From Pseudoroseicyclus tamaricis (GTDB taxonomy: Bacteria; Pseudomonadota; Alphaproteobacteria; Rhodobacterales; Rhodobacteraceae), in the NCBI RefSeq assembly GCF_012070395.1, contig NZ_JAAFYS010000002.1, forward strand, positions 186,001-250,000: a stretch of 64,000 bases of DNA, read 5' to 3'. Positions 1-64,000 of the stretch are shown here, piece by piece. A program made the translations under genes and the position numbers. Below the pieces are notes generated by a model. It worked only from the letters and a program-made list of their open reading frames with translations, did no database searches and was not told the origin of the DNA. Every line of letters begins with the position of its first letter. The stretch's first letter is position 1.

Positions 1-105
1 TCTTGCGGGGGCGGGCTGAGGCGGGCGAGGGAACTCCCCGGCGGTTGACGCATTGGCTCCCGAAGGCGTGATCGCCCAGACTCAGCCCCGAGGAGCAGCT
101 CGACC

Positions 106-1020
106 ATGGCCAACATACTTGATTCCGACCCGAACTCGACCCGCGCGAAGATCCTAGCCAAAACGGATCCAGACGAGTTCGGTTGGGCCGTGAAGTTCAT
201 GCGTGCCGGCTATGCCGGGCGCGGGCTCGTCTACCTCGTGGTGGCCGGCTTCGGCTTCTGGTCCGTCGTCCAGGGCGGCGAGGCAGAAGGCACGCAGGAC
301 GTGATGGAGCGGCTCGACGGCGGCTGGAGCACGTTCATCCTGCTCCTCATCGCCCTCGGCATGTTCGCCTATTTCATCTGGCGGATCGTCGATGCGATCT
401 GGGATCTCGAGGCCTACGGCTCCGGCGGCAAGGGCATCGTCGCCCGCCTCGGCATGTGCGTGACCGGCCTCGCCCACCTCGGCATCGGCGTGCTGGCTGT
501 GACGGCGCTGATCTCCAGCGCCGGCTCCTCAGGCTCGGGCAGCGGCTCCGGCTCTTCGGGCATCCTCAGCGACATCATGGCGGCGCCGGGCGGCCGCTGG
601 GCTGTCGGCATCGCGGGCCTGCTGACCATCGCAGCCGGCGTCTACTACATCGTGAAAGCGGTGAAGGAGAAATACCGTGAGCACCTGCGGGCCAACCGCT
701 TTACCATGGACTTCAACTGGGCGCTGAAGGCGGGCGTGGCGGCGCAGGGCGTCGTTGTCGGCATCATCGGCCTGCTGATCACGCTGGCGGCGCTCCAGCA
801 TGACCCGAGCCAGGCCGGCGGCGTCGGCTCCGCCTTCGACTGGCTCTATGCGCAGCCCTACGGGCGCGTGCTGGTCGGCCTCCTCTGCCTCGGCCTTCTC
901 GGCTTCTCGCTCTTCTGCTTCGTCAACGCGGCCTACCGCATCGTGCCGAAGGCGGCGGACGAGAACATCGAGAGCGTGGCGATCCGCGCCCGCTCCAAGG
1001 CCAAGCAGATGACGTCGTAA
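106..1020 (+). CDS. DUF1206 family integral membrane protein
   Basis: This 304-residue membrane protein has about six hydrophobic segments arranged as three related two-helix units (residues about 25-110, 110-195 and 200-290). Each unit opens with an R-x-G-Y/V-x-x-x-G-type segment before a helix (for example FMRAGYAGRGLVYLV), the DUF1206 pattern. A Ser/Gly-rich linker lies near residues 140-152. The ATG is preceded by a good ribosome site (aggag, 15 nt upstream). It converges with the Anbu cluster and has no partner gene on its strand. DUF1206 proteins have no established biochemical role; the family assignment is secure, the function unknown. Confidence 0.85.
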   Translation: MANILDSDPNSTRAKILAKTDPDEFGWAVKFMRAGYAGRGLVYLVVAGFGFWSVVQGGEAEGTQDVMERLDGGWSTFILLLIALGMFAYFIWRIVDAIWDLEAYGSGGKGIVARLGMCVTGLAHLGIGVLAVTALISSAGSSGSGSGSGSSGILSDIMAAPGGRWAVGIAGLLTIAAGVYYIVKAVKEKYREHLRANRFTMDFNWALKAGVAAQGVVVGIIGLLITLAALQHDPSQAGGVGSAFDWLYAQPYGRVLVGLLCLGLLGFSLFCFVNAAYRIVPKAADENIESVAIRARSKAKQMTS

Positions 1021-1051
1021 CTGGTGGCCTAACTGGCGGTGACGGGGGCCC

Positions 1052-1789
1052 TCAGGCCTCCGTCTCCACCTCCGGCAGATGGGCGAAGGCGTTCGTGAGC
1101 GCCTCGCTCCACATCTCGGAGATCGCGAGGTAGGTCTCGTCATCCGCCTCGATGCGGCGGATGTCGGTGGGGCGGAAAGAGCCGTTCTCGTAGAGCTGCA
1201 TGTCCAGCGGAAGGCCAACCGAGAGGTTGGCCTTTATCGTTGAATCGAAGCTCACGTAGAGCAGCTTGGCGGCCTCGGAGAAGGTCATCTCCGGCCGGAA
1301 GGTGCGCACGAGGATCGGCCGGCCGTACTTGACCTCTCCGATCTGGAACCACGGCGTGTCCTCGCCGGCCTCGATGAAGTTCCCCTCCGGATAGATCAGG
1401 AAGAGCCGCGGCTCGGAGCCGCGGATCTGCCCGCCGACGATGAGCGTGGCGTTGAAGGCGGCATCCGCCCGCTGGCCGGTCTCGGCATGTTCCGCAATCA
1501 CATCCTTCAGGAGGTTGCCGATCATCCGCGCCACCTGGAACATCGAGGGCATGGAGAGGATGGAGGGCGCCCGGTCCGCCGGGGCCTTCATCCGCTCCTC
1601 GAGGTGGGAGACGACCGATTGCGTCGTCGCGAGGTTGCCGGCGGCGAGCAGGGTGACGGCGCAGGCCTCCCCATCGGACCAGGAATACATCTTCCGGAAG
1701 GTGGAGATGTTGTCGAGCCCGGCGTTGGTACGGGTATCCGACATGAACACCAGCCCCCGGTCGAGCCGGAGTGCCACGCAATATGTCAT
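1052..1789 (-). CDS. Anbu (ancestral beta-subunit) proteasome-type peptidase
   Basis: This 245-residue protein starts MTYCVAL, so removal of Met exposes Thr1, the nucleophile of Ntn-hydrolase proteasome subunits. Counting from Thr1, an Asp falls at position 17 (MSDTRTN) and a Lys at 32 (FRKMYSW), matching the catalytic Asp/Lys arrangement. These motifs and the length fit the Anbu family, which assembles into open helical or ring structures. It is the last gene of a leftward cluster with transglutaminase, alpha-E and ATP-grasp genes, the standard Anbu neighbourhood. The natural substrate of Anbu is not established; a role in degrading tagged peptides has been proposed from context. Confidence 0.92.
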   Translation of the reverse strand: MTYCVALRLDRGLVFMSDTRTNAGLDNISTFRKMYSWSDGEACAVTLLAAGNLATTQSVVSHLEERMKAPADRAPSILSMPSMFQVARMIGNLLKDVIAEHAETGQRADAAFNATLIVGGQIRGSEPRLFLIYPEGNFIEAGEDTPWFQIGEVKYGRPILVRTFRPEMTFSEAAKLLYVSFDSTIKANLSVGLPLDMQLYENGSFRPTDIRRIEADDETYLAISEMWSEALTNAFAHLPEVETEA

Positions 1790-1825
1790 TGGATGCCGCC
1801 TGACTTTGCCGGGGGTCGCCCGGCG

Positions 1826-2638
1826 TTACTGTTGCTGCACCTCGACATGGACGGTGAGTCGTTCGCCGCCCGCGCCATGGCGCATGCCAGATACAGGCGC
1901 CGCCTCGCCATAGTCCAGCCCGGTCGCGACGCGTACGTAGCGCGTGTCGGGGCACTGGTCGTTGGCGGGGTCGAAGCCGACCCAGCCGAGCCCCTCGACA
2001 TGCGCCTCGGCCCAGGCATGGGCGGCGTCCTGCTCGGAATTGTCTTCCATGAAGAGATAGCCCGAGCAGTAACGCGCCGGGATCTTCAGCGCCCGGCAGG
2101 CGGAAATGAAGACATGCGCCATGTCCTGGCAGACGCCGGTGCCGGCGGCGAGGGCATCCTCCGCCGTCCATGTCACCAGCGACTGGCCGGGCTGGAAGTT
2201 CAGGGCATTGTGCACGGCGGTGTTGAGCGCGTGCAGCCGGTCGAGTTCCCCCGCCACGTCGCCGATCTGCGCGGCGAGATGGCGCACGCCGTTGCCGGCG
2301 CGGGTGAGGGGGGTGGAGCGCAGGAACATCCACAGGGGCATGAAGCCCCCATGAGCGCCGATGACGCCATGCGTCTCGGTCATCTCGACCTCGCCCGAGC
2401 AGCGCACCTCGATGACGTCGGTCCCCGGCTCGAAGGAGATCAGGTCCACCCGGTTGCGGTGGCTGTCCTCGAACCACAGCTCGCGCTTGCCGCCGCTCAC
2501 CTGCGTCTCCCAGCCGAGGATCGTCTGGCTGGCCATGCTCTTCGGCGTCAGGCGCAGCTGCTGGAGCGCGTAGTTCACCGGCTCCTCGTAATCGTAGCGG
2601 GTGATATGCTCGATCTTCAGGCGCATGGGGTTACTCAT
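1826..2638 (-). CDS. Transglutaminase-like cysteine protease, Anbu cluster
   Basis: This 270-residue protein has an N-terminal beta-rich region (residues 1-110; it opens MRLKIEHITRYDYEEPV, the usual start of bacterial transglutaminase-like proteins) and a transglutaminase-like core at about 150-230. The catalytic Cys is in GTGVCQDMAHV, the His in AHAWAEAHV and the Asp in VGFDPAND, so the Cys-His-Asp triad is intact. Family members act as peptidases or amide-bond-forming enzymes. The start ATG lies inside the end of the alpha-E gene (8-nt overlap), implying translational coupling. The cluster suggests it cuts or makes the peptide linkage formed by the ATP-grasp partner; this is inference. Confidence 0.9.
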   Translation of the reverse strand: MSNPMRLKIEHITRYDYEEPVNYALQQLRLTPKSMASQTILGWETQVSGGKRELWFEDSHRNRVDLISFEPGTDVIEVRCSGEVEMTETHGVIGAHGGFMPLWMFLRSTPLTRAGNGVRHLAAQIGDVAGELDRLHALNTAVHNALNFQPGQSLVTWTAEDALAAGTGVCQDMAHVFISACRALKIPARYCSGYLFMEDNSEQDAAHAWAEAHVEGLGWVGFDPANDQCPDTRYVRVATGLDYGEAAPVSGMRHGAGGERLTVHVEVQQQ

Positions 2639-3569
2639 GGAACCGGTAGTCGCTTTCGATCTGGGCGCCGAGGCGGAAGGCGCGGCCTAGGAAATCCTGG
2701 ATGAACTCGTGCAGCCCCGTCTCGACCACCTGGTCGACATTGCTGCCGGCGGTGCAGCCGCAGAGCTCCCCGGCGAGGCCGTGGGAGCGGTGCGTCTCGC
2801 CGTAGTCCTTCTCGAGGTAGGCGAGGTTGTCGACGAGCTTGCCGGCGCAGAAGGCCAGCGAGCGGGGCATGCGCGTGTCGAAGATCAGGAAGTGGGCGAT
2901 CTCGCGCGGGCGCACATCCTGCCCGTAGGTCATCCGGTAGGCGCCCTCGGCGGAGACGGAGCGCAGGATGCTCTCCCACTGCACGTTGTCGAGGTTGGAG
3001 CCGACGGCGAGGGCGGAGGGCAGCAGGACGTAGTACTTCACGTCGAGGATGCGCGCCGTCGAGTCGGCCCGCTCGATGAAGGTGCCGATGCGGGCGAAGT
3101 CGTAGGCGTCGTTGCGTAGCATCGTGCCGTGCATGGCGCCCCGCACGAAGGCGGCACGCTGGCGCACGAGGGCGAGCACGGCGGGCAGGTCCCTCTCCGG
3201 CACGCGGCGGGCGAGGGCGCCCTTGAGGGTCATCCACGCCTGGTTCACCGCCTCCCACACCTCGCGGGTGATGGCGGTGCGCACCATGCGGGCGTTCTGC
3301 CGCGCCTGCGAGACGACGGACATCACCGAGGAAGGGTTGTCCGGGTCGCGCAGCATCCAGTCGACGGCGAGCTCGCGCGTGACCTCGCCGTATTTCTGGA
3401 TGTAGCCCTCGTCGCAGGCGGCGGTCTGAAGGATCGAGAGCCATTCGTCCTCATGCGCCGAGCGGGTCAGCGCGATGCGCTGGCCGGCCTCGACGAGGCG
3501 AGAGGCGTTTTCGGAACGTTCGAGGTAGCGCGACATCCAGTAGAGGCCGCCGGCGGTCTTGCCCAGCAT
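2631..3569 (-). CDS. Alpha-E domain protein (DUF403)
   Basis: The translation begins MLGKTAGGLYWMSRYLERSENASRLVE, the diagnostic opening of the helical alpha-E (DUF403) family; the protein is 312 residues, the usual length. A longer in-frame reading upstream would overlap the ATP-grasp gene and gives only an Arg-rich unnatural sequence, so the ATG at 3569 was chosen. It lies 5 nt after the ATP-grasp stop and overlaps the transglutaminase start by 8 nt. The family is all-helical with conserved acidic and Arg residues (RYLERSENA, FIERADSTARILD). It always sits with circularly permuted ATP-grasp proteins and is thought to assist or modify their reaction; its chemistry is unproven. Confidence 0.9.
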   Translation of the reverse strand: MLGKTAGGLYWMSRYLERSENASRLVEAGQRIALTRSAHEDEWLSILQTAACDEGYIQKYGEVTRELAVDWMLRDPDNPSSVMSVVSQARQNARMVRTAITREVWEAVNQAWMTLKGALARRVPERDLPAVLALVRQRAAFVRGAMHGTMLRNDAYDFARIGTFIERADSTARILDVKYYVLLPSALAVGSNLDNVQWESILRSVSAEGAYRMTYGQDVRPREIAHFLIFDTRMPRSLAFCAGKLVDNLAYLEKDYGETHRSHGLAGELCGCTAGSNVDQVVETGLHEFIQDFLGRAFRLGAQIESDYRFHE

Positions 3570-3574
3570 GCGTG

Positions 3575-5035
3575 TTATTCCTCTAGCACCCAGGTATCCT
3601 TGGTGCCGCCTCCCTGGCTGGAATTGACGACGAGCGAGCCCTTCTTCAGCGCCACGCGCGTCAGCCCGCCGGGGGTGATCGTCACCCCCTCGGGCGAGAC
3701 GAGCACGTAGGGCCGCAGGTCGACATGTCGCGGCGCCAGCCCCGCCTTGGTGAGGATCGGCACCGTGGAGAGCGACAGCGTCGGCTGGGCGATGTAATTC
3801 TCCGGCTTGGCGAGGAGCTTGTCGCGGAAGGCCGCGATCTCCTTCTTGCTCGCCGTGGGGCCGATGAGCATGCCGTAGCCGCCGGAGCCGTGGACTTCCT
3901 TCACCACGATGTCGGCGAGGTTGTCGAGCACGTAGGCCAGCGCGTCGGGCTCGCCGCAGCGCCATGTCGGCACGTTCTGCAGGATGGCCTTCTCGCCGGT
4001 GTAGAATTCCACGATATCCGGCATGTAGGAGTAGATCGCCTTGTCGTCGGCGACGCCGGTGCCGGGGGCGTTGGCAATGGTGATGCCGCCCGAGCGGAAG
4101 ACATCGAAGATGCCGGGGATACCCAACGTCGAGTCGGGGCGGAAGTTCAGCGGGTCGAGGAAGTCGTCATCCACCCGGCGGTAGAGCACGTCGATGGCCT
4201 TGTAGCCGCGCGTCGTGCGCATGCAGACGCGGCCGTCGACGACGCGCAGGTCGTGCCCCTCCACCAGCTCCACGCCCATCTTGTCGGCGAGGAAGGCGTG
4301 CTCGTAATAGGCGGAGTTGTAGATGCCGGGCGTCAGCACCGCGACGACCGGGTTGCTGTCGGCCCCGGCAGGGGCGGAAGCGCAGAGTGAGCGGTGCAGG
4401 TTCTTGGGGTAGGTCGAGACCGGCTGCACCCGGTTCTGGCTGAAGAGCTCGGGGAACATCTGCAGCATCGTCTCGCGGTTCTCCAGCATGTAGGAGACAC
4501 CGGAGGGCGTGCGGGCATTGTCTTCGAGCACATAGAAATCGTCATCGCCGGTGCGGACGAGATCGACGCCGACGATATGGGTGTAGACACCGCCCGGCGG
4601 CGTCACCCCGATCATCTGCGGCAGGAAGGCGGCGTTCTGCGCCACCATCTCGATCGGCAGGCGGCCGGCGCGGATGATCTCTTGGCGATGATAGATGTCA
4701 TGCAGGAAGGCGTTGATCGCCCGCACCCGCTGCTCGATCCCTCGGGAGAGCTTGGACCATTCGCGGCCCGAGATGATGCGGGGGATGATGTCGAACGGGA
4801 TCAGCCGCTCGTCAGCCTCGGCGCGCCCGTAGACGTTGAAGGTGATGCCGGTGAGGCGGAAGATCTCCTCCGCCTCCCGCTGCTTCTTCTTCAGGCGCGC
4901 AGGATCCTCGCCCTGAATCCAGGTGTCGAGGTTCTGGTAAGGGGGGCGGGTGAAGGCCTGGCTCTGGGCCATGTCGCCCATGCTCTGCGTCTGAGCCGTG
5001 CCCCACATCTCATCGTAGCCGGATGGGTTGTTCAT
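3575..5035 (-). CDS. Circularly permuted ATP-grasp ligase (type 2)
   Basis: This 486-residue protein has the features of the circularly permuted ATP-grasp (CP_ATPgrasp_2) family: an N-terminal region with FDIIPRIISGREWSKLSRGIEQRVRAINAFLHD, ATP/metal-binding stretches (VLEDNARTPSGVSYMLENRE; VVKEVHGSGGYGMLIGP) and a conserved end (SSQGGGTKDTWVLE). ATP-grasp enzymes join a carboxylate to an amine through an acyl-phosphate; for this subgroup a peptide-forming amidoligase activity has been predicted. It is the first gene of the four-gene leftward cluster. The intergenic stretch before it (5036-5175) is AT-richer and probably carries the promoter. Confidence 0.9.
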   Translation of the reverse strand: MNNPSGYDEMWGTAQTQSMGDMAQSQAFTRPPYQNLDTWIQGEDPARLKKKQREAEEIFRLTGITFNVYGRAEADERLIPFDIIPRIISGREWSKLSRGIEQRVRAINAFLHDIYHRQEIIRAGRLPIEMVAQNAAFLPQMIGVTPPGGVYTHIVGVDLVRTGDDDFYVLEDNARTPSGVSYMLENRETMLQMFPELFSQNRVQPVSTYPKNLHRSLCASAPAGADSNPVVAVLTPGIYNSAYYEHAFLADKMGVELVEGHDLRVVDGRVCMRTTRGYKAIDVLYRRVDDDFLDPLNFRPDSTLGIPGIFDVFRSGGITIANAPGTGVADDKAIYSYMPDIVEFYTGEKAILQNVPTWRCGEPDALAYVLDNLADIVVKEVHGSGGYGMLIGPTASKKEIAAFRDKLLAKPENYIAQPTLSLSTVPILTKAGLAPRHVDLRPYVLVSPEGVTITPGGLTRVALKKGSLVVNSSQGGGTKDTWVLEE

Positions 5036-5175
5036 GCCTTCACCTTAGAGATGTCTCTATTCCCCTTACAACCGCTGCAGAGGCGCGGGCGCGCCGAATT
5101 TTTTGCCGTGGTGCAAAAGTTAATCGCGTAGTCGCCGTCCCTGGTTCCCCGACGCTGCGGCAATCGCACCGGCCG

Positions 5176-5679
5176 TCAGAGCGGGGTGATGCCCTCCAGC
5201 GGCGGCAGCGGCGACGGCTGGGTCACCAGTTCGGGCCGCCGCCGCTCGTAGAAGGCGTTGCCGCCGGCCGTCAGCACGTAGTGCATGTTGTTGTAGCCGG
5301 CCCGGTAGGACGCGGCGTGGAAGAACTGCGCGTTGCCCACCAGCGGGTGCCGCTCGCCGCGCAGGACGGCGGCCGCCGCCTCGCGCACCAGCGGCATCGA
5401 GCGGTCGTTCATCTTGCTGGACATGATCCCAGGGGCGAACTGGTTCTTCTGCGAGACGACATCGCAGACGCTGTCGGGGTAGGCATCGGATTCCACGCGG
5501 TTCATGACCACGCTGCCGACGGCGATCATCCCGTCGCGGCTGGAGCGGATGGATTCGAAATACATCGCCCGCTCCATGCACTCCTGCTCGCTATGGCCGC
5601 GGAAGAATCCGCAGCCGGCCATCAAGGAGAGGCCGGCGATTGCCACGGCCAGGCGCAGCCTCACCTTGCGATGCGTCAT
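5176..5679 (-). CDS. SleB-type cell wall hydrolase lipoprotein
   Basis: From the ATG at 5679 the product has 167 residues. It opens with a basic stretch and hydrophobic helix ending in the lipobox LMAGC, so it should be a lipoprotein anchored in the outer or inner membrane. The rest carries the SleB/Hydrolase_2 signature: CMERAMYFES with the presumed catalytic Glu, then MIAVGSVVMNRVES, CDVVSQKNQFAPG and AQFFHAASYR. Such enzymes cleave peptidoglycan. Readings from further upstream lack sensible sequence ahead of the signal peptide. It is in the same direction as the ATP-grasp cluster, 140 nt away, so co-transcription is possible but not evident. Confidence 0.82.
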   Translation of the reverse strand: MTHRKVRLRLAVAIAGLSLMAGCGFFRGHSEQECMERAMYFESIRSSRDGMIAVGSVVMNRVESDAYPDSVCDVVSQKNQFAPGIMSSKMNDRSMPLVREAAAAVLRGERHPLVGNAQFFHAASYRAGYNNMHYVLTAGGNAFYERRRPELVTQPSPLPPLEGITPL

Positions 5680-5768
5680 GATGGATCCTGCTGCTCGCGG
5701 GGACTTCGCCCCTTTGAAAAAGGAGCCTACCAGCTTCGCGGGGTGTTTCAATCGCCGTGCGCGGGGGC

Positions 5769-5809
5769 TTGAGCTGGAATGACACATCCAGTATTCATGA
5801 AGTATGGAT
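5769..5809 (+). promoter_or_regulatory. Putative leaderless ars promoter with ArsR operator
   Basis: TTGAGC (5769-5774) and TATTCA (5792-5797) are separated by exactly 17 nt, so transcription would start at or very near 5804, the A of the first ATG. An imperfect 24-bp dyad, ATCCAgtaTTCA/TGAAgtaTGGAT (5786-5809), covers the -10 element and the start codon and contains the TTCA...TGAA core typical of ArsR sites. No Shine-Dalgarno sequence precedes 5804. Together this suggests a leaderless, autorepressed mRNA. This is inferred from sequence only. Confidence 0.5.
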
Positions 5810-6643
5810 TCGAGAGTCGTGGACAAGCTGACCGCCCTTGCGCATGCCCAGCGGCTGGCGCTCTTCCGGCTGCTCATGCGCCGCTACCCCGATGCCGTCC
5901 CGGCCGGGGAGCTGGCGGCGGCACTGGGCGTCGCGCAGAACACCCTCTCGAACTACCTGTCATCGCTCCGTAACGCCGGTCTGATAGCCCAATCTCGCGC
6001 TGGTCGCTCGCTGCTCTACCGCATCGACATGGCCGAGGCCGCCGGGCTGATGGGGTACCTCTTTTCCGATTGCTGCCGCGGCCGGCCGGAGCTCTGCCCC
6101 CCGATCCCCCGGCCCATGCATCGAGGAAGCGCGGCCATGAATGACCGCAAGTACAACGTCCTCTTCATCTGCACCGGCAATTCCGCCCGCTCGATCTTCG
6201 GCGAGTCGCTCCTGCGCCACGAGGCGGGGGATCGCTTCAATGCCTATTCCGCCGGGACCCACCCCTATTCGCAGCTCAACCCGTTCGCGGTCGAGATGCT
6301 GCAGGGCAAGGGGCACGACATCTCCCCCCTGCGCGCCAAGACCATCGCCGAGTTTCAGGGGGAGGGCGCGCCGGTGATGGATTTCGTCTTCACCGTCTGT
6401 GACGCCGCCGCCAACGAGGACTGCCCCGCCTGGCCCGGCCAGCCGATCAGCGCCCATTGGGGGCTGCCCGATCCGGTGAAGGCCACGGGCACCGACGCGG
6501 AGAAGAAGCTGGCCTTCCAGCAGGCCTATGCCGCGCTGCGCAACCGCATCCTCGCCTTCACGGCGCTGCCCATCGACAGCCTCAGCCGCAGCTCGCTGCA
6601 AAAGCGCGTGGACGAGATCGCTCAGGACATGGAGACCCAATGA
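5804..6643 (+). CDS. ArsR repressor-arsenate reductase (ArsC, LMW-PTP type) fusion
   Basis: One 279-residue reading frame joins two proteins usually encoded separately. Residues 1-100 are an ArsR/SmtB winged helix (helix-turn-helix about 34-61) followed by a Cys-rich segment ([11 protein letters not shown]; Cys 90, 91, 98), the probable arsenite sensor. Residues 117-279 are a low-molecular-weight phosphatase fold with the catalytic loop CTGNSARS (Cys123, Arg129) and a second pair in [15 protein letters not shown], as in thioredoxin-coupled arsenate reductases. An internal ATG (6137) opens the ArsC part, but no frame break is present. It starts the operon; the GAPDH gene begins in its stop codon (ATGA). 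Confidence 0.92.
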
Positions 6644-7638
6644 CCACCTATGCCCTCAACGGCCTCGGCCGCATCGGCAAGCTCGCCCTCCGCCCGCTGC
6701 TGGAGAGCGGCGCCGAGATCGCCTGGATCAACGACGCCGTCGGCGATGCCGCGATGCAGGCCCACCTGCTGGAGTTCGACAGCGTCCACGGCCGCTGGCC
6801 GGCGTCCTTCTCGGCGGACGGCGAGAGCCTGAGCATCGACGGCCGCCGCCTGCCGGTGCATGGCGCCCGGGCCATCGGGGATCTGCCGCTCGACGGGGTG
6901 GACGTGGTGCTCGACTGCACCGGCGCCTTCAAGAGCGAGGCGGCGCTGGCGCCGTACTTCGAGGCGGGGGTGCAAAAGGTGGTCGTCAGCGCGCCGGTGA
7001 AGGACGGAGGGGCGGCGAACATCGTCTATGGCGTCAACGAGGGCAGCTACGATCCCGCCGCCCACCGCATCGTAACGGCGGCGAGCTGCACGACGAACTG
7101 CCTCGCCCCGGTGGTGAAGGTCATCCACGAGGGGATCGGCATCCGCCATGGCTCCATCACCACGATCCACGACGTCACCAACACGCAGACCATCGTCGAC
7201 CGCCCGGCGAAGGACCTGCGGCGGGCCCGCTCGGCGCTGAACTCGCTGATCCCCACGACCACCGGCTCCGCGACCGCGATCACGCTGATCTATCCAGAGC
7301 TCAAGGGCCGGCTGAACGGCCATGCCGTGCGCGTGCCACTGCTCAACGCCTCGCTGACCGACTGCGTCTTCGAGGTGGCGCGGGAGACGAGCGTGGAGGA
7401 GGTCAACGCCCTCTTCGCCGCCGCCGCCGAGGGGCCGCTGAAGGGCATCCTCGGCTACGAGGCGCGGCCGCTGGTCTCCGCCGATTACGTCAACGACACC
7501 CGCTCTTCCATCGTCGACGCGCTCTCGACCATGGTCGTCGCCGGGACGCAGGTGAAGGTCTACGCGTGGTACGATAACGAGATGGGCTACGCGCACCGGC
7601 TGGTGGACGTGGCGAGGATGGTCGGGGGCAGCCTGTGA
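6640..7638 (+). CDS. ArsJ-associated glyceraldehyde-3-phosphate dehydrogenase
   Basis: This 332-residue protein has the NAD-binding GLGRIGKL motif at its N-terminus, the catalytic Cys in [11 protein letters not shown], and the terminal [14 protein letters not shown], all hallmarks of GAPDH. Its place between arsenate reductase and arsJ (4-nt overlaps at both ends) identifies it as the specialised GAPDH that makes 1-arseno-3-phosphoglycerate from arsenate and glyceraldehyde-3-phosphate, the substrate that ArsJ exports. The start at 6640 gives a normal GAPDH length; a longer frame upstream overlaps arsC and was rejected. It is unlikely to be the housekeeping enzyme. Confidence 0.92.
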
Positions 7639-8903
7639 CCGAGCGCCGGGAGGGGCTGGCGGCCTACATCGCGGTGACGGCGGCCTACTGGGCCTTCATG
7701 CTCACCGATGGCGCGCTCAGGATGCTGGTGCTGCTGCATTTCCACACCCTCGGCTTCTCGCCGGTGCAGCTGGCCTATCTCTTCATCCTCTACGAGATCG
7801 CTGGCATCGTCACGAACCTCTCCGCCGGCTGGATCGCGGCGCGTTTCGGGCTGACCTCGACGCTTTATGCCGGCCTCGCCATCCAGGTCGCGGCACTGCT
7901 GGCGCTCTCGGCGCTCGATCCCGGCTGGGCGCTCTGGCCCTCCGTCTTCTTCGTGATGGCGGTGCAGGGGGCGAGTGGGGTGGCCAAGGACCTCTCGAAG
8001 ATGAGCGCCAAGAGCGCCGTGAAGCTGCTGGCGCCGACGGGGCAGGGCGGGCTCTTCCGCTGGGTGGCGGTGCTGACCGGATCGAAGAACGCCGTGAAGG
8101 GCGTGGGCTTCCTGCTCGGGGCGGCGCTCTTGGGGCTGATCGGCTTCGTGCCCTCGGTGCTGGCCATGGCGGCGGCGCTGGCGGTGATCCTCGCCGCGGT
8201 GCTCTGGAAGATGCCCGCCGGCCTGCCGCGCGGGCGCAAGGGGACGAAATTCGCCGAGGTCTTCTCGAAGGACCACAACATCAACTGGCTCTCCGCCGCG
8301 CGGCTCTTCCTCTTCGGCGCGCGGGACGTCTGGTTCGTCGTCGGCATCCCGATCTACTTCTACGCGGTGCTGTCGGACGGGACGGAGGCGGGCGACCGCG
8401 CCGCCTTCTTCCTCATCGGCAGCTTCATGGCGCTCTGGACGATCCTCTACGGCGCCGCGCAGGCCTCCGCCCCGCGCCTCCTGCGCGCCGCCAGCCGGCC
8501 GGAAGCGGAGCTGATCGGCGAGGCGCGGCGCTGGGCGGGGTTGCTCTTCGCGGTGCCGGCACTGCTGGCGCTGGCGGTCTGGCTCGCTGGCGCCCCGGCC
8601 CCCTGGCTGACGGTGACGCTCGTCGCCGGGCTGCTGCTCTTCGGGGGCATCTTCGCGGTGAACTCCTCGCTGCACTCCTACCTGATCCTCGCCTTCTCGA
8701 CCTCCGAGCGGGTGACGATGGACGTGGGCTTCTACTACATGGCCAATGCCGCCGGGCGCCTCCTCGGGACACTGCTCTCGGGCCTGTCCTACCAGCTCGG
8801 CGGGCTCCCGGCCTGTCTCGGCACGGCGGCGCTGCTCGTCGCGCTCAGCTGGCTCGGCGCCGGGCGGCTGGACTCGGGCCGCCGAGCCGGGGTGCCCGCA
8901 TGA
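7635..8903 (+). CDS. arsJ: ArsJ organoarsenical efflux MFS transporter
   Basis: This 422-residue MFS protein has about 11-12 hydrophobic segments and a start ([30 protein letters not shown]) characteristic of ArsJ. It starts with GTG overlapping the GAPDH stop (GTGA), and its own stop overlaps the acr3 ATG. ArsJ exports the unstable 1-arseno-3-phosphoglycerate formed by the upstream GAPDH, which breaks down outside to arsenate, giving arsenate resistance without reduction. Motif and context agree closely. Confidence 0.92.
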
Positions 8904-9913
8904 GCCTCTTCGAGCGCTATCTCAGCCTCTGGATCGCCCTCGCCATGGCCGCGGGGATCGCCATCGGCACGCTCGCGCCCGGGCTCGTTGGCGCCGTGGC
9001 GGGGGCAGAGGTCGCCTCGATCAACCTCGTCGTGGCGGTGCTGATCTGGGCGATGGTCTACCCGATGATGGTGGGCGTCGATTTCGGCGCCGTCGCCGGC
9101 GTCGCTCGCCAGCCGAAGGGCCTGCTTGTAACGCTGGCCGTCAACTGGCTGATCAAGCCCTTCACCATGGCGGCGCTGGCGGTGCTGTTCTTCGAGCATG
9201 TCTTCGCCCCCTGGATCGCGCCGGAGGATGCGGCGCAGTACATCGCCGGGCTCATCCTGCTGGGGGCGGCGCCCTGCACGGCGATGGTCTTCGTCTGGTC
9301 GCAGCTCACGAAGGGGGATGCGACCTACACGCTCGTGCAGGTCTCGGTGAACGACCTGATCATGGTCATCGTCTTCGCCCCCATCGTCGCGCTGCTCCTC
9401 GGCGTGACGGAGATCGCGGTGCCGTGGCAGACGCTGGTGCTGGCGACGGTGCTCTACGTGGCGCTGCCGCTGGCGGCGGGGCTGGTCACCCGGCGCTGGC
9501 TCGGCGGGCCGGCGGCGGTGGAGGCCTTCTCGGCCCGCGCCAAGCCGTGGTCGGTGGCGGGGCTGGTCGCGACGGTGCTGATCCTCTTCGGCCTGCAGGG
9601 GGAGGTGATCCTTGAGCGCCCGGGCGTGATCGTGCTGATCGCGGTGCCGATCCTGATCCAGAGCTACGGCATCTTCGCGCTGGCCTACGCGGCGGCCTGG
9701 GTGCTGAAGGTGCCGCACCGCATCGCCGCGCCCTGCGCGCTGATCGGCACGTCGAACTTCTTCGAGCTGGCGGTGGCCGTCGCCATCAGCCTTTTCGGCC
9801 TGAACTCCGGCGCCGCGCTGGCGACGGTGGTGGGCGTGCTGGTGGAGGTGCCGGTGATGCTCTCGCTCGTGGCCTTCGCCAACCGGACGCGGGCGCGCTT
9901 CGCCCCGGGCTGA
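8900..9913 (+). CDS. arsB: ACR3-family arsenite efflux permease
   Basis: This 337-residue, ten-helix protein has the ACR3 signature [20 protein letters not shown] with the conserved Cys needed for arsenite transport, plus [14 protein letters not shown] and [15 protein letters not shown]. It exports the arsenite made by the ArsC half of the fusion protein. It ends the ars operon and converges with the DUF815 gene; the 21-nt gap plus the two stop codons can form a short G/C hairpin (arms CTGAGG 9910-9915 and CCTCAG 9933-9938). ArsB is used here in the wide sense; the family is ACR3, not the E. coli ArsB family. Confidence 0.92.
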
Positions 9914-9934
9914 GGCCCGGGGGCCGGGGCCACC

Positions 9935-10777
9935 TCAGCCGAGGCTGACGCCCTTGCGGCCTGCCAGATCGGTGAAGAACTGCCACGCCACCCGGCCGGA
10001 GCGGGCACCGCGCGTCGCCTGCCACTCGATGGCCTCCGCGCGCAGCTCCTCCTCCGGGACGTCCACCCCGTAGGCCGCGCAGTAGCCGGCGATGATGGCG
10101 AGGAAGGTGTCCTGATCGGTCGGGTGGAAGCCGAGCCAGAGGCCGAAGCGGTCCGACAGCGACACCTTCTCCTCCACCGCCTCGGCGGGGTTGATGGCCG
10201 TGGAGCGCTCGTTCTCGATCATGTCGCGCGGCATCAGGTGGCGGCGGTTGGAGGTGGCGTAGAGCACCACGTTGTCCGGCCGCCCCTCGATCCCGCCGTC
10301 GAGGACGGCCTTGAGGGATTTGTAATGCGCATCGTCCTGCGTGAAGGACAGATCGTCGCAAAAGAGGATGAAGCGCTCGGGCGCCCGGCGCAGGTAAGCA
10401 AGCAGCCGGCCGATGGAGGGCAGGTCCTCGCGCTGGATCTCCACCAGCTTCAGCCGGGGGAACTCCTCCAGCAGCGCGCCATGGGCCGCCTTGACGAGGC
10501 TCGACTTGCCCATGCCGCGCGCCCCCCAGAGGAGCGCGTTGTTGGCGGGCAGGCCGGCGGCGAACTGGCGGGTGTTGGCCAGCAGCGTGTCTCGCGCGCG
10601 GTCGATGCCCTTCAGGAGGGGCAGGTCGATCCGGTTGATCTGGCGCACCGGCACCAGCGCTTCCGGCTGGGCGCGCCAGACGAAGCCGGCGGCGGCGGTG
10701 AAGTCAGGATCGGCGGCGGGGGGCGGGGCGAGGCGCTCCAGCGCCTCGGCGATCCGCATCAGGGTCTCGTCGCTCAC
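9935..10777 (-). CDS. DUF815 AAA-type ATPase
   Basis: This 280-residue protein has a Walker A GARGMGKSSLVKA (about residues 85-97), a Walker B ILFCDDLSF, and the ATSNRRHLMPRDM segment typical of DUF815 ATPases. Its start overlaps the tatC stop by 4 nt, an order seen in other Rhodobacteraceae. The family is AAA-like with no fixed role; its repeated place behind tatC may reflect shared expression rather than a Tat function. The N-terminal 60 residues are poorly conserved in character. Confidence 0.85.
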   Translation of the reverse strand: MSDETLMRIAEALERLAPPPAADPDFTAAAGFVWRAQPEALVPVRQINRIDLPLLKGIDRARDTLLANTRQFAAGLPANNALLWGARGMGKSSLVKAAHGALLEEFPRLKLVEIQREDLPSIGRLLAYLRRAPERFILFCDDLSFTQDDAHYKSLKAVLDGGIEGRPDNVVLYATSNRRHLMPRDMIENERSTAINPAEAVEEKVSLSDRFGLWLGFHPTDQDTFLAIIAGYCAAYGVDVPEEELRAEAIEWQATRGARSGRVAWQFFTDLAGRKGVSLG

Positions 10778-11688
10778 GCCTTGGGATCCGCCTTGTCGTC
10801 ATCCTCGGGCTCGTCGTCGCCGGGGATGTCGAAGAGGCTCTCGTCCTCGCCGATCACGCCCTCCGCGCGGGCCTCCTCGTCCTTCTTCTTCTCGACGCGG
10901 GCGACAAGGAAGATGGAGATCTCGTAGAGGCCGTAGACGACCACGAAGAGGATGATCTGCGTCACCACATCCGGCGGCGTCACCAGCGCGGCGACGACGA
11001 GGATGCCGACGACGGCATACTTCCGCGTGCCCCGCAGCCCGCGGGAGGAGGCGAGGCCGGCCTTGCCCATCAGCGTCAGCAGCACGGGCAGCTGGAAGCA
11101 GATGCCGAAGGCGACGATCATCTTCAGCGTGATGTCGAGGCTCTCGTTGACCTTGCCCTGAAAGACGATGTCGATTCCGCTCTCGCGCACCGTCTCCACG
11201 CCGCCGTTGAAATAGGCGGCGATGACCGAGGGCACGTCGGCGAAGCCGAGGAAGAAGTTCATCGCCAGCGGCACGACGACGTATTGCGCGAAGGCGGCGC
11301 CGAGCAGGAAGAGCGCGGGCGAGGCGATGAGGAACGGCAGGAAGGCATTCTTCTCGCTGCGGTAGAGCCCGGGCGCCACGAACCGCCAGAGCTGGTAGGC
11401 GATGACGGGGAAGCCGAGCATCAGCCCGCCGACGACGGAGATGCGCACGAGGGTGAAGAAGTACTCCTGCGGCGCGGTGTACTGCATCACCGGGTTCTCG
11501 TTGCCGAGCTGCCGCATGGTGTGCTCGATCGGCACGAGCAGGAAGTCGAGGATCTGCCCCGCCACGGTGAAGCAGAGCACCATGCCCACCACGAAGGCGA
11601 GCACGGAGTAGATGAGGCGGGTGCGCAGCTCGGCCAGATGCTCGATGAGCGGGGCGGAGCTGTCCTCGATGTCGTCGGCGTTGGTCAC
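10774..11688 (-). CDS. tatC: Sec-independent protein translocase TatC
   Basis: This 304-residue protein has six membrane helices and the family signatures SSAPLIEHLAELRTRLIYS at the N-terminus, PVIAYQLWRFVAPGLYRSEK and the late segment VGILVVAALVTPPDVVTQI. TatC with TatB binds twin-arginine signal peptides. The tail after the last helix is long, acidic and charged (EKKKDEEARAEG...DDEPEDDDKADPKA). Starts and stops overlap tatB and DUF815 by 4 nt, so tatA-tatB-tatC-DUF815 is one leftward operon. Confidence 0.96.
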   Translation of the reverse strand: MTNADDIEDSSAPLIEHLAELRTRLIYSVLAFVVGMVLCFTVAGQILDFLLVPIEHTMRQLGNENPVMQYTAPQEYFFTLVRISVVGGLMLGFPVIAYQLWRFVAPGLYRSEKNAFLPFLIASPALFLLGAAFAQYVVVPLAMNFFLGFADVPSVIAAYFNGGVETVRESGIDIVFQGKVNESLDITLKMIVAFGICFQLPVLLTLMGKAGLASSRGLRGTRKYAVVGILVVAALVTPPDVVTQIILFVVVYGLYEISIFLVARVEKKKDEEARAEGVIGEDESLFDIPGDDEPEDDDKADPKA

Positions 11689-12590
11689 GATCTGCTTTCG
11701 GCGGGGGGCGGCGTCTCGTCAGCCGGCTCGGAGGCGGCGGAGGTCTCCGCGGAGGTCTCGGGGGCGGCGGCGGGCTTCGGCTGGGCGCCGTCGCCATTTT
11801 TCTCGGCCGCCGTGCCGTGCGTGCCCGGCTTCGGGCGGGCGGTCTTGCGGGCGGGCTTCTTGGCGGCGACGGGCTTGGCCTCGGCAACCGGCTTCGGCTC
11901 CGCCGGCGCCTTGGTCTTGGCGGCGCGGGTGGTCTTGGCCTTCACCTTGGGTTCGGCAGAGTCCGACTTGGCCTCCGACGTCTTGCTCGCCGTCTTCTTC
12001 GGGGCAGCCTTCTTCGGCGCGGCCTTCTTGGGAGCAGCCGTCTTCGGCGCCGTCTTTCTGGCCGCAGGCTTGCTGGCCGTCGTCGGCGTCTCCGGCGCCT
12101 CGGCCTCGATGGCGGGGCCTTTCGGGGCCTCCATCTCCGGCACGGGGGTCGATGCAGCGGCGGGGGGCGGGGCGGCCTCCTCCGGTTCCGGCTCGTCGGC
12201 GAGCTCCGTCTCGTCGGGCTCCAGCGCCGCGGCCTCGCGGGCCTTGCGCTCCTCGGCCTTCCTGGCGGCCGTCTCGCGGATCTTCGCGGCCTGTTCCTTG
12301 CGCTCGCGGCTCAGCCGTTCCGTCTCGCCGCCGGACTTGAAGCTCTGGCCGAGCTTCTTGGTGGCGAACTGCGTCGGGCGGGCGGCGGCCTCGATGGTCT
12401 TGGAGATGTCCCGCACACCCGATTCGTCGGCCGCGGCCTCCATGGCGCGGGTGAAATCGCGGGCCATGGCCCGAGCCTTGCCCGTGACCTGCCCGATGGT
12501 GCGGAACATGCCGGGAAGATCCTTCGGGCCGACGACGATCAACGCCACGACGCCGATCACCATGAGCTCGGACCAGCCGATGTCTAACAT
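11685..12590 (-). CDS. tatB: Sec-independent protein translocase TatB, extended
   Basis: Residues 1-70 are standard TatB: MLDIGWSELMVIGVVALIVVGPKDLPGMFRTIG with the Glu and the Gly-Pro hinge. After an amphipathic helix the protein continues to 301 residues, well beyond the about 170 of E. coli TatB, with an Ala/Lys/Pro-rich disordered tail that includes tandem APKKA repeats (near 12000-12070). The tail resembles histone H1-like low-complexity sequence. It lies 59 nt after tatA and overlaps tatC by 4 nt. The tail is in frame and uninterrupted, so it is probably real. Confidence 0.92.
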   Translation of the reverse strand: MLDIGWSELMVIGVVALIVVGPKDLPGMFRTIGQVTGKARAMARDFTRAMEAAADESGVRDISKTIEAAARPTQFATKKLGQSFKSGGETERLSRERKEQAAKIRETAARKAEERKAREAAALEPDETELADEPEPEEAAPPPAAASTPVPEMEAPKGPAIEAEAPETPTTASKPAARKTAPKTAAPKKAAPKKAAPKKTASKTSEAKSDSAEPKVKAKTTRAAKTKAPAEPKPVAEAKPVAAKKPARKTARPKPGTHGTAAEKNGDGAQPKPAAAPETSAETSAASEPADETPPPAESRS

Positions 12591-12649
12591 AAGGTACCTG
12601 CCGAAGCTGGAGGAATGCCCGCCGGGGCGGGCCGCGCCTGACCGGAGCC

Positions 12650-12871
12650 TCAGGCTTCCTTCTTGTCGCCCTCGGGCGTGATGTCATGGGCGTGGTCGTG
12701 ATCGGAGGAGGCGTCCTCGATCTCACGCTTGGAATCGTCCACGCCGCGCTTGAAGGCGGTGATGCCCTTGCCGACTTCGCCCATCAGCGAGGAGATCTTG
12801 CCGCGGCCGAAGAGCACCAGCACCACCACGGCGATGAGCAGAAGGCCCGGAAGGCCGATATTGTTGAGCAT
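12650..12871 (-). CDS. tatA: Sec-independent protein translocase TatA
   Basis: This 73-residue protein has one N-terminal helix ([22 protein letters not shown]), the [17 protein letters not shown] hinge/amphipathic helix, and an acidic His/Asp tail (SSDHDHAHD). TatA forms the variable-size pore for folded twin-arginine substrates. First gene of the tat operon; the promoter should lie in 12872-13018, which it shares with the divergent WYL regulator. Confidence 0.96.
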
Positions 12872-13018
12872 GTTGCGTCTCCCTATCCGGCCGCCGCCTC
12901 GGGCGTGCCGCTCTCGTCGAGGCTTTTATCTAAAGGCCGGGGCAGGGCGGAGGAAGCGGGAAAGGCTGGCGCCCGTCGCATTTTCTGTCAAAAACCTGTC
13001 AGGAGCGATGGGGGCGAG

Positions 13019-13675
13019 ATGCGACGCAAGGACAGGCTGTTCCGTCTGATGCAGCTTCTGAAGGGCGGCCGGGTGAGGCGGGCGGAGGATCTGGCCGAGG
13101 CGCTGGGTGTCAGCGTTCGGACGATCTACCGGGACATGGACGTGCTGATCGACAGCGGCGTGCCGATCGAAGGGGCGCGCGGCCTCGGCTACCGCGCGAC
13201 GGAGGAGGTCGCCCTGCCGCCGATGCTGCTGACGCTGACGGAGCTGGAGGCGCTGCACCTGGGGCTCGCGGCGGTGGGCGCGGGCGCGGACGAGGAGCTG
13301 AAGGCCGCCGTCCGCAGCCTCTCCGCCAAGCTCGACGCCGCCCTGCCGGAGGATCGGCAGACGACTCCGGCGGGCTTCGGCTTCTCGCTGCACCCCTTCG
13401 CGGGGGCGGGGCAGGCCTACGCCTGGCTCCCCCAGATCCGCGCCGCGCTCCGCGCCCGCCAGAAGTTGCGGCTGGCGCCCGAGGAGGGGGCGGAGGCGGA
13501 GACGCTGCGGCCCCTGAAGCTGGAATACTGGGGCCGCGTCTGGGTGCTGACCGGCTGGGCGGAGGAGGCGGAGGCGTTCCGCCAGGTCCGCGTCGACCGC
13601 ATCGCCGAGCTGCGCCTGCTGCCGGAGCTCTTCGTGGAGGAGGAGGGCCGGCGGCTGGTGGATTTCGAGGAGTGA
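13019..13675 (+). CDS. YafY-type HTH/WYL transcriptional regulator
   Basis: From the ATG at 13019 the protein is 218 residues: an HTH_11 winged helix (RRKDRLFRLMQLLKGGRVRR, then LAEALGVSVRTIYRDMDVL), and a WYL-type ligand domain (LEYWGRVWVLTGWAEE; DRIAEL). This matches the YafY/DeoR-like family. A longer frame upstream would run across the tatA promoter region and was rejected. It is divergent from tatABC with a 147-nt gap; whether it controls tat is unknown. WYL proteins bind nucleic acid-derived or other small ligands. Confidence 0.88.
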   Translation: MRRKDRLFRLMQLLKGGRVRRAEDLAEALGVSVRTIYRDMDVLIDSGVPIEGARGLGYRATEEVALPPMLLTLTELEALHLGLAAVGAGADEELKAAVRSLSAKLDAALPEDRQTTPAGFGFSLHPFAGAGQAYAWLPQIRAALRARQKLRLAPEEGAEAETLRPLKLEYWGRVWVLTGWAEEAEAFRQVRVDRIAELRLLPELFVEEEGRRLVDFEE

Positions 13676-13690
13676 GAGGGCGGGGCGGGC

Positions 13691-13749
13691 GGTGGGTTGG
13701 AACCCCACCTTACGCACGGGCGATCCGTAGGGTGGGTTTGTAACCCACC
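13691..13749. repeat. Inverted pair of 24-bp GGTGGGTT repeats
   Basis: The left unit 13691-13714 (GGTGGGTTGGAACCCCACC plus TTACG) and the right unit 13726-13749 (CGTAGGGTGGGTTTGTAACC plus CACC) are inverted copies of the same 24-bp motif. Each unit is also nearly palindromic. A third copy lies at 13975-13998 in the left orientation. The right unit and the third copy bracket the first copy of the longer 184-bp repeat. Similar GGTGGGTT...AACCCACC motifs occur between genes in many proteobacteria. Confidence 0.7.
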
Positions 13750-13761
13750 TGTGCGCCACGC

Positions 13762-13945
13762 CGCCGCTCTTCCCCCGCCCGGTACGCGTCAAAGGCGCAG
13801 GGCGAGCGCCTGCCCGTCCCGGCGGGCTGGCGCTCTGGTAGGGCTTGGTGCTTCGCCCGGAGCGGGGAGGGGTTTGGCTGGCATAATGCGCACTGCTCGA
13901 TCGTCGGAGCGCCACCCCATGGGCAGGCGCTCGCCCTGCGCCTGC
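13762..13945. repeat. 184-bp dispersed repeat, copy 1
   Basis: The unit begins CGCCGCTCTTCCCCCGCCCG and ends CTCGCCCTGCGCCTGC. Its two ends are complementary: GGCGCAGGCGAGCGCC-like sequence near 13794-13815 (GGCGCAGGGCGAGCGCCTGC) pairs with 13922-13945, so the element can fold into one long hairpin with a further small hairpin (GCGCC...GGCGC) on the left side. Copy 2 lies at 14106-14290 and a diverged copy at 51503-51675. There is no reading frame shared by the copies. Confidence 0.75.
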
Positions 13946-13974
13946 AGATGGCGGTGAGGGGCGGTTGGCGGAGC

Positions 13975-13998
13975 GGTGGGTTGGAAACCCACCCTACG
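13975..13998. repeat. 24-bp GGTGGGTT repeat, third copy
   Basis: GGTGGGTTGGAAACCCACC followed by CTACG, almost identical to the unit at 13691 and inverted relative to 13726-13749. The copy-1 long repeat lies between the inverted pair, so the arrangement looks like a small element with terminal inverted repeats. Confidence 0.65.
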
Positions 13999-14105
13999 GG
14001 GCGCAGCGCTTGTCTTTGGTGTCGTGGCTCCGGATCGGAGCGTCTTTCCTAGGCTGTCGTTGGCTCCTCGCCGGGATACAAGCCCGCTCTTCGTCTCGAC
14101 CCAGT

Positions 14106-14290
14106 CGCCGCTCTTCCCCCGCCCGGGGCGCGCCAAAGGCGCAGGGCGAGCGCCTGCCCGTCCCGGCGGGCTGGCGCTCTGGCTGAGCTAGGTGCTTCGC
14201 TCGGGCCGGGGAGGGGCGTGGCATGCATAAAGCGCACCGGAGGCGCCGTCGGGGCGCCACCCCACGAGCAGGCGCCCGCCCTGCGCCTGC
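14106..14290. repeat. 185-bp dispersed repeat, copy 2
   Basis: A close direct copy of 13762-13945: it shares the CGCCGCTCTTCCCCCGCCCG start, the inner hairpin TGCCCGTCCCGGCGGGCTGG, the GGTGCTTCGC and GGGGAGGGG blocks, the AGCGCACC segment and the complementary end. The rest of the gap 13676-14397 outside the repeats holds no credible gene: translated frames are Arg/Pro-rich and lack ribosome sites. Confidence 0.75.
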
Positions 14291-14397
14291 GGGCGGTGCG
14301 CGCCGGCGCGGTGGGGCGGAGGCCCGTCCGCTGCCGACCCGCCCCTTGCTCTCGGCGGCCCGCCGCAATAGGCCAAGAGCCGTGGGGAGGGATGCGC

Positions 14398-14751
14398 ATG
14401 CGCCTCAACGAGATCCGCTATGACAACGCCTTGCCGATCGACGGCTACGGGCCCGGCTTCTGGCGGGTCGGGGGGAACGTGATCGAGGGGCACGCGCTGA
14501 TCCTGCCCTCCGGCGCCGGGCCGTGGGAGGGGCTGGAGGCGATGGAGCCGATCCTTGCCGCCGCCGACATCCTCGACGTGCTCTTCGTCGGCACCGGAGA
14601 GACGATGGCCTACCTGCCGCAGACCTTCCGGACGCGAATGGAGGCGGCCGGGATCGCCGCCGAGCCCATGGCCTCCCCCGCCGCGGCGCGCACCTACAAC
14701 ATCCTGCTCAGCGAAGGCCGGCGCGTCGGCGCGGCGCTGCTGGCGGTCTGA
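14398..14751 (+). CDS. Mth938-like domain protein
   Basis: This 117-residue protein (start chosen at 14398, seven nt after gggagg; 14392 is the alternative) has the Mth938/DUF498 features: [16 protein letters not shown], then LFVGTGE and a C-terminal [20 protein letters not shown]. Structures in this family share a fold with an NDUFAF3-type complex I assembly protein. The gene commonly sits between sec and ccm genes in Rhodobacteraceae and here immediately precedes ccmA. Its role there is unknown. Confidence 0.88.
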
Positions 14752-14780
14752 GCCGCGTGACGGGTTCTGCGCCGCGCCCC

Positions 14781-15407
14781 ATGACGGGCCCCGTGCTGCG
14801 CGTCGCCGGCCTCTGCGTCGCCCGGGGCGGGCGGCGGCTGGTGGAGGGGGTGAGCTTCGATCTCGCCCCCGGCCACGCCCTCATCCTTCGCGGGCCGAAC
14901 GGCATCGGCAAGACGACGCTCCTGCGCACGCTCGCCGGCCTGCAGCCGCCGGAGGCGGGAGAGATCACCGGGGCGGAGGAGGCGGCCTATGCTTCCCATG
15001 CCGACGGGGTGAAGGCGGCGCTCACCGTCACCGAGAACCTCGCCTTCTGGGCGGAGCTCTACGGGCGGGAGCTGGACAGCGCCGTCCTCACCACCTTCGA
15101 TCTGGCCGGCCTCGCCGAGCGTCCGGCCGGCACGCTCTCCTCCGGGCAGCGGCGGCGCCTCGGCCTTGCCCGGATGGCGGCGATCGGCCGGCGGCTGCTG
15201 CTGCTCGATGAGCCGACCGTCTCGCTCGACGCCGCCTCCGTCGCCCGCTTCGGCCACTGGCTGGCGGAGGCGCATCTCGGCGGCGGGGGCATGGCGGTGA
15301 TCGCGACGCATATCGACCTCGGCCTCGAGGCGCCGGCGCTGGACCTCTCCGCCTTCCGCGCCTCCGCCGAGGCCGCCCCGGCCGGCGGTGACGAGGCCTT
15401 CCTGTGA
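14781..15407 (+). CDS. ccmA: Heme exporter ATP-binding protein CcmA
   Basis: This ABC ATPase of 208 residues has Walker [18 protein letters not shown], signature [15 protein letters not shown] and Walker [13 protein letters not shown]. CcmA works with CcmB to drive release of heme-loaded CcmE during cytochrome c maturation. The ATG at 14781 gives the normal family length; a GTG at 14757 would add eight residues and neither has a strong ribosome site. The stop overlaps the GTG start of ccmB. Confidence 0.93.
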
Positions 15408-16060
15408 GGGCGCTGCTCCTTCGTGACCTGCGCCTCGCGGTGCGCGCCGGCGGCGGTTTCGGGCTGGGGCTGGCGTTCTTCCTCATCGTCGTGGTGCTGG
15501 TGCCCTTCGGCCTCGGCCCCGACCGGGCGCTGCTCTCCTCCATCGCGCCGGGGATGCTCTGGGTCGCGGCGCTCCTCGCCGCGCTGCTGACGCTCGACCG
15601 GCTCTTCGCGCTCGACCATGAGGACGGCGCGCTGCCGCTCCTCGCCACCGCGCCCCTGCCGTTGGAGGGGCTCGTCGCCGCCAAGGCCGCCGCGCACTGG
15701 CTGACGACGGGCCTGCCGCTGACGCTGGCGGCACCGCTCCTCGGGCCGCTCCTCGCGCTGCCGCCCGGCGCCTGGCCGTGGCTCCTCGCCTCGCTGGCGA
15801 TCGGCACGCCGGCGCTGTCGCTCATCGGCACCTTCGGAGCGGCGCTGACTATCGGCATCCGCCGGGGCGGGCTGCTGCTCTCCCTCATCGTGCTGCCGCT
15901 CTATGTGCCGACGCTGATCTTCGGGGCGGAGATGGCCCGCCGCGGCGCCGCCGGCCTGCCTATCGGCGCCGCGCTCCCCATGCTCGCCGCCCTTACGCTC
16001 GGCTGCCTCGCCCTGCTTCCCTTCGCCGCAGCCGCGGCTCTGCGCGTCAACCTCCGGTGA
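15404..16060 (+). CDS. ccmB: Heme exporter membrane protein CcmB
   Basis: This 218-residue protein has six membrane helices, opens with [19 protein letters not shown] and contains the [32 protein letters not shown] segment characteristic of CcmB. Forms the membrane part of the CcmAB ABC complex in cytochrome c biogenesis. It starts with GTG in a GTGA overlap with ccmA; ccmC follows after 43 nt with its own ribosome site (aaggaa). Confidence 0.93.
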
Positions 16061-16103
16061 GGTCGGATGGACGGGGCGCCGGCCAGCGGATAAGGAAACG
16101 GAC

Positions 16104-16859
16104 ATGTCGCTCTGGGAATATGCCAACCCGAAGAAGTTCACCGAGACGGTGACGCCGCTCATCCCTTGGGTGCTGGGTCTGGCCGCGATCTGCCTCGTCG
16201 CCTCGCTGATCTGGGGCGTCTTCTTCACGCCGGAGGATTACCGGCAGGGGGCGACCGTCAAGATCATCTACCTGCACGTGCCGAGCGCGCTGATGGCGAT
16301 CAATGCCTGGTTCATGATGCTGGTCGCCTCGCTGATCTGGCTGGTCCGCCGCCACCACGTCAGCGCGCTGGCCGCCAAGGCGGCGGCGCCGGTGGGCATG
16401 GTGATGGTGCTGATCGCCATCGCCACCGGGGCGATCTGGGGCAAGCCGATGTGGGGCACCTACTGGGCGTGGGACCCGCGGCTGACCTCCTTCCTCATCC
16501 TCTTCCTCTTTTACCTCGGCTACATGGCGCTCTGGGCGGCAGTGGACGATGCCGACACGGCGGCGGACCTGACAAGCGTGCTCTGCATCGTCGGCTCCGT
16601 CTTTGCGGTGCTGTCTCGCTACGCGGTGCTCTTCTGGAACCAGGGGCTCCACCAGGGCGCCTCGCTCAGCCTCGATGCCGAGGAGCATGTGGCGGATGTC
16701 TTCTACTACCCGCTCCTCGTCTCCATCGCCGGCTTCGTGCTGCTCTTCCTCGGCCTCGTGCTGCTGCGCACCCGCTCGGAGATCGCCCTCCGCCGGGCCG
16801 CGGCGCTCGACCGGCGAGCCGAGGCGCGGGCGGCCGCGACGACGGGAGAGCCGGCATGA
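16104..16859 (+). CDS. ccmC: Heme handling protein CcmC
   Basis: This 251-residue, six-helix protein carries the WWD-like heme-binding segment WGKPMWGTYWAWDPRLTS and flanking His residues (LHVPSALMAI; NQGLHQGASL). CcmC attaches heme to the chaperone CcmE in the periplasm. Its stop overlaps the ccmD start (ATGA). Confidence 0.95.
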   Translation: MSLWEYANPKKFTETVTPLIPWVLGLAAICLVASLIWGVFFTPEDYRQGATVKIIYLHVPSALMAINAWFMMLVASLIWLVRRHHVSALAAKAAAPVGMVMVLIAIATGAIWGKPMWGTYWAWDPRLTSFLILFLFYLGYMALWAAVDDADTAADLTSVLCIVGSVFAVLSRYAVLFWNQGLHQGASLSLDAEEHVADVFYYPLLVSIAGFVLLFLGLVLLRTRSEIALRRAAALDRRAEARAAATTGEPA

Positions 16860-17005
16860 CCGGGCTGCTGGGCGACTACGCGGGCGAGGTCATCTCCGCC
16901 TATATCGTCTCACTGGCGCTGATCGGCGGGCTGGTCTGGCTGTCGGCCCTGCAGGCGCGGCGGGCGAGGAAGCAGCTCAAGCGCGCGGAGTCGCGGCATG
17001 GCTAG
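16856..17005 (+). CDS. ccmD: Heme exporter protein CcmD
   Basis: This small 49-residue protein has one membrane helix (AYIVSLALIGGLVWLSALQARRARKQLKRAE) and a basic tail, the CcmD pattern. It helps release CcmE from CcmABC. It overlaps ccmC by 4 nt and ccmG by 8 nt, so it was placed by context as well as sequence. The ccmE, ccmF and ccmH genes are not in the window. Confidence 0.9.
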   Translation: MTGLLGDYAGEVISAYIVSLALIGGLVWLSALQARRARKQLKRAESRHG

Positions 17006-17546
17006 GGTCTCGCCTCTGGTCGTGCTGCCGCCGGTCATCTTCGCCGCCGTGGCGGGGCTGTTCCTCGGCGGCATGTTCCGCGGCTCCGACGATCTGCCCT
17101 CGCAGTTCATCGGCCAGCCGGCGCCGCCGCTGCCGGAGGCGAGCCTGCCAGGCAAGGCGCCGCTGACGGACGAGATGCTGCGCTCCGGCGAGGTGACGCT
17201 GGTCAACTTCTGGGCCTCCTGGTGCCCGCCCTGCCGCGCCGAGCACCCGGTGCTGAAGGAGCTGGCGGCCGAGGGCTACCGCGTCGCCGGCGTCAACTTC
17301 CGCGACGAGGAGGGGGCGGCGCTAGGATATCTCGAGGATGAGGGCGACCCCTTCCTCGGCTCCGCCTTCGACCCGCAGGGGCGCACGGCGGTGGACTGGG
17401 GCGTGACCGCGCCGCCGGAGACCTTCATCGTCGATGGCGACGGCACGGTCCTTTACCGCTATGTCGGCCCGCTGGTGGGCAGCCAGTACGAGCAGCAGTT
17501 CCTGCCCGCGTTGGCCGAGGCGATGGGCGAGGACCTCACGCGATAG
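16998..17546 (+). CDS. ccmG: Thiol:disulfide interchange protein CcmG/DsbE
   Basis: This 182-residue protein has an N-terminal membrane anchor (about residues 6-26) and a periplasmic thioredoxin fold with the active site WASWCPPCRAEHP. A later EEGAALGYLEDEGDPF region and GVTAPPETFIVDGDG are typical CcmG. It reduces apocytochrome c cysteines before heme attachment. It ends the ccm operon; just downstream begins the palindrome cluster at 17561. Confidence 0.95.
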   Translation: MARVSPLVVLPPVIFAAVAGLFLGGMFRGSDDLPSQFIGQPAPPLPEASLPGKAPLTDEMLRSGEVTLVNFWASWCPPCRAEHPVLKELAAEGYRVAGVNFRDEEGAALGYLEDEGDPFLGSAFDPQGRTAVDWGVTAPPETFIVDGDGTVLYRYVGPLVGSQYEQQFLPALAEAMGEDLTR

Positions 17547-17560
17547 GCTGCGGCCGGGGG

Positions 17561-17604
17561 CGGAAACCATATGGTTTCCGTCTTCGATTTCCATATGGAA
17601 ATCG
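17561..17604. repeat. Paired perfect palindromes, CATATG type, copy 1
   Basis: Two perfect 20-bp palindromes stand side by side: CGGAAACCATATGGTTTCCG (17561-17580) and CGATTTCCATATGGAAATCG (17585-17604), separated by 4 nt. Both have an NdeI-like CATATG centre. They lie between the convergent ccmG and penicillin-acylase genes. The same pair recurs at 21187-21229. Each can form a cruciform or, in RNA, a hairpin on either strand. Confidence 0.9.
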
Positions 17605-17663
17605 GCGCCCTGCGGGGCTGGTGGGCCAGGTTGATCACCCGGTGCTCGGGCTGCCGCCGGGCA

Positions 17664-17709
17664 ACGGAAATCGCGCGATTTCCGTGCACGAATTCCGCGC
17701 GGAATTCGT
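17664..17709. repeat. Paired perfect palindromes, CGCGCG type
   Basis: Two perfect 22-bp palindromes with half-sites ACGGAAATCGC (17664-17685) and ACGAATTCCGC (17688-17709) are separated by only 2 nt. Their flanks (GGAAATC, GAATTCC) echo the pair 60 bp upstream but the centres are GC instead of CATATG. They abut the end of the penicillin-acylase gene (stop at 17716). Confidence 0.88.
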
Positions 17710-17715
17710 CCCCGC

Positions 17716-20184
17716 TCAGTCCGCCGGTTCGAGCCGGATGATCCCCGTCGCCGCGGCGCGGGCGAGGCCGGCGTCCAGCGACATCGGGATGTACTCGCCC
17801 CGGCGCCAGAGGTCGCCCAGATCGTCGTAATGGCGGCTGAGGGGGTGGCCGGACTGGCCGGTGGAGATGACGAAGACCGAGGAATCGGGGTCGGCGAAAT
17901 CGTAGACGCCCCGGTAGGCGGCGGCATGGACATTGGCGAAGGGGTGCTCGCCCGTGCCCGGCGTCAGGCCCCGGTTGAGGGTGAAGTCGCCGCCCGAGGT
18001 CGACTGGCGGATGTTCACGAACCACGACAGGATCGGCACGTTGCCCATCACCTGGTGGTCGTGCCGCGCCACGTGCGCGTCGCCCCAGCGCAGGGACTGC
18101 AGGTCCTGCCCGTAATGTTCGCCGATCCAGACCAGCGCATCGTCCAGCGCCATGCGGGAGAGGTCGGTGCAGCTTTCCACCGGCGCCGATTGCTGGACGT
18201 CGCACCAGACGGCGGCGCCGCCGATGTCGCGGAAGACCCGCTCGATGAAGAGCGGCTCCACATGCGGGAACTCGGCGGCGAAGGGGCCGAGCTCGTCCTC
18301 GATCAGACGGTTCTGAAGCGCCCGGAGCCAGGCGGCGTAGATCAGCGGCTCGGGCAGATGCTCGTTCATCTCACCGTTCCACTCCGCCAGCAGCGCCAGC
18401 GCCTCCTGCCGCTGCCGCTCCGGCGTGCCGTCCGGCGCCGCCTCGCCGGTGAACCACAGGTCCGCCCCGATCAGCGGCAGGAGGTTCCGTGCCGCCTGGC
18501 TGATCGTGTCGAGCTGCGCCTCGATGAAGCTGTCGCGGGTATGGACCTCGCGCTCCTGCATCAGGAACTCCCAGCGCTGCACGCGCTGCGTGTCGCCCCA
18601 GTGGAAGGCGAGGTGCTCGGGGAAGGGGCGGTCGGTGATCTTGTTGTTGGTGTTGCCGAGGATGCCGCCGGCGGGATCGTTGAAGGAGGGGTTCTCCCCA
18701 TAGGGGAAGGTGCCCTGCCAGCGGTTCTCCTCTATGTAGCCGAGGGTGGGCAGGCGCCCGCGGCTCTGGTGATCCGCATCGCGCCGGGGCAGGACGCCGG
18801 CGACCTGCAGGGCGATGTTGTTGCGATCCGCCAGCGTCACGGTCGTGGGCGGGGCGACGAAGCGGGAGAGGGCGCGCTGGCCCTCCTCGACCGAATGGGC
18901 GCGCATGAGGTCGAGCCCGGCGGCGACGGAGGTGTCCTCCCGGCTCAGGCCCGTCCAGTTGGCGGTGGTGACATGGCCCGGCGGGCGGATGTAGGGCAGG
19001 CCGAACTGCTCGGGCGGCAGCACCGGCCCGTTGGCGGACCATTGCAGGTTGATGGTCACGGGCGCGGCGCCCGCGACGTTGATGATCGTCTCGCGCTGGA
19101 CGAACTCCTCCCAGCCGTCGGGGCCGCGGTACTGGTCGGCGTTGGCGGGGTTCACCTCCTCCTGGTAGAGGTCGACGTCGTCGACATAGGTGGTGGTGAT
19201 CCCCCAGCCGAGGTCCGCCGAGCGGCCGGTGAGGATGTTCGGCATCCCCGGGACCGTCGCCCCGATGACACCGCCCGACTGCAGCTCCAGCTGGGCGAGG
19301 TACCAGATGGAGGGCGCCGTCAGCCCCAGGTGCGGGTCGTTGGCCAGCAGCGTCGAGCCGGTGGCCGAGCGGCTGACCGACGCCGCCCAGGCGTTGGAGG
19401 CGCCGCCGAGCGACGGCGGGTTGATGGGCGAGAGCGGCCCGTATTCGGGGTGATCCGCCTCGGCGAAGCTGGTCGCGGGCGCGTTCGGAACAAGGGCGGC
19501 ATATTCCGGCAAGGCGGCGAGGCCGGCGCCGGGGGTGGCGGGCATCAGGTCCTCCACCCGCTCGGACGGCAGGGCGAGCGAGAGGCGGGCGCGCAGCACC
19601 TCGTCCTGGAAGTTGGTGGTCAGCTGCAGGGCCATGATCTTGGCGATGGCCAGCGAATCCGCCGGCTGCCAGGGGGCGATGGCGTGGTTGAAGAGCCACA
19701 TCTCCGGCGCCCCGCGCCCGCGCGCGCCGGCATTCACCTCGGTGATCCACGCGTTGACGCCGGCGGCATAGGCTTCCAGCGCCGAGAGGGCGTATTCGTC
19801 CTGCACGGCGACGGAGGCGGTGGCGGCGCCGTAGATATCCAGCCGGCGCAGCAGCACGTCGGTGGAGAGGGTGCGCGCCCCGAAAAGCTCGCTCAGCCGC
19901 CCCTGCGCGGTGCGGCGCAGCGTGAGCATCTGCCAGAAGCGATCCTGCGCATGGGCGAAGCCGAGCGCGTAGTAGACGTCGTCATCCGTGGCGCCGAAGA
20001 TATGCGGCACGTCGGCATTGTCGCGCACGATCTCCACCGGGGCGCTGATCCCGGCGACCTCGAAGGTGCCCGAGTAATCGGGCAGCGAGCGGGAGGCGAA
20101 GTAGTAGACGAGGGCGACGGCGCCGAGCGACAGAACAACGAGCCCGACCGCGATGCGGAAGAGCCAGCGAAATGCGGTGCCCAT
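17716..20184 (-). CDS. Penicillin acylase family Ntn hydrolase
   Basis: This 822-residue protein has one N-terminal membrane anchor (RWLFRIAVGLVVLSLGAVALVYYF), an alpha-subunit region (VEIVRDNADVPHIFGATDDDVYYALGFAHAQDRFWQM), and the autoprocessing site GGASNAW, whose Ser becomes the N-terminal nucleophile of the beta subunit, followed by STLLANDPHLGL. A late NKIT and FHWGDTQR region fits the same family. Members cleave amides such as penicillins or N-acyl homoserine lactones; the substrate cannot be told from sequence. The start at 20184 follows a readable aaggggac; longer readings upstream lack family character. It is monocistronic and points away from the divergent hydroxyacid dehydrogenase gene. 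Confidence 0.88.
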   Translation of the reverse strand: MGTAFRWLFRIAVGLVVLSLGAVALVYYFASRSLPDYSGTFEVAGISAPVEIVRDNADVPHIFGATDDDVYYALGFAHAQDRFWQMLTLRRTAQGRLSELFGARTLSTDVLLRRLDIYGAATASVAVQDEYALSALEAYAAGVNAWITEVNAGARGRGAPEMWLFNHAIAPWQPADSLAIAKIMALQLTTNFQDEVLRARLSLALPSERVEDLMPATPGAGLAALPEYAALVPNAPATSFAEADHPEYGPLSPINPPSLGGASNAWAASVSRSATGSTLLANDPHLGLTAPSIWYLAQLELQSGGVIGATVPGMPNILTGRSADLGWGITTTYVDDVDLYQEEVNPANADQYRGPDGWEEFVQRETIINVAGAAPVTINLQWSANGPVLPPEQFGLPYIRPPGHVTTANWTGLSREDTSVAAGLDLMRAHSVEEGQRALSRFVAPPTTVTLADRNNIALQVAGVLPRRDADHQSRGRLPTLGYIEENRWQGTFPYGENPSFNDPAGGILGNTNNKITDRPFPEHLAFHWGDTQRVQRWEFLMQEREVHTRDSFIEAQLDTISQAARNLLPLIGADLWFTGEAAPDGTPERQRQEALALLAEWNGEMNEHLPEPLIYAAWLRALQNRLIEDELGPFAAEFPHVEPLFIERVFRDIGGAAVWCDVQQSAPVESCTDLSRMALDDALVWIGEHYGQDLQSLRWGDAHVARHDHQVMGNVPILSWFVNIRQSTSGGDFTLNRGLTPGTGEHPFANVHAAAYRGVYDFADPDSSVFVISTGQSGHPLSRHYDDLGDLWRRGEYIPMSLDAGLARAAATGIIRLEPAD

Positions 20185-20285
20185 GCTATGTCCCCTTGCG
20201 CTCCTGCCACCGGGGGGCGGATTGACGCGCCGGCCCCGGCTTCTAGGGTCAGCTACCAAATCTCTCGGGCAGAAGGAATGTGGAG

Positions 20286-21164
20286 ATGGCCAAACTGGCG
20301 TTTCTGGGATTGGGCGTGATGGGCTTTCCCATGGCCGGGCATCTGGTGGCGGCGGGGCACGAGGTGACCGTCTACAACCGCACGCCCGCCAAGGCGGAAG
20401 CCTGGCTCGATGCCCATGGCGGACGCAGCGCCGCCACCCCACAGGAGGCGGCGGCGGGGGCGGAGTTCGTCATGGCCTGCGTCGGCAATGACGATGACCT
20501 GCGGGCCGTCTGCCTTGGCGAGACCGGCGCCTTTGCCGGCATGGGCAAGGGGGCGGTGTTCGTCGATCACACCACCGTCTCGCCGGGTGTGACCCGCGAG
20601 CTGGCGGCGCACGCTGGCGAGGCGGGTCTCGGCTACGTCGACGCCCCCGTCTCCGGCGGGCAGGCGGGGGCGGAGAAGGGGCAGCTCTCCGTCATGTGCG
20701 GCGGGGCAGAAGCCGATTACGCCGCCGCCGAGCCGGTGATCGCCGCCTATGCCAAGATCTGCCGGCGCATCGGCGAGGTCGGCGCCGGTCAGGTGACCAA
20801 GGCCGCCAACCAGATCGCCATCGCCGGGCTCGTGCAGGGGCTGAGCGAGGCGCTGCATTTCGCCGAGAAGGCGGGGCTCGACGGGCGCGCGGTGGTCGAG
20901 GTCATCTCGCAGGGCGCCGCCGGCTCCTGGCAGATGGAGAACCGCTACGAGACCATGCTGGACGACGCCTTCGAGCATGGCTTCGCGGTGGACTGGATGC
21001 GCAAGGACCTCGCCATCTGCCTGAAGACCGCCGATGAGACGGGCGCCTCGCTCCCGGTCACGGCGCTCGTCGACCAGTTCTACAAGGACGTGCAGAAGAT
21101 GGGCGGCGGGCGGTGGGACACCTCCTCGCTCTTCAAGCGGCTGAGGAGGATCGACGGCGACTGA
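20286..21164 (+). CDS. 3-hydroxyisobutyrate dehydrogenase-type NAD(P)-dependent oxidoreductase
   Basis: This 292-residue protein opens with the Rossmann motif LAFLGLGVMGFPMAGHL and has VDAPVSGGQAGAEKGQLSVMCGG (substrate-binding signature) and GQVTKAANQI with the catalytic Lys. Beta-hydroxyacid dehydrogenases of this group act on 3-hydroxyisobutyrate, tartronate semialdehyde or succinic semialdehyde; which one is not clear here. The ATG at 20286 is preferred; a GTG two codons earlier is possible. It diverges from the penicillin acylase gene and is followed by the second palindrome pair. Confidence 0.88.
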   Translation: MAKLAFLGLGVMGFPMAGHLVAAGHEVTVYNRTPAKAEAWLDAHGGRSAATPQEAAAGAEFVMACVGNDDDLRAVCLGETGAFAGMGKGAVFVDHTTVSPGVTRELAAHAGEAGLGYVDAPVSGGQAGAEKGQLSVMCGGAEADYAAAEPVIAAYAKICRRIGEVGAGQVTKAANQIAIAGLVQGLSEALHFAEKAGLDGRAVVEVISQGAAGSWQMENRYETMLDDAFEHGFAVDWMRKDLAICLKTADETGASLPVTALVDQFYKDVQKMGGGRWDTSSLFKRLRRIDGD

Positions 21165-21186
21165 CCGGGCGCCCGGGCGGGGAGGC

Positions 21187-21229
21187 GGAAACCATATGGT
21201 TTCCTTGCACGATTTCCATATGGAAATCG
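21187..21229. repeat. Paired perfect palindromes, CATATG type, copy 2
   Basis: GGAAACCATATGGTTTCC (21187-21204), then a 5-nt linker, then CGATTTCCATATGGAAATCG (21210-21229): the same two palindromes in the same order and orientation as at 17561-17604. The linker differs (TTGCA against TCTT), so the palindromes themselves, not the surrounding sequence, are conserved. It lies between convergent genes. Confidence 0.9.
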
Positions 21230-21267
21230 GTCCTCCGCGGTGACGGCAGCGCGGGACGTCTGGGCTG

Positions 21268-21340
21268 GGAGGGGGGCTGTCTGCCCCCCGCCGCCGGTCG
21301 CGGCCCCCCCCGAGGATTTTTCGGGACCAAAGACGGGAGG
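21268..21340 (+). repeat. G-rich intergenic hairpin element, copy 1
   Basis: A stem GGGGGGC/GCCCCCC with loop TGTCT is followed by C-runs and then GAGGATTTTTCGGGACCAAA. Eight versions of this element occur in the window (see 31424, 36978, 39229, 44970, 56781, 56898, 60406). Here it sits between convergent genes and could act as a terminator on the plus strand (T5 run). Confidence 0.75.
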
Positions 21341-21342
21341 CC

Positions 21343-22638
21343 TTAGCGCTCGGGGAGGAGGCCCCGCGGGCTGAAGCGCAGGACGAGGAGGAGGACGACG
21401 CCCATCGTCAGCAGGCGCATGTGGGCGGCGGCGTCCTGCAGGTGGCCGCGCAGCCACGAGCCCTCCGACATGCCCGAGGTGATGACATCCATCAGCCACA
21501 GGCCCATCGGCTCGACCATCACCCAGAGCCACCAGATCAGCAGGCCGCCGAGGACGGACCCGAAATTGTTGCCCGAGCCGCCGACGATCACCATCACCCA
21601 GACGAGGAAGGTGTAGCGCAGCGGCTGGTAGGTGCCGGGGGTCAGCTGGCCGTCCAGCGTCGTCATCATCGCGCCGGCGATGCCGATGACGGCGCTGCCC
21701 AGGATGAAGACCTGCAGATGGCGGCGGGTGACATCCTTGCCCATCGCCTCCGCCGCGACCTCGTTGTCGCGGATGGCGCGCATCATGCGCCCCCAGGGCG
21801 AGGCGAGGGCGAGCTGGGCGAGGATGAGCAGCACCGCCAGCACCACAACGAAGAGCCCGGCATAGGCGAGCTTCACGGTGAGCGAGGAGGCGGTGATGGC
21901 ATCGATCCCCCAGCTCGCGGCGCGCTCGAGGAAGACCGGATCCTGCTGCAGATCCACCTCGTAGGGCACGGGGCGGGGCAGGCCGGCGACGTTCTTGACG
22001 CCGCGGGCCAGCCAGTCCTCGTTCTTCAGGACGGCGATGATGATCTCGGCGATGCCGAGCGTGGCAATGGCGAGATAGTCGGAGCGCAGGCCGAGGGCCG
22101 TCTTGCCGATGGCCCAGGCGGCACCGGCGGCGAGGACGCCGCCGAGCGGCCAGGCGAAGATGATCGGCAGGCCGAGCCCGCCGAGATAGCCGGTCGAGGC
22201 GGGGTTCACCGCCTCCACCCGCTCCACGGCGCCGTCGAAGACCCAGCGGTAGAGGAAGAAGCCGGCGAGCAGGTAGGCTAGCAGGATCAGGCCGGACGAC
22301 TTGCCCTTCGGCAGCCGCCGCCAGAGCGCGATGGGCCCGGCGATGATCGCCGCCCCCAGCGCCAGCGCCCCGATCAGGCGGGCGCCCCCGGCGCTCCACG
22401 CCTCGGCCACGGGCGGCACGGAGGTGAGCACGGCGGCCAGCCCGCCGAGCGCCACGAAGCCCATGACGCCAATGTTGAAGAGCCCCGCGAAGCCCCATTG
22501 CAGGTTCACCCCCAGCGCCATGATCGCCGAGACGAGCCCGTAGTTGAGGATGGTGAACGTCACGCTCCACCCCTGCGTCAGGCCGGTGACGAGGAGGAGC
22601 AGCGCCATCAGCGCGTAAAGGATCAGGCCGCGCGTCAT
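21343..22638 (-). CDS. livM: Branched-chain amino acid ABC transporter permease LivM
   Basis: This 431-residue permease has about ten hydrophobic segments, the LivM landmarks ALGVNLQWGFAGLFNIG and SPWGRMMRAIRDNEVAAEAMGKDV, and LIWWLWVMVEPMG near the end. It forms the membrane channel with LivH. It is the last gene of the liv operon and overlaps livH by 4 nt. It is longer than E. coli LivM (425) only slightly. Confidence 0.93.
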   Translation of the reverse strand: MTRGLILYALMALLLLVTGLTQGWSVTFTILNYGLVSAIMALGVNLQWGFAGLFNIGVMGFVALGGLAAVLTSVPPVAEAWSAGGARLIGALALGAAIIAGPIALWRRLPKGKSSGLILLAYLLAGFFLYRWVFDGAVERVEAVNPASTGYLGGLGLPIIFAWPLGGVLAAGAAWAIGKTALGLRSDYLAIATLGIAEIIIAVLKNEDWLARGVKNVAGLPRPVPYEVDLQQDPVFLERAASWGIDAITASSLTVKLAYAGLFVVVLAVLLILAQLALASPWGRMMRAIRDNEVAAEAMGKDVTRRHLQVFILGSAVIGIAGAMMTTLDGQLTPGTYQPLRYTFLVWVMVIVGGSGNNFGSVLGGLLIWWLWVMVEPMGLWLMDVITSGMSEGSWLRGHLQDAAAHMRLLTMGVVLLLVLRFSPRGLLPER

Positions 22639-23645
22639 ACCGACTGCCCCCTAAAGAGGCCCGTGGGGCGGAAGAGAAGGACGATGATCAGGATCGCGAA
22701 GGAGACGGCGAACTTGTAATCCGTCGACATGAGTTGGACGAGGCCGTCCGGCTCCAGCGCCTCGGGCGCCATGTAGCCCAGCACCTTCTTCCAGGCATAG
22801 GTGATCATCACCTCCGAGAAGGCGATGACGAAGCCGCCCGCGATGGCGCCGATGGGGCTACCGAGGCCGCCGACGATGGCAGAGGCGAAGATCGGCAGGA
22901 GGAGCTGGAAGTAGGTGAAGGCCTTGAAGCTCTTGTCGAGCCCGTAGAGCACGCCCGCCGTGGTGGCGAGCGCGGCGACGATGATCCAGGTGATGGCGAC
23001 GACCCGCTCGGGGTTGATGCCGGAGAGGAGCGCCAGATCCTCGTTGTCGGAATAGGCGCGCATCGACTTGCCGGTGCGGGTGCGGTTGAGGAACCAGAAG
23101 AGCAGGGCGACCGCGATGGCGGCGGTGACCAGCGTGATCACCGTCGTGGTGCGGACCGCGAGGCCTTCCTCCAGCCCCGTCATGTCGCGGAAGTCGCGGG
23201 CATTGATGATGAAGCGCTCGCCGTCGGCGAAGCCGATGTCATCCACGCCGATGACGAAGCGGACGATGCCGTTCATCACGAACATCACCCCCATGGAGAC
23301 GATGACGAGGATCACCGGCGCCGCGCGTTGCTTGCGGTAGAAGGCGTAGATCGTGCGGTCTGTCAAAAGCAGGAACAGCGCCGTGCCGAGGATGCCGAAG
23401 GGCAGGGCGAGCAGGGCGGTGGGCAGCACGCCGAAGGAGACGCCCATGCCCTGCAGGCCCCAGGTGGAGAGGATGGTGATCATCGTCCCGAAGGCCATCG
23501 TGTCGCCATGCGCGAAGTTGGAGAAGCGCAGGATGCCGTAGATCAGCGTCACCCCGAGCGCGCCGAGGGCGAGCTGCGCCCCGTAGGCGAGCGCCGGGAT
23601 CAGCACGAAGTTGGAGAGCGCGACGATCGCGTTCAACGGGTCCAA
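22635..23645 (-). CDS. livH: Branched-chain amino acid ABC transporter permease LivH
   Basis: This 336-residue permease has eight or so helices with the LivH landmarks GALGVTLIYGILRFSNFAHGDTMAFG, RTRTGKSMRAYSDNEDLALLSGIN and GGLGSPIGAIAGGFVIAFSE. It pairs with LivM. A 34-nt gap separates it from the small exported protein gene upstream. Confidence 0.94.
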   Translation of the reverse strand: MDPLNAIVALSNFVLIPALAYGAQLALGALGVTLIYGILRFSNFAHGDTMAFGTMITILSTWGLQGMGVSFGVLPTALLALPFGILGTALFLLLTDRTIYAFYRKQRAAPVILVIVSMGVMFVMNGIVRFVIGVDDIGFADGERFIINARDFRDMTGLEEGLAVRTTTVITLVTAAIAVALLFWFLNRTRTGKSMRAYSDNEDLALLSGINPERVVAITWIIVAALATTAGVLYGLDKSFKAFTYFQLLLPIFASAIVGGLGSPIGAIAGGFVIAFSEVMITYAWKKVLGYMAPEALEPDGLVQLMSTDYKFAVSFAILIIVLLFRPTGLFRGQSV

Positions 23646-23679
23646 GGGGCGACCTTTCTGCTGAGAGGACGACGGGCGA

Positions 23680-24057
23680 TCACTGCGTCACCGCGCAGGT
23701 CATGAAGGCAACCGAGGCATCGGCGCGCGCCGTATCGAGAATGTGCCATAGAAGACTGGTTTCACTGGAGATCAACAGCGTATGGCGGTCGTCGCCATCG
23801 GCCCAGAGGAACGGCCCGAAGCTGCTGTCCGCCCACATCTCGGCAATCTCGCCGGCCCATTCGATGCGGTACATCCCGCCGCCATCGGCCTCCGTCTCCT
23901 CGGGGAGGAGCGTGAAGGTCACATCATCGCTGCCCGGGGCGCAGGCGCCCGTGTCACCGCAGCGCTGGGTGATCGTGCAGTCGAAGACCTGCCGCGCGCC
24001 CTCGGCATGGGCCGGGGCCGCGAGGAGGAGCAGGGCGAAGAGGGGGACGGGTTTCAC
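23680..24057 (-). CDS. Small exported protein of unknown function, liv operon
   Basis: The GTG at 24057 (in GTGA with the previous stop) gives 125 residues; an ATG at 24069 would add four. A clear signal peptide (PLFALLLLAAPAHA) is followed by an about 105-residue mature domain with four Cys (FDCTITQRCGDTGACAP and MTCAV at the end). Its C-terminal part (TLLISSETSLLWHILDTA...FMTCAV) resembles that of the next protein upstream (TMTIGAGGEALWQIDYDD...FAGMC), so the two look like distant duplicates. No family recognised. Position inside liv suggests a periplasmic role linked to uptake. Confidence 0.72.
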   Translation of the reverse strand: MKPVPLFALLLLAAPAHAEGARQVFDCTITQRCGDTGACAPGSDDVTFTLLPEETEADGGGMYRIEWAGEIAEMWADSSFGPFLWADGDDRHTLLISSETSLLWHILDTARADASVAFMTCAVTQ

Positions 24058-24437
24058 TGGGGCCTCCATGGCTCACACATGCCGGCGAAGGCGATGACGA
24101 GAGGCGCCTTGGTGGCCGGGGCGTCATCGTCGTAATCGATCTGCCAGAGAGCCTCGCCACCCGCGCCGATCGTCATCGTCTCCGTCGCCGGCGTGGTGTG
24201 GAAGACGAGGATGTCGGCGCCGCCCGTCGTGCTGCGGGTGCCATCCCATTCGCCGCTGCCGACGACGCGGATGCGCGCGGTCTTGTCGGAGGCGGCGATG
24301 ATCACCTGCCACTCCGCCGGCTCCACGCCGCCATCCTGGAAGTACGCCTGCTCGAAGAGGCAGGTGCGCTGGTCGGCGGCGGCGGCGACGCCGGCGGCGA
24401 GGAGGGCGGGCACGAGCGGGATCAGGATGCGCATCAT
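24054..24437 (-). CDS. Small exported protein of unknown function, liv operon
   Basis: This 127-residue protein has a signal peptide (MMRILIPLVPALLAAGVAAA) and a compact domain with two Cys (RTCLFEQA near the start; AGMCEPW at the end) that could form a disulfide. It overlaps livF upstream (ATGA) and the next small gene downstream, so it is translationally coupled to both. A shared pattern with the following protein suggests duplication. No named domain recognised. Confidence 0.72.
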   Translation of the reverse strand: MMRILIPLVPALLAAGVAAAADQRTCLFEQAYFQDGGVEPAEWQVIIAASDKTARIRVVGSGEWDGTRSTTGGADILVFHTTPATETMTIGAGGEALWQIDYDDDAPATKAPLVIAFAGMCEPWRPQ

Positions 24438-25258
24438 CGTCCTCCCAGGAAGGTGCGGCGCACCTCTTCGTTGGCCAGAAGCTCCTCGCCGGTGCCCTCG
24501 TAGGCGTTGGCGCCCTGGACGAGCACGTAGCCCTTGTGAGCGATCTCAAGGGCTTGCCGGGCGTTCTGCTCCACCATCAGGATGGTAATGCCGGTGCGGG
24601 CGATCTCGATGATGCGGTCGAAGAGCTCGTCCATCACGATGGGCGAGACGCCGGCTGTCGGCTCGTCGAGCATCAGCACCTTGGGCTGGGTCATCAGCGC
24701 GCGGCCGACGGCGACCTGCTGGCGCTGGCCGCCGGAGAGCTCGCCCGCGGCCTGTCGGCGCTTGTCCTTGAGGATCGGGAAGAGGTCATAGACCTGCGCC
24801 ATCGTCCCCTTGATGTCGTCACGGCGCAGGAACGCGCCCATCTCGAGGTTCTCCTCCACCGACATGGAGGTGAAGACGTTCTGCGTCTGCGGCACGAAGG
24901 CCATGCCCTTGGCGACCCGGTCCTGCGGGGAGAGGCCGGTGATGTCGTCGCCGTCGATCTTCACGGCGCCCTCGCGGAGCTTGAGCATCCCGAAGATGGC
25001 CTTCATCGCCGTCGACTTGCCGGCGCCGTTGGGGCCGACGATCACCGCGATCTGGCCCGCCTCGGCGGCGATGGTGCAGGAATGGAGGATATCCGCCCCG
25101 CGACCGTAACCGCCGGTCATCGCCTCACCGATCAGGAAGGGCGCCGAGGCGTCTCGGGGCGTGCCCCGCGGCTCCGAGCGCTGGGGCGGCGCGGTGAGCC
25201 GGTCGCTGGACTTTGTGATCGAGCGGTCCTTGTTACCGCGGCTGCCATAATCGCTCAT
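24434..25258 (-). CDS. livF: Branched-chain amino acid ABC transporter ATPase LivF
   Basis: This 274-residue ATPase has Walker A GPNGAGKSTAMKAIFGM, signature LSGGQRQQVAVGRAL, Walker B VLMLDEPTAGVSP and the LivF end region VLVQGANAYEGTGEEL. An N-terminal extension of about 40 polar residues precedes the first domain strand, absent from E. coli LivF (237). The ATG overlaps the preceding gene's stop by 4 nt, which supports the extended start. It energises uptake with LivG. Confidence 0.93.
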   Translation of the reverse strand: MSDYGSRGNKDRSITKSSDRLTAPPQRSEPRGTPRDASAPFLIGEAMTGGYGRGADILHSCTIAAEAGQIAVIVGPNGAGKSTAMKAIFGMLKLREGAVKIDGDDITGLSPQDRVAKGMAFVPQTQNVFTSMSVEENLEMGAFLRRDDIKGTMAQVYDLFPILKDKRRQAAGELSGGQRQQVAVGRALMTQPKVLMLDEPTAGVSPIVMDELFDRIIEIARTGITILMVEQNARQALEIAHKGYVLVQGANAYEGTGEELLANEEVRRTFLGGR

Positions 25259-25914
25259 CGGGCATCCTCCGCCGGGCGGAACAGGGCCGCGAAGGCCTGC
25301 TGCGCGTCAAGTAGGCCGTCCGTCGGCTCCGGGCCGGGCTGCCAGGCGAGGAGCTGGATGGCCTCGTCTTCCGTCATCACCAGCGTGTTGACGAAGCCCA
25401 GCGTGCCGCCGGGGCCCTGCGGCATGCGGTAGGCGAGGGTGGTCGAGGGGTGGCCGAGCGTCTCGCCCTCCAGCGCCCGGCGGAAGCCGAGGATCTCCTC
25501 GTCGATACCGGCGCCCGTCTCTGCCGTCTCCACGACGAGGCGCACGAAGTCCTCCAGCGTCACGCCGCGGCTGAGGCCGGCCGTCTCCGCCATCAGGCCG
25601 AAGGTGATGTCGCTGCCGCCGGTGGGCCGCCAGACGCCGGTGAAGGCGGTGCCGGCCGGGTCCATCGCCGTCAGGCTCTCGGGCGCGCCGCAGAAGGCGA
25701 GCGTCTCGGTGACGGGGGCGCAGGGGCCCTCGGTGATCTCGGGAGCGGCGGCGCGCGCGGCCGGTGCCTCCTCCACCAGCGGGCGCCAGGAGCCGTCGGA
25801 AAGGAGCTCGACGTCCTGCCCCTCGATCACGGCGGTGCCGATGACTTCGGGGGCGTCCTGCGCGGCGGCGGGCAGGGCAAGGCAGAGGCTCGCCGCGGCG
25901 ATGAGCAGCCTCAT
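25255..25914 (-). CDS. Exported protein of unknown function, liv operon
   Basis: This 219-residue protein has a signal peptide (MRLLIAAASLCLALPAAAQDAP), a short beta motif VELLSDGSWRPL (a pattern seen in many small periplasmic proteins), an Ala/Glu-rich linker and then a domain of about 145 residues with two Cys (GPCAPVTETLAFCGAP). No family recognised. It lies between livG and livF with 4-nt overlaps on both sides, so it is certainly translated with the transporter. It may be an accessory periplasmic component, but that is inference. Confidence 0.75.
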   Translation of the reverse strand: MRLLIAAASLCLALPAAAQDAPEVIGTAVIEGQDVELLSDGSWRPLVEEAPAARAAAPEITEGPCAPVTETLAFCGAPESLTAMDPAGTAFTGVWRPTGGSDITFGLMAETAGLSRGVTLEDFVRLVVETAETGAGIDEEILGFRRALEGETLGHPSTTLAYRMPQGPGGTLGFVNTLVMTEDEAIQLLAWQPGPEPTDGLLDAQQAFAALFRPAEDAR

Positions 25915-26687
25915 GCGGCCCCCTTGTTCTTCAGCCCGCGGCCCAGGTAGGCCTCGATGACCGCCTCGTTCTCGAGGATCTCGCTGGAGGTGCCGGTGGC
26001 CAGCACCTTGCCCTCGGCCATGACGATGACCGGATCGCAGAGGCGCGAGATGAAATCCATGTCGTGCTCGATGATGCAGAAGGTGTAGCCGCGCTCGGCG
26101 TTCAGCCGCTGGATGGCGTCGCCGATGGTGCCGAGGAGCGTGCGGTTCACGCCGGCGCCGACCTCGTCGAGGAAGACGATCTTGGCGTCGACCATCATGG
26201 TGCGGCCGAGCTCCAGCAGCTTCTTCTGGCCGCCGGAGAGGTTGCCGGCCTTTTCGTCCGTCAGGTGAGAGATGGTCAGGAAGTCGAGGACTTCCCTCGC
26301 TTTTTCCGCCAGAGCCTTCTCTTCGGCGCGGATGCGTCCGCGGTGGACCCAGGCGCTCCAGATGCTCTCACCCGTCTGCGAGCCGGGGACCATCATCAGG
26401 TTTTCCAGCACCGACATCGAGGAGAACTCGTGGGCGATCTGGAAGGTGCGCAGGAGCCCCTTGTGGAAGAGGTCATGCGGCGGCAGGCCGGTGATCTCCT
26501 CGCCATCCATGAAGACGGCGCCGGAGGTCGGCGGCAGGCGCCCGGCGATGACGTTGAACAGCGTGGTCTTGCCGGCGCCGTTCGGCCCGATGAGGCCCGT
26601 GATGGAGCCTTCGGCGATCTCCAGCGAGGCGCCGTCGACGGCATGGAAGCCGCCAAAATGCTTGTGCAGGTTGTCGACCCTGATCAA
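25911..26687 (-). CDS. livG: Branched-chain amino acid ABC transporter ATPase LivG
   Basis: This 258-residue ATPase has Walker A GPNGAGKTTLFNVIAG, signature LSGGQKKLLELGRTMM, Walker B IVFLDEVGAGVN and a LivG-type switch IIEHDMDFISRLCDPVIVMAEGKVLATG. The Walker B is followed by VGAGVN rather than the more common PAAGLN. It follows livK after an 81-nt gap that holds a strong hairpin. Confidence 0.94.
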   Translation of the reverse strand: MIRVDNLHKHFGGFHAVDGASLEIAEGSITGLIGPNGAGKTTLFNVIAGRLPPTSGAVFMDGEEITGLPPHDLFHKGLLRTFQIAHEFSSMSVLENLMMVPGSQTGESIWSAWVHRGRIRAEEKALAEKAREVLDFLTISHLTDEKAGNLSGGQKKLLELGRTMMVDAKIVFLDEVGAGVNRTLLGTIGDAIQRLNAERGYTFCIIEHDMDFISRLCDPVIVMAEGKVLATGTSSEILENEAVIEAYLGRGLKNKGAA

Positions 26688-26730
26688 CGCCCGTCCCCTC
26701 AGGCTTGCCCGTTCGGGCTTGTTGTTGGTG

Positions 26731-26758
26731 GCCGGGCCCGCGCGGCGGCGGGCCCGGC
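26731..26758 (-). terminator. Stem-loop between livK and livG
   Basis: A perfect 10-bp stem GCCGGGCCCG/CGGGCCCGGC with an 8-nt loop. No U-run follows on the minus strand, so it is more likely a stabilising or partial-termination hairpin that keeps livK mRNA abundant relative to the rest of the operon, as often seen for binding-protein genes. Confidence 0.55.
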
Positions 26759-26768
26759 GATCGTCAGA

Positions 26769-27947
26769 TCAGCGGAACTGCACTGTCTCGATGGTGCCGT
26801 CCTGGATCTCGATCTCGCGGTAGTTGCCGGCGCTCTCGCCGGGGCCGATCAGCTCGACGGCGGTGGCGCCGACGTAGTCGATGTCCTCGCCCGCGGCGAT
26901 CAGCTCCAGCGCCTTGCCAAGCTCGCCCGGCAGGATCGGTTCGCCCGGGGCGTTGGCCAGATCCATGATGACGGCGGAGACCTCGGCGCTGTCGGTGCTG
27001 CCGGCCTTCTCCATGCCCAGCATGATCAGCGCGGCGGCGTCGTAGCTTTCCGGCGCGAAGGCCGAAGTGCCGTCGAAGCCGGCAGCGGTCGCCATCTCCT
27101 GGAAGATCTCGGCGCCCTGGCTGTCAGTGCCCGGGTACTGGCCGAAGGAGCCGTCGAGGCCGGAGCCGATATCGTCGACGAGCTGCTGGCCGACCATGCC
27201 GTCGGGCAGGACGAAGGTGTCGAAGGCGCCCGAGTCGAGGCTGGACTGGATGATGCCCTTGCCACCCTGGTCGGTGTAGCCAGCGACGACGAGCACCTCA
27301 CCGCCCGCGGCGGCCAGCGAGGCGACCTCGGCAGAGTAGTCGGCCTTGCCGTCCTCATGCGCGGCGTTGATCGTGACCGTGCCGCCCATCTCGGTGAAGG
27401 CCGCCTCGAAGCTGTCGGCGAGGCCCTTGCCGTAGTCGTTGTTCGTGTAGGTCAGCGCCACTTCGGAGATGCCGCGATCCATCAGGATCTCGCTCATCAC
27501 CACGCCCTGGCGGGCGTCGGAGGGGGCGGTGCGGAAGAAGAGGCCGTCATCCTCGGCCGTGGACAGGCCAGGGGAGGTGGCCGACGGCGAGATCATCAGG
27601 ATGCCGTTGGGGCGCGCGACGTTCTGCAGGATGGCGCCGGTGACGCCCGAGCAGTCGGCGCCCATGATGGCGGCAATGCCGTCGGAGGTGACGAGGCGCT
27701 CGGCGGCGGCCGTGGCGGCGGCGCTGTCGATGCAGGTGTCGTCGGCGCGCACGCCTTCATAGGTGTTCATGGCGGAGCCGGTAGCGTTCATCTCTTCGAT
27801 GGCGGCTTCGGCGCCCGCGGCCATGGCCGGGGTGATCGATTCCAGCGGCCCGGTGAAGCCGAGGATGATGCCGATCTTGACGTCTTCCGCCGAGGCAGCC
27901 CCGGCCAGCAGCGCCGCGCCGGCCGTGGCGAGCATGAGCTTTTTCAT
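26769..27947 (-). CDS. livK: Branched-chain amino acid-type ABC transporter binding protein
   Basis: The start at 27947 gives 392 residues with a Sec signal peptide (MKKLMLATAGAALLAGAASA) and a good ribosome site (agggag). The mature protein is a type I periplasmic binding protein: VKIGIILGFTGPLESITPAMAAGAEAAIEEMN, AIMGADCSGVTGAILQNVA, YTNNDYGKGLADSFE. First gene of the operon. The exact substrate (Leu/Ile/Val, urea, amides) cannot be told; livK is used by family. Confidence 0.9.
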   Translation of the reverse strand: MKKLMLATAGAALLAGAASAEDVKIGIILGFTGPLESITPAMAAGAEAAIEEMNATGSAMNTYEGVRADDTCIDSAAATAAAERLVTSDGIAAIMGADCSGVTGAILQNVARPNGILMISPSATSPGLSTAEDDGLFFRTAPSDARQGVVMSEILMDRGISEVALTYTNNDYGKGLADSFEAAFTEMGGTVTINAAHEDGKADYSAEVASLAAAGGEVLVVAGYTDQGGKGIIQSSLDSGAFDTFVLPDGMVGQQLVDDIGSGLDGSFGQYPGTDSQGAEIFQEMATAAGFDGTSAFAPESYDAAALIMLGMEKAGSTDSAEVSAVIMDLANAPGEPILPGELGKALELIAAGEDIDYVGATAVELIGPGESAGNYREIEIQDGTIETVQFR

Positions 27948-28107
27948 TTGTGTCTCCCTGTCATGGACTTTCGGTCCTGCGGGGAGGCTAGACTGGCAAT
28001 TTTGGAAATGAAAGGTGGTTGCCGCGCAAGACGCGGCGTCTGAGGGCATTTGCCCATCCCTTGGGCGCGGGAGACACGCCCCCGGAGCGCGCAGCCTGGG
28101 CAGATGT

Positions 28108-28725
28108 CTAGGCACGCGGCGGTTCGAAGGCGAGGCGGAGGAGATTGCGCAGCACCAGCACCTGCGTCGCCAGCACCCGCCGCTCGCCCAGCGCCTTGGC
28201 CATGACGATGCCGCCTTCCAGAACGGTGTTCACCGTGTCGGCGAGGTCCGCCATCTCCACCGAGGTGCGGGGCGGGTAGCTCTCCGCCAGCTCCTCGAAG
28301 ACGGCGATGAAACGGTCACGCCAGGCGGCGACGGCGCGGCGGTTGGCCTCGCGCACGTCGGAACTGAAGAGCCTGTCCTGGAAGGCCGCGGTGGCGACGA
28401 TGCAGCCGGGATAGTCGCGCTCGACGTTCTCCACCGTCTCCGCCAGCAGCTTCATGGCGATGAGCACGCGCTGCAGCGGGTCGTCGGACAGCTCGGCGGC
28501 GCGGGCGAAGATGCCGTCCAGCATCTCGCGCTCCTCGTCGGCATGCTGGTCGATCAGCGCGACGGCGAGGGCGTTCTTGTCGGGGAAATGGTAGAAGAAG
28601 CCGGAGCGAGTGAGCTCCGCGCCGGCGACGATCTCGTCGATCGAGGTCGCGTCGAAGCCCTTCCAGAGAACGGCCTCGCGCGCGACGGAAAGGATTCTCG
28701 CCCGGGTCTCGACCCCCCTGGCCAT
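28108..28725 (-). CDS. TetR-family transcriptional regulator
   Basis: This 205-residue protein has an N-terminal TetR helix-turn-helix (TRARILSVAREAVLWKGFDATSIDEIVAGAELTRSGFFYHFPDKNALAVALI) and a C-terminal ligand-binding helix bundle with CIVATAAFQDRLF. It diverges from the homocysteine methyltransferase gene with a 172-nt gap, which contains a weak dyad (GAGCTcgactAGCTC near 28828) that could be an operator. Ligand unknown. Confidence 0.9.
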   Translation of the reverse strand: MARGVETRARILSVAREAVLWKGFDATSIDEIVAGAELTRSGFFYHFPDKNALAVALIDQHADEEREMLDGIFARAAELSDDPLQRVLIAMKLLAETVENVERDYPGCIVATAAFQDRLFSSDVREANRRAVAAWRDRFIAVFEELAESYPPRTSVEMADLADTVNTVLEGGIVMAKALGERRVLATQVLVLRNLLRLAFEPPRA

Positions 28726-28897
28726 GGCCCCCGTGCCCCCAGCTACTGGACTGCCGGTACAGTGAAAAGCTCGACGCGCAAGGCTCTGATTTTACGGGGG
28801 AAGCGCCATCTGAACCTTCCGTACCAGAGCTCGACTAGCTCGGGCGGCGCCGGACGCGGCATAGGGGCGGCGCTTTCAGATGACAGGAGAATTTATC

Positions 28898-29842
28898 ATG
28901 ACCAAGTCCGATCACCTCTCGAAACTGCTCGCTGCGACGCGCCCCTGGCTGGCCGATGGCGGGCTTGAGACCTCGATGATCTATCACGAGGGGTTCGACC
29001 TTCCGGGCTTCGCGGCCTACCCGCTGCTGGACGATGCGCGGGGGCGTGCGGCGCTGACGCGCTACTATGCCGGCTACGTCGACCTCGCCGCCCGGGCAGG
29101 CACCGGCTTTTTCTGCGACACCGCCACCTGGCGCGCCAATTCCGCCTGGATGGCGCGGCTGGGCCACAGCGACGTGGCCGGCGTGAACACGCGCGCCGTC
29201 GCCTTCGCGCAGGAGCTGCGGGACGCCTACGAGACGCCGCTCATGCCGGTGCTCATCAACGGCGCCGTCGGCCCCTCCGGCGATGGCTACGTCATCGAGG
29301 AGGCGCTGAGTGCGCCTGCCGCCGAAGAGGTGCATTCCGCGCAGGTGCAGGCGCTCGCCGAGGCTGGCGTGGATCTCGTCACCGCGGTGACGATGACCTA
29401 TCCGTCCGAGGCCATTGGCGTCGTGCGCGCCGCGCAGGCGGCGGGAGTGCCGGTCGCCGTCTCCTTCACGGTGGAGACGGACGGGCGGCTGCCGAACGGG
29501 CAGGGCATCGGCGGGGCCATCGCCGAGGTCGATATCTCGACGGACGGCGCGCCGGTCTACTACATGGTGAACTGCGCCCACCCCGATCACTTCTCCTCTG
29601 CTCTCTCGGGCGGCTGGCTGAAGCGGATCGGCGGGCTCCGGGCCAACGCCTCACGGATGAGCCATGCCGAGCTCGACGTCTCGGAGGTGCTCGATGACGG
29701 CGATCCTGCCGAATACGGGCGGCTGCACGCGGCGATGATGCCGCTCCTGCCGAACCTCAAGGTCCTGGGCGGCTGCTGCGGCACCGACCACCGCCATCTC
29801 GGCGCCGTCGGGGCCTGCTGCCTGTCGGCCGAGGCGGCCTGA
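28898..29842 (+). CDS. Homocysteine S-methyltransferase family protein
   Basis: This 314-residue TIM-barrel protein keeps the zinc-binding Cys residues of the family: MVNCAHPDHF and GGCCGTDHRH. The N-terminal LADGGLETSMIYHEG is also typical. It moves a methyl group to homocysteine, with donors such as S-methylmethionine or betaine in related enzymes; the donor here is not known. The ATG at 28898 has aggag 9 nt ahead; an ATG at 28880 is weaker. Followed by a strong terminator. The GbdR-like regulator 0.4 kb downstream would suit a methyl-group/betaine context. Confidence 0.88.
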   Translation: MTKSDHLSKLLAATRPWLADGGLETSMIYHEGFDLPGFAAYPLLDDARGRAALTRYYAGYVDLAARAGTGFFCDTATWRANSAWMARLGHSDVAGVNTRAVAFAQELRDAYETPLMPVLINGAVGPSGDGYVIEEALSAPAAEEVHSAQVQALAEAGVDLVTAVTMTYPSEAIGVVRAAQAAGVPVAVSFTVETDGRLPNGQGIGGAIAEVDISTDGAPVYYMVNCAHPDHFSSALSGGWLKRIGGLRANASRMSHAELDVSEVLDDGDPAEYGRLHAAMMPLLPNLKVLGGCCGTDHRHLGAVGACCLSAEAA

Positions 29843-29861
29843 TCCAGAGACAGCGAGACCG

Positions 29862-29896
29862 GGGCGGGCGCCGCGGGGCGCCCGCCCTTTGCTTTC
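29862..29896 (+). terminator. Rho-independent terminator after homocysteine methyltransferase
   Basis: An 11-bp perfect stem GGGCGGGCGCC/GGCGCCCGCCC with a 4-nt loop, followed by TTTGCTTTC. It closes the methyltransferase transcript, so the small gene at 29940 probably has its own promoter. Confidence 0.75.
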
Positions 29897-29939
29897 GTAT
29901 CAGACGGGCCGCGAGGCCCGATTTCCAAGGAATTTTCAG

Positions 29940-30239
29940 ATGACCAGAGAGATGTTCTTCTTCACCGCCCTCATCAGCGGCAGCGTCGCGCTCGCGGGGA
30001 CCACGGCGCGCGCCGAGCCCTGCACCTTCGCGGATCCCGCCCATATCGACGGCCACTCGCCCGGCCAGCAGCCGGTGGCGGAGACGCCTCGGACCACAGG
30101 CGTCAAAGCCCGTCTGACGTTCCGCGACGTGGCCCATATCGACGGGCACAGCGACATGGCGGAGGCGCGGGCCGCCTGTGCTGCCCTCGGACCGGAGGCC
30201 CGGGCGTGGTGCACGGTCGCACTCGGCAAAGGCTCGTGA
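29940..30239 (+). CDS. Small exported protein with duplicated AHIDGHS motif
   Basis: The start at 29940 has aagga 8 nt upstream and gives 99 residues: a signal peptide (FFFTALISGSVALAGTTARA) and a short mature part with three Cys (28, 80, 91). The motif D-P/V-AHIDGHS occurs twice, at residues 32-40 and 63-71, separated by a Pro/Thr-rich linker. The His/Asp-rich motif could bind a metal, but this is inference. No family recognised. Codon use looks like the neighbours. Confidence 0.65.
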   Translation: MTREMFFFTALISGSVALAGTTARAEPCTFADPAHIDGHSPGQQPVAETPRTTGVKARLTFRDVAHIDGHSDMAEARAACAALGPEARAWCTVALGKGS

Positions 30240-30279
30240 CCGGCGCAAGGGCAGGCTCCTGAGCCTGCCCGGCGCCCCC

Positions 30280-31293
30280 TCAGACGGAGAGGCGCGCCGC
30301 GTGGCTGCCACGCTCGCGGTAGGGCGTCGTGTCGTAATGCGCGCGGTAGCACTTGGAGAAGTGCGAGGGCGAGGTGAAGCCGCAGGCGAGCGCCACGTTG
30401 ATCACGCTCATATCCGTCTGCATCAGCAGGTTCCGCGCCTTCTGCAGGCGCAGCTCCATGTAGTAGCGCTTTGGGCTCTTCGAGAGGTAACGGCGGAAGA
30501 GCCGCTCCAGCTGGCGGGTCGACATGCCGACCTCCGCCGCGAGGGCGGCGGGGGAGATCGGATCCTCGATCGCCTGCTCCATCCGCTGGATGACGCGGGA
30601 GAGCTTGGGGTGGCGCACGCCGATGCGGGTGGGAATCGACAGACGCTGCGTATCCTGGTCCGTGCGGATGGCGGAGTAGATGAGCTGGTCGGCGACCGCG
30701 TTGGCGAGATCCTCGCCATGGTGATCGGCGATGAGCTTGAGCATCAGGTCGATGGAGGCGGTGCCGCCGGCGGTCGTGATCCGGTTGCCGTCGACCACGA
30801 AGACGCTCTTGGTGAGCGTGACGTCCTCGAACTCCTCCGCGAAGCTGTCCTGGTTCTCCCAGTGGATCGTGGCGCGCTTGCCGTCGAGCAGGCCGGCCCG
30901 GGCCAGCGTGTAGGAGGCGGTGCACAAGCCCCCCATCGTCACGCCCCGCCGCGCCTCGCGCCGAAGCCAGGAGAGGACCTTCTTGGTCGTCGCCAACTGC
31001 ACGTCGATCCCGCCGCAGAGCAGGACGATGTCGTCGCGGGCCAGCTCGGCCAGATCGCTATCGAGGCGGAACTCGGTGCCGGCCGAGCAGCGCGCGAACT
31101 CACCGCCCTCGCCGGCCAGCGACCAGGAGTAGAGCTGGCGGCCGGCCATGCGGTTGGCGATGCGCAGGGCTTCGACCGCGCAGGAGAAGCAGAGCATGGT
31201 GAAATTGTCGAGCAGCACGAAGACGAAGCGGCGGGGCCGCTCCGGCGCGTTCTCGATCTCGACGATCTGTGGTTCGATATGCGTGATGGTCAT
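30280..31293 (-). CDS. GlxA-family AraC-type regulator (GbdR-like)
   Basis: This 337-residue protein has an N-terminal DJ-1/PfpI-like domain (FVFVLLDNFTMLCFSCAVEALRIANRM, then GGLCTASYTLARAGLL with the nucleophile-elbow Cys) and a C-terminal AraC domain with two helix-turn-helix units (LAAEVGMSTRQLERLFRRYLSKSPKRYYMELRL; VINVALACGFTSPSHFSKCYRAHY). The layout and motifs match the GlxA/GbdR group, which in other bacteria senses glycine betaine and related compounds. The start ATG at 31293 was chosen because upstream readings are shadow sequence. Confidence 0.88.
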   Translation of the reverse strand: MTITHIEPQIVEIENAPERPRRFVFVLLDNFTMLCFSCAVEALRIANRMAGRQLYSWSLAGEGGEFARCSAGTEFRLDSDLAELARDDIVLLCGGIDVQLATTKKVLSWLRREARRGVTMGGLCTASYTLARAGLLDGKRATIHWENQDSFAEEFEDVTLTKSVFVVDGNRITTAGGTASIDLMLKLIADHHGEDLANAVADQLIYSAIRTDQDTQRLSIPTRIGVRHPKLSRVIQRMEQAIEDPISPAALAAEVGMSTRQLERLFRRYLSKSPKRYYMELRLQKARNLLMQTDMSVINVALACGFTSPSHFSKCYRAHYDTTPYRERGSHAARLSV

Positions 31294-31423
31294 GCGGGCC
31301 AAACCGGGTTTTGAGAGCCTCAGCAGGTTTGCCCCGCCGCCGCAAGGGCAATCGAACGCGACATGCGCAGGTCGCTTTTCTCTGCCGCCTTCGGTGGCGG
31401 TCTGGGGATGGCGCGAGCTTTCG

Positions 31424-31497
31424 GGCCGGGGAGGGGGCTGTCTGCCCTCCACTGCCCTTGGCAGCCCCCCGAGGATTTGGGGGACCAAAGACGGGGC
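31424..31497 (+). repeat. G-rich intergenic hairpin element, copy 2
   Basis: GGGGAGGGGGCTGTCTGCCC... followed by CCCCGAGGATTTGGGGGACC. It is the same family as 21268-21340 but here lies in a divergent gap (31294-31626) between the GlxA-type regulator and DAHP synthase, so it cannot simply be a terminator. The rest of the 333-nt gap holds only the promoter described next. Confidence 0.7.
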
Positions 31498-31533
31498 AGG
31501 GCGGGCCTTGCCGCGCTGCAGCGGGGGTTTCCC

Positions 31534-31562
31534 TTGGCCTGAGGGCGCGGCGCCGCTATACG
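31534..31562 (+). promoter_or_regulatory. Putative promoter of DAHP synthase
   Basis: TTGGCC (31534-31539), 17-nt spacer, TATACG (31557-31562). It lies 65 nt before the aroG ATG. The -10 is good, the -35 partial. No aromatic-amino-acid leader peptide is visible downstream. Confidence 0.4.
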
Positions 31563-31626
31563 AGCGCCCTGCGGCGCGCGCCAGGACAGCGCGACATGAC
31601 AGACGGCCGCACGGATGGAGGACGAG

Positions 31627-33000
31627 ATGAGCAATTGGACGAAATCGGATTGGCGGCAGAAGCCTCGGGTGCAGATGCCCGATTATACCGATGCGGCGGC
31701 CCTCGGGGCTGTCGAGGCCAAGCTCTCCTCCTATCCCCCGCTCGTCTTTGCCGGCGAGGCGCGGCGGCTGAAGACGGCGCTTGCCGCCGCCCAGCGGGGC
31801 GAGGCCTTCCTGCTGCAGGGCGGCGACTGCGCCGAGAGCTTTGCCGAGTTTTCCGCCGACGGCATTCGCGACACGTTCAAGGTCATGCTTTCCATGGCCA
31901 TGGTGCTGACCTACGGCGCCAAGGTGCCGGTGGTGAAGGTGGGCCGCATGGCGGGCCAGATGGCCAAGCCGCGCTCGGCGCCGACCGAGGTGGTGAGCGG
32001 GCAGGAGCTGCCCTCCTACCGCGGTGACATCATCAACGGCTTCGAGTTCACGCCCGAGGCGCGCATCCCAGACCCGCGGCGCATGGAGCAGGCCTACCTG
32101 CAGGCGGCGGCGACGCTGAACCTGCTGCGCGCCTTCTCCACCGGCGGCTATGCCGACGTGCACAAGGTGCATGCCTGGACGCTCGGCTTCGTGGAATCGC
32201 CCGAGGCGGAGAAGTACCGCGACATGGCGAACCGCATCTCCGACACGCTGGACTTCATGGCCGCCGCCGGTGTCGGCGCCGAGGCCCGGCACGCGATGGA
32301 GACGGTGGATTTCTACACCTCCCACGAGGCGCTGCTGCTCGAGTACGAAGAGGCGCTCTGCCGGCTCGATTCGACCTCCGGCAAGTGGCTCGCCGGCTCC
32401 GGCCACATGCTGTGGATCGGCGACCGGACGCGCCAGCCCGATGGCGCCCACGTGGAGTTCTGCCGCGGCGTGCAGAACCCGATCGGCCTGAAGTGCGGCC
32501 CGTCGATGACCACCGGCCACCTCAAGGCGCTGATCGCCAAGCTGAACCCGGCCAACGAGGAGGGGCGGCTGACGCTGATCTCCCGCTTCGGCGCCGGCAA
32601 TGTCGGCGAGCATCTGCCGCGCCTGATCCGCGCGGTGGAGGAAGAGGGCGCCAAGGTCACCTGGGTCTGCGACGCGATGCATGGCAACACCATCAAGTCC
32701 GCCTCCGGCTACAAGACGCGGCCCTTCGAGTCGGTGCTGCGCGAGGTGCGCGAGTTCTTCGCCGTCCATGCCGCGGAGGGGACGATCCCCGGCGGCGTGC
32801 ATTTTGAGATGACGGGCCGCGACGTGACCGAGTGCACCGGCGGCGTCCGCGCCGTGACGGACGAGGATCTGTCGGACCGCTACCACACGGCCTGCGATCC
32901 CCGGCTCAACGCCTCCCAGGCGCTGGAGCTGGCGTTCCTCGTCTCCGAGGAGCTGGTCAGCCGCCGCAGCGCCATCCAGGAGGCGGCCGCCGCCTCCTGA
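31627..33000 (+). CDS. aroG: Class II 3-deoxy-7-phosphoheptulonate (DAHP) synthase
   Basis: This 457-residue enzyme has class II (plant/microbial) DAHP synthase motifs: [11 protein letters not shown], the metal/substrate segment [11 protein letters not shown], and [18 protein letters not shown]. It condenses phosphoenolpyruvate and erythrose-4-phosphate in the first step of the shikimate pathway. The ATG at 31627 has ggagg 6 nt upstream; an ATG 12 nt earlier is possible. A strong terminator follows. Confidence 0.95.
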
Positions 33001-33027
33001 GCCTCGCGCCGGAAATCGCTTGCAGGG

Positions 33028-33057
33028 AAGGGGCCTTTCGGGGCCCCTTTCTTCTTG
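33028..33057 (+). terminator. Rho-independent terminator after DAHP synthase
   Basis: Stem AAGGGGCC/GGCCCCTT with 6-nt loop, followed by TCTTCTTG. It ends the aroG transcript ahead of the GFA genes. Confidence 0.75.
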
Positions 33058-33075
33058 TCCGGATTGGAGGTCGTC

Positions 33076-33480
33076 ATGGGCGAGGCACCCGCACTGGAGG
33101 GGCGCTGCATCTGCGGCGGGGCCGGCTGGTGGCTGGCCGAGCGGCCGCAGGACGCGACCACCTGCAACTGCACCTTCTGCCGCCGCTTCGGCGTCATGAT
33201 GGCCTATGCCGAAGACGGGCCGGGCGGGACGATCACCGGGGAGACGCGGCTCTACCTGTGGGGGCCGAGGGCGATCGCCCTCCATCTCTGCCCGACCTGC
33301 GGGTCCTACCTGGGCTGGACGGAGGTGGCACGCGGCGGGCCGCGGCGCTTCGCCGCCAACCTCCGGCTTGCGCTCGATCCTGACTCGGTGGCGGACATCC
33401 CGGTGCAGCCCTTCGAGGGGCTGGTCAGCTTCGAGGACCTGCCGAAGCGCGGCCAGTGCCTCGCGGATCTCTGGGCATGA
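33076..33480 (+). CDS. GFA family zinc protein
   Basis: This 134-residue protein has the glutathione-dependent formaldehyde-activating (GFA/CENP-V) zinc ligands CICGGAGW, CNCTFCRR and CPTCGSY. The family fold binds two zinc ions; only some members act on S-hydroxymethylglutathione. It starts 6 nt after a ggagg site and overlaps the next GFA gene by 4 nt. Function here is not defined by sequence. Confidence 0.88.
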   Translation: MGEAPALEGRCICGGAGWWLAERPQDATTCNCTFCRRFGVMMAYAEDGPGGTITGETRLYLWGPRAIALHLCPTCGSYLGWTEVARGGPRRFAANLRLALDPDSVADIPVQPFEGLVSFEDLPKRGQCLADLWA

Positions 33481-33875
33481 GCGCCGCTGTGGAGGGGAGC
33501 TGCCATTGCGGCGCCGTCCGCTGGCATTGGGCCGGTGCGCCGGAGAGCGCGACGGCCTGCAATTGCGGGCTCTGCCGCCGCGCCGCCGCGCTCTGGGCCT
33601 ACGGGTGGGAGGGGGAGGCGATCACGGTGTCGGGGCCGACGCGGAGCTTTCTGCGCGGCGACCGGGAGATCGAGTTCCACCATTGCCCCACCTGCGGCGG
33701 GCTCGCCTACTGGCGGGCCGTGGCGGTGCAGCCGGACGGGCGACGGCGGATGGCGGTGAACCTGCGGATGGCGGAGCCGGAGGCGGTGGCGGATCTGCCG
33801 GTCCGCCATGTCGATATGCTCCGCGGCGAGGTGCCGGGATACGTCAAAGGCCGGGTGGCCGATCTCTGGTTCTGA
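33477..33875 (+). CDS. GFA family zinc protein
   Basis: This 132-residue second GFA protein has CHCGAVRW, CNCGLCRR and CPTCGGLAYW. It shares length and ligand spacing with the preceding protein, so the pair arose by tandem duplication, with clear divergence since. Overlap with the first gene (ATGA) implies coupled translation. Confidence 0.88.
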   Translation: MSAAVEGSCHCGAVRWHWAGAPESATACNCGLCRRAAALWAYGWEGEAITVSGPTRSFLRGDREIEFHHCPTCGGLAYWRAVAVQPDGRRRMAVNLRMAEPEAVADLPVRHVDMLRGEVPGYVKGRVADLWF

Positions 33876-33993
33876 GAGGGGATCGGCGCGGGGCGGAGGT
33901 CACCTCCGCCCCGCGCCGCCCAAGGTGCCGCCGGCGCGCGCCCCCGCGCCCGGAACGGGCCGCTGCCCCGGCCCCGGCACCAAGAGTCCGCGC

Positions 33994-34638
33994 CTATTGC
34001 CCGCCGGAGACGAGCCGCAGCTGCGGGCGCCCCTCGCGAAGGGGGCGCTGGTGCGGCGGCTGGGCGGCGACGGCATCCTCCGCGCGCACGAGGCGCGGCG
34101 TGAAGGCCTGCCGCATCGCCGGCTCCCAGCGCAGCGATTCCGCCGGGCCGATGGCGAGCCGCCGCGGGCTGCGCCCGGCCGGCGTGTCGAGCACGAGAGC
34201 CCCCAGCGCCCGCGTCGTCTCCCCCGCCTCGTCTGAGAGGGGCAGGAGCAGCAGGCGCCCGTTGGCCTTCGGCCGGCCGATGGAGCGGGTCGAATGGACG
34301 GGGATGTCCACAAGGGCCGGCACGCTCCACAGCTGGTTGAGCCACATGCGCAGGGCGCCCCGCGCTTCCGGCAGGAAGAAGGCGGAGATGGGCATCCCCC
34401 GCGCCTCCATCCCCAGCTCGGCCTGCAGGGCGTGCCCGGCCACCCGCATCCGGCCGATGCCGGGCGCCACCTTCTCGAGGATGAAGGCATGGGGGAGGGC
34501 ATCGTCGATGCGGTTGGGGTCGATCTCGCCGCGGGCGGGGAGCTTCTGTGGACGGGCAAGGCTGCGCCAGTACCGCTCGAGCCGCACCAGCGGGCCCGTT
34601 GCCTCGGCCAGATCACCCATGTTGCTGTCGCCTGCCAT
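33994..34638 (-). CDS. PAS domain-containing protein (PAS_5 type)
   Basis: The ATG at 34638 gives 214 residues. A PAS-like region runs from about residue 20 to 160 with LERYWRSLARPQKLPARGEIDPNRIDDALPHAFILE and VAGHALQAELGMEARGMPISAF, a pattern of the alphaproteobacterial PAS_5/DUF1150-neighbour group. No output domain follows, so it may be a stand-alone sensor. The promoter region (34639-34795) is AT-rich and shared with yicC. Confidence 0.75.
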   Translation of the reverse strand: MAGDSNMGDLAEATGPLVRLERYWRSLARPQKLPARGEIDPNRIDDALPHAFILEKVAPGIGRMRVAGHALQAELGMEARGMPISAFFLPEARGALRMWLNQLWSVPALVDIPVHSTRSIGRPKANGRLLLLPLSDEAGETTRALGALVLDTPAGRSPRRLAIGPAESLRWEPAMRQAFTPRLVRAEDAVAAQPPHQRPLREGRPQLRLVSGGQ

Positions 34639-34795
34639 AACCGACTCCGTCTTTCTCAAACTTCTTGGGCCGATCCTAGTCGGTTTGATGAAAATTGTTT
34701 TCAATAAAGTTACGAAACGGTTAATTCGTGCCGGTCTTGCTCAGACTTTCCCAATCTTCTAACCGGGACGGACCATTCACCAGCGAAGGGCGCCC

Positions 34796-35704
34796 ATGAT
34801 CGCCTCGATGACCGGATTCGCCAGCCGCCCGGGCCGCGCCAGCGAGGACGCCCGCGGCCGGGGCGGCGCAGGGGAGTGGTCGTGGGAGATGCGGGCCGTC
34901 AATGGCCGCGGGCTCGACCTGCGGCTGCGCCTGCCGGAGGGGATCGACGGGTTGGAGGCGCGGCTGCGCGCGGCGCTGACCGGCGCCGTAACGCGCGGAA
35001 ACGTCTCCCTCACGCTTCGCCTCGGTCACGGGGCCGGTGACGGCGCCATGGAGGTTGACGAGGCGGCGCTGGAAGCGGTGCTGGCGCAGGTGCAGGCGGT
35101 GCGCGCCCGGGCGGAACGCGTCGGCCTCGCGCTCGGCCCCGTCTCTCCCGCCGATCTCCTCGCCCAGCGCGGTGTCCTCCGCTCGCCCACGCCCGCCTCG
35201 GCCCGGCCGCTGCTGGAGCCGCTGATGGCGGATTTCGGGGCGTTGCTGGCGGAGTTCCTCGCCATGCGAGCCCGCGAAGGGGCGGCGCTGGCGGAGCTGA
35301 TCTCCGCCCAGCTGACCCGGATCGAGGCGCTGGTGGCCGATGCCGGTGCCGCCGCTGCCGCCCGCGCCCAGACGGCGCGCGAGACGCTGAAGGCACAGGT
35401 GGCGCGGGTGCTGGAGGAGACGCCGGTCGACCCGCAGCGGCTGGCGCAGGAGCTGGCGCTCCTCGCCGTGAAGGGCGACGTGACGGAGGAGCTGGACAGG
35501 CTGACCGCCCATGTCACCGCCGCGCGGGAGCTGCTGGCGGAGGGCGGCGCCGTGGGGCGGAGGCTGGACTTCCTCGCGCAGGAGTTCAACCGGGAGGCGA
35601 ACACGCTCTGCGCCAAGTCCGGCGATGCGGCGCTCACGCGCATCGGGCTGGACCTCAAGGCTCTGATCGACCAGATGCGCGAGCAGATTCAGAATGTGGA
35701 ATAG
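34796..35704 (+). CDS. YicC family endoribonuclease-like protein
   Basis: This 302-residue protein opens MIASMTGFASRPG and ends with FLAQEFNREANTLCAKSGDAALTRIGLDLKALIDQMREQIQNVE, both YicC hallmarks. The family includes stress-related endoribonucleases. It is 7 nt upstream of gmk, an order kept in many bacteria. The upstream gap has a run of AT-rich sequence (aaaattgttttcaataaag) likely to hold the promoter. Confidence 0.93.
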   Translation: MIASMTGFASRPGRASEDARGRGGAGEWSWEMRAVNGRGLDLRLRLPEGIDGLEARLRAALTGAVTRGNVSLTLRLGHGAGDGAMEVDEAALEAVLAQVQAVRARAERVGLALGPVSPADLLAQRGVLRSPTPASARPLLEPLMADFGALLAEFLAMRAREGAALAELISAQLTRIEALVADAGAAAAARAQTARETLKAQVARVLEETPVDPQRLAQELALLAVKGDVTEELDRLTAHVTAARELLAEGGAVGRRLDFLAQEFNREANTLCAKSGDAALTRIGLDLKALIDQMREQIQNVE

Positions 35705-35711
35705 GACGTAG

Positions 35712-36364
<653 letters not shown>

Positions 36365-36368
<4 letters not shown>

Positions 36369-36886
36369 TCTACGATCTGGGCAGCCGCAAGCCGGTGGTC
36401 GACAGCTCCGCCTGGGTGGCGCCGGGCGCGCATGTCATAGGCGCGGTGGTGCTGGGGGCGGATGCCTCCGTCTGGTTCGGCGCGGCGCTGCGGGGCGACA
36501 ACGAGGCGATCATCGTCGGCGCCGGCACGAACATCCAGGAGAACGCCGTCCTGCACACCGACATGGGTTTCCCGCTGACCATCGCCCATGGCTGCACCAT
36601 CGGCCACCGGGCGATGCTGCATGGCTGCACGATCGGCGAGAACTCCCTGATCGGCATGGGGGCGACGGTGCTCAACGGCGCCAGGATCGGCCGCAACTGC
36701 CTGATCGGCGCCGCGGCTCTGGTGACCGAACGCACGGAGATCCCCGACGGCAGCCTCGTCATCGGCGCGCCCGGCAAGGTCGTCCGCACGCTGACGGAGG
36801 CGGAGATCGAGGGGCTGCGCGTCTCGGCCCGCCACTACCAGGAGAATGCCCGCCGCTTCGGCCTGGAGCTGACCGCCTGGGAATAG
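36365..36886 (+). CDS. Gamma carbonic anhydrase family protein
   Basis: This 173-residue left-handed beta-helix protein has hexapeptide repeats and the three zinc His residues in [24 protein letters not shown]. It could be a carbonic anhydrase or a related PaaY-type protein; activity is not certain. Overlaps gmk by 4 nt. The 286-nt gap that follows contains the third G-rich hairpin element and nothing else recognised. Confidence 0.9.
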
Positions 36887-36977
36887 GCCCCGGGCAGGGC
36901 GGCCTCGCCTGCGGCGTGCGCCCGCCCGCCCGGGGATCCCCGGCGGCGATGGGGCGGACGTGTTGGAGGGTGGCTGG

Positions 36978-37050
36978 TGGAGGAGGGGGGCTGTCTGCCC
37001 CCCGCTGGCTGCGCCAGCCCCCCCAAGGATTTTTCGGACCAAAGACAGGG
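36978..37050 (+). repeat. G-rich intergenic hairpin element, copy 3
   Basis: GGAGGGGGGCTGTCTGCCCC, an inner GCTGGCTGCGCCAGC hairpin, then CCCCCAAGGATTTTTCGGAC. The T5 run after the hairpin suits a terminator of the yicC-gmk-carbonic anhydrase transcript. Confidence 0.75.
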
Positions 37051-37172
37051 GCGGCGGGTTGGGCGGGTGGCGCGTAAGCGGCCGGCTTTTTCAAGGGCGG
37101 TGACTTGGGGGCGGGGGGTCGGCATGGTGGAGGGGCCAGGGCTTCGGGGCGCTGGGGAGAGACGGGGGCGGT

Positions 37173-37709
37173 ATGGCTGTATTCGTGGCCTTGTTGCGCG
37201 GCGTGAATGTCGGCGGCGTGAAGGTGGAGATGGCGCGGCTGAGGGCGCTGGCCGAGGGGCTCGGCTGGGGCGACGTGCGCAGCTACATCGCCTCGGGCAA
37301 CGTCGTGTTTTCCGCAGAGGGTGACCCGGCAGAGCTGGCGAAGGCGCTGGAGGCGGCCATCGCGGCGGAGTTCGGGCGGGCTGTGCCGGTGCTGGTGCTG
37401 ACCGCTGGCGAAATGCGGAAGGTGGCCCAGAACTGCCCCTTCGAGGTTGAGAGCGGCAACAAGGTGCATTGCTTCTTCTGCTGGGAGACGCCGCGGATCG
37501 ACGAGGCGCGCTACCGCGAGCTGAAGCGGGAGAGCGAGGCGCTGCAGGTCGTCGGCCGCCATGTCTGGATGCTGCATCCCGAGGGGATGGCGGGCAGCCG
37601 GCTCGGCGAGCGGATCGGCCGCGTCGTCGAGGGAACGGAGCTGACCGGGCGCAACCTCAATACCGTTCGCAAGCTCGCCGGAATGGTGGACGCGGGCGCG
37701 GGGGCGTGA
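37173..37709 (+). CDS. DUF1697 domain protein
   Basis: This 178-residue protein begins MAVFVALLRGVNVGGVKVEMARLRALAEGLGWGDVRSYIASGNVVF, the DUF1697 signature. The family has no known activity. It lies 12 nt before the short Cys-rich ORF; the promoter of that ORF would have to be inside this gene if it is separately transcribed. Confidence 0.88.
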   Translation: MAVFVALLRGVNVGGVKVEMARLRALAEGLGWGDVRSYIASGNVVFSAEGDPAELAKALEAAIAAEFGRAVPVLVLTAGEMRKVAQNCPFEVESGNKVHCFFCWETPRIDEARYRELKRESEALQVVGRHVWMLHPEGMAGSRLGERIGRVVEGTELTGRNLNTVRKLAGMVDAGAGA

Positions 37710-37721
37710 TAGGCGGGGCCC

Positions 37722-37763
37722 ATGAAGAGCATCTGCATCATCTGCTGCATTATTTCCTGCTGA
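37722..37763 (+). CDS. Candidate 13-residue Cys-rich leader peptide upstream of cysS
   Basis: The frame reads MKSICIICCIISC and stops: four Cys codons (TGC) in 13, directly ahead of cysteinyl-tRNA synthetase. The stop is 75 nt before the cysS ATG. The sequence between can pair at 37769-37776 with 37813-37820 (GTCGCGGG/CCCGCGAC), and a perfect 12-bp palindrome CCTCGCGCGAGG (37822-37833) covers the cysS ribosome site. The ribosome site of the leader itself (aggcgggg) is weak. A cysteine-sensing attenuator is the best reading, but it is a prediction. Confidence 0.5.
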   Translation: MKSICIICCIISC

Positions 37764-37838
37764 CAATCGTCGCGGGCCGCTCTTTCACACCCTGATCGTC
37801 TGAGATAGCCACCCCGCGACCCCTCGCGCGAGGCCGCC

Positions 37839-39215
37839 ATGACGACACTCCACTTCTGGAACAGCAAGAGCCGGGCGAAGGAGCCGTTCGCCCCGATCCG
37901 CGAGGATGATGTGCGCATCTATCTCTGCGGGCCGACGGTCTATGACCGCGCGCATCTCGGCAATGCCCGGCCGGTGGTCACCTTCGACCTGCTCTTCCGG
38001 CTGCTCCGCCATGTCTACGGCGAGGGTGCGGTGAGCTATGCGCGCAACTTCACCGACGTCGATGACAAGATCAACGCCCGCGCGCAGGAGCGGGCGGAGG
38101 AGACCGGCGAGAGCGTGCAGGAGGCCATCGGCGCGATCACCGAGGAGACCATCGGCTGGTATCACGACGACATGGAGGCGCTGGGCACGCTCCGCCCGAC
38201 GCACGAGCCGCGGGCAACGGGGCACGTGGGCGAGATGATCGCGATGATCGAGGGTCTGATCGAGACGGGTCATGCCTACGAGGCGGAGGGGCACGTGCTC
38301 TTCTCCGTGGGGTCCTACCCGGAGTATGGCGCCCTCTCCGGCCGCTCGGTGGATGACATGATCGCCGGGGCGCGGGTCGAGGTGGCGCCCTACAAGCGCG
38401 ACCCTATGGACTTTGTCCTCTGGAAGCCGTCGGACGAGTCGCTGCCGGGCTGGGAGAGCCCATGGGGGCGCGGTCGCCCCGGCTGGCATATCGAGTGCTC
38501 GGCGATGAGCGACGCGCTCTTCGGGCCGAGCTTCGACATCCATGGCGGCGGCACGGACCTGACCTTCCCGCACCACGAGAACGAGCTGGCGCAGAGCATG
38601 TGCGCCCATCCCGAGGGGGAGTTCGCGCGCGTCTGGCTGCACAACGAGATGCTGCAGGTCGAGGGGCGGAAGATGTCCAAGAGCCTGGGCAACTTCTTCA
38701 CCATCCGCGATTTGCTGGACAAGGGCGTGCCGGGCGAGGTGATCCGCTTCGTGCTGCTCTCCACGCATTACCGCAAGCCGATGGACTGGACGGAGACGAA
38801 GCGGGAGGAGGCCGAGGGCACCCTGCGTGACTGGCGTCGGCTGGTCGCCGGAGCTGAGCCGGGGGCGCCCGACGCGCAGGTGCTGGCGGCGCTGGGCGAC
38901 GATCTCAACACCGCCGGCGCCATTGCCCGGCTGCACGAGCTGGCGCGGGCCGGGGAGGCCGGGGCGCTGCTGGGATCGGCGCAGCTGATGGGGCTGCTGA
39001 CGGACGAGCTCGCCGGCTGGGAGGGCGCCGGGGATGCCGGCGCGAAGATCGAGGCGCTGCTCGAGGAGCGGCATGCGGCGCGCAAAGCCAAGGACTTCGC
39101 GCGGGCGGACGAGATCCGGGCGCTGCTGACCGAGGCGGGCGTCGAGGTGATGGACCGGCCGGACGGGGCGGACTGGGCGCCCGGGCCGGGGTTCGATGCG
39201 GGGAAGTTGGTATGA
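37839..39215 (+). CDS. cysS: Cysteinyl-tRNA synthetase
   Basis: This 458-residue class I synthetase has the zinc/HIGH region [59 protein letters not shown] and the KMSKS loop [11 protein letters not shown]. It charges tRNA-Cys. The gagg ribosome site sits in a 12-bp palindrome that could hide it. The fourth G-rich hairpin element follows. Confidence 0.97.
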
Positions 39216-39228
39216 GTCCTTTTGCAAT

Positions 39229-39300
39229 AGAGGGGGGCTCTGCCCCCCGTCGCCCCGAGGGGCGACTCCCCCCGCGGTATTTTTGGCCAGATGAAACGGG
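39229..39300 (+). repeat. G-rich intergenic hairpin element, copy 4
   Basis: GAGGGGGGCTCTGCCCCCCG, a CGCCCCGAGGGGCG inner hairpin, then CCCCCGCGGTATTTTTGGCC and AGATGAAA. This is the classic form of the element in Rhodobacterales, with the GGCCAGATGAA tail, lying between cysS and cimA. Confidence 0.78.
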
Positions 39301-39327
39301 GGCCGTGCGCTCCGGGGAGGCGGTGCG

Positions 39328-40971
39328 ATGAGCGAGCGGCTTTATCTTTACGACACCACGCTGCGCGACGGGGCGCAGACCCAAGGGGTGCAGTTTTCCA
39401 CAGCCGAGAAGCTGAGGATTGCGGCGGCGCTCGACAGGCTCGGCATCGACCAGATCGAGGGCGGCTGGCCGGGCGCCAACCCGACCGACAGCGCCTTCTT
39501 CGATGAGGTGGAGCCGGGGCGCGCCGTGGTGACGGCTTTCGGCATGACCAAGCGCGCCGGGCGCTCCGCCGAGAACGACGACGTGCTGGCGGCGGTGATG
39601 AATGCCGGCACCGCCTCCGTCTGTCTCGTGGGCAAGACGCATGATTTCCACGTTACCACCGCGCTCGGCATCACGTTGGAGGAGAACGTGGAGAACATCT
39701 CCGCCTCCATCGCCCATCTCGTGGCGAGCGGGCGGGAGGCGCTGTTCGACGCCGAGCACTTCTTCGACGGCTTCAAGCAGAACCGGGCCTATGCGCTGGA
39801 GTGCGTGCTGGCCGCCTACGAGGCCGGGGCACGCTGGGTGGTGCTCTGCGACACCAACGGTGGCACTCTGCCGGGGGAGATCGCGGGGATCGTGCGCGAG
39901 GTGATCGCGGCCGGCATCCCGGGAGATCACTTGGGCATCCATTGCCATGACGACACGGGGCAGGCCGTCGCCGGCTCCCTCGCGGCCGTCGATGCCGGCG
40001 TGCGGCAGGTGCAGGGCACGCTCAACGGGCTCGGCGAGCGCTGCGGCAATGCCAACCTGACGACGCTGATCCCGACGTTGCTGCTGAAGGAGCCCTACGC
40101 CAGCGCATACGAGACCGGCGTGACGCTGGAGGCGCTGCGCGGCCTGCGGCGGGTGAGCCGGATGCTCGACGACATCCTCAACCGGGTGCCGCAGAAGCAG
40201 GCGCCCTACGTCGGCGCCTCGGCCTTTGCACACAAGGCGGGGCTCCATGCCTCCGCCATCGCCAAGGACCCGCGGACCTACGAGCATATCGAGCCGGAGG
40301 TGGTCGGTAACGCGCGCATCGTGCCGATGTCGAACCAGGCGGGGCAGTCGAACCTTCGCGCCCGGCTCGCGGAGGCGGGGATCGAGGTGGAGAAGGGCGA
40401 TGCGGCACTGCCGCTGATCCTCGACAAGGTGAAGGAGCGCGAATCGCGCGGCTACGCCTATGACACCGCGCAGGCCAGCTTCGAGCTTCTGGCGCTGGAG
40501 GAGCTGGGGCCGGCCTCCCGCTTCTTCGAGCTGGAGCGCTACCGGGTGATCTCCGAACGCCGGCGGAACGCGCGTGGCGAGGTGGTCATCGTCTCGGAAG
40601 CGGTGGTGACGATTGCCATCGGGGGCGAGCGCATCACTTCCTTCTACGAGAACCCCTATGGCGACGAGATGCAGGATGCCGGCCCGGTCAACGCGCTCTG
40701 GAACGCGCTGGCCAAGGACCTCGGCCGCTATCAGGCGCTGGTGGACGACATGCGCCTCGTCGACTTCAAGGTGCGAATCACCGGGGCGGGGACGGAGGCC
40801 GTCACCCGCGTCATCATCGACAGCGAGGACAGCGAGCAGCGGCGCTGGTCGACCGTTGGTGTCTCCGCCAACATAGTGGACGCCTCCGTGGAGGCGCTGG
40901 TGGATGCCGTGCGCTGGAAACTGATGCAGGGGCAGGCGGCGGGCGCTGCGGCCGGCGAGGCGGCGGAATGA
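39328..40971 (+). CDS. cimA: Citramalate synthase
   Basis: This 547-residue protein has the DRE-TIM metallolyase motifs LYDTTLRDGAQTQGVQFS, HCHDDTGQAVAGSL and GTLNGLGERCGNANL, and the long C-terminal regulatory domain of CimA (INAL... replaced here by VDDMRLVDFKVRITGAGTEAVTRV). CimA condenses pyruvate and acetyl-CoA for isoleucine synthesis. It overlaps the methyltransferase gene by 4 nt. Confidence 0.93.
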   Translation: MSERLYLYDTTLRDGAQTQGVQFSTAEKLRIAAALDRLGIDQIEGGWPGANPTDSAFFDEVEPGRAVVTAFGMTKRAGRSAENDDVLAAVMNAGTASVCLVGKTHDFHVTTALGITLEENVENISASIAHLVASGREALFDAEHFFDGFKQNRAYALECVLAAYEAGARWVVLCDTNGGTLPGEIAGIVREVIAAGIPGDHLGIHCHDDTGQAVAGSLAAVDAGVRQVQGTLNGLGERCGNANLTTLIPTLLLKEPYASAYETGVTLEALRGLRRVSRMLDDILNRVPQKQAPYVGASAFAHKAGLHASAIAKDPRTYEHIEPEVVGNARIVPMSNQAGQSNLRARLAEAGIEVEKGDAALPLILDKVKERESRGYAYDTAQASFELLALEELGPASRFFELERYRVISERRRNARGEVVIVSEAVVTIAIGGERITSFYENPYGDEMQDAGPVNALWNALAKDLGRYQALVDDMRLVDFKVRITGAGTEAVTRVIIDSEDSEQRRWSTVGVSANIVDASVEALVDAVRWKLMQGQAAGAAAGEAAE

Positions 40972-41675
40972 ACGGCGCCTTCTTCGCCGTCCACTCGGGC
41001 CTGGAGCGCGAGGGACCGGGCGAGCCGGCGGACGTGGCGCGGGCGGCCGAGGTGCTGGGCCTCGCGCGGGACGCCCGCATCCTCGACGCCGGCTGCGGGC
41101 CCGGGGCGGACATCGCGGCGCTGCTGGAGGCGGCGCCCGAGGGCCACGTCACCGCCCGCGATACCCACGCCCCCTTCGTGGCGCGGGTGAGCGAGGCCTG
41201 GGCGGGCGACCCGCGCGTCGCCGCCGAGGTCGCCTCGATGACGGAGCCGGGCGGGCCGTTCGACCTGATCTGGTCTGCCGGCGCGCTCTACAATCTCGGC
41301 CTGCGCGACGGGCTCGGCGCGCTGCGGGAGCTGGTGGCGGAGGGCGGCGCCATCGCCTTCTCCCACCCCTGCCTCTTCGAGCCGGACCCGAACTTCGACC
41401 CCGCCGAGATGTGGGGCGACGAGCCGGTGGGCACCAAGAGCGACATCGCCGACGCCGTCGCCGCGACGGGCTGGGAGTCGCTGGAGACGTGGCGCCTCTC
41501 CGATGCCGCCTGGGAGCGCTACTACCAGCCGCTGGAGGCCCGCTGCGACGCGCTGGAGCGGGAGGCCTCCGACGACCTCCTCGCCGCCATCGGCGCGTCC
41601 CGGGCGGAAATCGCGGCCTGGCGGCGCTGGCGGCGGCAGACAGGCTACCTCCTCACCGTGGCGCGCGCGGCATGA
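40968..41675 (+). CDS. Class I SAM-dependent methyltransferase
   Basis: This 235-residue protein has the SAM-binding motif ILDAGCGPGADIAALLE, an acidic post-II region and FDLIWSAGALYNLG. Substrate unknown. It overlaps both cimA and the next gene by 4 nt, so the three genes are translated together; the pairing with cimA may be only operonic. Confidence 0.88.
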   Translation: MNGAFFAVHSGLEREGPGEPADVARAAEVLGLARDARILDAGCGPGADIAALLEAAPEGHVTARDTHAPFVARVSEAWAGDPRVAAEVASMTEPGGPFDLIWSAGALYNLGLRDGLGALRELVAEGGAIAFSHPCLFEPDPNFDPAEMWGDEPVGTKSDIADAVAATGWESLETWRLSDAAWERYYQPLEARCDALEREASDDLLAAIGASRAEIAAWRRWRRQTGYLLTVARAA

Positions 41676-42424
41676 GCCTGCAGGCCTGCGCAGAAACCGT
41701 GAAGGCCGGCGACGCCGACCGCTTCCTCGCCGCCATGTCGGTGCCGCCGGAGGCGCGGGCGGTGCTCTTCCCGCTCTATGCGCTGAACGTCGAGCTCAGC
41801 CGCGGCGCCTGGGGCACCTCGGAGCCGATGATCGCCGCGATCCGACTGACATGGTGGCGCGAGGCGCTGGAGGAGATCGAGAAGGGCAAGGTGCGCCAGC
41901 ACGAGGTGGTGCAGCCGCTCGCCGAGCTGATGGGGCGCACCCCCATCACCGCCGCGCTCCTCACCCCGCTGGTCGAGGCGCGGATGACCGAGGCCAACCG
42001 CGAGCCGATGGAAAGCCGGGCGGCGCTGGAGGCGCATCTCGACGCCACCGCCGGCACGCTGGCCTGGGCCTCTGCCCTGGGAATGGGCGCCCGGCCCGAG
42101 CAGGAGGCGCCGGTGCGCCTCGCCGCGCGGGCCGGGGGGCTGGCCAACTGGTTCCTCGCCGTGCCGGCGCTCCGCGCCGCGGGGATGGAGCCCCTGCCGG
42201 AGCCGCCGGGAATTGTCGCGCCCGTCGGGCTGGAATGGCTGGCGCGGGCGCGGCAGGCGGACCTCTCGGGCGTCGCCCCGGCGCTGCGCGCCCATTGGCA
42301 GGCTCGCGCCATCCTCACCCGGGCGACGAAGGCGCCGGAGCGGGTGGAGGAGGGGCGGCTGGAGGGCTCTCCCTTCGCCAAGCGCCTGTCTCTGATCGCG
42401 AAATCCGCCAGCGGCGGCTGGTAG
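41672..42424 (+). CDS. Squalene/phytoene synthase-like protein, NDUFAF6 type
   Basis: This 250-residue protein has the all-helical isoprenoid-synthase fold signs (ALNVELSRGAW; IRLTWWREALEEI) but lacks the two DxxxD metal-binding motifs of true synthases: LNVEL and LANWF stand in their places. It is best read as an NDUFAF6-like pseudoenzyme; in mitochondria NDUFAF6 assists complex I assembly. Annotation as a carotenoid or hopanoid enzyme would be wrong. Confidence 0.8.
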   Translation: MSLQACAETVKAGDADRFLAAMSVPPEARAVLFPLYALNVELSRGAWGTSEPMIAAIRLTWWREALEEIEKGKVRQHEVVQPLAELMGRTPITAALLTPLVEARMTEANREPMESRAALEAHLDATAGTLAWASALGMGARPEQEAPVRLAARAGGLANWFLAVPALRAAGMEPLPEPPGIVAPVGLEWLARARQADLSGVAPALRAHWQARAILTRATKAPERVEEGRLEGSPFAKRLSLIAKSASGGW

Positions 42425-42446
42425 GCGCCTCCCGTCTCGGGTCGCC

Positions 42447-43664
42447 TCAGGCCGTCTTCGGCCGCATCGCCAGCCAGATGAGCGCCCCGCCGGCCAGCGT
42501 CAGCAGCGGGATCATGGCAAGGTTCACCGCGTTCCACCCCTGCACGACGTCGCCGCCGGAGCAGTTCATCAAGCCGCCCGAGGCGAGGCTCGCCAGCGTC
42601 ACGCAGCCGAAGACGATGGCATCGTTCAGCCCCTGCACGCGGCCGCGCTCTTCGGGCGCATGGTGCGCGGCGAGCATGGTCGTGGCGCCGATGAAGCCGA
42701 AGTTCCAGCCGAGGCCGAGGAGGACGAGGGCGCCGAAGAAGTTCTCCAGCTCCACCCCCGCGAGGCCAACGACGCCGGCGCCGGCGAGCAGCGCCAGCCC
42801 GATGCCCATAATCCGCGCCGTGCCGAAGCGGGCGATCAGATGGCCGGTGAAGAAGGAGGGGGCGAACATGGCGAGCACGTGGGCGGAGACGACATCCGCC
42901 GCGTTGCCACGCGTGAAGCCGCAGCCGACGACGGCGAGGGGCGTCGACGTCATCACGAGGTTCATCAGCGCGTAGGAGACCATGGCGACGATGATGGCGA
43001 CGAGGATCGGCGGCGAGCTGAGGAGCTCTCGCACGTTGCGCCCGCGCGGTGCGCCCGGCACCGGGGCGTGGGCGGGCAGGTCGAGAAACCAGACGAGGCC
43101 GAGGCCGACGAGGTTGATCGCGGCTGCGGCGAGGTAGGTGCCGATGAAGGGGATCGCCGTCGCCTCCGCCGTCACCTTCACCAGCTGCGGGCCGACGAGC
43201 GCCGCCACAAGCCCGCCGGCCATGACGTAGGAGATGGCGCGGGGGCGGAACGCCTCGGAGGCGCGGTCGGTCGCGGCAAAGCGGAAGAATCCCTGCGCGG
43301 ACATGTAGATGCCGGTCAGGTAGCTGCCGACGAGCAGCAGCCCGAAGGAGCCGAGTGAGATGCCCCAGGCGGCGACGAGCGCGCCGATGGCGCCGCCGAG
43401 GCAGCCGATCATGAAGCCGGCGCGGCGCCCGGCCTTCGCCATGAAGGGCGAGATCCACGGCGCCGTGGTCATCGAGCCGAAGACGATGAGCGAGATGGGC
43501 AGCGTGGCGAGGCAGGCGTTCGGTGCCAGCATCTGCCCGGCGAGCCCGCCGATGGTGAAGATCATCGGCATCTGCGCGCCGATCAGCGCCTGCGCCGCCA
43601 CCAGTACGGCGACATTGCGCCGCGCGGCCCGGTCGTTGATCTGGGGGTCGATCGTCTCGGTCAT
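42447..43664 (-). CDS. MFS transporter
   Basis: This 405-residue protein has about twelve helices and a MFS A-like loop (MAKAGRRAGFMIGCLGGAIGAL). Its ATG overlaps the cobB stop by 4 nt, so it is in the cobB transcript. The substrate is unknown; a corrin-related substrate is conceivable from context but not shown. Confidence 0.85.
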   Translation of the reverse strand: MTETIDPQINDRAARRNVAVLVAAQALIGAQMPMIFTIGGLAGQMLAPNACLATLPISLIVFGSMTTAPWISPFMAKAGRRAGFMIGCLGGAIGALVAAWGISLGSFGLLLVGSYLTGIYMSAQGFFRFAATDRASEAFRPRAISYVMAGGLVAALVGPQLVKVTAEATAIPFIGTYLAAAAINLVGLGLVWFLDLPAHAPVPGAPRGRNVRELLSSPPILVAIIVAMVSYALMNLVMTSTPLAVVGCGFTRGNAADVVSAHVLAMFAPSFFTGHLIARFGTARIMGIGLALLAGAGVVGLAGVELENFFGALVLLGLGWNFGFIGATTMLAAHHAPEERGRVQGLNDAIVFGCVTLASLASGGLMNCSGGDVVQGWNAVNLAMIPLLTLAGGALIWLAMRPKTA

Positions 43665-44962
43665 GAAGCTGCGGTAGCGGCAGCAGCAGCCGGGGGCAAG
43701 CGCCGGTCGATCAGGTGCGCGAAGGAGCCGCAGACCCGGCCCGCGCGCAGCCCCATCGGGGGCAGGACGGTGCCTTCGGCGTCGGTGGCCTCGAAGAGCG
43801 GCATTCCCTTTTCGTAGAGGGTGGTTGCGTAGTGAAACTCATGCGCCGCCCAGTCGCCGGCCATCGGCCCGGCGCCGGCGCGCACCTCCCGGTAGCCCAG
43901 ATGCAGCCGGCGCTCGGCAAAGGACGTCTCAAGCCGCAGGAGCCCCACCATGGCGTGGCGGAGCCCCTCGGCATCGACGAGCCCGTCACCGAGGGTCATG
44001 TATCCTCCACATTCCCCATAAATATCAGATGTTTCTGCAGCATTCCTCAAGCTATTAATAAACTTCGGCGCTCCCGCCAGCCGCCCCGCATGTAGCTCCG
44101 GGTACCCGCCCGGCAGGAAGACGACATCCGCCGCCGGCACCGCCTCGTCCGCCAGCGGTGAGAAGAAGGCCAGCTCCGCCCCCGCCGCCCGCCAGTCTTC
44201 CAGCACATGCGGATAGGCGAAGGCGAAGGCCTCGTCCCGCGCCACGGCGATCCGCTGGCCCGGCGGCGTCAGCCGCGGCGCCTCTCCCGGAACCAGCTCC
44301 TCCGCAAGTGCCTCCAGCGCCGAAAGGTCCACCGCCGCCGACACCGCATCGGCGGCGCGCTCCAGGAACGCCTCGAGATCCGGCCGCTCCCCCGCCTGTA
44401 CCAGCCCCAGATGCCGGGAGGGATGCGCCAGTCCTGTGTCCCTTCGCAGTGCCCCCAGCACCGGCACACCCAGCGGCGCCAACGCCCCACGCAGCATCCG
44501 CTCGTGTCGGTCCGAGCCGACGCGGTTCAAGATCACTCCCGTAACCCGTACCCCCGGATCGAACCCCGCGAAGCCGCTCACCAGCGCCGCCACCGAGCCG
44601 GCCATCCGCCCGGCATCCACCACCAGCACCACAGGCGCACCCAGCACCTTCGCCAGCTCCGCCGCCGATCCGCGCCCCTCCGGCGGCGCCCCGTCGAAGA
44701 GCCCCATGGCCCCCTCGATCACCAGGAGCCCGCCGCCCCCGGCGCGGGCCCTCAGCCGCCCCGGCGCCATCGCCCAGGCATCGAGGTTCCCGCAGGCCCG
44801 CCCCGTCGCCGCCGCGTGGAACGCCGGGTCGATGTAATCCGGCCCGGATTTCGCCCCCCGCACCTCCACGCCCGCCCGCGCCAGCGCCCTCAGCATTCCC
44901 AGCGTCACGGTCGTCTTGCCCGCGCCTGAGGAGGGCGCCGCGATCAGCAGCCCGCGCGTCAC
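43661..44962 (-). CDS. cobB: Cobyrinic/hydrogenobyrinic acid a,c-diamide synthase
   Basis: This 433-residue protein has an N-terminal P-loop (SSGAGKTTVTLGML), KSGPDYIDPAFHAAATGR, and a C-terminal glutamine amidotransferase with the catalytic Cys in YGECGGYMTLG and a late His (AHEFHYAT). It amidates the a and c side chains in cobalamin synthesis. The next upstream gene is cobA (76-nt gap containing the fifth G-rich element). Confidence 0.95.
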   Translation of the reverse strand: MTRGLLIAAPSSGAGKTTVTLGMLRALARAGVEVRGAKSGPDYIDPAFHAAATGRACGNLDAWAMAPGRLRARAGGGGLLVIEGAMGLFDGAPPEGRGSAAELAKVLGAPVVLVVDAGRMAGSVAALVSGFAGFDPGVRVTGVILNRVGSDRHERMLRGALAPLGVPVLGALRRDTGLAHPSRHLGLVQAGERPDLEAFLERAADAVSAAVDLSALEALAEELVPGEAPRLTPPGQRIAVARDEAFAFAYPHVLEDWRAAGAELAFFSPLADEAVPAADVVFLPGGYPELHAGRLAGAPKFINSLRNAAETSDIYGECGGYMTLGDGLVDAEGLRHAMVGLLRLETSFAERRLHLGYREVRAGAGPMAGDWAAHEFHYATTLYEKGMPLFEATDAEGTVLPPMGLRAGRVCGSFAHLIDRRLPPAAAAATAAS

Positions 44963-44969
44963 CAGCTCT

Positions 44970-45029
44970 CGCTTTTCTCGAAATATCCCGGGGGGAGGCG
45001 AAGCCGGGGGGCAGCGCCCCCCTCCGCCC
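44970..45029 (-). repeat. G-rich intergenic hairpin element, copy 5
   Basis: On the plus strand: GCTTTTCTCGAAATATCCCG, then GGGGGAGGCGAAGCCGGGGG and GCAGCGCCCCCCTCC. It is the reverse orientation of the same family, placed downstream of cobA and upstream of cobB on the minus strand. Confidence 0.72.
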
Positions 45030-45038
45030 GCGCAGCTC

Positions 45039-45815
45039 TCACGACCCCAGCCAATTCAGCACGGCCCGCTTCTCCACCACGCGTCCCACGCAGATGATCG
45101 CCGGCGGCGCGAGGCCCGAGGCGGCCAGATCTGCCTCCAAAGCCCCCAGCGTCGTCTCCAGCACCCGCTGCTCCGGCAGCGTCGCGTCGCAGACCACCGC
45201 CACGGGTTCCTCCGCCGGGCGCCCGGCCGAGAGTAGCGCGCCGGCGATCTGGCCGACATGCTTCATGCCCATGTAGATCACCAGCACCTCGGAGGCGCGC
45301 GAGATCGCCTCCCAGTCGAGCTTGTGGGGCGCGGCAGCGCTCTGGTCATGGCCGGTGATGAAGGTGACGGACTGGTTGACGTCCCGGTGCGTCACCGGGA
45401 TGCCGGCATAGGCCAGCCCGCCGATCCCCGCCGAGATGCCGGGGATGATGCGCATGGGGATGCCGGCAGCCTTCAGCGCCGCGCCTTCCTCGCCGCCGCG
45501 GCCGAAGACGAAGGGGTCGCCGCCCTTCAGCCGCAAGACCCGCTTTCCGGCCTGCGCCAGCTCCACCAGCCGCAGCGAGATGTCGGTCTGTTTCGCGGAA
45601 GGCTTGCCGCCCCGCTTGCCGGCATGGATCAGCTCGGCCTGCGGCGCGAAGCTCAGGATCTCCGGCCCCACCAGCGCGTCATGGACGACGACATCGGCCT
45701 GCCGCAGCCCGTTGAGGGCGTGCAGCGTCAGCAGGCCCGCGTCGCCGGGGCCCGCGCCGCAGAGCCAGACCCAGCCGGGCAGGAAATCTGGCCAGTGATG
45801 CGAAGGCAGGTCCAT
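45039..45815 (-). CDS. cobA: Uroporphyrinogen-III C-methyltransferase
   Basis: This 258-residue enzyme has the SUMT signatures VWLCGAGPGDAGLLTLHALNGLRQADVVVHDALV and VLRLKGGDPFVFGRGGEE, and GIPVTHRD. It makes precorrin-2 from uroporphyrinogen III with SAM. It diverges from cbiD (108-nt gap); no cobalamin riboswitch sequence was recognised there. Confidence 0.95.
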   Translation of the reverse strand: MDLPSHHWPDFLPGWVWLCGAGPGDAGLLTLHALNGLRQADVVVHDALVGPEILSFAPQAELIHAGKRGGKPSAKQTDISLRLVELAQAGKRVLRLKGGDPFVFGRGGEEGAALKAAGIPMRIIPGISAGIGGLAYAGIPVTHRDVNQSVTFITGHDQSAAAPHKLDWEAISRASEVLVIYMGMKHVGQIAGALLSAGRPAEEPVAVVCDATLPEQRVLETTLGALEADLAASGLAPPAIICVGRVVEKRAVLNWLGS

Positions 45816-45923
45816 GCCGCGCTATATCGCGCCGATCGCGGCGCTTTTGAAGCCCCGGCGGCGGCGCTCCGCCCTGCAGAGACGACATGGCGCCCGGGGC
45901 CGGCGGCGCTTATGCTCCTTTCC

Positions 45924-46958
45924 ATGAGCGAGCCCCCCCTCCGCCGTGGCTGGACGACCGGCGCCTGCGCCACCGCGGCGACGAAGGCGGCGCTCGCGCG
46001 CCTCTGGGGCGGCAGCTTCCCGCAGGAGGTCTCCATCCTGCTGCCGAAGGGCGAGCGCCCGGTCTTCCCGCTCGCTCACATGGCGGCGGGCGAGGGCTGG
46101 GCGGAGGCGGGCATCGTCAAGGATGCCGGAGACGACCCCGACGTGACCCACGGCGCGCTGATCATCGCCCGGGTGAGCGCCAGCCCGGGCGGCGTCACCT
46201 TCCACGCCGGCGAGGGGGTCGGCATCGTCACCAAGCCGGGCCTGCCGATCCCGCCGGGGGAGGCGGCGATCAACCCGGTGCCGCGCAAGATGATGGAGGA
46301 GGTGGTGGCCGATATGGCGGCCGAGCACGCCGCGACGCCGGACATCGCCATCACCGTCTCCGTCCCCGGCGGGGAGGAGATCGCGCTGAAGACGTGGAAC
46401 CCCCGCCTCGGCATCGCCGGCGGGCTCTCCATCCTCGGCACCACCGGCGTCGTGCGCCCCTTCTCCTGCGCCGCCTGGATCGCCTCGATCCACCGGGGGG
46501 TGGACGTGGCGCGCGCCACCGGTGCCGCCCATGTCGCCGGCTGCACCGGGGCGACGAGCGAGCGGATCGTGCAGGCGCGACTCGGCCTGCCCGACCACGC
46601 CATGCTCGACATGGGGGATTTCGCCGGCGGTCTCCTCAAGTACCTCCGCCGCCACCCCGTCCCCCGGCTGACGATCGGCGGCGGCGTCGGCAAGCTGGCC
46701 AAGCTGGCGCAGGGCGCGGTGGACCTACACTCCTCCCGCTCGCAGGCGGACATGGGCCTCTTGGCGGAGTGGGCCGGAGATGCGTCCCTCGCCGGCGCCA
46801 ACAGCGTGCTGGAGGCGGTCACCCGCGCCGGCCCGCCGCTGGCGGAGGCCATCGCCACCCGCGCCCGCGCGCAGGCGGAGGCGATGCTGCAGGGCGCGCC
46901 GGTGGCGGTGGACATCGTCGTCATCGACCGGGCCGGCAATGTGCTGGCGACGGCATGA
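45924..46958 (+). CDS. cbiD: Cobalt-precorrin-5B C1-methyltransferase
   Basis: This 344-residue protein has the CbiD landmarks RRGWTTGACATAATKAAL, GGLSILGTTGVVRPFSCAAWIASI, GCTGATSE and GDFAGGLLKYLRR. It methylates C1 with ring contraction-related chemistry in corrin synthesis. An ATG 12 nt upstream is an alternative start. Overlaps cobK by 4 nt. Confidence 0.94.
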   Translation: MSEPPLRRGWTTGACATAATKAALARLWGGSFPQEVSILLPKGERPVFPLAHMAAGEGWAEAGIVKDAGDDPDVTHGALIIARVSASPGGVTFHAGEGVGIVTKPGLPIPPGEAAINPVPRKMMEEVVADMAAEHAATPDIAITVSVPGGEEIALKTWNPRLGIAGGLSILGTTGVVRPFSCAAWIASIHRGVDVARATGAAHVAGCTGATSERIVQARLGLPDHAMLDMGDFAGGLLKYLRRHPVPRLTIGGGVGKLAKLAQGAVDLHSSRSQADMGLLAEWAGDASLAGANSVLEAVTRAGPPLAEAIATRARAQAEAMLQGAPVAVDIVVIDRAGNVLATA

Positions 46959-47701
46959 TCCTGCTCCTGGCCGGCACGGCGGAGGCGCGGGTGCTCGCCG
47001 GCCTCCTGCAGGCGGAGGGCCTGCCCGCGCTGGCCTCCTTCGCCGGCGCCACGGCGGCGCCCGGGGGTCTCGGCCTCCCCACCCGCACCGGCGGTTTCGG
47101 CGGCGAGGCGGGCTTTCTCGCCACCCTCCGCGAGGCCGGCATCACCGCAGTCATCGACGCCACGCACCCCTTCGCCGCCCGTATCGGCCCGCGCACCCGC
47201 CGCCTCTGCGCCGGGGCAGGGGTGCCCTACCTGCGCCTGCTGCGCCCCGGCTGGTCCCCCGGCCCGGGTGACGACTGGCGCGTCATCGACAGCCCCGAGG
47301 AGGCGATGGACCACATCCCGCCCGGCGCCACCATCTGGCTCTCCGTCGGCCCCCGGGCGCTGCCCTCCTTCGCCGCGCTCGCCCCGCACCGCCTGCTGGT
47401 GCGCCGGATCGACCCCACGCCGGAGCCCTTCCCCTTCCCGAACGGCCGCTGGATCATCGGCCGCCCCTCGCCGGACCCGTCGGCGGAGGCTGCCCTGATG
47501 CAGGCCCACGGCGTCACCCACCTCGTCACGAAGGATTCCGGCGGCGCGGGCGGCGCCGGCAAACTGGCCGCCGCCCGGGCCCTGTCCCTGCCGGTGATCC
47601 TGCTCCGCCGCCCGCCGGCCGGCCCGCATGTCAGGGCGCCCGCCGAGGCGCTCGCCTGGGCGCTGCGCGAGGCGCGCCCGCAAGGGAGCGACGAGCCATG
47701 A
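46955..47701 (+). CDS. cobK: Precorrin-6A reductase
   Basis: This 248-residue protein shows CobK/CbiJ features: ILLLAGTAEARVLAGLL, VIDATHPFAARI, LRLLRPGWSP and HLVTKDSGGAGGAGKLAAA. It reduces precorrin-6A to precorrin-6B. It overlaps cbiD and the DNA glycosylase gene by 4 nt. Confidence 0.94.
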   Translation: MILLLAGTAEARVLAGLLQAEGLPALASFAGATAAPGGLGLPTRTGGFGGEAGFLATLREAGITAVIDATHPFAARIGPRTRRLCAGAGVPYLRLLRPGWSPGPGDDWRVIDSPEEAMDHIPPGATIWLSVGPRALPSFAALAPHRLLVRRIDPTPEPFPFPNGRWIIGRPSPDPSAEAALMQAHGVTHLVTKDSGGAGGAGKLAAARALSLPVILLRRPPAGPHVRAPAEALAWALREARPQGSDEP

Positions 47702-48321
47702 GCCGCATCGACAGCGAAGACGACCTCCGCGCCGGCATCGCTGCCCTCTCTGCCCGCGAGCCCCGCTTCGCCGCCGTCCATGCCCTCACCGGCGATCCGC
47801 CGCTCCGCCGCCGGCCGCGCGGCTTTGCGACTCTGCTGCACATCATCAACGGGCAGATGATTTCCACCGCCGCCGCCGATGCCATCTGGTCCCGAATCAA
47901 GGCCGCCGGCCTCCATGACCCCACCGCCATCGCCGCCGCGGAGGAGGCGCTCCTCCTCTCCCACGGCTTCTCCCGGGCCAAGGCCCGCTCGGCCCGCGCC
48001 ATCGCCGCGGCCGCCCCCGATTTCGAGGCGATGGCCCGCCTGCCGGACGACGAGCTCCTCCGCGCCCTCACCGCTCTCCCCGGCGTCGGCCCGTGGACGG
48101 CGGAGCTCTACGCCCTCACCGCCGAGGGCCGGGCGGACGTGCTGCCCGCCGGCGACCTCGCCATGCAGGAGGCGGCGCGCCTTCTCTTCGATCTGCCATC
48201 CCGCCCCGATGCGAAGGCCCTCCGCCATCTCGCCGAGAGCTGGTCGCCCTGGCGTGCGGTTGCGGCGCGGCTCCTCTGGTCCTATTACCTTCACCACAAG
48301 GGCAGGGCGGGGATCTCATGA
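47698..48321 (+). CDS. DNA-3-methyladenine glycosylase 2 family (HhH-GPD)
   Basis: This 207-residue protein has a helix-hairpin-helix LTALPGVGPWTAELYAL and a Gly/Pro-Asp region with the probable catalytic Asp in VLPAGDLAMQEA, as in AlkA-type glycosylases. It removes alkylated bases from DNA. It sits in a run of overlapping genes with cobalamin genes, probably a transcriptional convenience. Confidence 0.9.
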   Translation: MSRIDSEDDLRAGIAALSAREPRFAAVHALTGDPPLRRRPRGFATLLHIINGQMISTAAADAIWSRIKAAGLHDPTAIAAAEEALLLSHGFSRAKARSARAIAAAAPDFEAMARLPDDELLRALTALPGVGPWTAELYALTAEGRADVLPAGDLAMQEAARLLFDLPSRPDAKALRHLAESWSPWRAVAARLLWSYYLHHKGRAGIS

Positions 48322-48995
48322 CACGAGGCTTGCGGACGGAGCGGGTCGAGCCCCGCAGCGGCGAGATGCGCTCGGCGCTCATCTTCCTGCACGGCTACGG
48401 CGCCAGCGGCGCCGATCTCATCTCGCTCTCCGAGCCGATGGCCGAGCACATGCCCGACACGCTCTTCCTCGCCCCCGACGCGCCGGAGGCCTGCGCCGCC
48501 GCGCCCATGGGGCTGCAATGGTTCCCGATTCCCTGGATCGACGGCTCCTCCGAGCTGGAGGCGCAGGAGGGGCTCCTGCGCGCCGCCGCCGACCTCAACG
48601 CCTTCCTCGACGGCGTCATGGTGGAGGAGGACCTGCTGCCCGAACAGGTCGCCGTGCTCGGCTTCAGTCAGGGCACGATGATGGCGCTCCACGTCCTGCC
48701 CCGGCGGGACGATCCGGTCGCCGCGCTCGCCGCCTTCTCCGGCCGCCTGCTGGAGCCGGAGCTGCTGACCGACGAGGTGGTCAGCCGCCCGCCGATCCTG
48801 CTCGTCCACGGCGATGCCGACGAGGTGGTCCCGCCGCAGTCTCTCCCGGCCGCCGCCGAGGCGCTGCAGGAGGCAGGGTGGAGCGAGGTCTTCGCCCATG
48901 TCGACAAGGGGATGGGCCACGGCATCGCCCCCGAGGGCCTCTCCGTCGCGCTGGCCTTCCTGCGCGAGCGGCTCGGCTACCGCGGCGGAGATTGA
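48318..48995 (+). CDS. Alpha/beta hydrolase (carboxylesterase/phospholipase family)
   Basis: This 225-residue enzyme has IFLHGYGASGADLI, the nucleophile elbow VLGFSQGTMMAL, the Asp in LVHGDADEVVPPQS and the His in GMGHGIAPEG, a complete Ser-Asp-His triad. Family members cleave short acyl esters. It overlaps the glycosylase gene by 4 nt. Confidence 0.9.
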   Translation: MTRGLRTERVEPRSGEMRSALIFLHGYGASGADLISLSEPMAEHMPDTLFLAPDAPEACAAAPMGLQWFPIPWIDGSSELEAQEGLLRAAADLNAFLDGVMVEEDLLPEQVAVLGFSQGTMMALHVLPRRDDPVAALAAFSGRLLEPELLTDEVVSRPPILLVHGDADEVVPPQSLPAAAEALQEAGWSEVFAHVDKGMGHGIAPEGLSVALAFLRERLGYRGGD

Positions 48996-49140
48996 CACCC
49001 GCGGGCCGGAGCGGGCCGCCGGGGGGCAGGTCCCTCGCCGCAGCTCGTTAAAATTTGCATGAATTGTCGCGCTCCCGCCCGTATTCCGCCTCGACAGGGG
49101 CGGCCGCATGGTGAGTTTGGCGTCAGGAGTTACGAGTGAC

Positions 49141-49881
49141 ATGCTGGACAGACTGGTCGATCTGATCGCGCCGCGCCGCCGCGCCGATTTCATCCTGCGC
49201 GCGGCGAGCGTGATGGTGGTGGTCAATGCCGTCAACGTCGCGGTCAACGTCTGGGTGAAGGGGATGGAGAGCGTGCCGCCGCTCGAATACCTCGTCGCCA
49301 GCACCGTCGCCTTCCCCTTCATCATTCTCGCGCTCGCGCTGCTGCAGCGCCAGCGGCGCCTGCAGGAACAGCTCGCCGCGCTGGCGATGACGGACATGCT
49401 CACCGGTCTGCCCAACCGCCGCGGCTTCGAGGCGGCGGCGGCGCGCACCCCGCCGGCGGCGGTGATCGTCGCCGACATCGACCACTTCAAGCGCATCAAT
49501 GACAGCTTCGGCCATGCCGCCGGCGATTCCGGGCTGCGGCAGGTCTCCGAGCGGCTGCGCACCTCTCTGAGGCCGGGCGAGTTCGTGGCGCGCATCGGCG
49601 GCGAGGAGTTCGGCATCCTCATCACCGCCGACGAGGAGGAGCGTGTCGCCGCAATCGCCGCGCGCCTCGTCAATCCCTTCTCGCTCGACCTCGGGGGCGA
49701 CCTGCCGGGGCCGGAGCTGACCCTCTCCTGCGGGGTCGCCTACGCGCGGGACGGTGATGAGGTGTGCAAGCTGGTCAATTCGGCCGACCGGGCGCTCTAC
49801 CGTGCCAAGTCCGCCGGCCGCGCCCGCCTCGTCGTCGACGGAGAGCCGGAGCCCATCCGGCCCATGGCCATCGTCTGCTAG
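49141..49881 (+). CDS. GGDEF-domain diguanylate cyclase
   Basis: The ATG at 49141 (aggag 11 nt upstream) aligns best with the next paralogue; an ATG at 49108 is an alternative. The 246-residue product has two N-terminal helices (about residues 17-40 and 50-74), a short coil, and a GGDEF domain with DMLTGLPNRRGFE, IDHFKRINDSFGHAAGD and the active-site IGGEEFGIL. It should make cyclic di-GMP. Followed by a related gene, 93 nt away. Confidence 0.9.
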   Translation: MLDRLVDLIAPRRRADFILRAASVMVVVNAVNVAVNVWVKGMESVPPLEYLVASTVAFPFIILALALLQRQRRLQEQLAALAMTDMLTGLPNRRGFEAAAARTPPAAVIVADIDHFKRINDSFGHAAGDSGLRQVSERLRTSLRPGEFVARIGGEEFGILITADEEERVAAIAARLVNPFSLDLGGDLPGPELTLSCGVAYARDGDEVCKLVNSADRALYRAKSAGRARLVVDGEPEPIRPMAIVC

Positions 49882-49974
49882 ACCGCAAGACACCGTAAAG
49901 GCCTTTGGGGCATCCTGCCCCGGGCGCTATGCTGATCCGCACCTGACCTGCAACGCCACGCTCAGGAGACCGGG

Positions 49975-50703
49975 GTGACGAAACTGATACGCATCCTCGC
50001 GCCACAGAGCCGGCTGGGGTTTGTCATGAGGCTCCTTGCGCTGCTGGCCGCGATCGTCGCGTTGAACCTGCTCGTGGACCTCTCCATCACGGGGCTCGAC
50101 GGCTACAACCTCTACGGCGACGTGCTGCTGCCGGTCCTTGTCGCGACGCCCTTCACCGTGCTGGCGCTCCTGCTGGTGCAGCATCTCGTGCGCCTGCAAT
50201 CCAGCCTCGCCGAGCTGGCGGGGACGGACATGCTGACGGGCCTGCCCAACCGCCGCCAGTTCTTCGCGCTGGCGGAGGGCGAGGGGGAGCTGCAGGGCAC
50301 GCTGATCCTCATCGACATCGACCACTTCAAGCGCATCAACGACACCTACGGCCACCAGGTGGGGGACCTCTGTCTGGGCGCCGTCGGCCGCCACCTGCGC
50401 GCCACGGTGCGCGAGCGCGATCTCGTGGCGCGGATCGGCGGCGAGGAGTTCGCCGTCTACCTCACCGGCGCCGGGATGGAGATGGCGGAGCGGATTGGCC
50501 ACCGCGTCATCGCCGAGCTGCCGGTGGAGACGGATCTGGCGGCCGGCATCGTCCTCACCGCCTCCGCCGGCGCGGCGGAGAGCTGGCCGGGCGCCACCCT
50601 GTCGGAGCTGATGAGCGCCGCCGACGGGGCCCTCTACCGCGCCAAGGCAGAGGGCCGCGCCCGGCTCGTCTTCGCCGTCGCGCCGGGGCCCGCCCCGGGG
50701 TGA
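49975..50703 (+). CDS. GGDEF-domain diguanylate cyclase
   Basis: This 242-residue protein starts with GTG (aggag 7 nt ahead) and has the same layout as the preceding one: two helices, then DMLTGLPNRRQFF, IDHFKRINDTYGHQVGD and IGGEEFAVYL. The two proteins share start (LIRILAP against LVDLIAP) and order, so they are tandem paralogues. Confidence 0.9.
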   Translation: MTKLIRILAPQSRLGFVMRLLALLAAIVALNLLVDLSITGLDGYNLYGDVLLPVLVATPFTVLALLLVQHLVRLQSSLAELAGTDMLTGLPNRRQFFALAEGEGELQGTLILIDIDHFKRINDTYGHQVGDLCLGAVGRHLRATVRERDLVARIGGEEFAVYLTGAGMEMAERIGHRVIAELPVETDLAAGIVLTASAGAAESWPGATLSELMSAADGALYRAKAEGRARLVFAVAPGPAPG

Positions 50704-50891
50704 CGCCGCAGGGGCCGCGATCTGCGCCAGCGCCTGTCATCCGGGCGACATATCGCCATGGCAAGGCAGGTCCCATGCCCCGCATCATGTTGGGCTTGCG
50801 CGGAAAGAGGCGCCAGATATAGTCCCACTGACGGGCCGCGACGCCCCCCGGCGGAGTGAGCGCAGTCAGGCGGTCAGAAGGGGTGCGTGAC

Positions 50892-51476
50892 ATGGATGTG
50901 GAGTTCAGAACCAACTTCGTCCGCAGCCCCGGCGCGCTGAAGCAGCATCCCGCGCTCGTCCTCAATGCCGATTATCGCCCGCTGAGCTACTACCCCCTTT
51001 CCCTCTGGCCGTGGCAGGAGGCGGTGAAGGCGGTGTGGCTCGACAGGGTCGATATCGTCGCCGAGTACGATGAGAGGGTTCGAAGTCCGTCGACCTCGCT
51101 CAAGATCCCCTCGGTCGTCGTTTTGAAAGATTACGTCAAACCCCAGAAGCGCGTGGCTTTCACGCGCTTCAATCTTTTTCTGAGGGACGAATTTCGCTGC
51201 CAGTACTGCGGCAGCCGGGGCGACCTGACCTTTGACCACGTCGTGCCCCGCGCCCGCGGCGGCGTGACGAGCTGGGAGAACGTCGTCGCCGCCTGCGGCA
51301 GCTGCAACCTGCGCAAGGGCTCCAAGAGCCTGCGCCAGAGCGGCATGGGCCTGCGCAAGCCCCCGCGCCAGCCGGGCGCGGAAGAGCTGCGCAACCAGGG
51401 CCGCAAGTTCCCGCCGGGGCACCTGCACGAGAGCTGGCTGGATTTCCTCTATTGGGATGCCGAGCTGGAGGCCTGA
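50892..51476 (+). CDS. HNH endonuclease family protein
   Basis: This 194-residue protein has an N-terminal region with HPALVLNADYRPLSYYPLSLWPWQEAVKAVW and an HNH domain with zinc pairs CQYCGSRGD and ACGSCNLRKG around FDHVVPRARGGVTSWENVVA. This architecture is widespread in alphaproteobacteria and chloroplast-related lineages; its function is not known, though it is a chromosomal core gene rather than a mobile one. The ATG at 50892 was chosen over an upstream GTG. Confidence 0.9.
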   Translation: MDVEFRTNFVRSPGALKQHPALVLNADYRPLSYYPLSLWPWQEAVKAVWLDRVDIVAEYDERVRSPSTSLKIPSVVVLKDYVKPQKRVAFTRFNLFLRDEFRCQYCGSRGDLTFDHVVPRARGGVTSWENVVAACGSCNLRKGSKSLRQSGMGLRKPPRQPGAEELRNQGRKFPPGHLHESWLDFLYWDAELEA

Positions 51477-51502
51477 GGGCCGTCTGGACCTCATTCGCTC
51501 CG

Positions 51503-51675
51503 CTGCCGCTCCTTCCCACCGCGCGGAATCAAGGCCGCAGGCCGGCGCGCGAGCGCCGGCCCGTCCCCACGGGCTGGCGCTCTGGTGAAGGCAGCGCCTA
51601 GCCCACCGCCGGGAAGGGTGTGGCGGCATAAAGCACACCAGCGGCGCCACAGGAGCGCCACCCCACGGGCCGGCG
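51503..51675. repeat. Dispersed repeat of about 175 bp, diverged copy 3
   Basis: Aligned with 13762-13945 and 14106-14290: CCGCTCCTTCCCACC start, GCCGGCGCGCGAGCGCCGGC in place of the left arm, CCGTCCCCACGGGCTGGCGC and TCTGGTGAAG, GGCGGCATAAAGCACACC, then GGAGCGCCACCCCACGGGCC and GGCG. Arms differ from the other copies but remain self-complementary (compensating changes). It lies between convergent HNH and LysR genes. Confidence 0.65.
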
Positions 51676-51717
51676 TGAGACGTGGGCGCATGTTGCAGGC
51701 CAGGGCTGCCCTACTCC

Positions 51718-52536
51718 CTAAACCAGTATCGCCTCCACCATCTCGATGGCACGGCGCACTGGCGGGTCGTGGCGGGCCTCGTGGTGGGTGACGAGCCATT
51801 CGTCATGGCCGATCTCGGCGATCTCGTCCGACTGGCGCTGCAGCCCCGGCTCACCATCGCCCACGAAGCACGGCAGCACGATCCGCCCCATCCCCGCCAG
51901 CGCCAGATCGAGCCCCAGCGGGATGTCGGAGACGGAGGTCAGGATCTCGCCGCCATGGTTCGCCTTCACCCAGCGGTCCGACGGCGTGGTCGCCGTGCCC
52001 TCCGGCAGGGCGATGAAGCCGGGCACATCGGCCGAGGCCGCATAGACCGCGTAACCCACTCGCCGCGTGACCTTTCCGGCCAGCCAGCTCTGCTCAGGCC
52101 TGCGGTTGCGGATGCCGATATCCGCCTCGCGCCGGGCGATATCCACCCGCGCGTTCGAGGCCAGCAGCTCCGGCACCCAGCCCGCCCCCGCGCTCCAGCG
52201 CCCCGCGAGACCCCGCGCCACGTACCGCGCCGTCCATGAGCCGGCGGTGATGCGCACGCGAGGGGCGGGGCTCTCCGCCGCGGCCCAGCGGTCGAGCCTC
52301 TGGGCCGCGTCGCGGAGCGCCGCCGCCTCCTCCAGAAGCGCCCGCCCCTCGGCGGTGAGCGCATAACCGCGCTTGCCGCGCACGAAGAGGCGGCGGGAGA
52401 GGGCCCGCTCCAGCGCCGTCATCCGGCGCGAGAGTGTGGCGAGGCTCGTGCCGGTGCTCCGCGAGGCCCCCGCGAGGCCGCCGGCATCCGCGACGGCCAC
52501 GAAGAGGCGCAGGTCGTCAAGCGAGTATCGTTCCAT
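51718..52536 (-). CDS. LysR-family transcriptional regulator
   Basis: This 272-residue protein has a LysR winged helix at residues 1-60 (DDLRLFVAVADAGGLAGASRSTGTSLATLSRRMTALERALSRRLFVR) and a shortish co-inducer domain. It diverges from the small basic ORF at 52630; the AT-rich 93-nt gap between them is a likely site of autoregulation. Confidence 0.9.
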   Translation of the reverse strand: MERYSLDDLRLFVAVADAGGLAGASRSTGTSLATLSRRMTALERALSRRLFVRGKRGYALTAEGRALLEEAAALRDAAQRLDRWAAAESPAPRVRITAGSWTARYVARGLAGRWSAGAGWVPELLASNARVDIARREADIGIRNRRPEQSWLAGKVTRRVGYAVYAASADVPGFIALPEGTATTPSDRWVKANHGGEILTSVSDIPLGLDLALAGMGRIVLPCFVGDGEPGLQRQSDEIAEIGHDEWLVTHHEARHDPPVRRAIEMVEAILV

Positions 52537-52629
52537 TCCTGCAAGTCCTGTTGCGGCATTCGCGGCTGATAACGTGTCGCCAGGCTGGCTAGCTTCCCCC
52601 TCATCCTATCAAAAATGAGAGGGCCCGCC

Positions 52630-52836
52630 ATGACCATCCTTCCCGTCACCATCCCGAAGCCGCCCACCAACGACCCGCTCACGGAGCGGGAGATCATCGA
52701 ACGCCGCATCGCCCGCGAGCGTCGCAACGCCGGCCGCCGCCGCAGGATTGGGCTCTATCGCCGGCTTCGGCGCCTCATATCGGGGCAGAGGGCGCGGCCA
52801 CGGGTTGAAATCCACCTCCCGAAGGGCCAGTGCTAG
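52630..52836 (+). CDS. Possible small Arg-rich protein
   Basis: This 68-residue ORF (MTILPVTIPKPPTNDP...) has 17 or so Arg, concentrated in EIIERRIARERRNAGRRRRIGLYRRLRRLI, and ends in Cys. It has a plausible ribosome site (gagaggg) and is divergent to a LysR gene, a common position for LysR targets. No family is recognised. It could be a short real protein or a chance frame in GC-rich DNA. Confidence 0.45.
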   Translation: MTILPVTIPKPPTNDPLTEREIIERRIARERRNAGRRRRIGLYRRLRRLISGQRARPRVEIHLPKGQC

Positions 52837-52932
52837 ACGGGCAGGGACGTCGCCCGTATCAGGGCCCCGCTAGCGCTAACGAAGCGTTGCCCGAGGCCGC
52901 CGGCCCGGGCCGCGCGCACGCCCGGAGTTCGC

Positions 52933-54390
52933 ATGGTATCTCGCGTCATTCCCGTCGACCCGTTCGACCTCGTCATCTTCGGCGGCACGGGCGATCTCGC
53001 CCGCCGCAAGATCCTTCCCGGCCTCTTCCGCCGCTTCCGCGCCGGGACCATGCCCGAGGAATCGCGCATCATCGGCTCCGCCCGCTCCGAGCATACGGAC
53101 GAGGAGTACCGGCAGATCGTCTCTGACGCGATTGCCGAGTTCGGCGGCGACGAGAAGGACGACAAGACCAACCTCGACGCCTTCCTCGGCCGGCTGCACT
53201 ACGTGCGCGTCGATGCCGCCGGCGACGAGGGGTGGGAGGATCTCTCCGCCCTGATGCGCGACGGCGTCATCCGGGCCTTCTACTTCTCCGTCGGCCCGTC
53301 GCTCTTCGGCGCGCTGGCCGAACGGCTGCACCGCCACGGCGTGGCGGATGATGACAGCCGCATCGTGGTGGAGAAGCCGTTCGGGCGGGATCTCGCCTCG
53401 GCCCGCGAGCTCAACGAGACGCTGCGCAGCCATTTCGACGAGCACCAGATCTACCGGATCGACCATTATCTCGGCAAGGAGACGGTGCAGAACCTGATGG
53501 CGATCCGCTTCGGGAACGTCCTCTTCGAGCCGCTGTGGAACAACCACTATATCGACCACATCCAGATCACCGTCGCCGAGACGGTGGGCGTGGAGGGGCG
53601 CGGCGCCTATTACGACAAGTCCGGCGCCATGCGGGACATGGTGCAGAACCACCTGATGCAGCTGCTCTGCCTCATCGCCATGGAGCCGCCGGCGATGTAC
53701 GAGGCCGACGCGGTGCGCGACGAGAAGCTCAAGGTCATCCGCGCCCTGCAGCCGGTGGATTACCACCATCTCGTCCGTGGCCAGTACGACCAGGGCACCG
53801 AGGGCGAGCCGGGCTACCGCGAGGATGCCGGTGATCCGCGCAGCTTCACCGAGAGCTTCGTGGCGCTGCGCTGCCATATCAACAACTGGCGGTGGGCCGG
53901 CGTGCCCTTCTACCTGCGCACCGGCAAGAAGCTGAAGGCGCGCACCTCCGAGATCGCCGTCGTCTTCCAGGATCTCGGCCATTCGATCTTCGAGGGCGAC
54001 GAGAAGCGCCACCGCAACATCCTCGTCATCCGCCTGCAGCCCAACGAGGGGATCGACCTGCAGGTGACCATCAAGGAGCCGGGGCCGGGGGGGATGCGCC
54101 TGATCGACGTGCCGCTGGACATGACCTTCGCCGATGCCCTTGGGCCGGAGGCCGAGGACGTCCCCGACGCCTACGAGCGGCTGATCATGGATGTCTTCCG
54201 CGGCAACCAGACGCTCTTCATGCGCGGCGACGAGGTCGAGGCCGCCTGGGCCTGGACCGATCCGATCATCGCCGGGTGGGAGGCGCGGGGCGACGTGCCC
54301 AAGCTCTACGAGCCCGGCACCGCCGGCCCCGACGATTCCGCCATGCTGCTGCATCGCGACAACCGTCGCTGGCGCGACATCAAGGCCTGA
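52933..54390 (+). CDS. zwf: Glucose-6-phosphate 1-dehydrogenase
   Basis: This 485-residue enzyme has the nucleotide motif IFGGTGDLARRKILPGLF, the active site YRIDHYLGKETVQNL and GVPFYLRTGKKLKART. It oxidises glucose-6-phosphate to 6-phosphogluconolactone. First of zwf-pgl-pgi. The gap before it (52837-52932) contains no other feature. Confidence 0.97.
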   Translation: MVSRVIPVDPFDLVIFGGTGDLARRKILPGLFRRFRAGTMPEESRIIGSARSEHTDEEYRQIVSDAIAEFGGDEKDDKTNLDAFLGRLHYVRVDAAGDEGWEDLSALMRDGVIRAFYFSVGPSLFGALAERLHRHGVADDDSRIVVEKPFGRDLASARELNETLRSHFDEHQIYRIDHYLGKETVQNLMAIRFGNVLFEPLWNNHYIDHIQITVAETVGVEGRGAYYDKSGAMRDMVQNHLMQLLCLIAMEPPAMYEADAVRDEKLKVIRALQPVDYHHLVRGQYDQGTEGEPGYREDAGDPRSFTESFVALRCHINNWRWAGVPFYLRTGKKLKARTSEIAVVFQDLGHSIFEGDEKRHRNILVIRLQPNEGIDLQVTIKEPGPGGMRLIDVPLDMTFADALGPEAEDVPDAYERLIMDVFRGNQTLFMRGDEVEAAWAWTDPIIAGWEARGDVPKLYEPGTAGPDDSAMLLHRDNRRWRDIKA

Positions 54391-54394
54391 AGAC

Positions 54395-55066
54395 ATGGAA
54401 CTCGTGACCTATCCCGACGTCGAGATCATGATGATCTCTCTTGCCGACCGGCTGGCCAGCGAGCTGCGCCGCGGGCTGGAGCAGAATGACCGCGTCTCTG
54501 TCGCCGTGCCCGGCGGCACCACCCCCGGGCCGGCCTTCGATGCGCTGTCGGATACCCAGCTCGACTGGGGGCGCGTCGACGTGATGCTTACCGACGAGCG
54601 CTGGGTGGGCGAGGATTCGCCCCGTTCGAACACAAGGCTGCTGCGCAAGCGGCTGCTGACGGGCCGGGCCGCGGCGGCCAACCTCGTGCAGCTGCGCGCC
54701 GATACCGAGACACCGGAGGAGGGGCTGCCCGCCCTGATCGAGGCGGTTGAGGCGGCGCTGCCGCTCACCTCCGTCGTGCTCGGCATGGGTGAGGACATGC
54801 ACACCGCCTCCATCTTCCCCGGCGCCGACCGGCTGGAGGAGGCGCTGCACGGCAAGGCGACGCTGCTGCCGATGCGCGCGCCGGGCGCGCCGGAGCCGCG
54901 GATCACGCTGACCGCCCGGGTGCTGAACGACGCGATGAACCGGCACATCCTCATCCGCGGCGCCGCCAAGCGCGAGGCGCTGGAGAAGGCGCGCCACATG
55001 AGCGCGGACGAGGCGCCTGTGGCGGCGATCCTTCGCGGAACCGTCGTCCACTGGGCCGAAGACTGA
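54395..55066 (+). CDS. pgl: 6-phosphogluconolactonase
   Basis: This 223-residue protein has RVSVAVPGGTTPGPAFDAL, MLTDERWVGEDSPRSNTRLL and a late VLGMGEDMHTASIFPGAD. It hydrolyses the lactone from Zwf. It starts 4 nt after the zwf stop. Confidence 0.95.
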   Translation: MELVTYPDVEIMMISLADRLASELRRGLEQNDRVSVAVPGGTTPGPAFDALSDTQLDWGRVDVMLTDERWVGEDSPRSNTRLLRKRLLTGRAAAANLVQLRADTETPEEGLPALIEAVEAALPLTSVVLGMGEDMHTASIFPGADRLEEALHGKATLLPMRAPGAPEPRITLTARVLNDAMNRHILIRGAAKREALEKARHMSADEAPVAAILRGTVVHWAED

Positions 55067-55166
55067 GCCGGCGGAGAGGGCCGGATCGCGGCCGGGCCTC
55101 CCGCCCACCCACCCCGGCCCGCCCGCGATCCGGCGCGCGAGGCCACGAGCGAACAGGAGAGACCCC

Positions 55167-56771
<1,605 letters not shown>

Positions 56772-56780
56772 CCGGGGCCC

Positions 56781-56833
56781 TTCATCTGGCCCCAAATATG
56801 CCGGGGGCCCCGGGGGTCGGGCCCCTGGTCCCG
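56781..56833 (-). repeat. G-rich intergenic hairpin element, copy 6
   Basis: TTCATCTGGCCCCAAATATG followed by C/G blocks CCGGGGGCCCCGGGGGTCGG. This is the minus-strand form of the GGCCAGATGAA element, lying between convergent pgi and desaturase genes. Confidence 0.7.
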
Positions 56834-56897
56834 TACTCTCAATTCTCGAACCGCCAGCGAAATGCAAAGAGGGGCGCCGACATCCCGGCGCCCCCCT

Positions 56898-56946
56898 CGC
56901 TTTTCGTCAAATATCCCGGGGGGTGCGGGGGGCAGCGCCCCCCGCC
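56898..56946 (-). repeat. G-rich intergenic hairpin element, copy 7
   Basis: CGCTTTTCGTCAAATATCCC then GGGGGGTGCGGGGGGCAGCG and CCCCCC. A second copy of the element within the same 184-nt convergent gap, again on the minus strand, next to the desaturase stop. Confidence 0.72.
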
Positions 56947-56955
56947 TGTCGGCGC

Positions 56956-57987
56956 TCAGGCGGCGGCCTGCCCGCCGGAGGGGCGAGCCCGCTCCCAGAC
57001 GGAGTTGGGGAAGGGCACCAGCACCTTCTTGTCCTCGTCCCAGAGCTTCAGCGTGAAGCAGTAGAGCGCCTCGCGCGGCTCGATCGTCGGCAGGTGGAAC
57101 TGCTCGCGCGCCGCGAGGTGGCACTTGCGCAGGCGGTAGGAGGGGACGTTGGCGTTGAAGTGGTGGATGTCGTGATAGGCGATGTTCGCCGTGGCGATAT
57201 CCCACCAATGGCCGAAATCGAGCGCTGAGGAGCCCTTCAGCGCGGCGATGCGCGGCTTCAGCGTCGGCTTGCGGTCCCAGTAGGTGTGCTCGAAATTGTG
57301 CTGCAGGTAGACCTGCGCGACGCCGAGCACCGCCGCCACCACCACCGTCATCCCGTAGACGGCAAGGCCGGTCCAGCCGCTCACCCACCAGATGAAGCCG
57401 AGCCAGATCGCCAGCCCGAGGTTCTGCACCATCACGCCCTTCCAGCCGACCTTCATGGTGTTCTTGGGCCAGCGGTAGCGGAGGGCATAGGTGAGCGTGC
57501 CGCCGATGGGCAGCAGGAAGAGCGGGTTGCGGAGCGTGCGGTAGGCGATCCGCTTGAGGGGGCCGGCCTCCTCCCACTCGCGCACGGTCATCGTGTAGAT
57601 CTCGCCGGTATCGCGCATGTCGAGGTTGCCAAGGTGCGCGTGGTGGCGATTGTGGTTGTACTGCATGGCCCGGTAGGGCGTCAGCGTGAAAAAGCTCAGC
57701 GCGATGCCGGCGATGTCGTTTTGCCGGCGCGTCTCGAAGAGCGTGTAATGGCCGCAGTCATGCTCCAGCACGTAGAGGCGGACGGCGGCGAAGGCGTTGA
57801 CGACGACTATTGCCGCCACCAGCCACCACGCCCCCTCCAGCGCCGCCCAGACGGCGGCGAAGAAGGTCGCGAAATAAGCGATGAGGTTGCCGAAGTAGGA
57901 GAGGGCGGCGATGCGATTGTCCCGCTCGCACCATTGCCGCGTGAATTCGCGGAGGGCGCGCTCCTGGGCTTCCTGAACGTCGGTCAT
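56956..57987 (-). CDS. Membrane fatty acid desaturase
   Basis: This 343-residue protein has four to six membrane segments and three His boxes: HDCGHYTLF, HNRHHAHLG and HHFNANVPSYRLRKCH, with a related HNFEHTYW. These bind the di-iron centre of acyl-lipid desaturases. The exact acyl position is not predictable. It is monocistronic. Confidence 0.9.
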   Translation of the reverse strand: MTDVQEAQERALREFTRQWCERDNRIAALSYFGNLIAYFATFFAAVWAALEGAWWLVAAIVVVNAFAAVRLYVLEHDCGHYTLFETRRQNDIAGIALSFFTLTPYRAMQYNHNRHHAHLGNLDMRDTGEIYTMTVREWEEAGPLKRIAYRTLRNPLFLLPIGGTLTYALRYRWPKNTMKVGWKGVMVQNLGLAIWLGFIWWVSGWTGLAVYGMTVVVAAVLGVAQVYLQHNFEHTYWDRKPTLKPRIAALKGSSALDFGHWWDIATANIAYHDIHHFNANVPSYRLRKCHLAAREQFHLPTIEPREALYCFTLKLWDEDKKVLVPFPNSVWERARPSGGQAAA

Positions 57988-58095
57988 GGGTCTGTCCTCG
58001 GGCCTTTCGGCGAAAGGTTAATCGAGGCCGGAGGGGGAATGCAATTCCTTGCCCGGCGGCAAGGCGCGCTGCCCTGATCAGTCTGGAAAGGGGAG

Positions 58096-58169
58096 TGGAG
58101 CGGGTAGCGGGAATCGAACCCGCGCGTTCAGCTTGGGAAGCTGACAGGCTACCATTACATCATACCCGC
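58096..58169 (-). tRNA. tRNA-Gly (CCC anticodon)
   Basis: On the minus strand the 74-nt gene reads GCGGGTATGATGTAATGGTA at the 5' end, has the anticodon loop TTCCCAA (anticodon CCC), T-arm GCGGGTTCGATTCCCGC, acceptor TACCCGC and an encoded CCA. All four arms pair. Confidence 0.95.
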
Positions 58170-58256
58170 CGCAGGAGCGTGGACTACGCCGGGCGCGGGG
58201 CGCCGTCAAGAATGTCCGTGCGGCGTGGCGGGCAGGGTGGGCCTCCGCCCGGCCCC

Positions 58257-60299
58257 TCAGCCCCGGCGGCGCCGCCGTCCGCCGCCCTCGCCGCCGCCGC
58301 CCCCGGCGTTGAAGTTGACGTTCGGCAGGCTCGCCACGGTGGCGAGGTTGGGGAAGGGGTCCACCGCGTGGGGAATCGCGTTGGCGTTCACGAAATGCTC
58401 CTGGAAGCGCGGGGCGATGGCCGTCTCGACCTTGACGATCTTGCGCGCCAGCGCCTCGATCTCCGCCCGGGCGGAGACGTTGCAGAGCGCGATCCGCGCG
58501 CCCGTGCCGGCGGCGTTCCCGGCGGAGGTGACCTTCTCCAGCGGCGCATCGGGGATCATGCCGAGCACCATCGCGTGCTTGGGCGAGATATGCGCCCCGA
58601 AGGCCCCCGCGAGCACCACCTTGTCCACTTTCTCCACCCCGCGCTCGTCCATCAGCAGCCGGGCGCCGGCATAAAGCGCGCTCTTGGCCAGCTGGATGGC
58701 GCGGATGTCGCCCTGCGTGACCAGCACCCTCGCGCCGCCCTCGGCACTGCCGTCATGAATCAGGTAGCCATGCGTGCGCCCCTGCGGCTCGGACCGCGCC
58801 GTCCCCGTCGCCTCGGCGGAGCCGATGAGCCCGCGCGCGTCGAGGAGGCCGGCCATCCGCATCTCCGCCACAGCCTCGATGATGCCCGAGCCGCAGATGC
58901 CGGTGACGCCGGTGGCGGCCACAGCCTCGGTGAAGCCCGGATCGTCGGACCAGAGGTCGCAGCCGATCACCTTGAACCGCGGCTCCTTGGTCTGCGCGTC
59001 GATCTCCACCCGCTCGATGGCGCCGGGCGCGGCGCGCTGGCCGGAGGAGATCTGCGCCCCCTCGAAGGCGGGCCCGGTGGGGGAAGAGCAGGCGAGGACG
59101 CCGTCCTTGTCGCCGAGCAGGATCTCGGCATTGGTGCCGACGTCGACGATCAGAGTCAGCTCCTCCGCCCGGTCCGGCCGCTCGGCCAGCGCCACGCCGG
59201 CGGCATCGGCGCCCACGTGGCCGGCGATGCAGGGCAGCAGGAACAGCCGCGCCGCCTCCGCCATGCCGGTCAGCCCCAGCTCGGCAGCGTCGAGCGAGAG
59301 CGACTCGGAGGTGGCGAGCGCGAAGGGCGCCTGGCCGAGCTCCACCGGGTCGATGCCGAGGAGCAGGTGGTGCATCACCGGGTTGCAGACGATCACCGCC
59401 TCGAGGATGTCGCGCGGGGTGATCCCCGCCTCCTCCGCCAGCGAGGCCGCGAGCTCGGAGAGCGCGGCACGCACGACGCGGGTCATCTCGGCGGCGCCGC
59501 CTTCGTTCATCATCGAGTAGGAGACGCGGGACATCAGATCCTCGCCGAAGCGGATCTGCGGATTCATGACGCCGACGGAGGCCTTGACGGAGCCGTCCCG
59601 CAGGTCGGTCAGGTGCGCGGCGATGGTGGTGGAGCCGAGGTCGATGGCGAGGCCGTAGAGCCGCCCTTCGTAGAAGCCGGGCCAGATGTCGAGGATGCGG
59701 TGCGCCTCGTCCCGGTGCCCCTTGTGGAGCGCCACGGTCACCGCCCAGCCGCCCTTCCGCAGCGCCGGCTGCAGGCGCGCCATGAGGGGCAGGGGGGCCG
59801 TGACACGCTCGACGCCCCATTCGCGCTGCAGCGCCTCTACGAGGCGCTGAAAGTCGCCCGAGGGCTCGTGCATGTCCGGCTCAGGGACCTCGACATAGGC
59901 GAGCTTCGTCGCCGGGTCCATGACGATGGCGCGCGCGTCGGCTGCCTTGCGGACCACCTGCCGGTGGACCTGGCTCTCCGGCGGCACGTCGATGACCATG
60001 TCGCCCTGTACCTCGGCCTGGCAGCCGAGCCGGCGGCCGGGCTTCAGCCCGCGCACCCGGTCATAGCGCTCCTCCACGGCGTTGATCCCGGAGAGCGCGC
60101 CCTCACGCGCCGTCAGGCCGAGCTTGGGGAAATCGCCGAAGCTGGGGCTCACCTGACACTTGGAGCAGATGCCCCGCCCGCCGCAGACGGAATCGAGGTC
60201 CACCCCCAGCTGCCGGGCCGCCGCCAGCACCTTCGTGCCGGCCGGCACCCGCCCCCGCTTGCCGGAGGGCATGAAGACGACGAGGGGGTCCTGGGACAT
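58257..60299 (-). CDS. RACo-like ASKHA corrinoid activator with 2Fe-2S ferredoxin domain
   Basis: This 680-residue protein has a ferredoxin domain with Cys39, Cys45, Cys48 (VCGGRGICSKC) and Cys93, then an ASKHA ATPase domain (LAIDLGSTTIAAHLTDL; LIVDVGTNAEILLG; GAFGAHISPKHAMVLG). This is the RACo architecture, which uses ATP to reduce the inactive Co(II) corrinoid of methyltransferases. It ends in GGGGGEGGGRRRRRG, a Gly/Arg tail. No corrinoid protein or methyltransferase is adjacent, so its partner must be elsewhere. The start at 60299 follows a gagaacgtc region; longer readings overlap the G-rich element. Confidence 0.9.
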   Translation of the reverse strand: MSQDPLVVFMPSGKRGRVPAGTKVLAAARQLGVDLDSVCGGRGICSKCQVSPSFGDFPKLGLTAREGALSGINAVEERYDRVRGLKPGRRLGCQAEVQGDMVIDVPPESQVHRQVVRKAADARAIVMDPATKLAYVEVPEPDMHEPSGDFQRLVEALQREWGVERVTAPLPLMARLQPALRKGGWAVTVALHKGHRDEAHRILDIWPGFYEGRLYGLAIDLGSTTIAAHLTDLRDGSVKASVGVMNPQIRFGEDLMSRVSYSMMNEGGAAEMTRVVRAALSELAASLAEEAGITPRDILEAVIVCNPVMHHLLLGIDPVELGQAPFALATSESLSLDAAELGLTGMAEAARLFLLPCIAGHVGADAAGVALAERPDRAEELTLIVDVGTNAEILLGDKDGVLACSSPTGPAFEGAQISSGQRAAPGAIERVEIDAQTKEPRFKVIGCDLWSDDPGFTEAVAATGVTGICGSGIIEAVAEMRMAGLLDARGLIGSAEATGTARSEPQGRTHGYLIHDGSAEGGARVLVTQGDIRAIQLAKSALYAGARLLMDERGVEKVDKVVLAGAFGAHISPKHAMVLGMIPDAPLEKVTSAGNAAGTGARIALCNVSARAEIEALARKIVKVETAIAPRFQEHFVNANAIPHAVDPFPNLATVASLPNVNFNAGGGGGEGGGRRRRRG

Positions 60300-60405
60300 G
60301 ACGTTCTCCTGCTGCGCGCCTCTCACTAAGCACCGGCGCGCCGGCCCGCAATCGCCCGCCAGCGGCACCCCGCCTGCCGATCCCGTCAGGAACACCGGCC
60401 CGCCC

Positions 60406-60472
60406 CTCGCTTTTCCCGAAGTATCCTCGGGGGGGCTGGCGGAGCCAGCCGGGGGGCAGACTGCCCCCCTCC
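60406..60472 (-). repeat. G-rich intergenic hairpin element, copy 8
   Basis: CTCGCTTTTCCCGAAGTATC then CTCGGGGGGGCTGGCGGAGC and CAGCCGGGGGGCAGACTGCC. Minus-strand orientation, in the divergent gap between the RACo-like gene and the ABC exporter gene, so a terminator role is unlikely here. Confidence 0.72.
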
Positions 60473-60532
60473 GCCGCCGCCCATCGAAGCGCCATCTTCC
60501 ATTCCCCGCCCCCCGCACCTACCTTCCCACCC

Positions 60533-62374
60533 ATGCGAGGCATGGGCCGGCTCCAGAAAACAGACGCCAACCTCTCCGGGCAGCCCGTCGACGGCTGGGC
60601 GGTGATCCGCCGTGTCATCCCCTATCTCTGGCCGAAGGGCGAGACGGAGGTGCGCGTGCGCGTCGTCGCCTCGCTCGCCATGATCCTGCTCTACAAGCTG
60701 ATCAGTGTCGCCACGCCCCTCGTCTACAAGCTGGCGGTCGACACGCTCTCCGGCGACGCGACCTCCACCGGCATGCTCGTCGCCTGGGGCGCGGTGGGGC
60801 TGACGGTGGCCTACGGGCTCGCCCGGCTCTTCACGAGCGGTTTCCAGCAGGTGCGCGACGTGATTTTCGCCAAGGTTGGCCAAAGGGCGCTGCGCCTGCT
60901 GGCGCTGGAGACGTTCCAGCACATCCACCAGCTGTCGCTGCGCTACCACATCACCCGCCGCACCGGCGGCCTCTCCCGCGTCATCGAGCGGGGGACGAAG
61001 GGGGTGGAGTTCCTGCTGCGCTTCGTCCTCTTCTCCATCGGCCCGCTCATCCTCGAGCTGATCATGATCGCCGTGGTGCTGGCTGTCCTGTTCGACGCGT
61101 GGTTCCTTGCCGTCGTCGCCGTGGTCATTGCGCTCTACACCGCCTTCACCTTCAAGGTGACGGAGCTGCGCGTGAAGATCCGCAAGGAGATGAACGACCA
61201 GGACACCGACGCGAACCAGAAGGCGATCGACTCGCTCCTCAACTTCGAGACGGTGAAATACTTCTCCGCCGAGGCGCGGGAGGCCGGTCGCTACAACATC
61301 GCGATGCAGGCCTATGCCAGGGCCGCGGTGCGCACGCAGCAATCGCTCGCCTTTCTCAACTTCGGGCAGAGCTTCCTCATCACCGCCGGGCTCGTCGTCG
61401 TCATGGTCATGGCCGCCATCGGCGTGCAGCGGGGCGACATGACGGTCGGCGATTTCGTCGCCGTCAATTCCTACATGCTGCAGATCACCATGCCGCTGAA
61501 CTTCCTCGGCACCGTCTACCGGGAGATCCGGCAGGCGCTGATCGACATGGCCGACATGTTCGGCCTGCTCGACCAGCCGCCGGAAGTGAAGGACAAGCCC
61601 GGCGCCCCGGCGCTGCAGGTCCGCCAGGGTGTCCTGCGGTTTGAGGATGTTGAGTTCGGCTACGGGGATGGGCGGCAGATCCTCAAGGGTGTCTCCTTCG
61701 AGGTGCCGGCCGGCGGCACGCTCGCCATCGTCGGCGCCACGGGGGCGGGCAAGAGCACCATTGGGCGGCTGCTCTTCCGCTTCTATGACGTCACCGGCGG
61801 GCGGATCACCATCGACGGGCAGGATCTGCGCGAGGTCACGCAGCAGAGCCTCCACGAGGCCATTGGCGTGGTGCCGCAGGACACGGTGCTCTTCAACGAC
61901 ACCATCCGCTACAACATCGCCTATGGCCGCGAGGGCGCCAGCCAGCACGACATCGAGACGGTCGCCCGCGCCGCCTCCATCCACCGCTTCATCGAGAGCC
62001 TGCCGGAGGGCTACGACACGCAGGTGGGCGAGCGGGGGCTGAAGCTCTCCGGCGGCGAGAAGCAGCGGGTGGGCATCGCTCGAACCCTCCTGAAGAACCC
62101 GCCGATCCTGCTGCTCGACGAGGCGACCAGCGCGCTCGACACCGGAACGGAGCGGGAGATCCAGGGAGAGCTGAAGGCGATGGGGCACGGCCGCACCGTC
62201 ATCTCCATCGCGCACCGCCTCTCCACCATCGCCGATGCCGACCAGATCATCGTGCTGGATGAGGGCGAGATCGCCGAGGCGGGCACCCATGCCGACCTTC
62301 TGGACAGAAGCGGGCTCTACAACGCGCTCTGGAGCCGGCAGGCGCAGGACGTCGGCTCACTGGCGGCGGAGTAG
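60533..62374 (+). CDS. ABC exporter of the Atm1/ABCB7 (HMT1) type
   Basis: This 613-residue half-transporter has an N-terminal membrane domain (residues about 35-330, six helices), Walker A VGATGAGKSTIGRLLF, Q-loop, signature LSGGEKQRVGIARTLL, Walker B ILLLDEATSALD and the switch His in ISIAHRLST. The helical domain (MNDQDTDANQKAIDSLLNFETVKYFSAEAREA) has the E-x-x-K-Y-F pattern of Atm1 transporters that export glutathione-linked or Fe-S-related compounds and give metal tolerance. Confidence 0.92.
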   Translation: MRGMGRLQKTDANLSGQPVDGWAVIRRVIPYLWPKGETEVRVRVVASLAMILLYKLISVATPLVYKLAVDTLSGDATSTGMLVAWGAVGLTVAYGLARLFTSGFQQVRDVIFAKVGQRALRLLALETFQHIHQLSLRYHITRRTGGLSRVIERGTKGVEFLLRFVLFSIGPLILELIMIAVVLAVLFDAWFLAVVAVVIALYTAFTFKVTELRVKIRKEMNDQDTDANQKAIDSLLNFETVKYFSAEAREAGRYNIAMQAYARAAVRTQQSLAFLNFGQSFLITAGLVVVMVMAAIGVQRGDMTVGDFVAVNSYMLQITMPLNFLGTVYREIRQALIDMADMFGLLDQPPEVKDKPGAPALQVRQGVLRFEDVEFGYGDGRQILKGVSFEVPAGGTLAIVGATGAGKSTIGRLLFRFYDVTGGRITIDGQDLREVTQQSLHEAIGVVPQDTVLFNDTIRYNIAYGREGASQHDIETVARAASIHRFIESLPEGYDTQVGERGLKLSGGEKQRVGIARTLLKNPPILLLDEATSALDTGTEREIQGELKAMGHGRTVISIAHRLSTIADADQIIVLDEGEIAEAGTHADLLDRSGLYNALWSRQAQDVGSLAAE

Positions 62375-62410
62375 GGGGGCGGGGCCTCATCCAGAGCTTC
62401 AGCCGGGGCC

Positions 62411-62884
62411 TCAGGTCGTGATCTGCAGGCCGGCGGCGTAGATGATATGCGGCCGGTCGAAGCGCAGCTGGTAGAGCTGCATCGCTTGCTCCGCCTCGCG
62501 GGTGATGAACGTCCCCTCCACCAGCCGCGCCGCGGGGATGGCGGCGCCGGGATTGCCGAAGATCGCCTCCGCCCGCCAATCGCGCAGATGCACCAGCGTG
62601 CCGGCGCCGAGCAGCACGTCGGCTTCGGGCCGAAAATGGCCGAGGGAGCCGGCGCGGATGCAAACGGGCGCGTGCGTCAGCTCGGTCATCGAGACCTCCT
62701 TCAGCCGGGCCATGCCGCTGTCGAAGGTGATGATCCGCGAGCCGGGCGCGAGGGTCTCGATAGGGGCCTCGCCGTCCAGAGTCAGCACGAGCGCCCCCGC
62801 GGGCAGCCCCGCAGCGTCGTCGCCTTGCGCGACGTGCATCGCTTCGCTCCGGCTCGTGGCCTGGCGCATCGGCTCCCCATCCAT
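62411..62884 (-). CDS. Hint domain protein, stand-alone
   Basis: This 157-residue protein carries a Hint fold: PAGALVLTLDGEAPIETLAPGSRIITFDSG at the start and RLVEGTFITREAEQAMQLYQLRFDRPHIIYAAGLQITT at the end. Rhodobacterales have many such proteins, usually with a large N-terminal calcium-binding or cadherin-like region, which this one lacks. No intein-like C-terminal Asn or catalytic Cys is obvious. Converges with the ABC exporter. Confidence 0.78.
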   Translation of the reverse strand: MDGEPMRQATSRSEAMHVAQGDDAAGLPAGALVLTLDGEAPIETLAPGSRIITFDSGMARLKEVSMTELTHAPVCIRAGSLGHFRPEADVLLGAGTLVHLRDWRAEAIFGNPGAAIPAARLVEGTFITREAEQAMQLYQLRFDRPHIIYAAGLQITT

Positions 62885-63026
62885 GGACGCTGCGCCATCT
62901 TTGCCCTGAATGTGGCGAATTTTGGGGCGGCGGCCGGCCGGCCCCCGTGCCTTTTGGCTCGCATCCCTCCCGGGCCTTTGCTAGATCGTTTGAGGTTTCG
63001 GCCGGGCGACGCCCGGCCCGGGACAG

Positions 63027-63111
63027 GCGGGTGTGGCGGAACCGGTAGACGCACCAGATTTAGGTTCTGGCGCCGCAAGGCGTGGGGGTTCAAGTCCCTC
63101 CACCCGCACCA
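63027..63111 (+). tRNA. tRNA-Leu (UAG anticodon)
   Basis: The 85-nt gene starts GCGGGTGTGGCGGAACCGGT, has the anticodon stem-loop CCAGA-TTTAGGT-TCTGG (anticodon TAG), a variable arm of class II (CGCCGCAAGGCG), T-arm GGGGGTTCAAGTCCCTC and an encoded CCA. Confidence 0.96.
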
Positions 63112-63420
63112 ACCCCGAAAGACAGGGAAATTTCTGCTTTTATGCGGCTGCTCAGGCCGGGTGCCACCCCAAGTTTCGCAATTTGTTTCGCACATTCACG
63201 TTCTGGACTTGCTCTGTTCTGAGGCAGCTTCTGTTCTCGGGCAGCCTTGACGGTCGTTACCTCACTCTGGAAGAACCGTTCGGTCGATATCGGCCCCTAG
63301 CGGCCCTTCGAGACTCGGGTGGAGCTTTCCGCGCTTGGTCCACAGCGGAAGTTCGTCCGTCAGTCGGCGATACCCGCCGCCAATCAGCGAGTGCCGTGGG
63401 ACGCTTCTCGCGGCGTGGCG
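63112..63420. other. Gene-free, lower-GC stretch after tRNA-Leu
   Basis: These 309 nt contain no credible gene. They hold short AT-rich words (gaaatttctgcttttatg; gcaatttgtttcgcac) unusual for the window and a frame that stops quickly. The stretch looks like the decayed remains of an inserted element next to a tRNA 3' end, a usual integration site, but no direct repeat of the tRNA end was found. Confidence 0.5.
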
Positions 63421-63897
63421 CTATGAAGCTTGGGCAATCTCCTTCGGCCCATCTGGCGTATCGTGAAAAGGCGTCAGAACGAGGTGCGGCAGCCCGTCCG
63501 ATGTCGCCTCCATTGTCCGCCCGTCCGCCAACAGGACGCCGCGCAGGCGCCGTCGGACCACCGGCACCCGGGCGAAGCGCGAGACGTCGAGCGGCGCGTC
63601 GAGCTGGATGGCGAGCCGAGTTCCCGCCTCCTCGGCCGCGGCCCCCACCACCGTCCCGATGAAGGGCCGGTCGAGATAGCGGCCTGCGACCCGGTCGCCG
63701 GGCCGCAGGCCCGCCGGGTCCACCGCCTCGGGCAGCGCCGCGAGGCGGGCACGGTGAGCGTTCCAGTCCCGGGCACCGGCGGCATGGGCGACTTGCTCCA
63801 GTGCCTCGGAATGGGTCACCAGCGTGCCGGCCTCGGCGAGGCGCACGCGCAGCGCACGCGCCGCCGTCTTGGCCGCTTCGATCGCCGCCGCGCTCAT
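63421..63897 (-). CDS. Glyoxalase-related small protein
   Basis: The ATG at 63897 gives 158 residues. It begins MSAAAIEAAKTAARALRVRLAEAGTLVTHSEALEQVAHAAGARDWNAHRARL, a pattern of the alphaproteobacterial glyoxalase-related (PF20066-type) family: helix, THSEALE, then ARDWN. The C-terminal part is a small beta domain. Role unknown. Overlaps the upstream gene's stop by 4 nt (ATGA). Confidence 0.7.
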   Translation of the reverse strand: MSAAAIEAAKTAARALRVRLAEAGTLVTHSEALEQVAHAAGARDWNAHRARLAALPEAVDPAGLRPGDRVAGRYLDRPFIGTVVGAAAEEAGTRLAIQLDAPLDVSRFARVPVVRRRLRGVLLADGRTMEATSDGLPHLVLTPFHDTPDGPKEIAQAS

Positions 63898-64000
63898 GCC
63901 GGCACCAGCGCGGGGCGCCGCGACACGACGAGGAAAGCAAGCCCTGCCAGAAGGAGGCTCGCCGCCGGCCAAGCCAGCCAGATCGCCTCCGGGCCGACCA
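63894..64000 (-). CDS. C-terminal end of a membrane transporter, probably MATE
   Basis: The last 34 residues visible, ending GPEAIWLAWPAASLLLAGLAFLVVSRRPALVPA, form one membrane helix and a short tail. The GPEAIWLAWP pattern occurs at the end of MATE-family efflux proteins. The gene continues beyond the window. Only the strand and frame are sure. Confidence 0.45.
   Translation of the reverse strand, partial: VGPEAIWLAWPAASLLLAGLAFLVVSRRPALVPA

Follow-up and report, generated by a model that had tools for sequence, protein, structure and literature searches.

The closest described counterparts of the repeats analyzed here are the REP, BIME and REPIN elements with their RAYT transposases, which likewise are short extragenic palindromes, present in multiple copies near gene ends, often paired, lineage-specific and accompanied by an associated gene beside copies of the repeat. 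In the broad definition, REPs are extragenic, palindromic and short (units of 14-40 nt), share a common consensus and occur in multiple copies per genome (PMC12306157); tagged REPs carry GTAG or CGTC at one end (PMC3733652). Another class of relevance is the hairpin-cluster terminators, which consist of two or more hairpins less than 15 nt apart, are located no farther than 80 nt from a stop codon and do not need a U-tract (PMC8355165). The tandem palindromes ("doublets") described below, which were found in a 64,000-nt stretch of the Pseudoroseicyclus tamaricis genome (hereinafter, the window), differ from REP, BIME and REPIN in that they are perfect palindromes at a fixed spacing of 22-25 bp, lack the conserved GTAG/CGTC tag, reside in a genome without a Y1 transposase and are associated with a gene, denoted here X, that encodes a 75-aa basic protein.

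Tandem palindromes in the window

The sequence-only reading of this locus had identified four perfect palindromes of 20-22 bp, paired with gaps of 2-4 nt, and both the coordinates and the symmetry were reproduced in our analysis (Table 1). The two members are separated by 4 nt in doublet A and by 2 nt in doublet B, with a centre-to-centre distance of 24 bp in both, and the two doublets occupy the 169-bp gap between the stop codons of the convergent ccmG and penicillin acylase genes. That reading mentioned neither the genome-wide repetition nor the third doublet, which is of the CATATG type. The accompanying claim that such palindromes exceed the random expectation holds as well: the window contains 3 gapless palindromes with 10-bp arms, compared to 0.35 expected per 64-kb window from second-order Markov shuffles, and 2 with 11-bp arms, compared to none in the shuffles. 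RNA folding turns the doublets into two adjacent hairpins of 8-12 bp on either strand, with a z-score of about -4 for doublet A and for the third doublet (21187-21229). A search of the whole window against Rfam 15 at the gathering score produced two tRNAs only, and no match for the doublets.

Table 1. Palindromes and adjacent genes in the window (positions are those of the window)
Feature	Positions	Strand	Remarks
Doublet A, first palindrome CGGAAACCATATGGTTTCCG	17561..17580	.	20 bp, perfect; arms GGAAACC, centre ATAT
Doublet A, second palindrome CGATTTCCATATGGAAATCG	17585..17604	.	20 bp, perfect; arms GATTTCC, centre ATAT
Doublet B, first palindrome ACGGAAATCGCGCGATTTCCGT	17664..17685	.	22 bp, perfect; arms GGAAATC, centre GCGC
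Doublet B, second palindrome ACGAATTCCGCGCGGAATTCGT	17688..17709	.	22 bp, perfect; arms GAATTCC, centre GCGC
Third doublet (type A), first palindrome	21187..21204	.	22 nt past the stop of the 3-hydroxyisobutyrate-dehydrogenase-like gene
Third doublet (type A), second palindrome	21210..21229	.	CATATG type
ccmG-like thioredoxin gene	16998..17546	+	stop 14 nt before doublet A; named from the sequence-only reading and gene order
Penicillin acylase family gene	17716..20184	-	stop 6 nt from doublet B
3-hydroxyisobutyrate-dehydrogenase-like gene	20280..21164	+	upstream of the third doublet

Wherever doublets of types A and B share a convergent gap, they are about 60-62 nt apart (17605-17663 in the window); this was observed at four loci, including L011 and L014, and A and B between convergent genes look as if they formed a single composite element, about 150 bp in length. 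The best plasmid matches of the penicillin acylase come from Paracoccus (53-54%). Several other repeats were observed in the window. A GTAG-tagged palindrome of the classical REP type (GTAGGGTGGGTT...AACCCACC) is present in two copies of opposite orientation (13727-13749 and 13975-13997), and locus L019 holds a similar copy, although the genome is still without a Y1 transposase match. A perfect inverted repeat with a 17-bp stem, CGGCGCGGGGCGGAGGTCACCTCCGCCCCGCGCCG, lies at 33884-33918, just past an apparent stop at about 33873, and is possibly a GC-type terminator. At 39232-39266 and 60434-60469, there are two tandem pairs of GC-rich hairpins, which do not resemble the AT-cored doublets.

A dispersed family at the 3' ends of genes

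The scan of the genome for the motif, suggested by the sequence-only reading, revealed a recurrent repeat. In the 3.85-Mb genome, GGAAACCATATGGTTTCC occurs 21 times, GGAAATCGCGCGATTTCC 15 times and GATTTCCATATGGAAATC 18 times as exact copies, and the reversed control patterns never; the patterns GGAAAYCNNNNGRTTTCC and GAWTTYCNNNNGRAAWTC produced 47 and 51 matches, respectively, again with none for the reversed controls. The sites that were fetched resolve into 53 doublets and 5 single palindromes, so that at least 53 doublets are present genome-wide; three further matches to a covariance model (C1:68037, C1:975134 and C3:61516) fall outside this set. The palindromic units are perfect and 18-26 bp long, with gaps of 2-5 nt within doublets, and the centres are 24 bp apart in every one of the 27 A doublets, and 23 or 24 bp apart in the B type (26 doublets). 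None of the 53 doublets is contained in a called gene. Thus, in unit length, copy number and extragenic location (save for the doublets that, in certain genera, occur at the end of X), the family conforms to the broad concept of REP (PMC12306157).

The placement of the doublets is strongly biased. The nearest stop codon is within 30 nt for 43 of 52 doublets (median 13.5) and within 60 nt for 47, in a gene set called by our own simple codon-usage scorer, so that individual coordinates are approximate; with the short gaps between the palindromes, this is the geometry of the hairpin clusters (PMC8355165). The doublets lie between convergent genes in 26 cases, between co-directional genes in 26 and between divergent genes in 1, as compared to 10, 35 and 19, respectively, in 140 kb of unbiased sequence, where intergenic gaps measuring 45 nt or more were counted. 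Relative to the gene, they are found in both orientations, with no preference. The suggestion that the palindromes are bidirectional terminators finds no support in its classic intrinsic form, that is, a GC-rich hairpin followed by a U-tract: TTTT occurs within 16 nt on either side of only 1 of the 53 doublets, terminator calling gave no call at the doublet sites, and in some genera the doublet lies within the end of an open reading frame.

The flanks of the doublets are unrelated in sequence, and no conserved GTAG/CGTC tag of the kind that defines tagged REPs (PMC3733652) is present in the aligned flanks of the 53 doublets. The Y1 (RAYT) transposase family PF01797 has no match in this genome, which is 99.8% complete, compared to matches in 5 of 14 control genomes, and mobilization by a RAYT in cis was accordingly discarded. 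Three other ideas fared no better. An outer stem enclosing both hairpins was rejected because the flanks pair no better than shuffled partners; a functional regulon, because 20 neighboring proteins are unrelated and share no common function; and kissing loops, because complementary loops are seen in some genera only, others having identical loops that are not palindromic (TGACGCA twice, by eye).

Symmetry and covariation of the arms

Among the 756 pair cells of 42 distinct doublets, 98.4% hold standard pairs, and double changes in the arms number 92 compared to a shuffle mean of 26, these cells counting sequences rather than events; the arm variants seem to go back to a small number of ancestral changes, which then spread. 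In the comparison between genera, each of the 16 pairs varies on both sides, 99.1% of the cells are paired and one-sided changes account for 2 of 320. One-sided G-U cells are scarce (3 of 756), which is unusual if the constraint is purely at the RNA level and implies that either the hairpins are equal on both strands or the double-stranded palindrome itself matters. With G-U pairs and strand preference both nearly absent, symmetric action on both strands fits the data. Quasipalindrome correction during replication could also create such symmetry.

Alternatively, the doublets might be double-stranded DNA sites for X or another symmetric protein, with one dimer per palindrome and two dimers 24 bp apart, functioning in nucleoid organization, as a transcription roadblock or in cruciform recognition between convergent genes. 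The perfect symmetry with almost no G-U pairs, the lack of preferred orientation, the conserved centre spacing of 22-25 bp and the enrichment between convergent genes are all compatible with this possibility. Nevertheless, we regard it as unlikely given that the arms and centres are wholly different between genera, and partly within the genome, with pairing kept, which is unusual for sequence-specific sites, and that the strict placement 3' of genes suggests that transcripts matter.

Doublets in other genera and the X gene

A scan of 84,980 species with the exact motif produced 15 isolated single matches in unrelated taxa, the motif being otherwise confined to this genome. As to the presence of the palindromes in near relatives, a point raised by the sequence-only reading, tandem palindromes of the same geometry were found in other genera, with exact sequences specific to each genus: genus G073 has its own doublet, CGATTTCCGCGCGGAAATCG + CGGAAACCGCGCGGTTTCCG; the palindromes of G011 have the centres TGCA, TCGA and CCGG; and G033 has pairs of GCAAATTCCTTCGAAGGAATTTGC. 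The sequence of the doublet is thus lineage-specific, and its architecture is common to other genera of the family. G033 additionally harbors a separate, dispersed single palindrome, GCGTCCGAGCTCGGACGC, in four copies per 200 kb (L098 10984, L102 13819, L103 13475 and L106 2687). In the collection of papers that was searched, no description of such repeats in Rhodobacterales was found.

In five genera, the doublets were found behind one shared gene, X, a small basic gene of 75 aa (MAALAPVTPQVFFDELLSSRAARRGEVVRRNVRVVERYVGREIFVREMRRRGYSVVENAGQFVIFCNSAPVRRIV at locus L017) that was detected in 56 of 120 genera by a single-sequence search and in 57 by a profile. Ten residues are invariant (G25, R30, R37, G40, E47, R51, G52, N58, C66 and N67), and the pI of six members is 9.6-11.4. 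Searches against Pfam, NCBIfam and PDB detected no convincing relative and no recognized fold; the best PDB match, to norovirus capsid proteins (E 0.012), was judged spurious. Under a strict test (tandem, perfect stems of at least 7 bp), 26 of 30 genera have a doublet 3' of the conserved X domain, as opposed to 1 of 454 background windows; of the remaining four, three (L166, L181 and L189) have doublets that by eye are imperfect, and L175 seems to have an interruption in the first hairpin. Upstream of X, no doublet was found in any of the 30 genera. The gene downstream of X varies, by eye, from trpB to D-lyxose-isomerase-like and ribbon-helix-helix-like genes and convergent genes; the junction of X with the D-lyxose-isomerase-like gene, considered as the anchor of the doublet, is kept in few genera only, the anchor being X itself.

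X is also found on plasmids, the closest plasmid-borne X coming from Roseobacteraceae. On the Tropicibacter oceani plasmid NZ_CP124617.1, X is WP_317133913.1, annotated as 'aspartate aminotransferase', and the doublet at X (9828-9874) is the sole doublet in 100 kb of the plasmid. No X was found in viral contigs or phage records. The Streptomyces sp. NBC_01216 plasmid NZ_CP108678.1 encodes a distant homologue (L266 2013-2204; 33%, E 6e-6), a hypothetical protein by annotation, with no evident doublet downstream by eye; X may belong to a family wider than the range of the doublets.

In L168, L170, L173, L185 and T. oceani, the first hairpin precedes the stop codon of X and hence would be no efficient terminator of X there, unless loss of the stop is intended. 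This observation bears on the possibility that the doublets are ordinary factor-independent bidirectional terminators, that is, hairpin clusters, with an incidental association with X. Two adjacent, stable hairpins past stop codons are what such terminators would look like, and hairpin clusters without U-tracts have been proposed to terminate transcription (PMC8355165). However, apart from the near absence of U-tracts, the doublets differ from the described clusters in being near-identical repeats, with AT-cored perfect symmetry, a phylogenetic tie to X and a location that is sometimes within the end of an open reading frame. Near-identity at 53 sites is not needed for termination, and the distribution of X and doublets among genera (see below) would be left unexplained, so we consider this explanation very unlikely.

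Co-occurrence of X and doublets

A covariance model of the doublet (R1) was scanned over a sample of 120 genera, with both strands counted, and produced matches in 36 genera, up to 44 per genome. All 36 doublet-bearing genera possess X: using R1, which was trained on X-bearing genera such that differently sequenced doublets in X-less genera could escape it, doublets were detected in 36 of the 57 genera with X and in none of the 63 without (Fisher p = 4e-16). Among the 21 X-bearing genera with no R1 match, some have a doublet at X that R1 missed (for example, G034, G084 and G128) and others have only a distant X. Because of the training bias of R1, a sequence-free scan was also made. In X-bearing genomes, inspection identified 3 AT-cored tandem hairpins in G000 (141 kb) and, per 200 kb, 2 in G033, 6 in G134 and 3 in G122, and one more pair, in G011, was doubtful; the 398 kb scanned in two X-less genomes yielded no AT-cored doublet and one GC-stemmed pair. 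On a single, weakly resolved gene tree of 30 genera, the presence of X changes at least 9 times and that of doublets 7 times, with clustering no greater than in shuffles; this scatter indicates that the association is not one clade counted repeatedly.

These observations have to be weighed against the possibility that the doublets are REP-like selfish or passenger repeats, spread by a transposase supplied in trans or by recombination and harmless at gene ends, with X as a genetic neighbor or the founder locus. The lineage-specific sequences with near-identical copies within one genome, the unrelated flanks, the functionally unrelated host genes and the few apparent ancestral arm variants would all be accounted for. 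Such a scenario nevertheless appears rather improbable to us: the genome has no Y1/RAYT transposase, of the kind found in some of the control genomes, X tracks the doublets in 36 of 36 genera, the doublet of X itself holds a fixed place despite the differing downstream neighbors, and divergent intergenic regions are almost wholly avoided.

A candidate protein-and-hairpin system

The palindromes are best read as members of a REP-like family of 3'-terminal tandem doublets that lacks RAYT and is coupled to X. The association of X with the doublets suggests a so far unrecognized protein-and-hairpin system, with X as a concrete candidate protein acting on the palindromes. We estimate at roughly one half the probability that X is a hairpin-binding partner and that the double hairpin acts at the 3' ends of transcripts. 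The broader notion of a two-part system that acts post-transcriptionally or at the DNA level, consists of a small basic protein of no recognized fold and dispersed tandem palindromic hairpins, and is rewritten in concert in each genus without a transposase of the RAYT kind, appears to us evenly balanced between true and false.

Each doublet is a pair of perfect palindromes, about 20 bp long and with AT cores, at a centre distance of 22-25 bp; it is located at a gene 3' end and folds on either strand into two neighboring hairpins, and its sequence is particular to the genus and common to the dispersed copies there. Under the proposed mechanism, X would bind the double hairpin, RNA in transcript 3' ends being the more likely target and DNA a possible one. 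Through the doublet at its own 3' end, X might control its own message, and at the dispersed copies, it might serve as a 3'-end factor that affects stability, processing or readthrough. Known RNA-binding proteins offer partial parallels. The ANTAR two-hairpin RNA motif is a case where a small domain may recognize short hairpins in tandem as a unit, as might hold for the doublets; the ANTAR motif, however, is located in leaders and has a hexaloop, whereas the doublets are at 3' ends with AUAU or GCGC loops, and X has no Pfam match. Proteins of the ProQ/FinO type are basic RNA-binding proteins that act on 3'-end hairpins of many messages, much as proposed here for X. None of the Pfam families, however, is detectably similar to X.

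RAYT transposases are the usual explanation for REP-like elements; the partner that tracks the elements here is, instead, a 75-aa basic protein, and its presence in all 36 sampled doublet-bearing genera makes for a directly testable protein-element pair. The link to the doublets also offers a putative function for a small gene that is labelled 'aspartate aminotransferase' in one public record. Provided that the hairpins are its targets, X would add a not yet recognized fold to the proteins that bind RNA or DNA, with dozens of sites per genome, and the doublets would represent a case where position and structure are conserved while the sequence is replaced in concert across genera.
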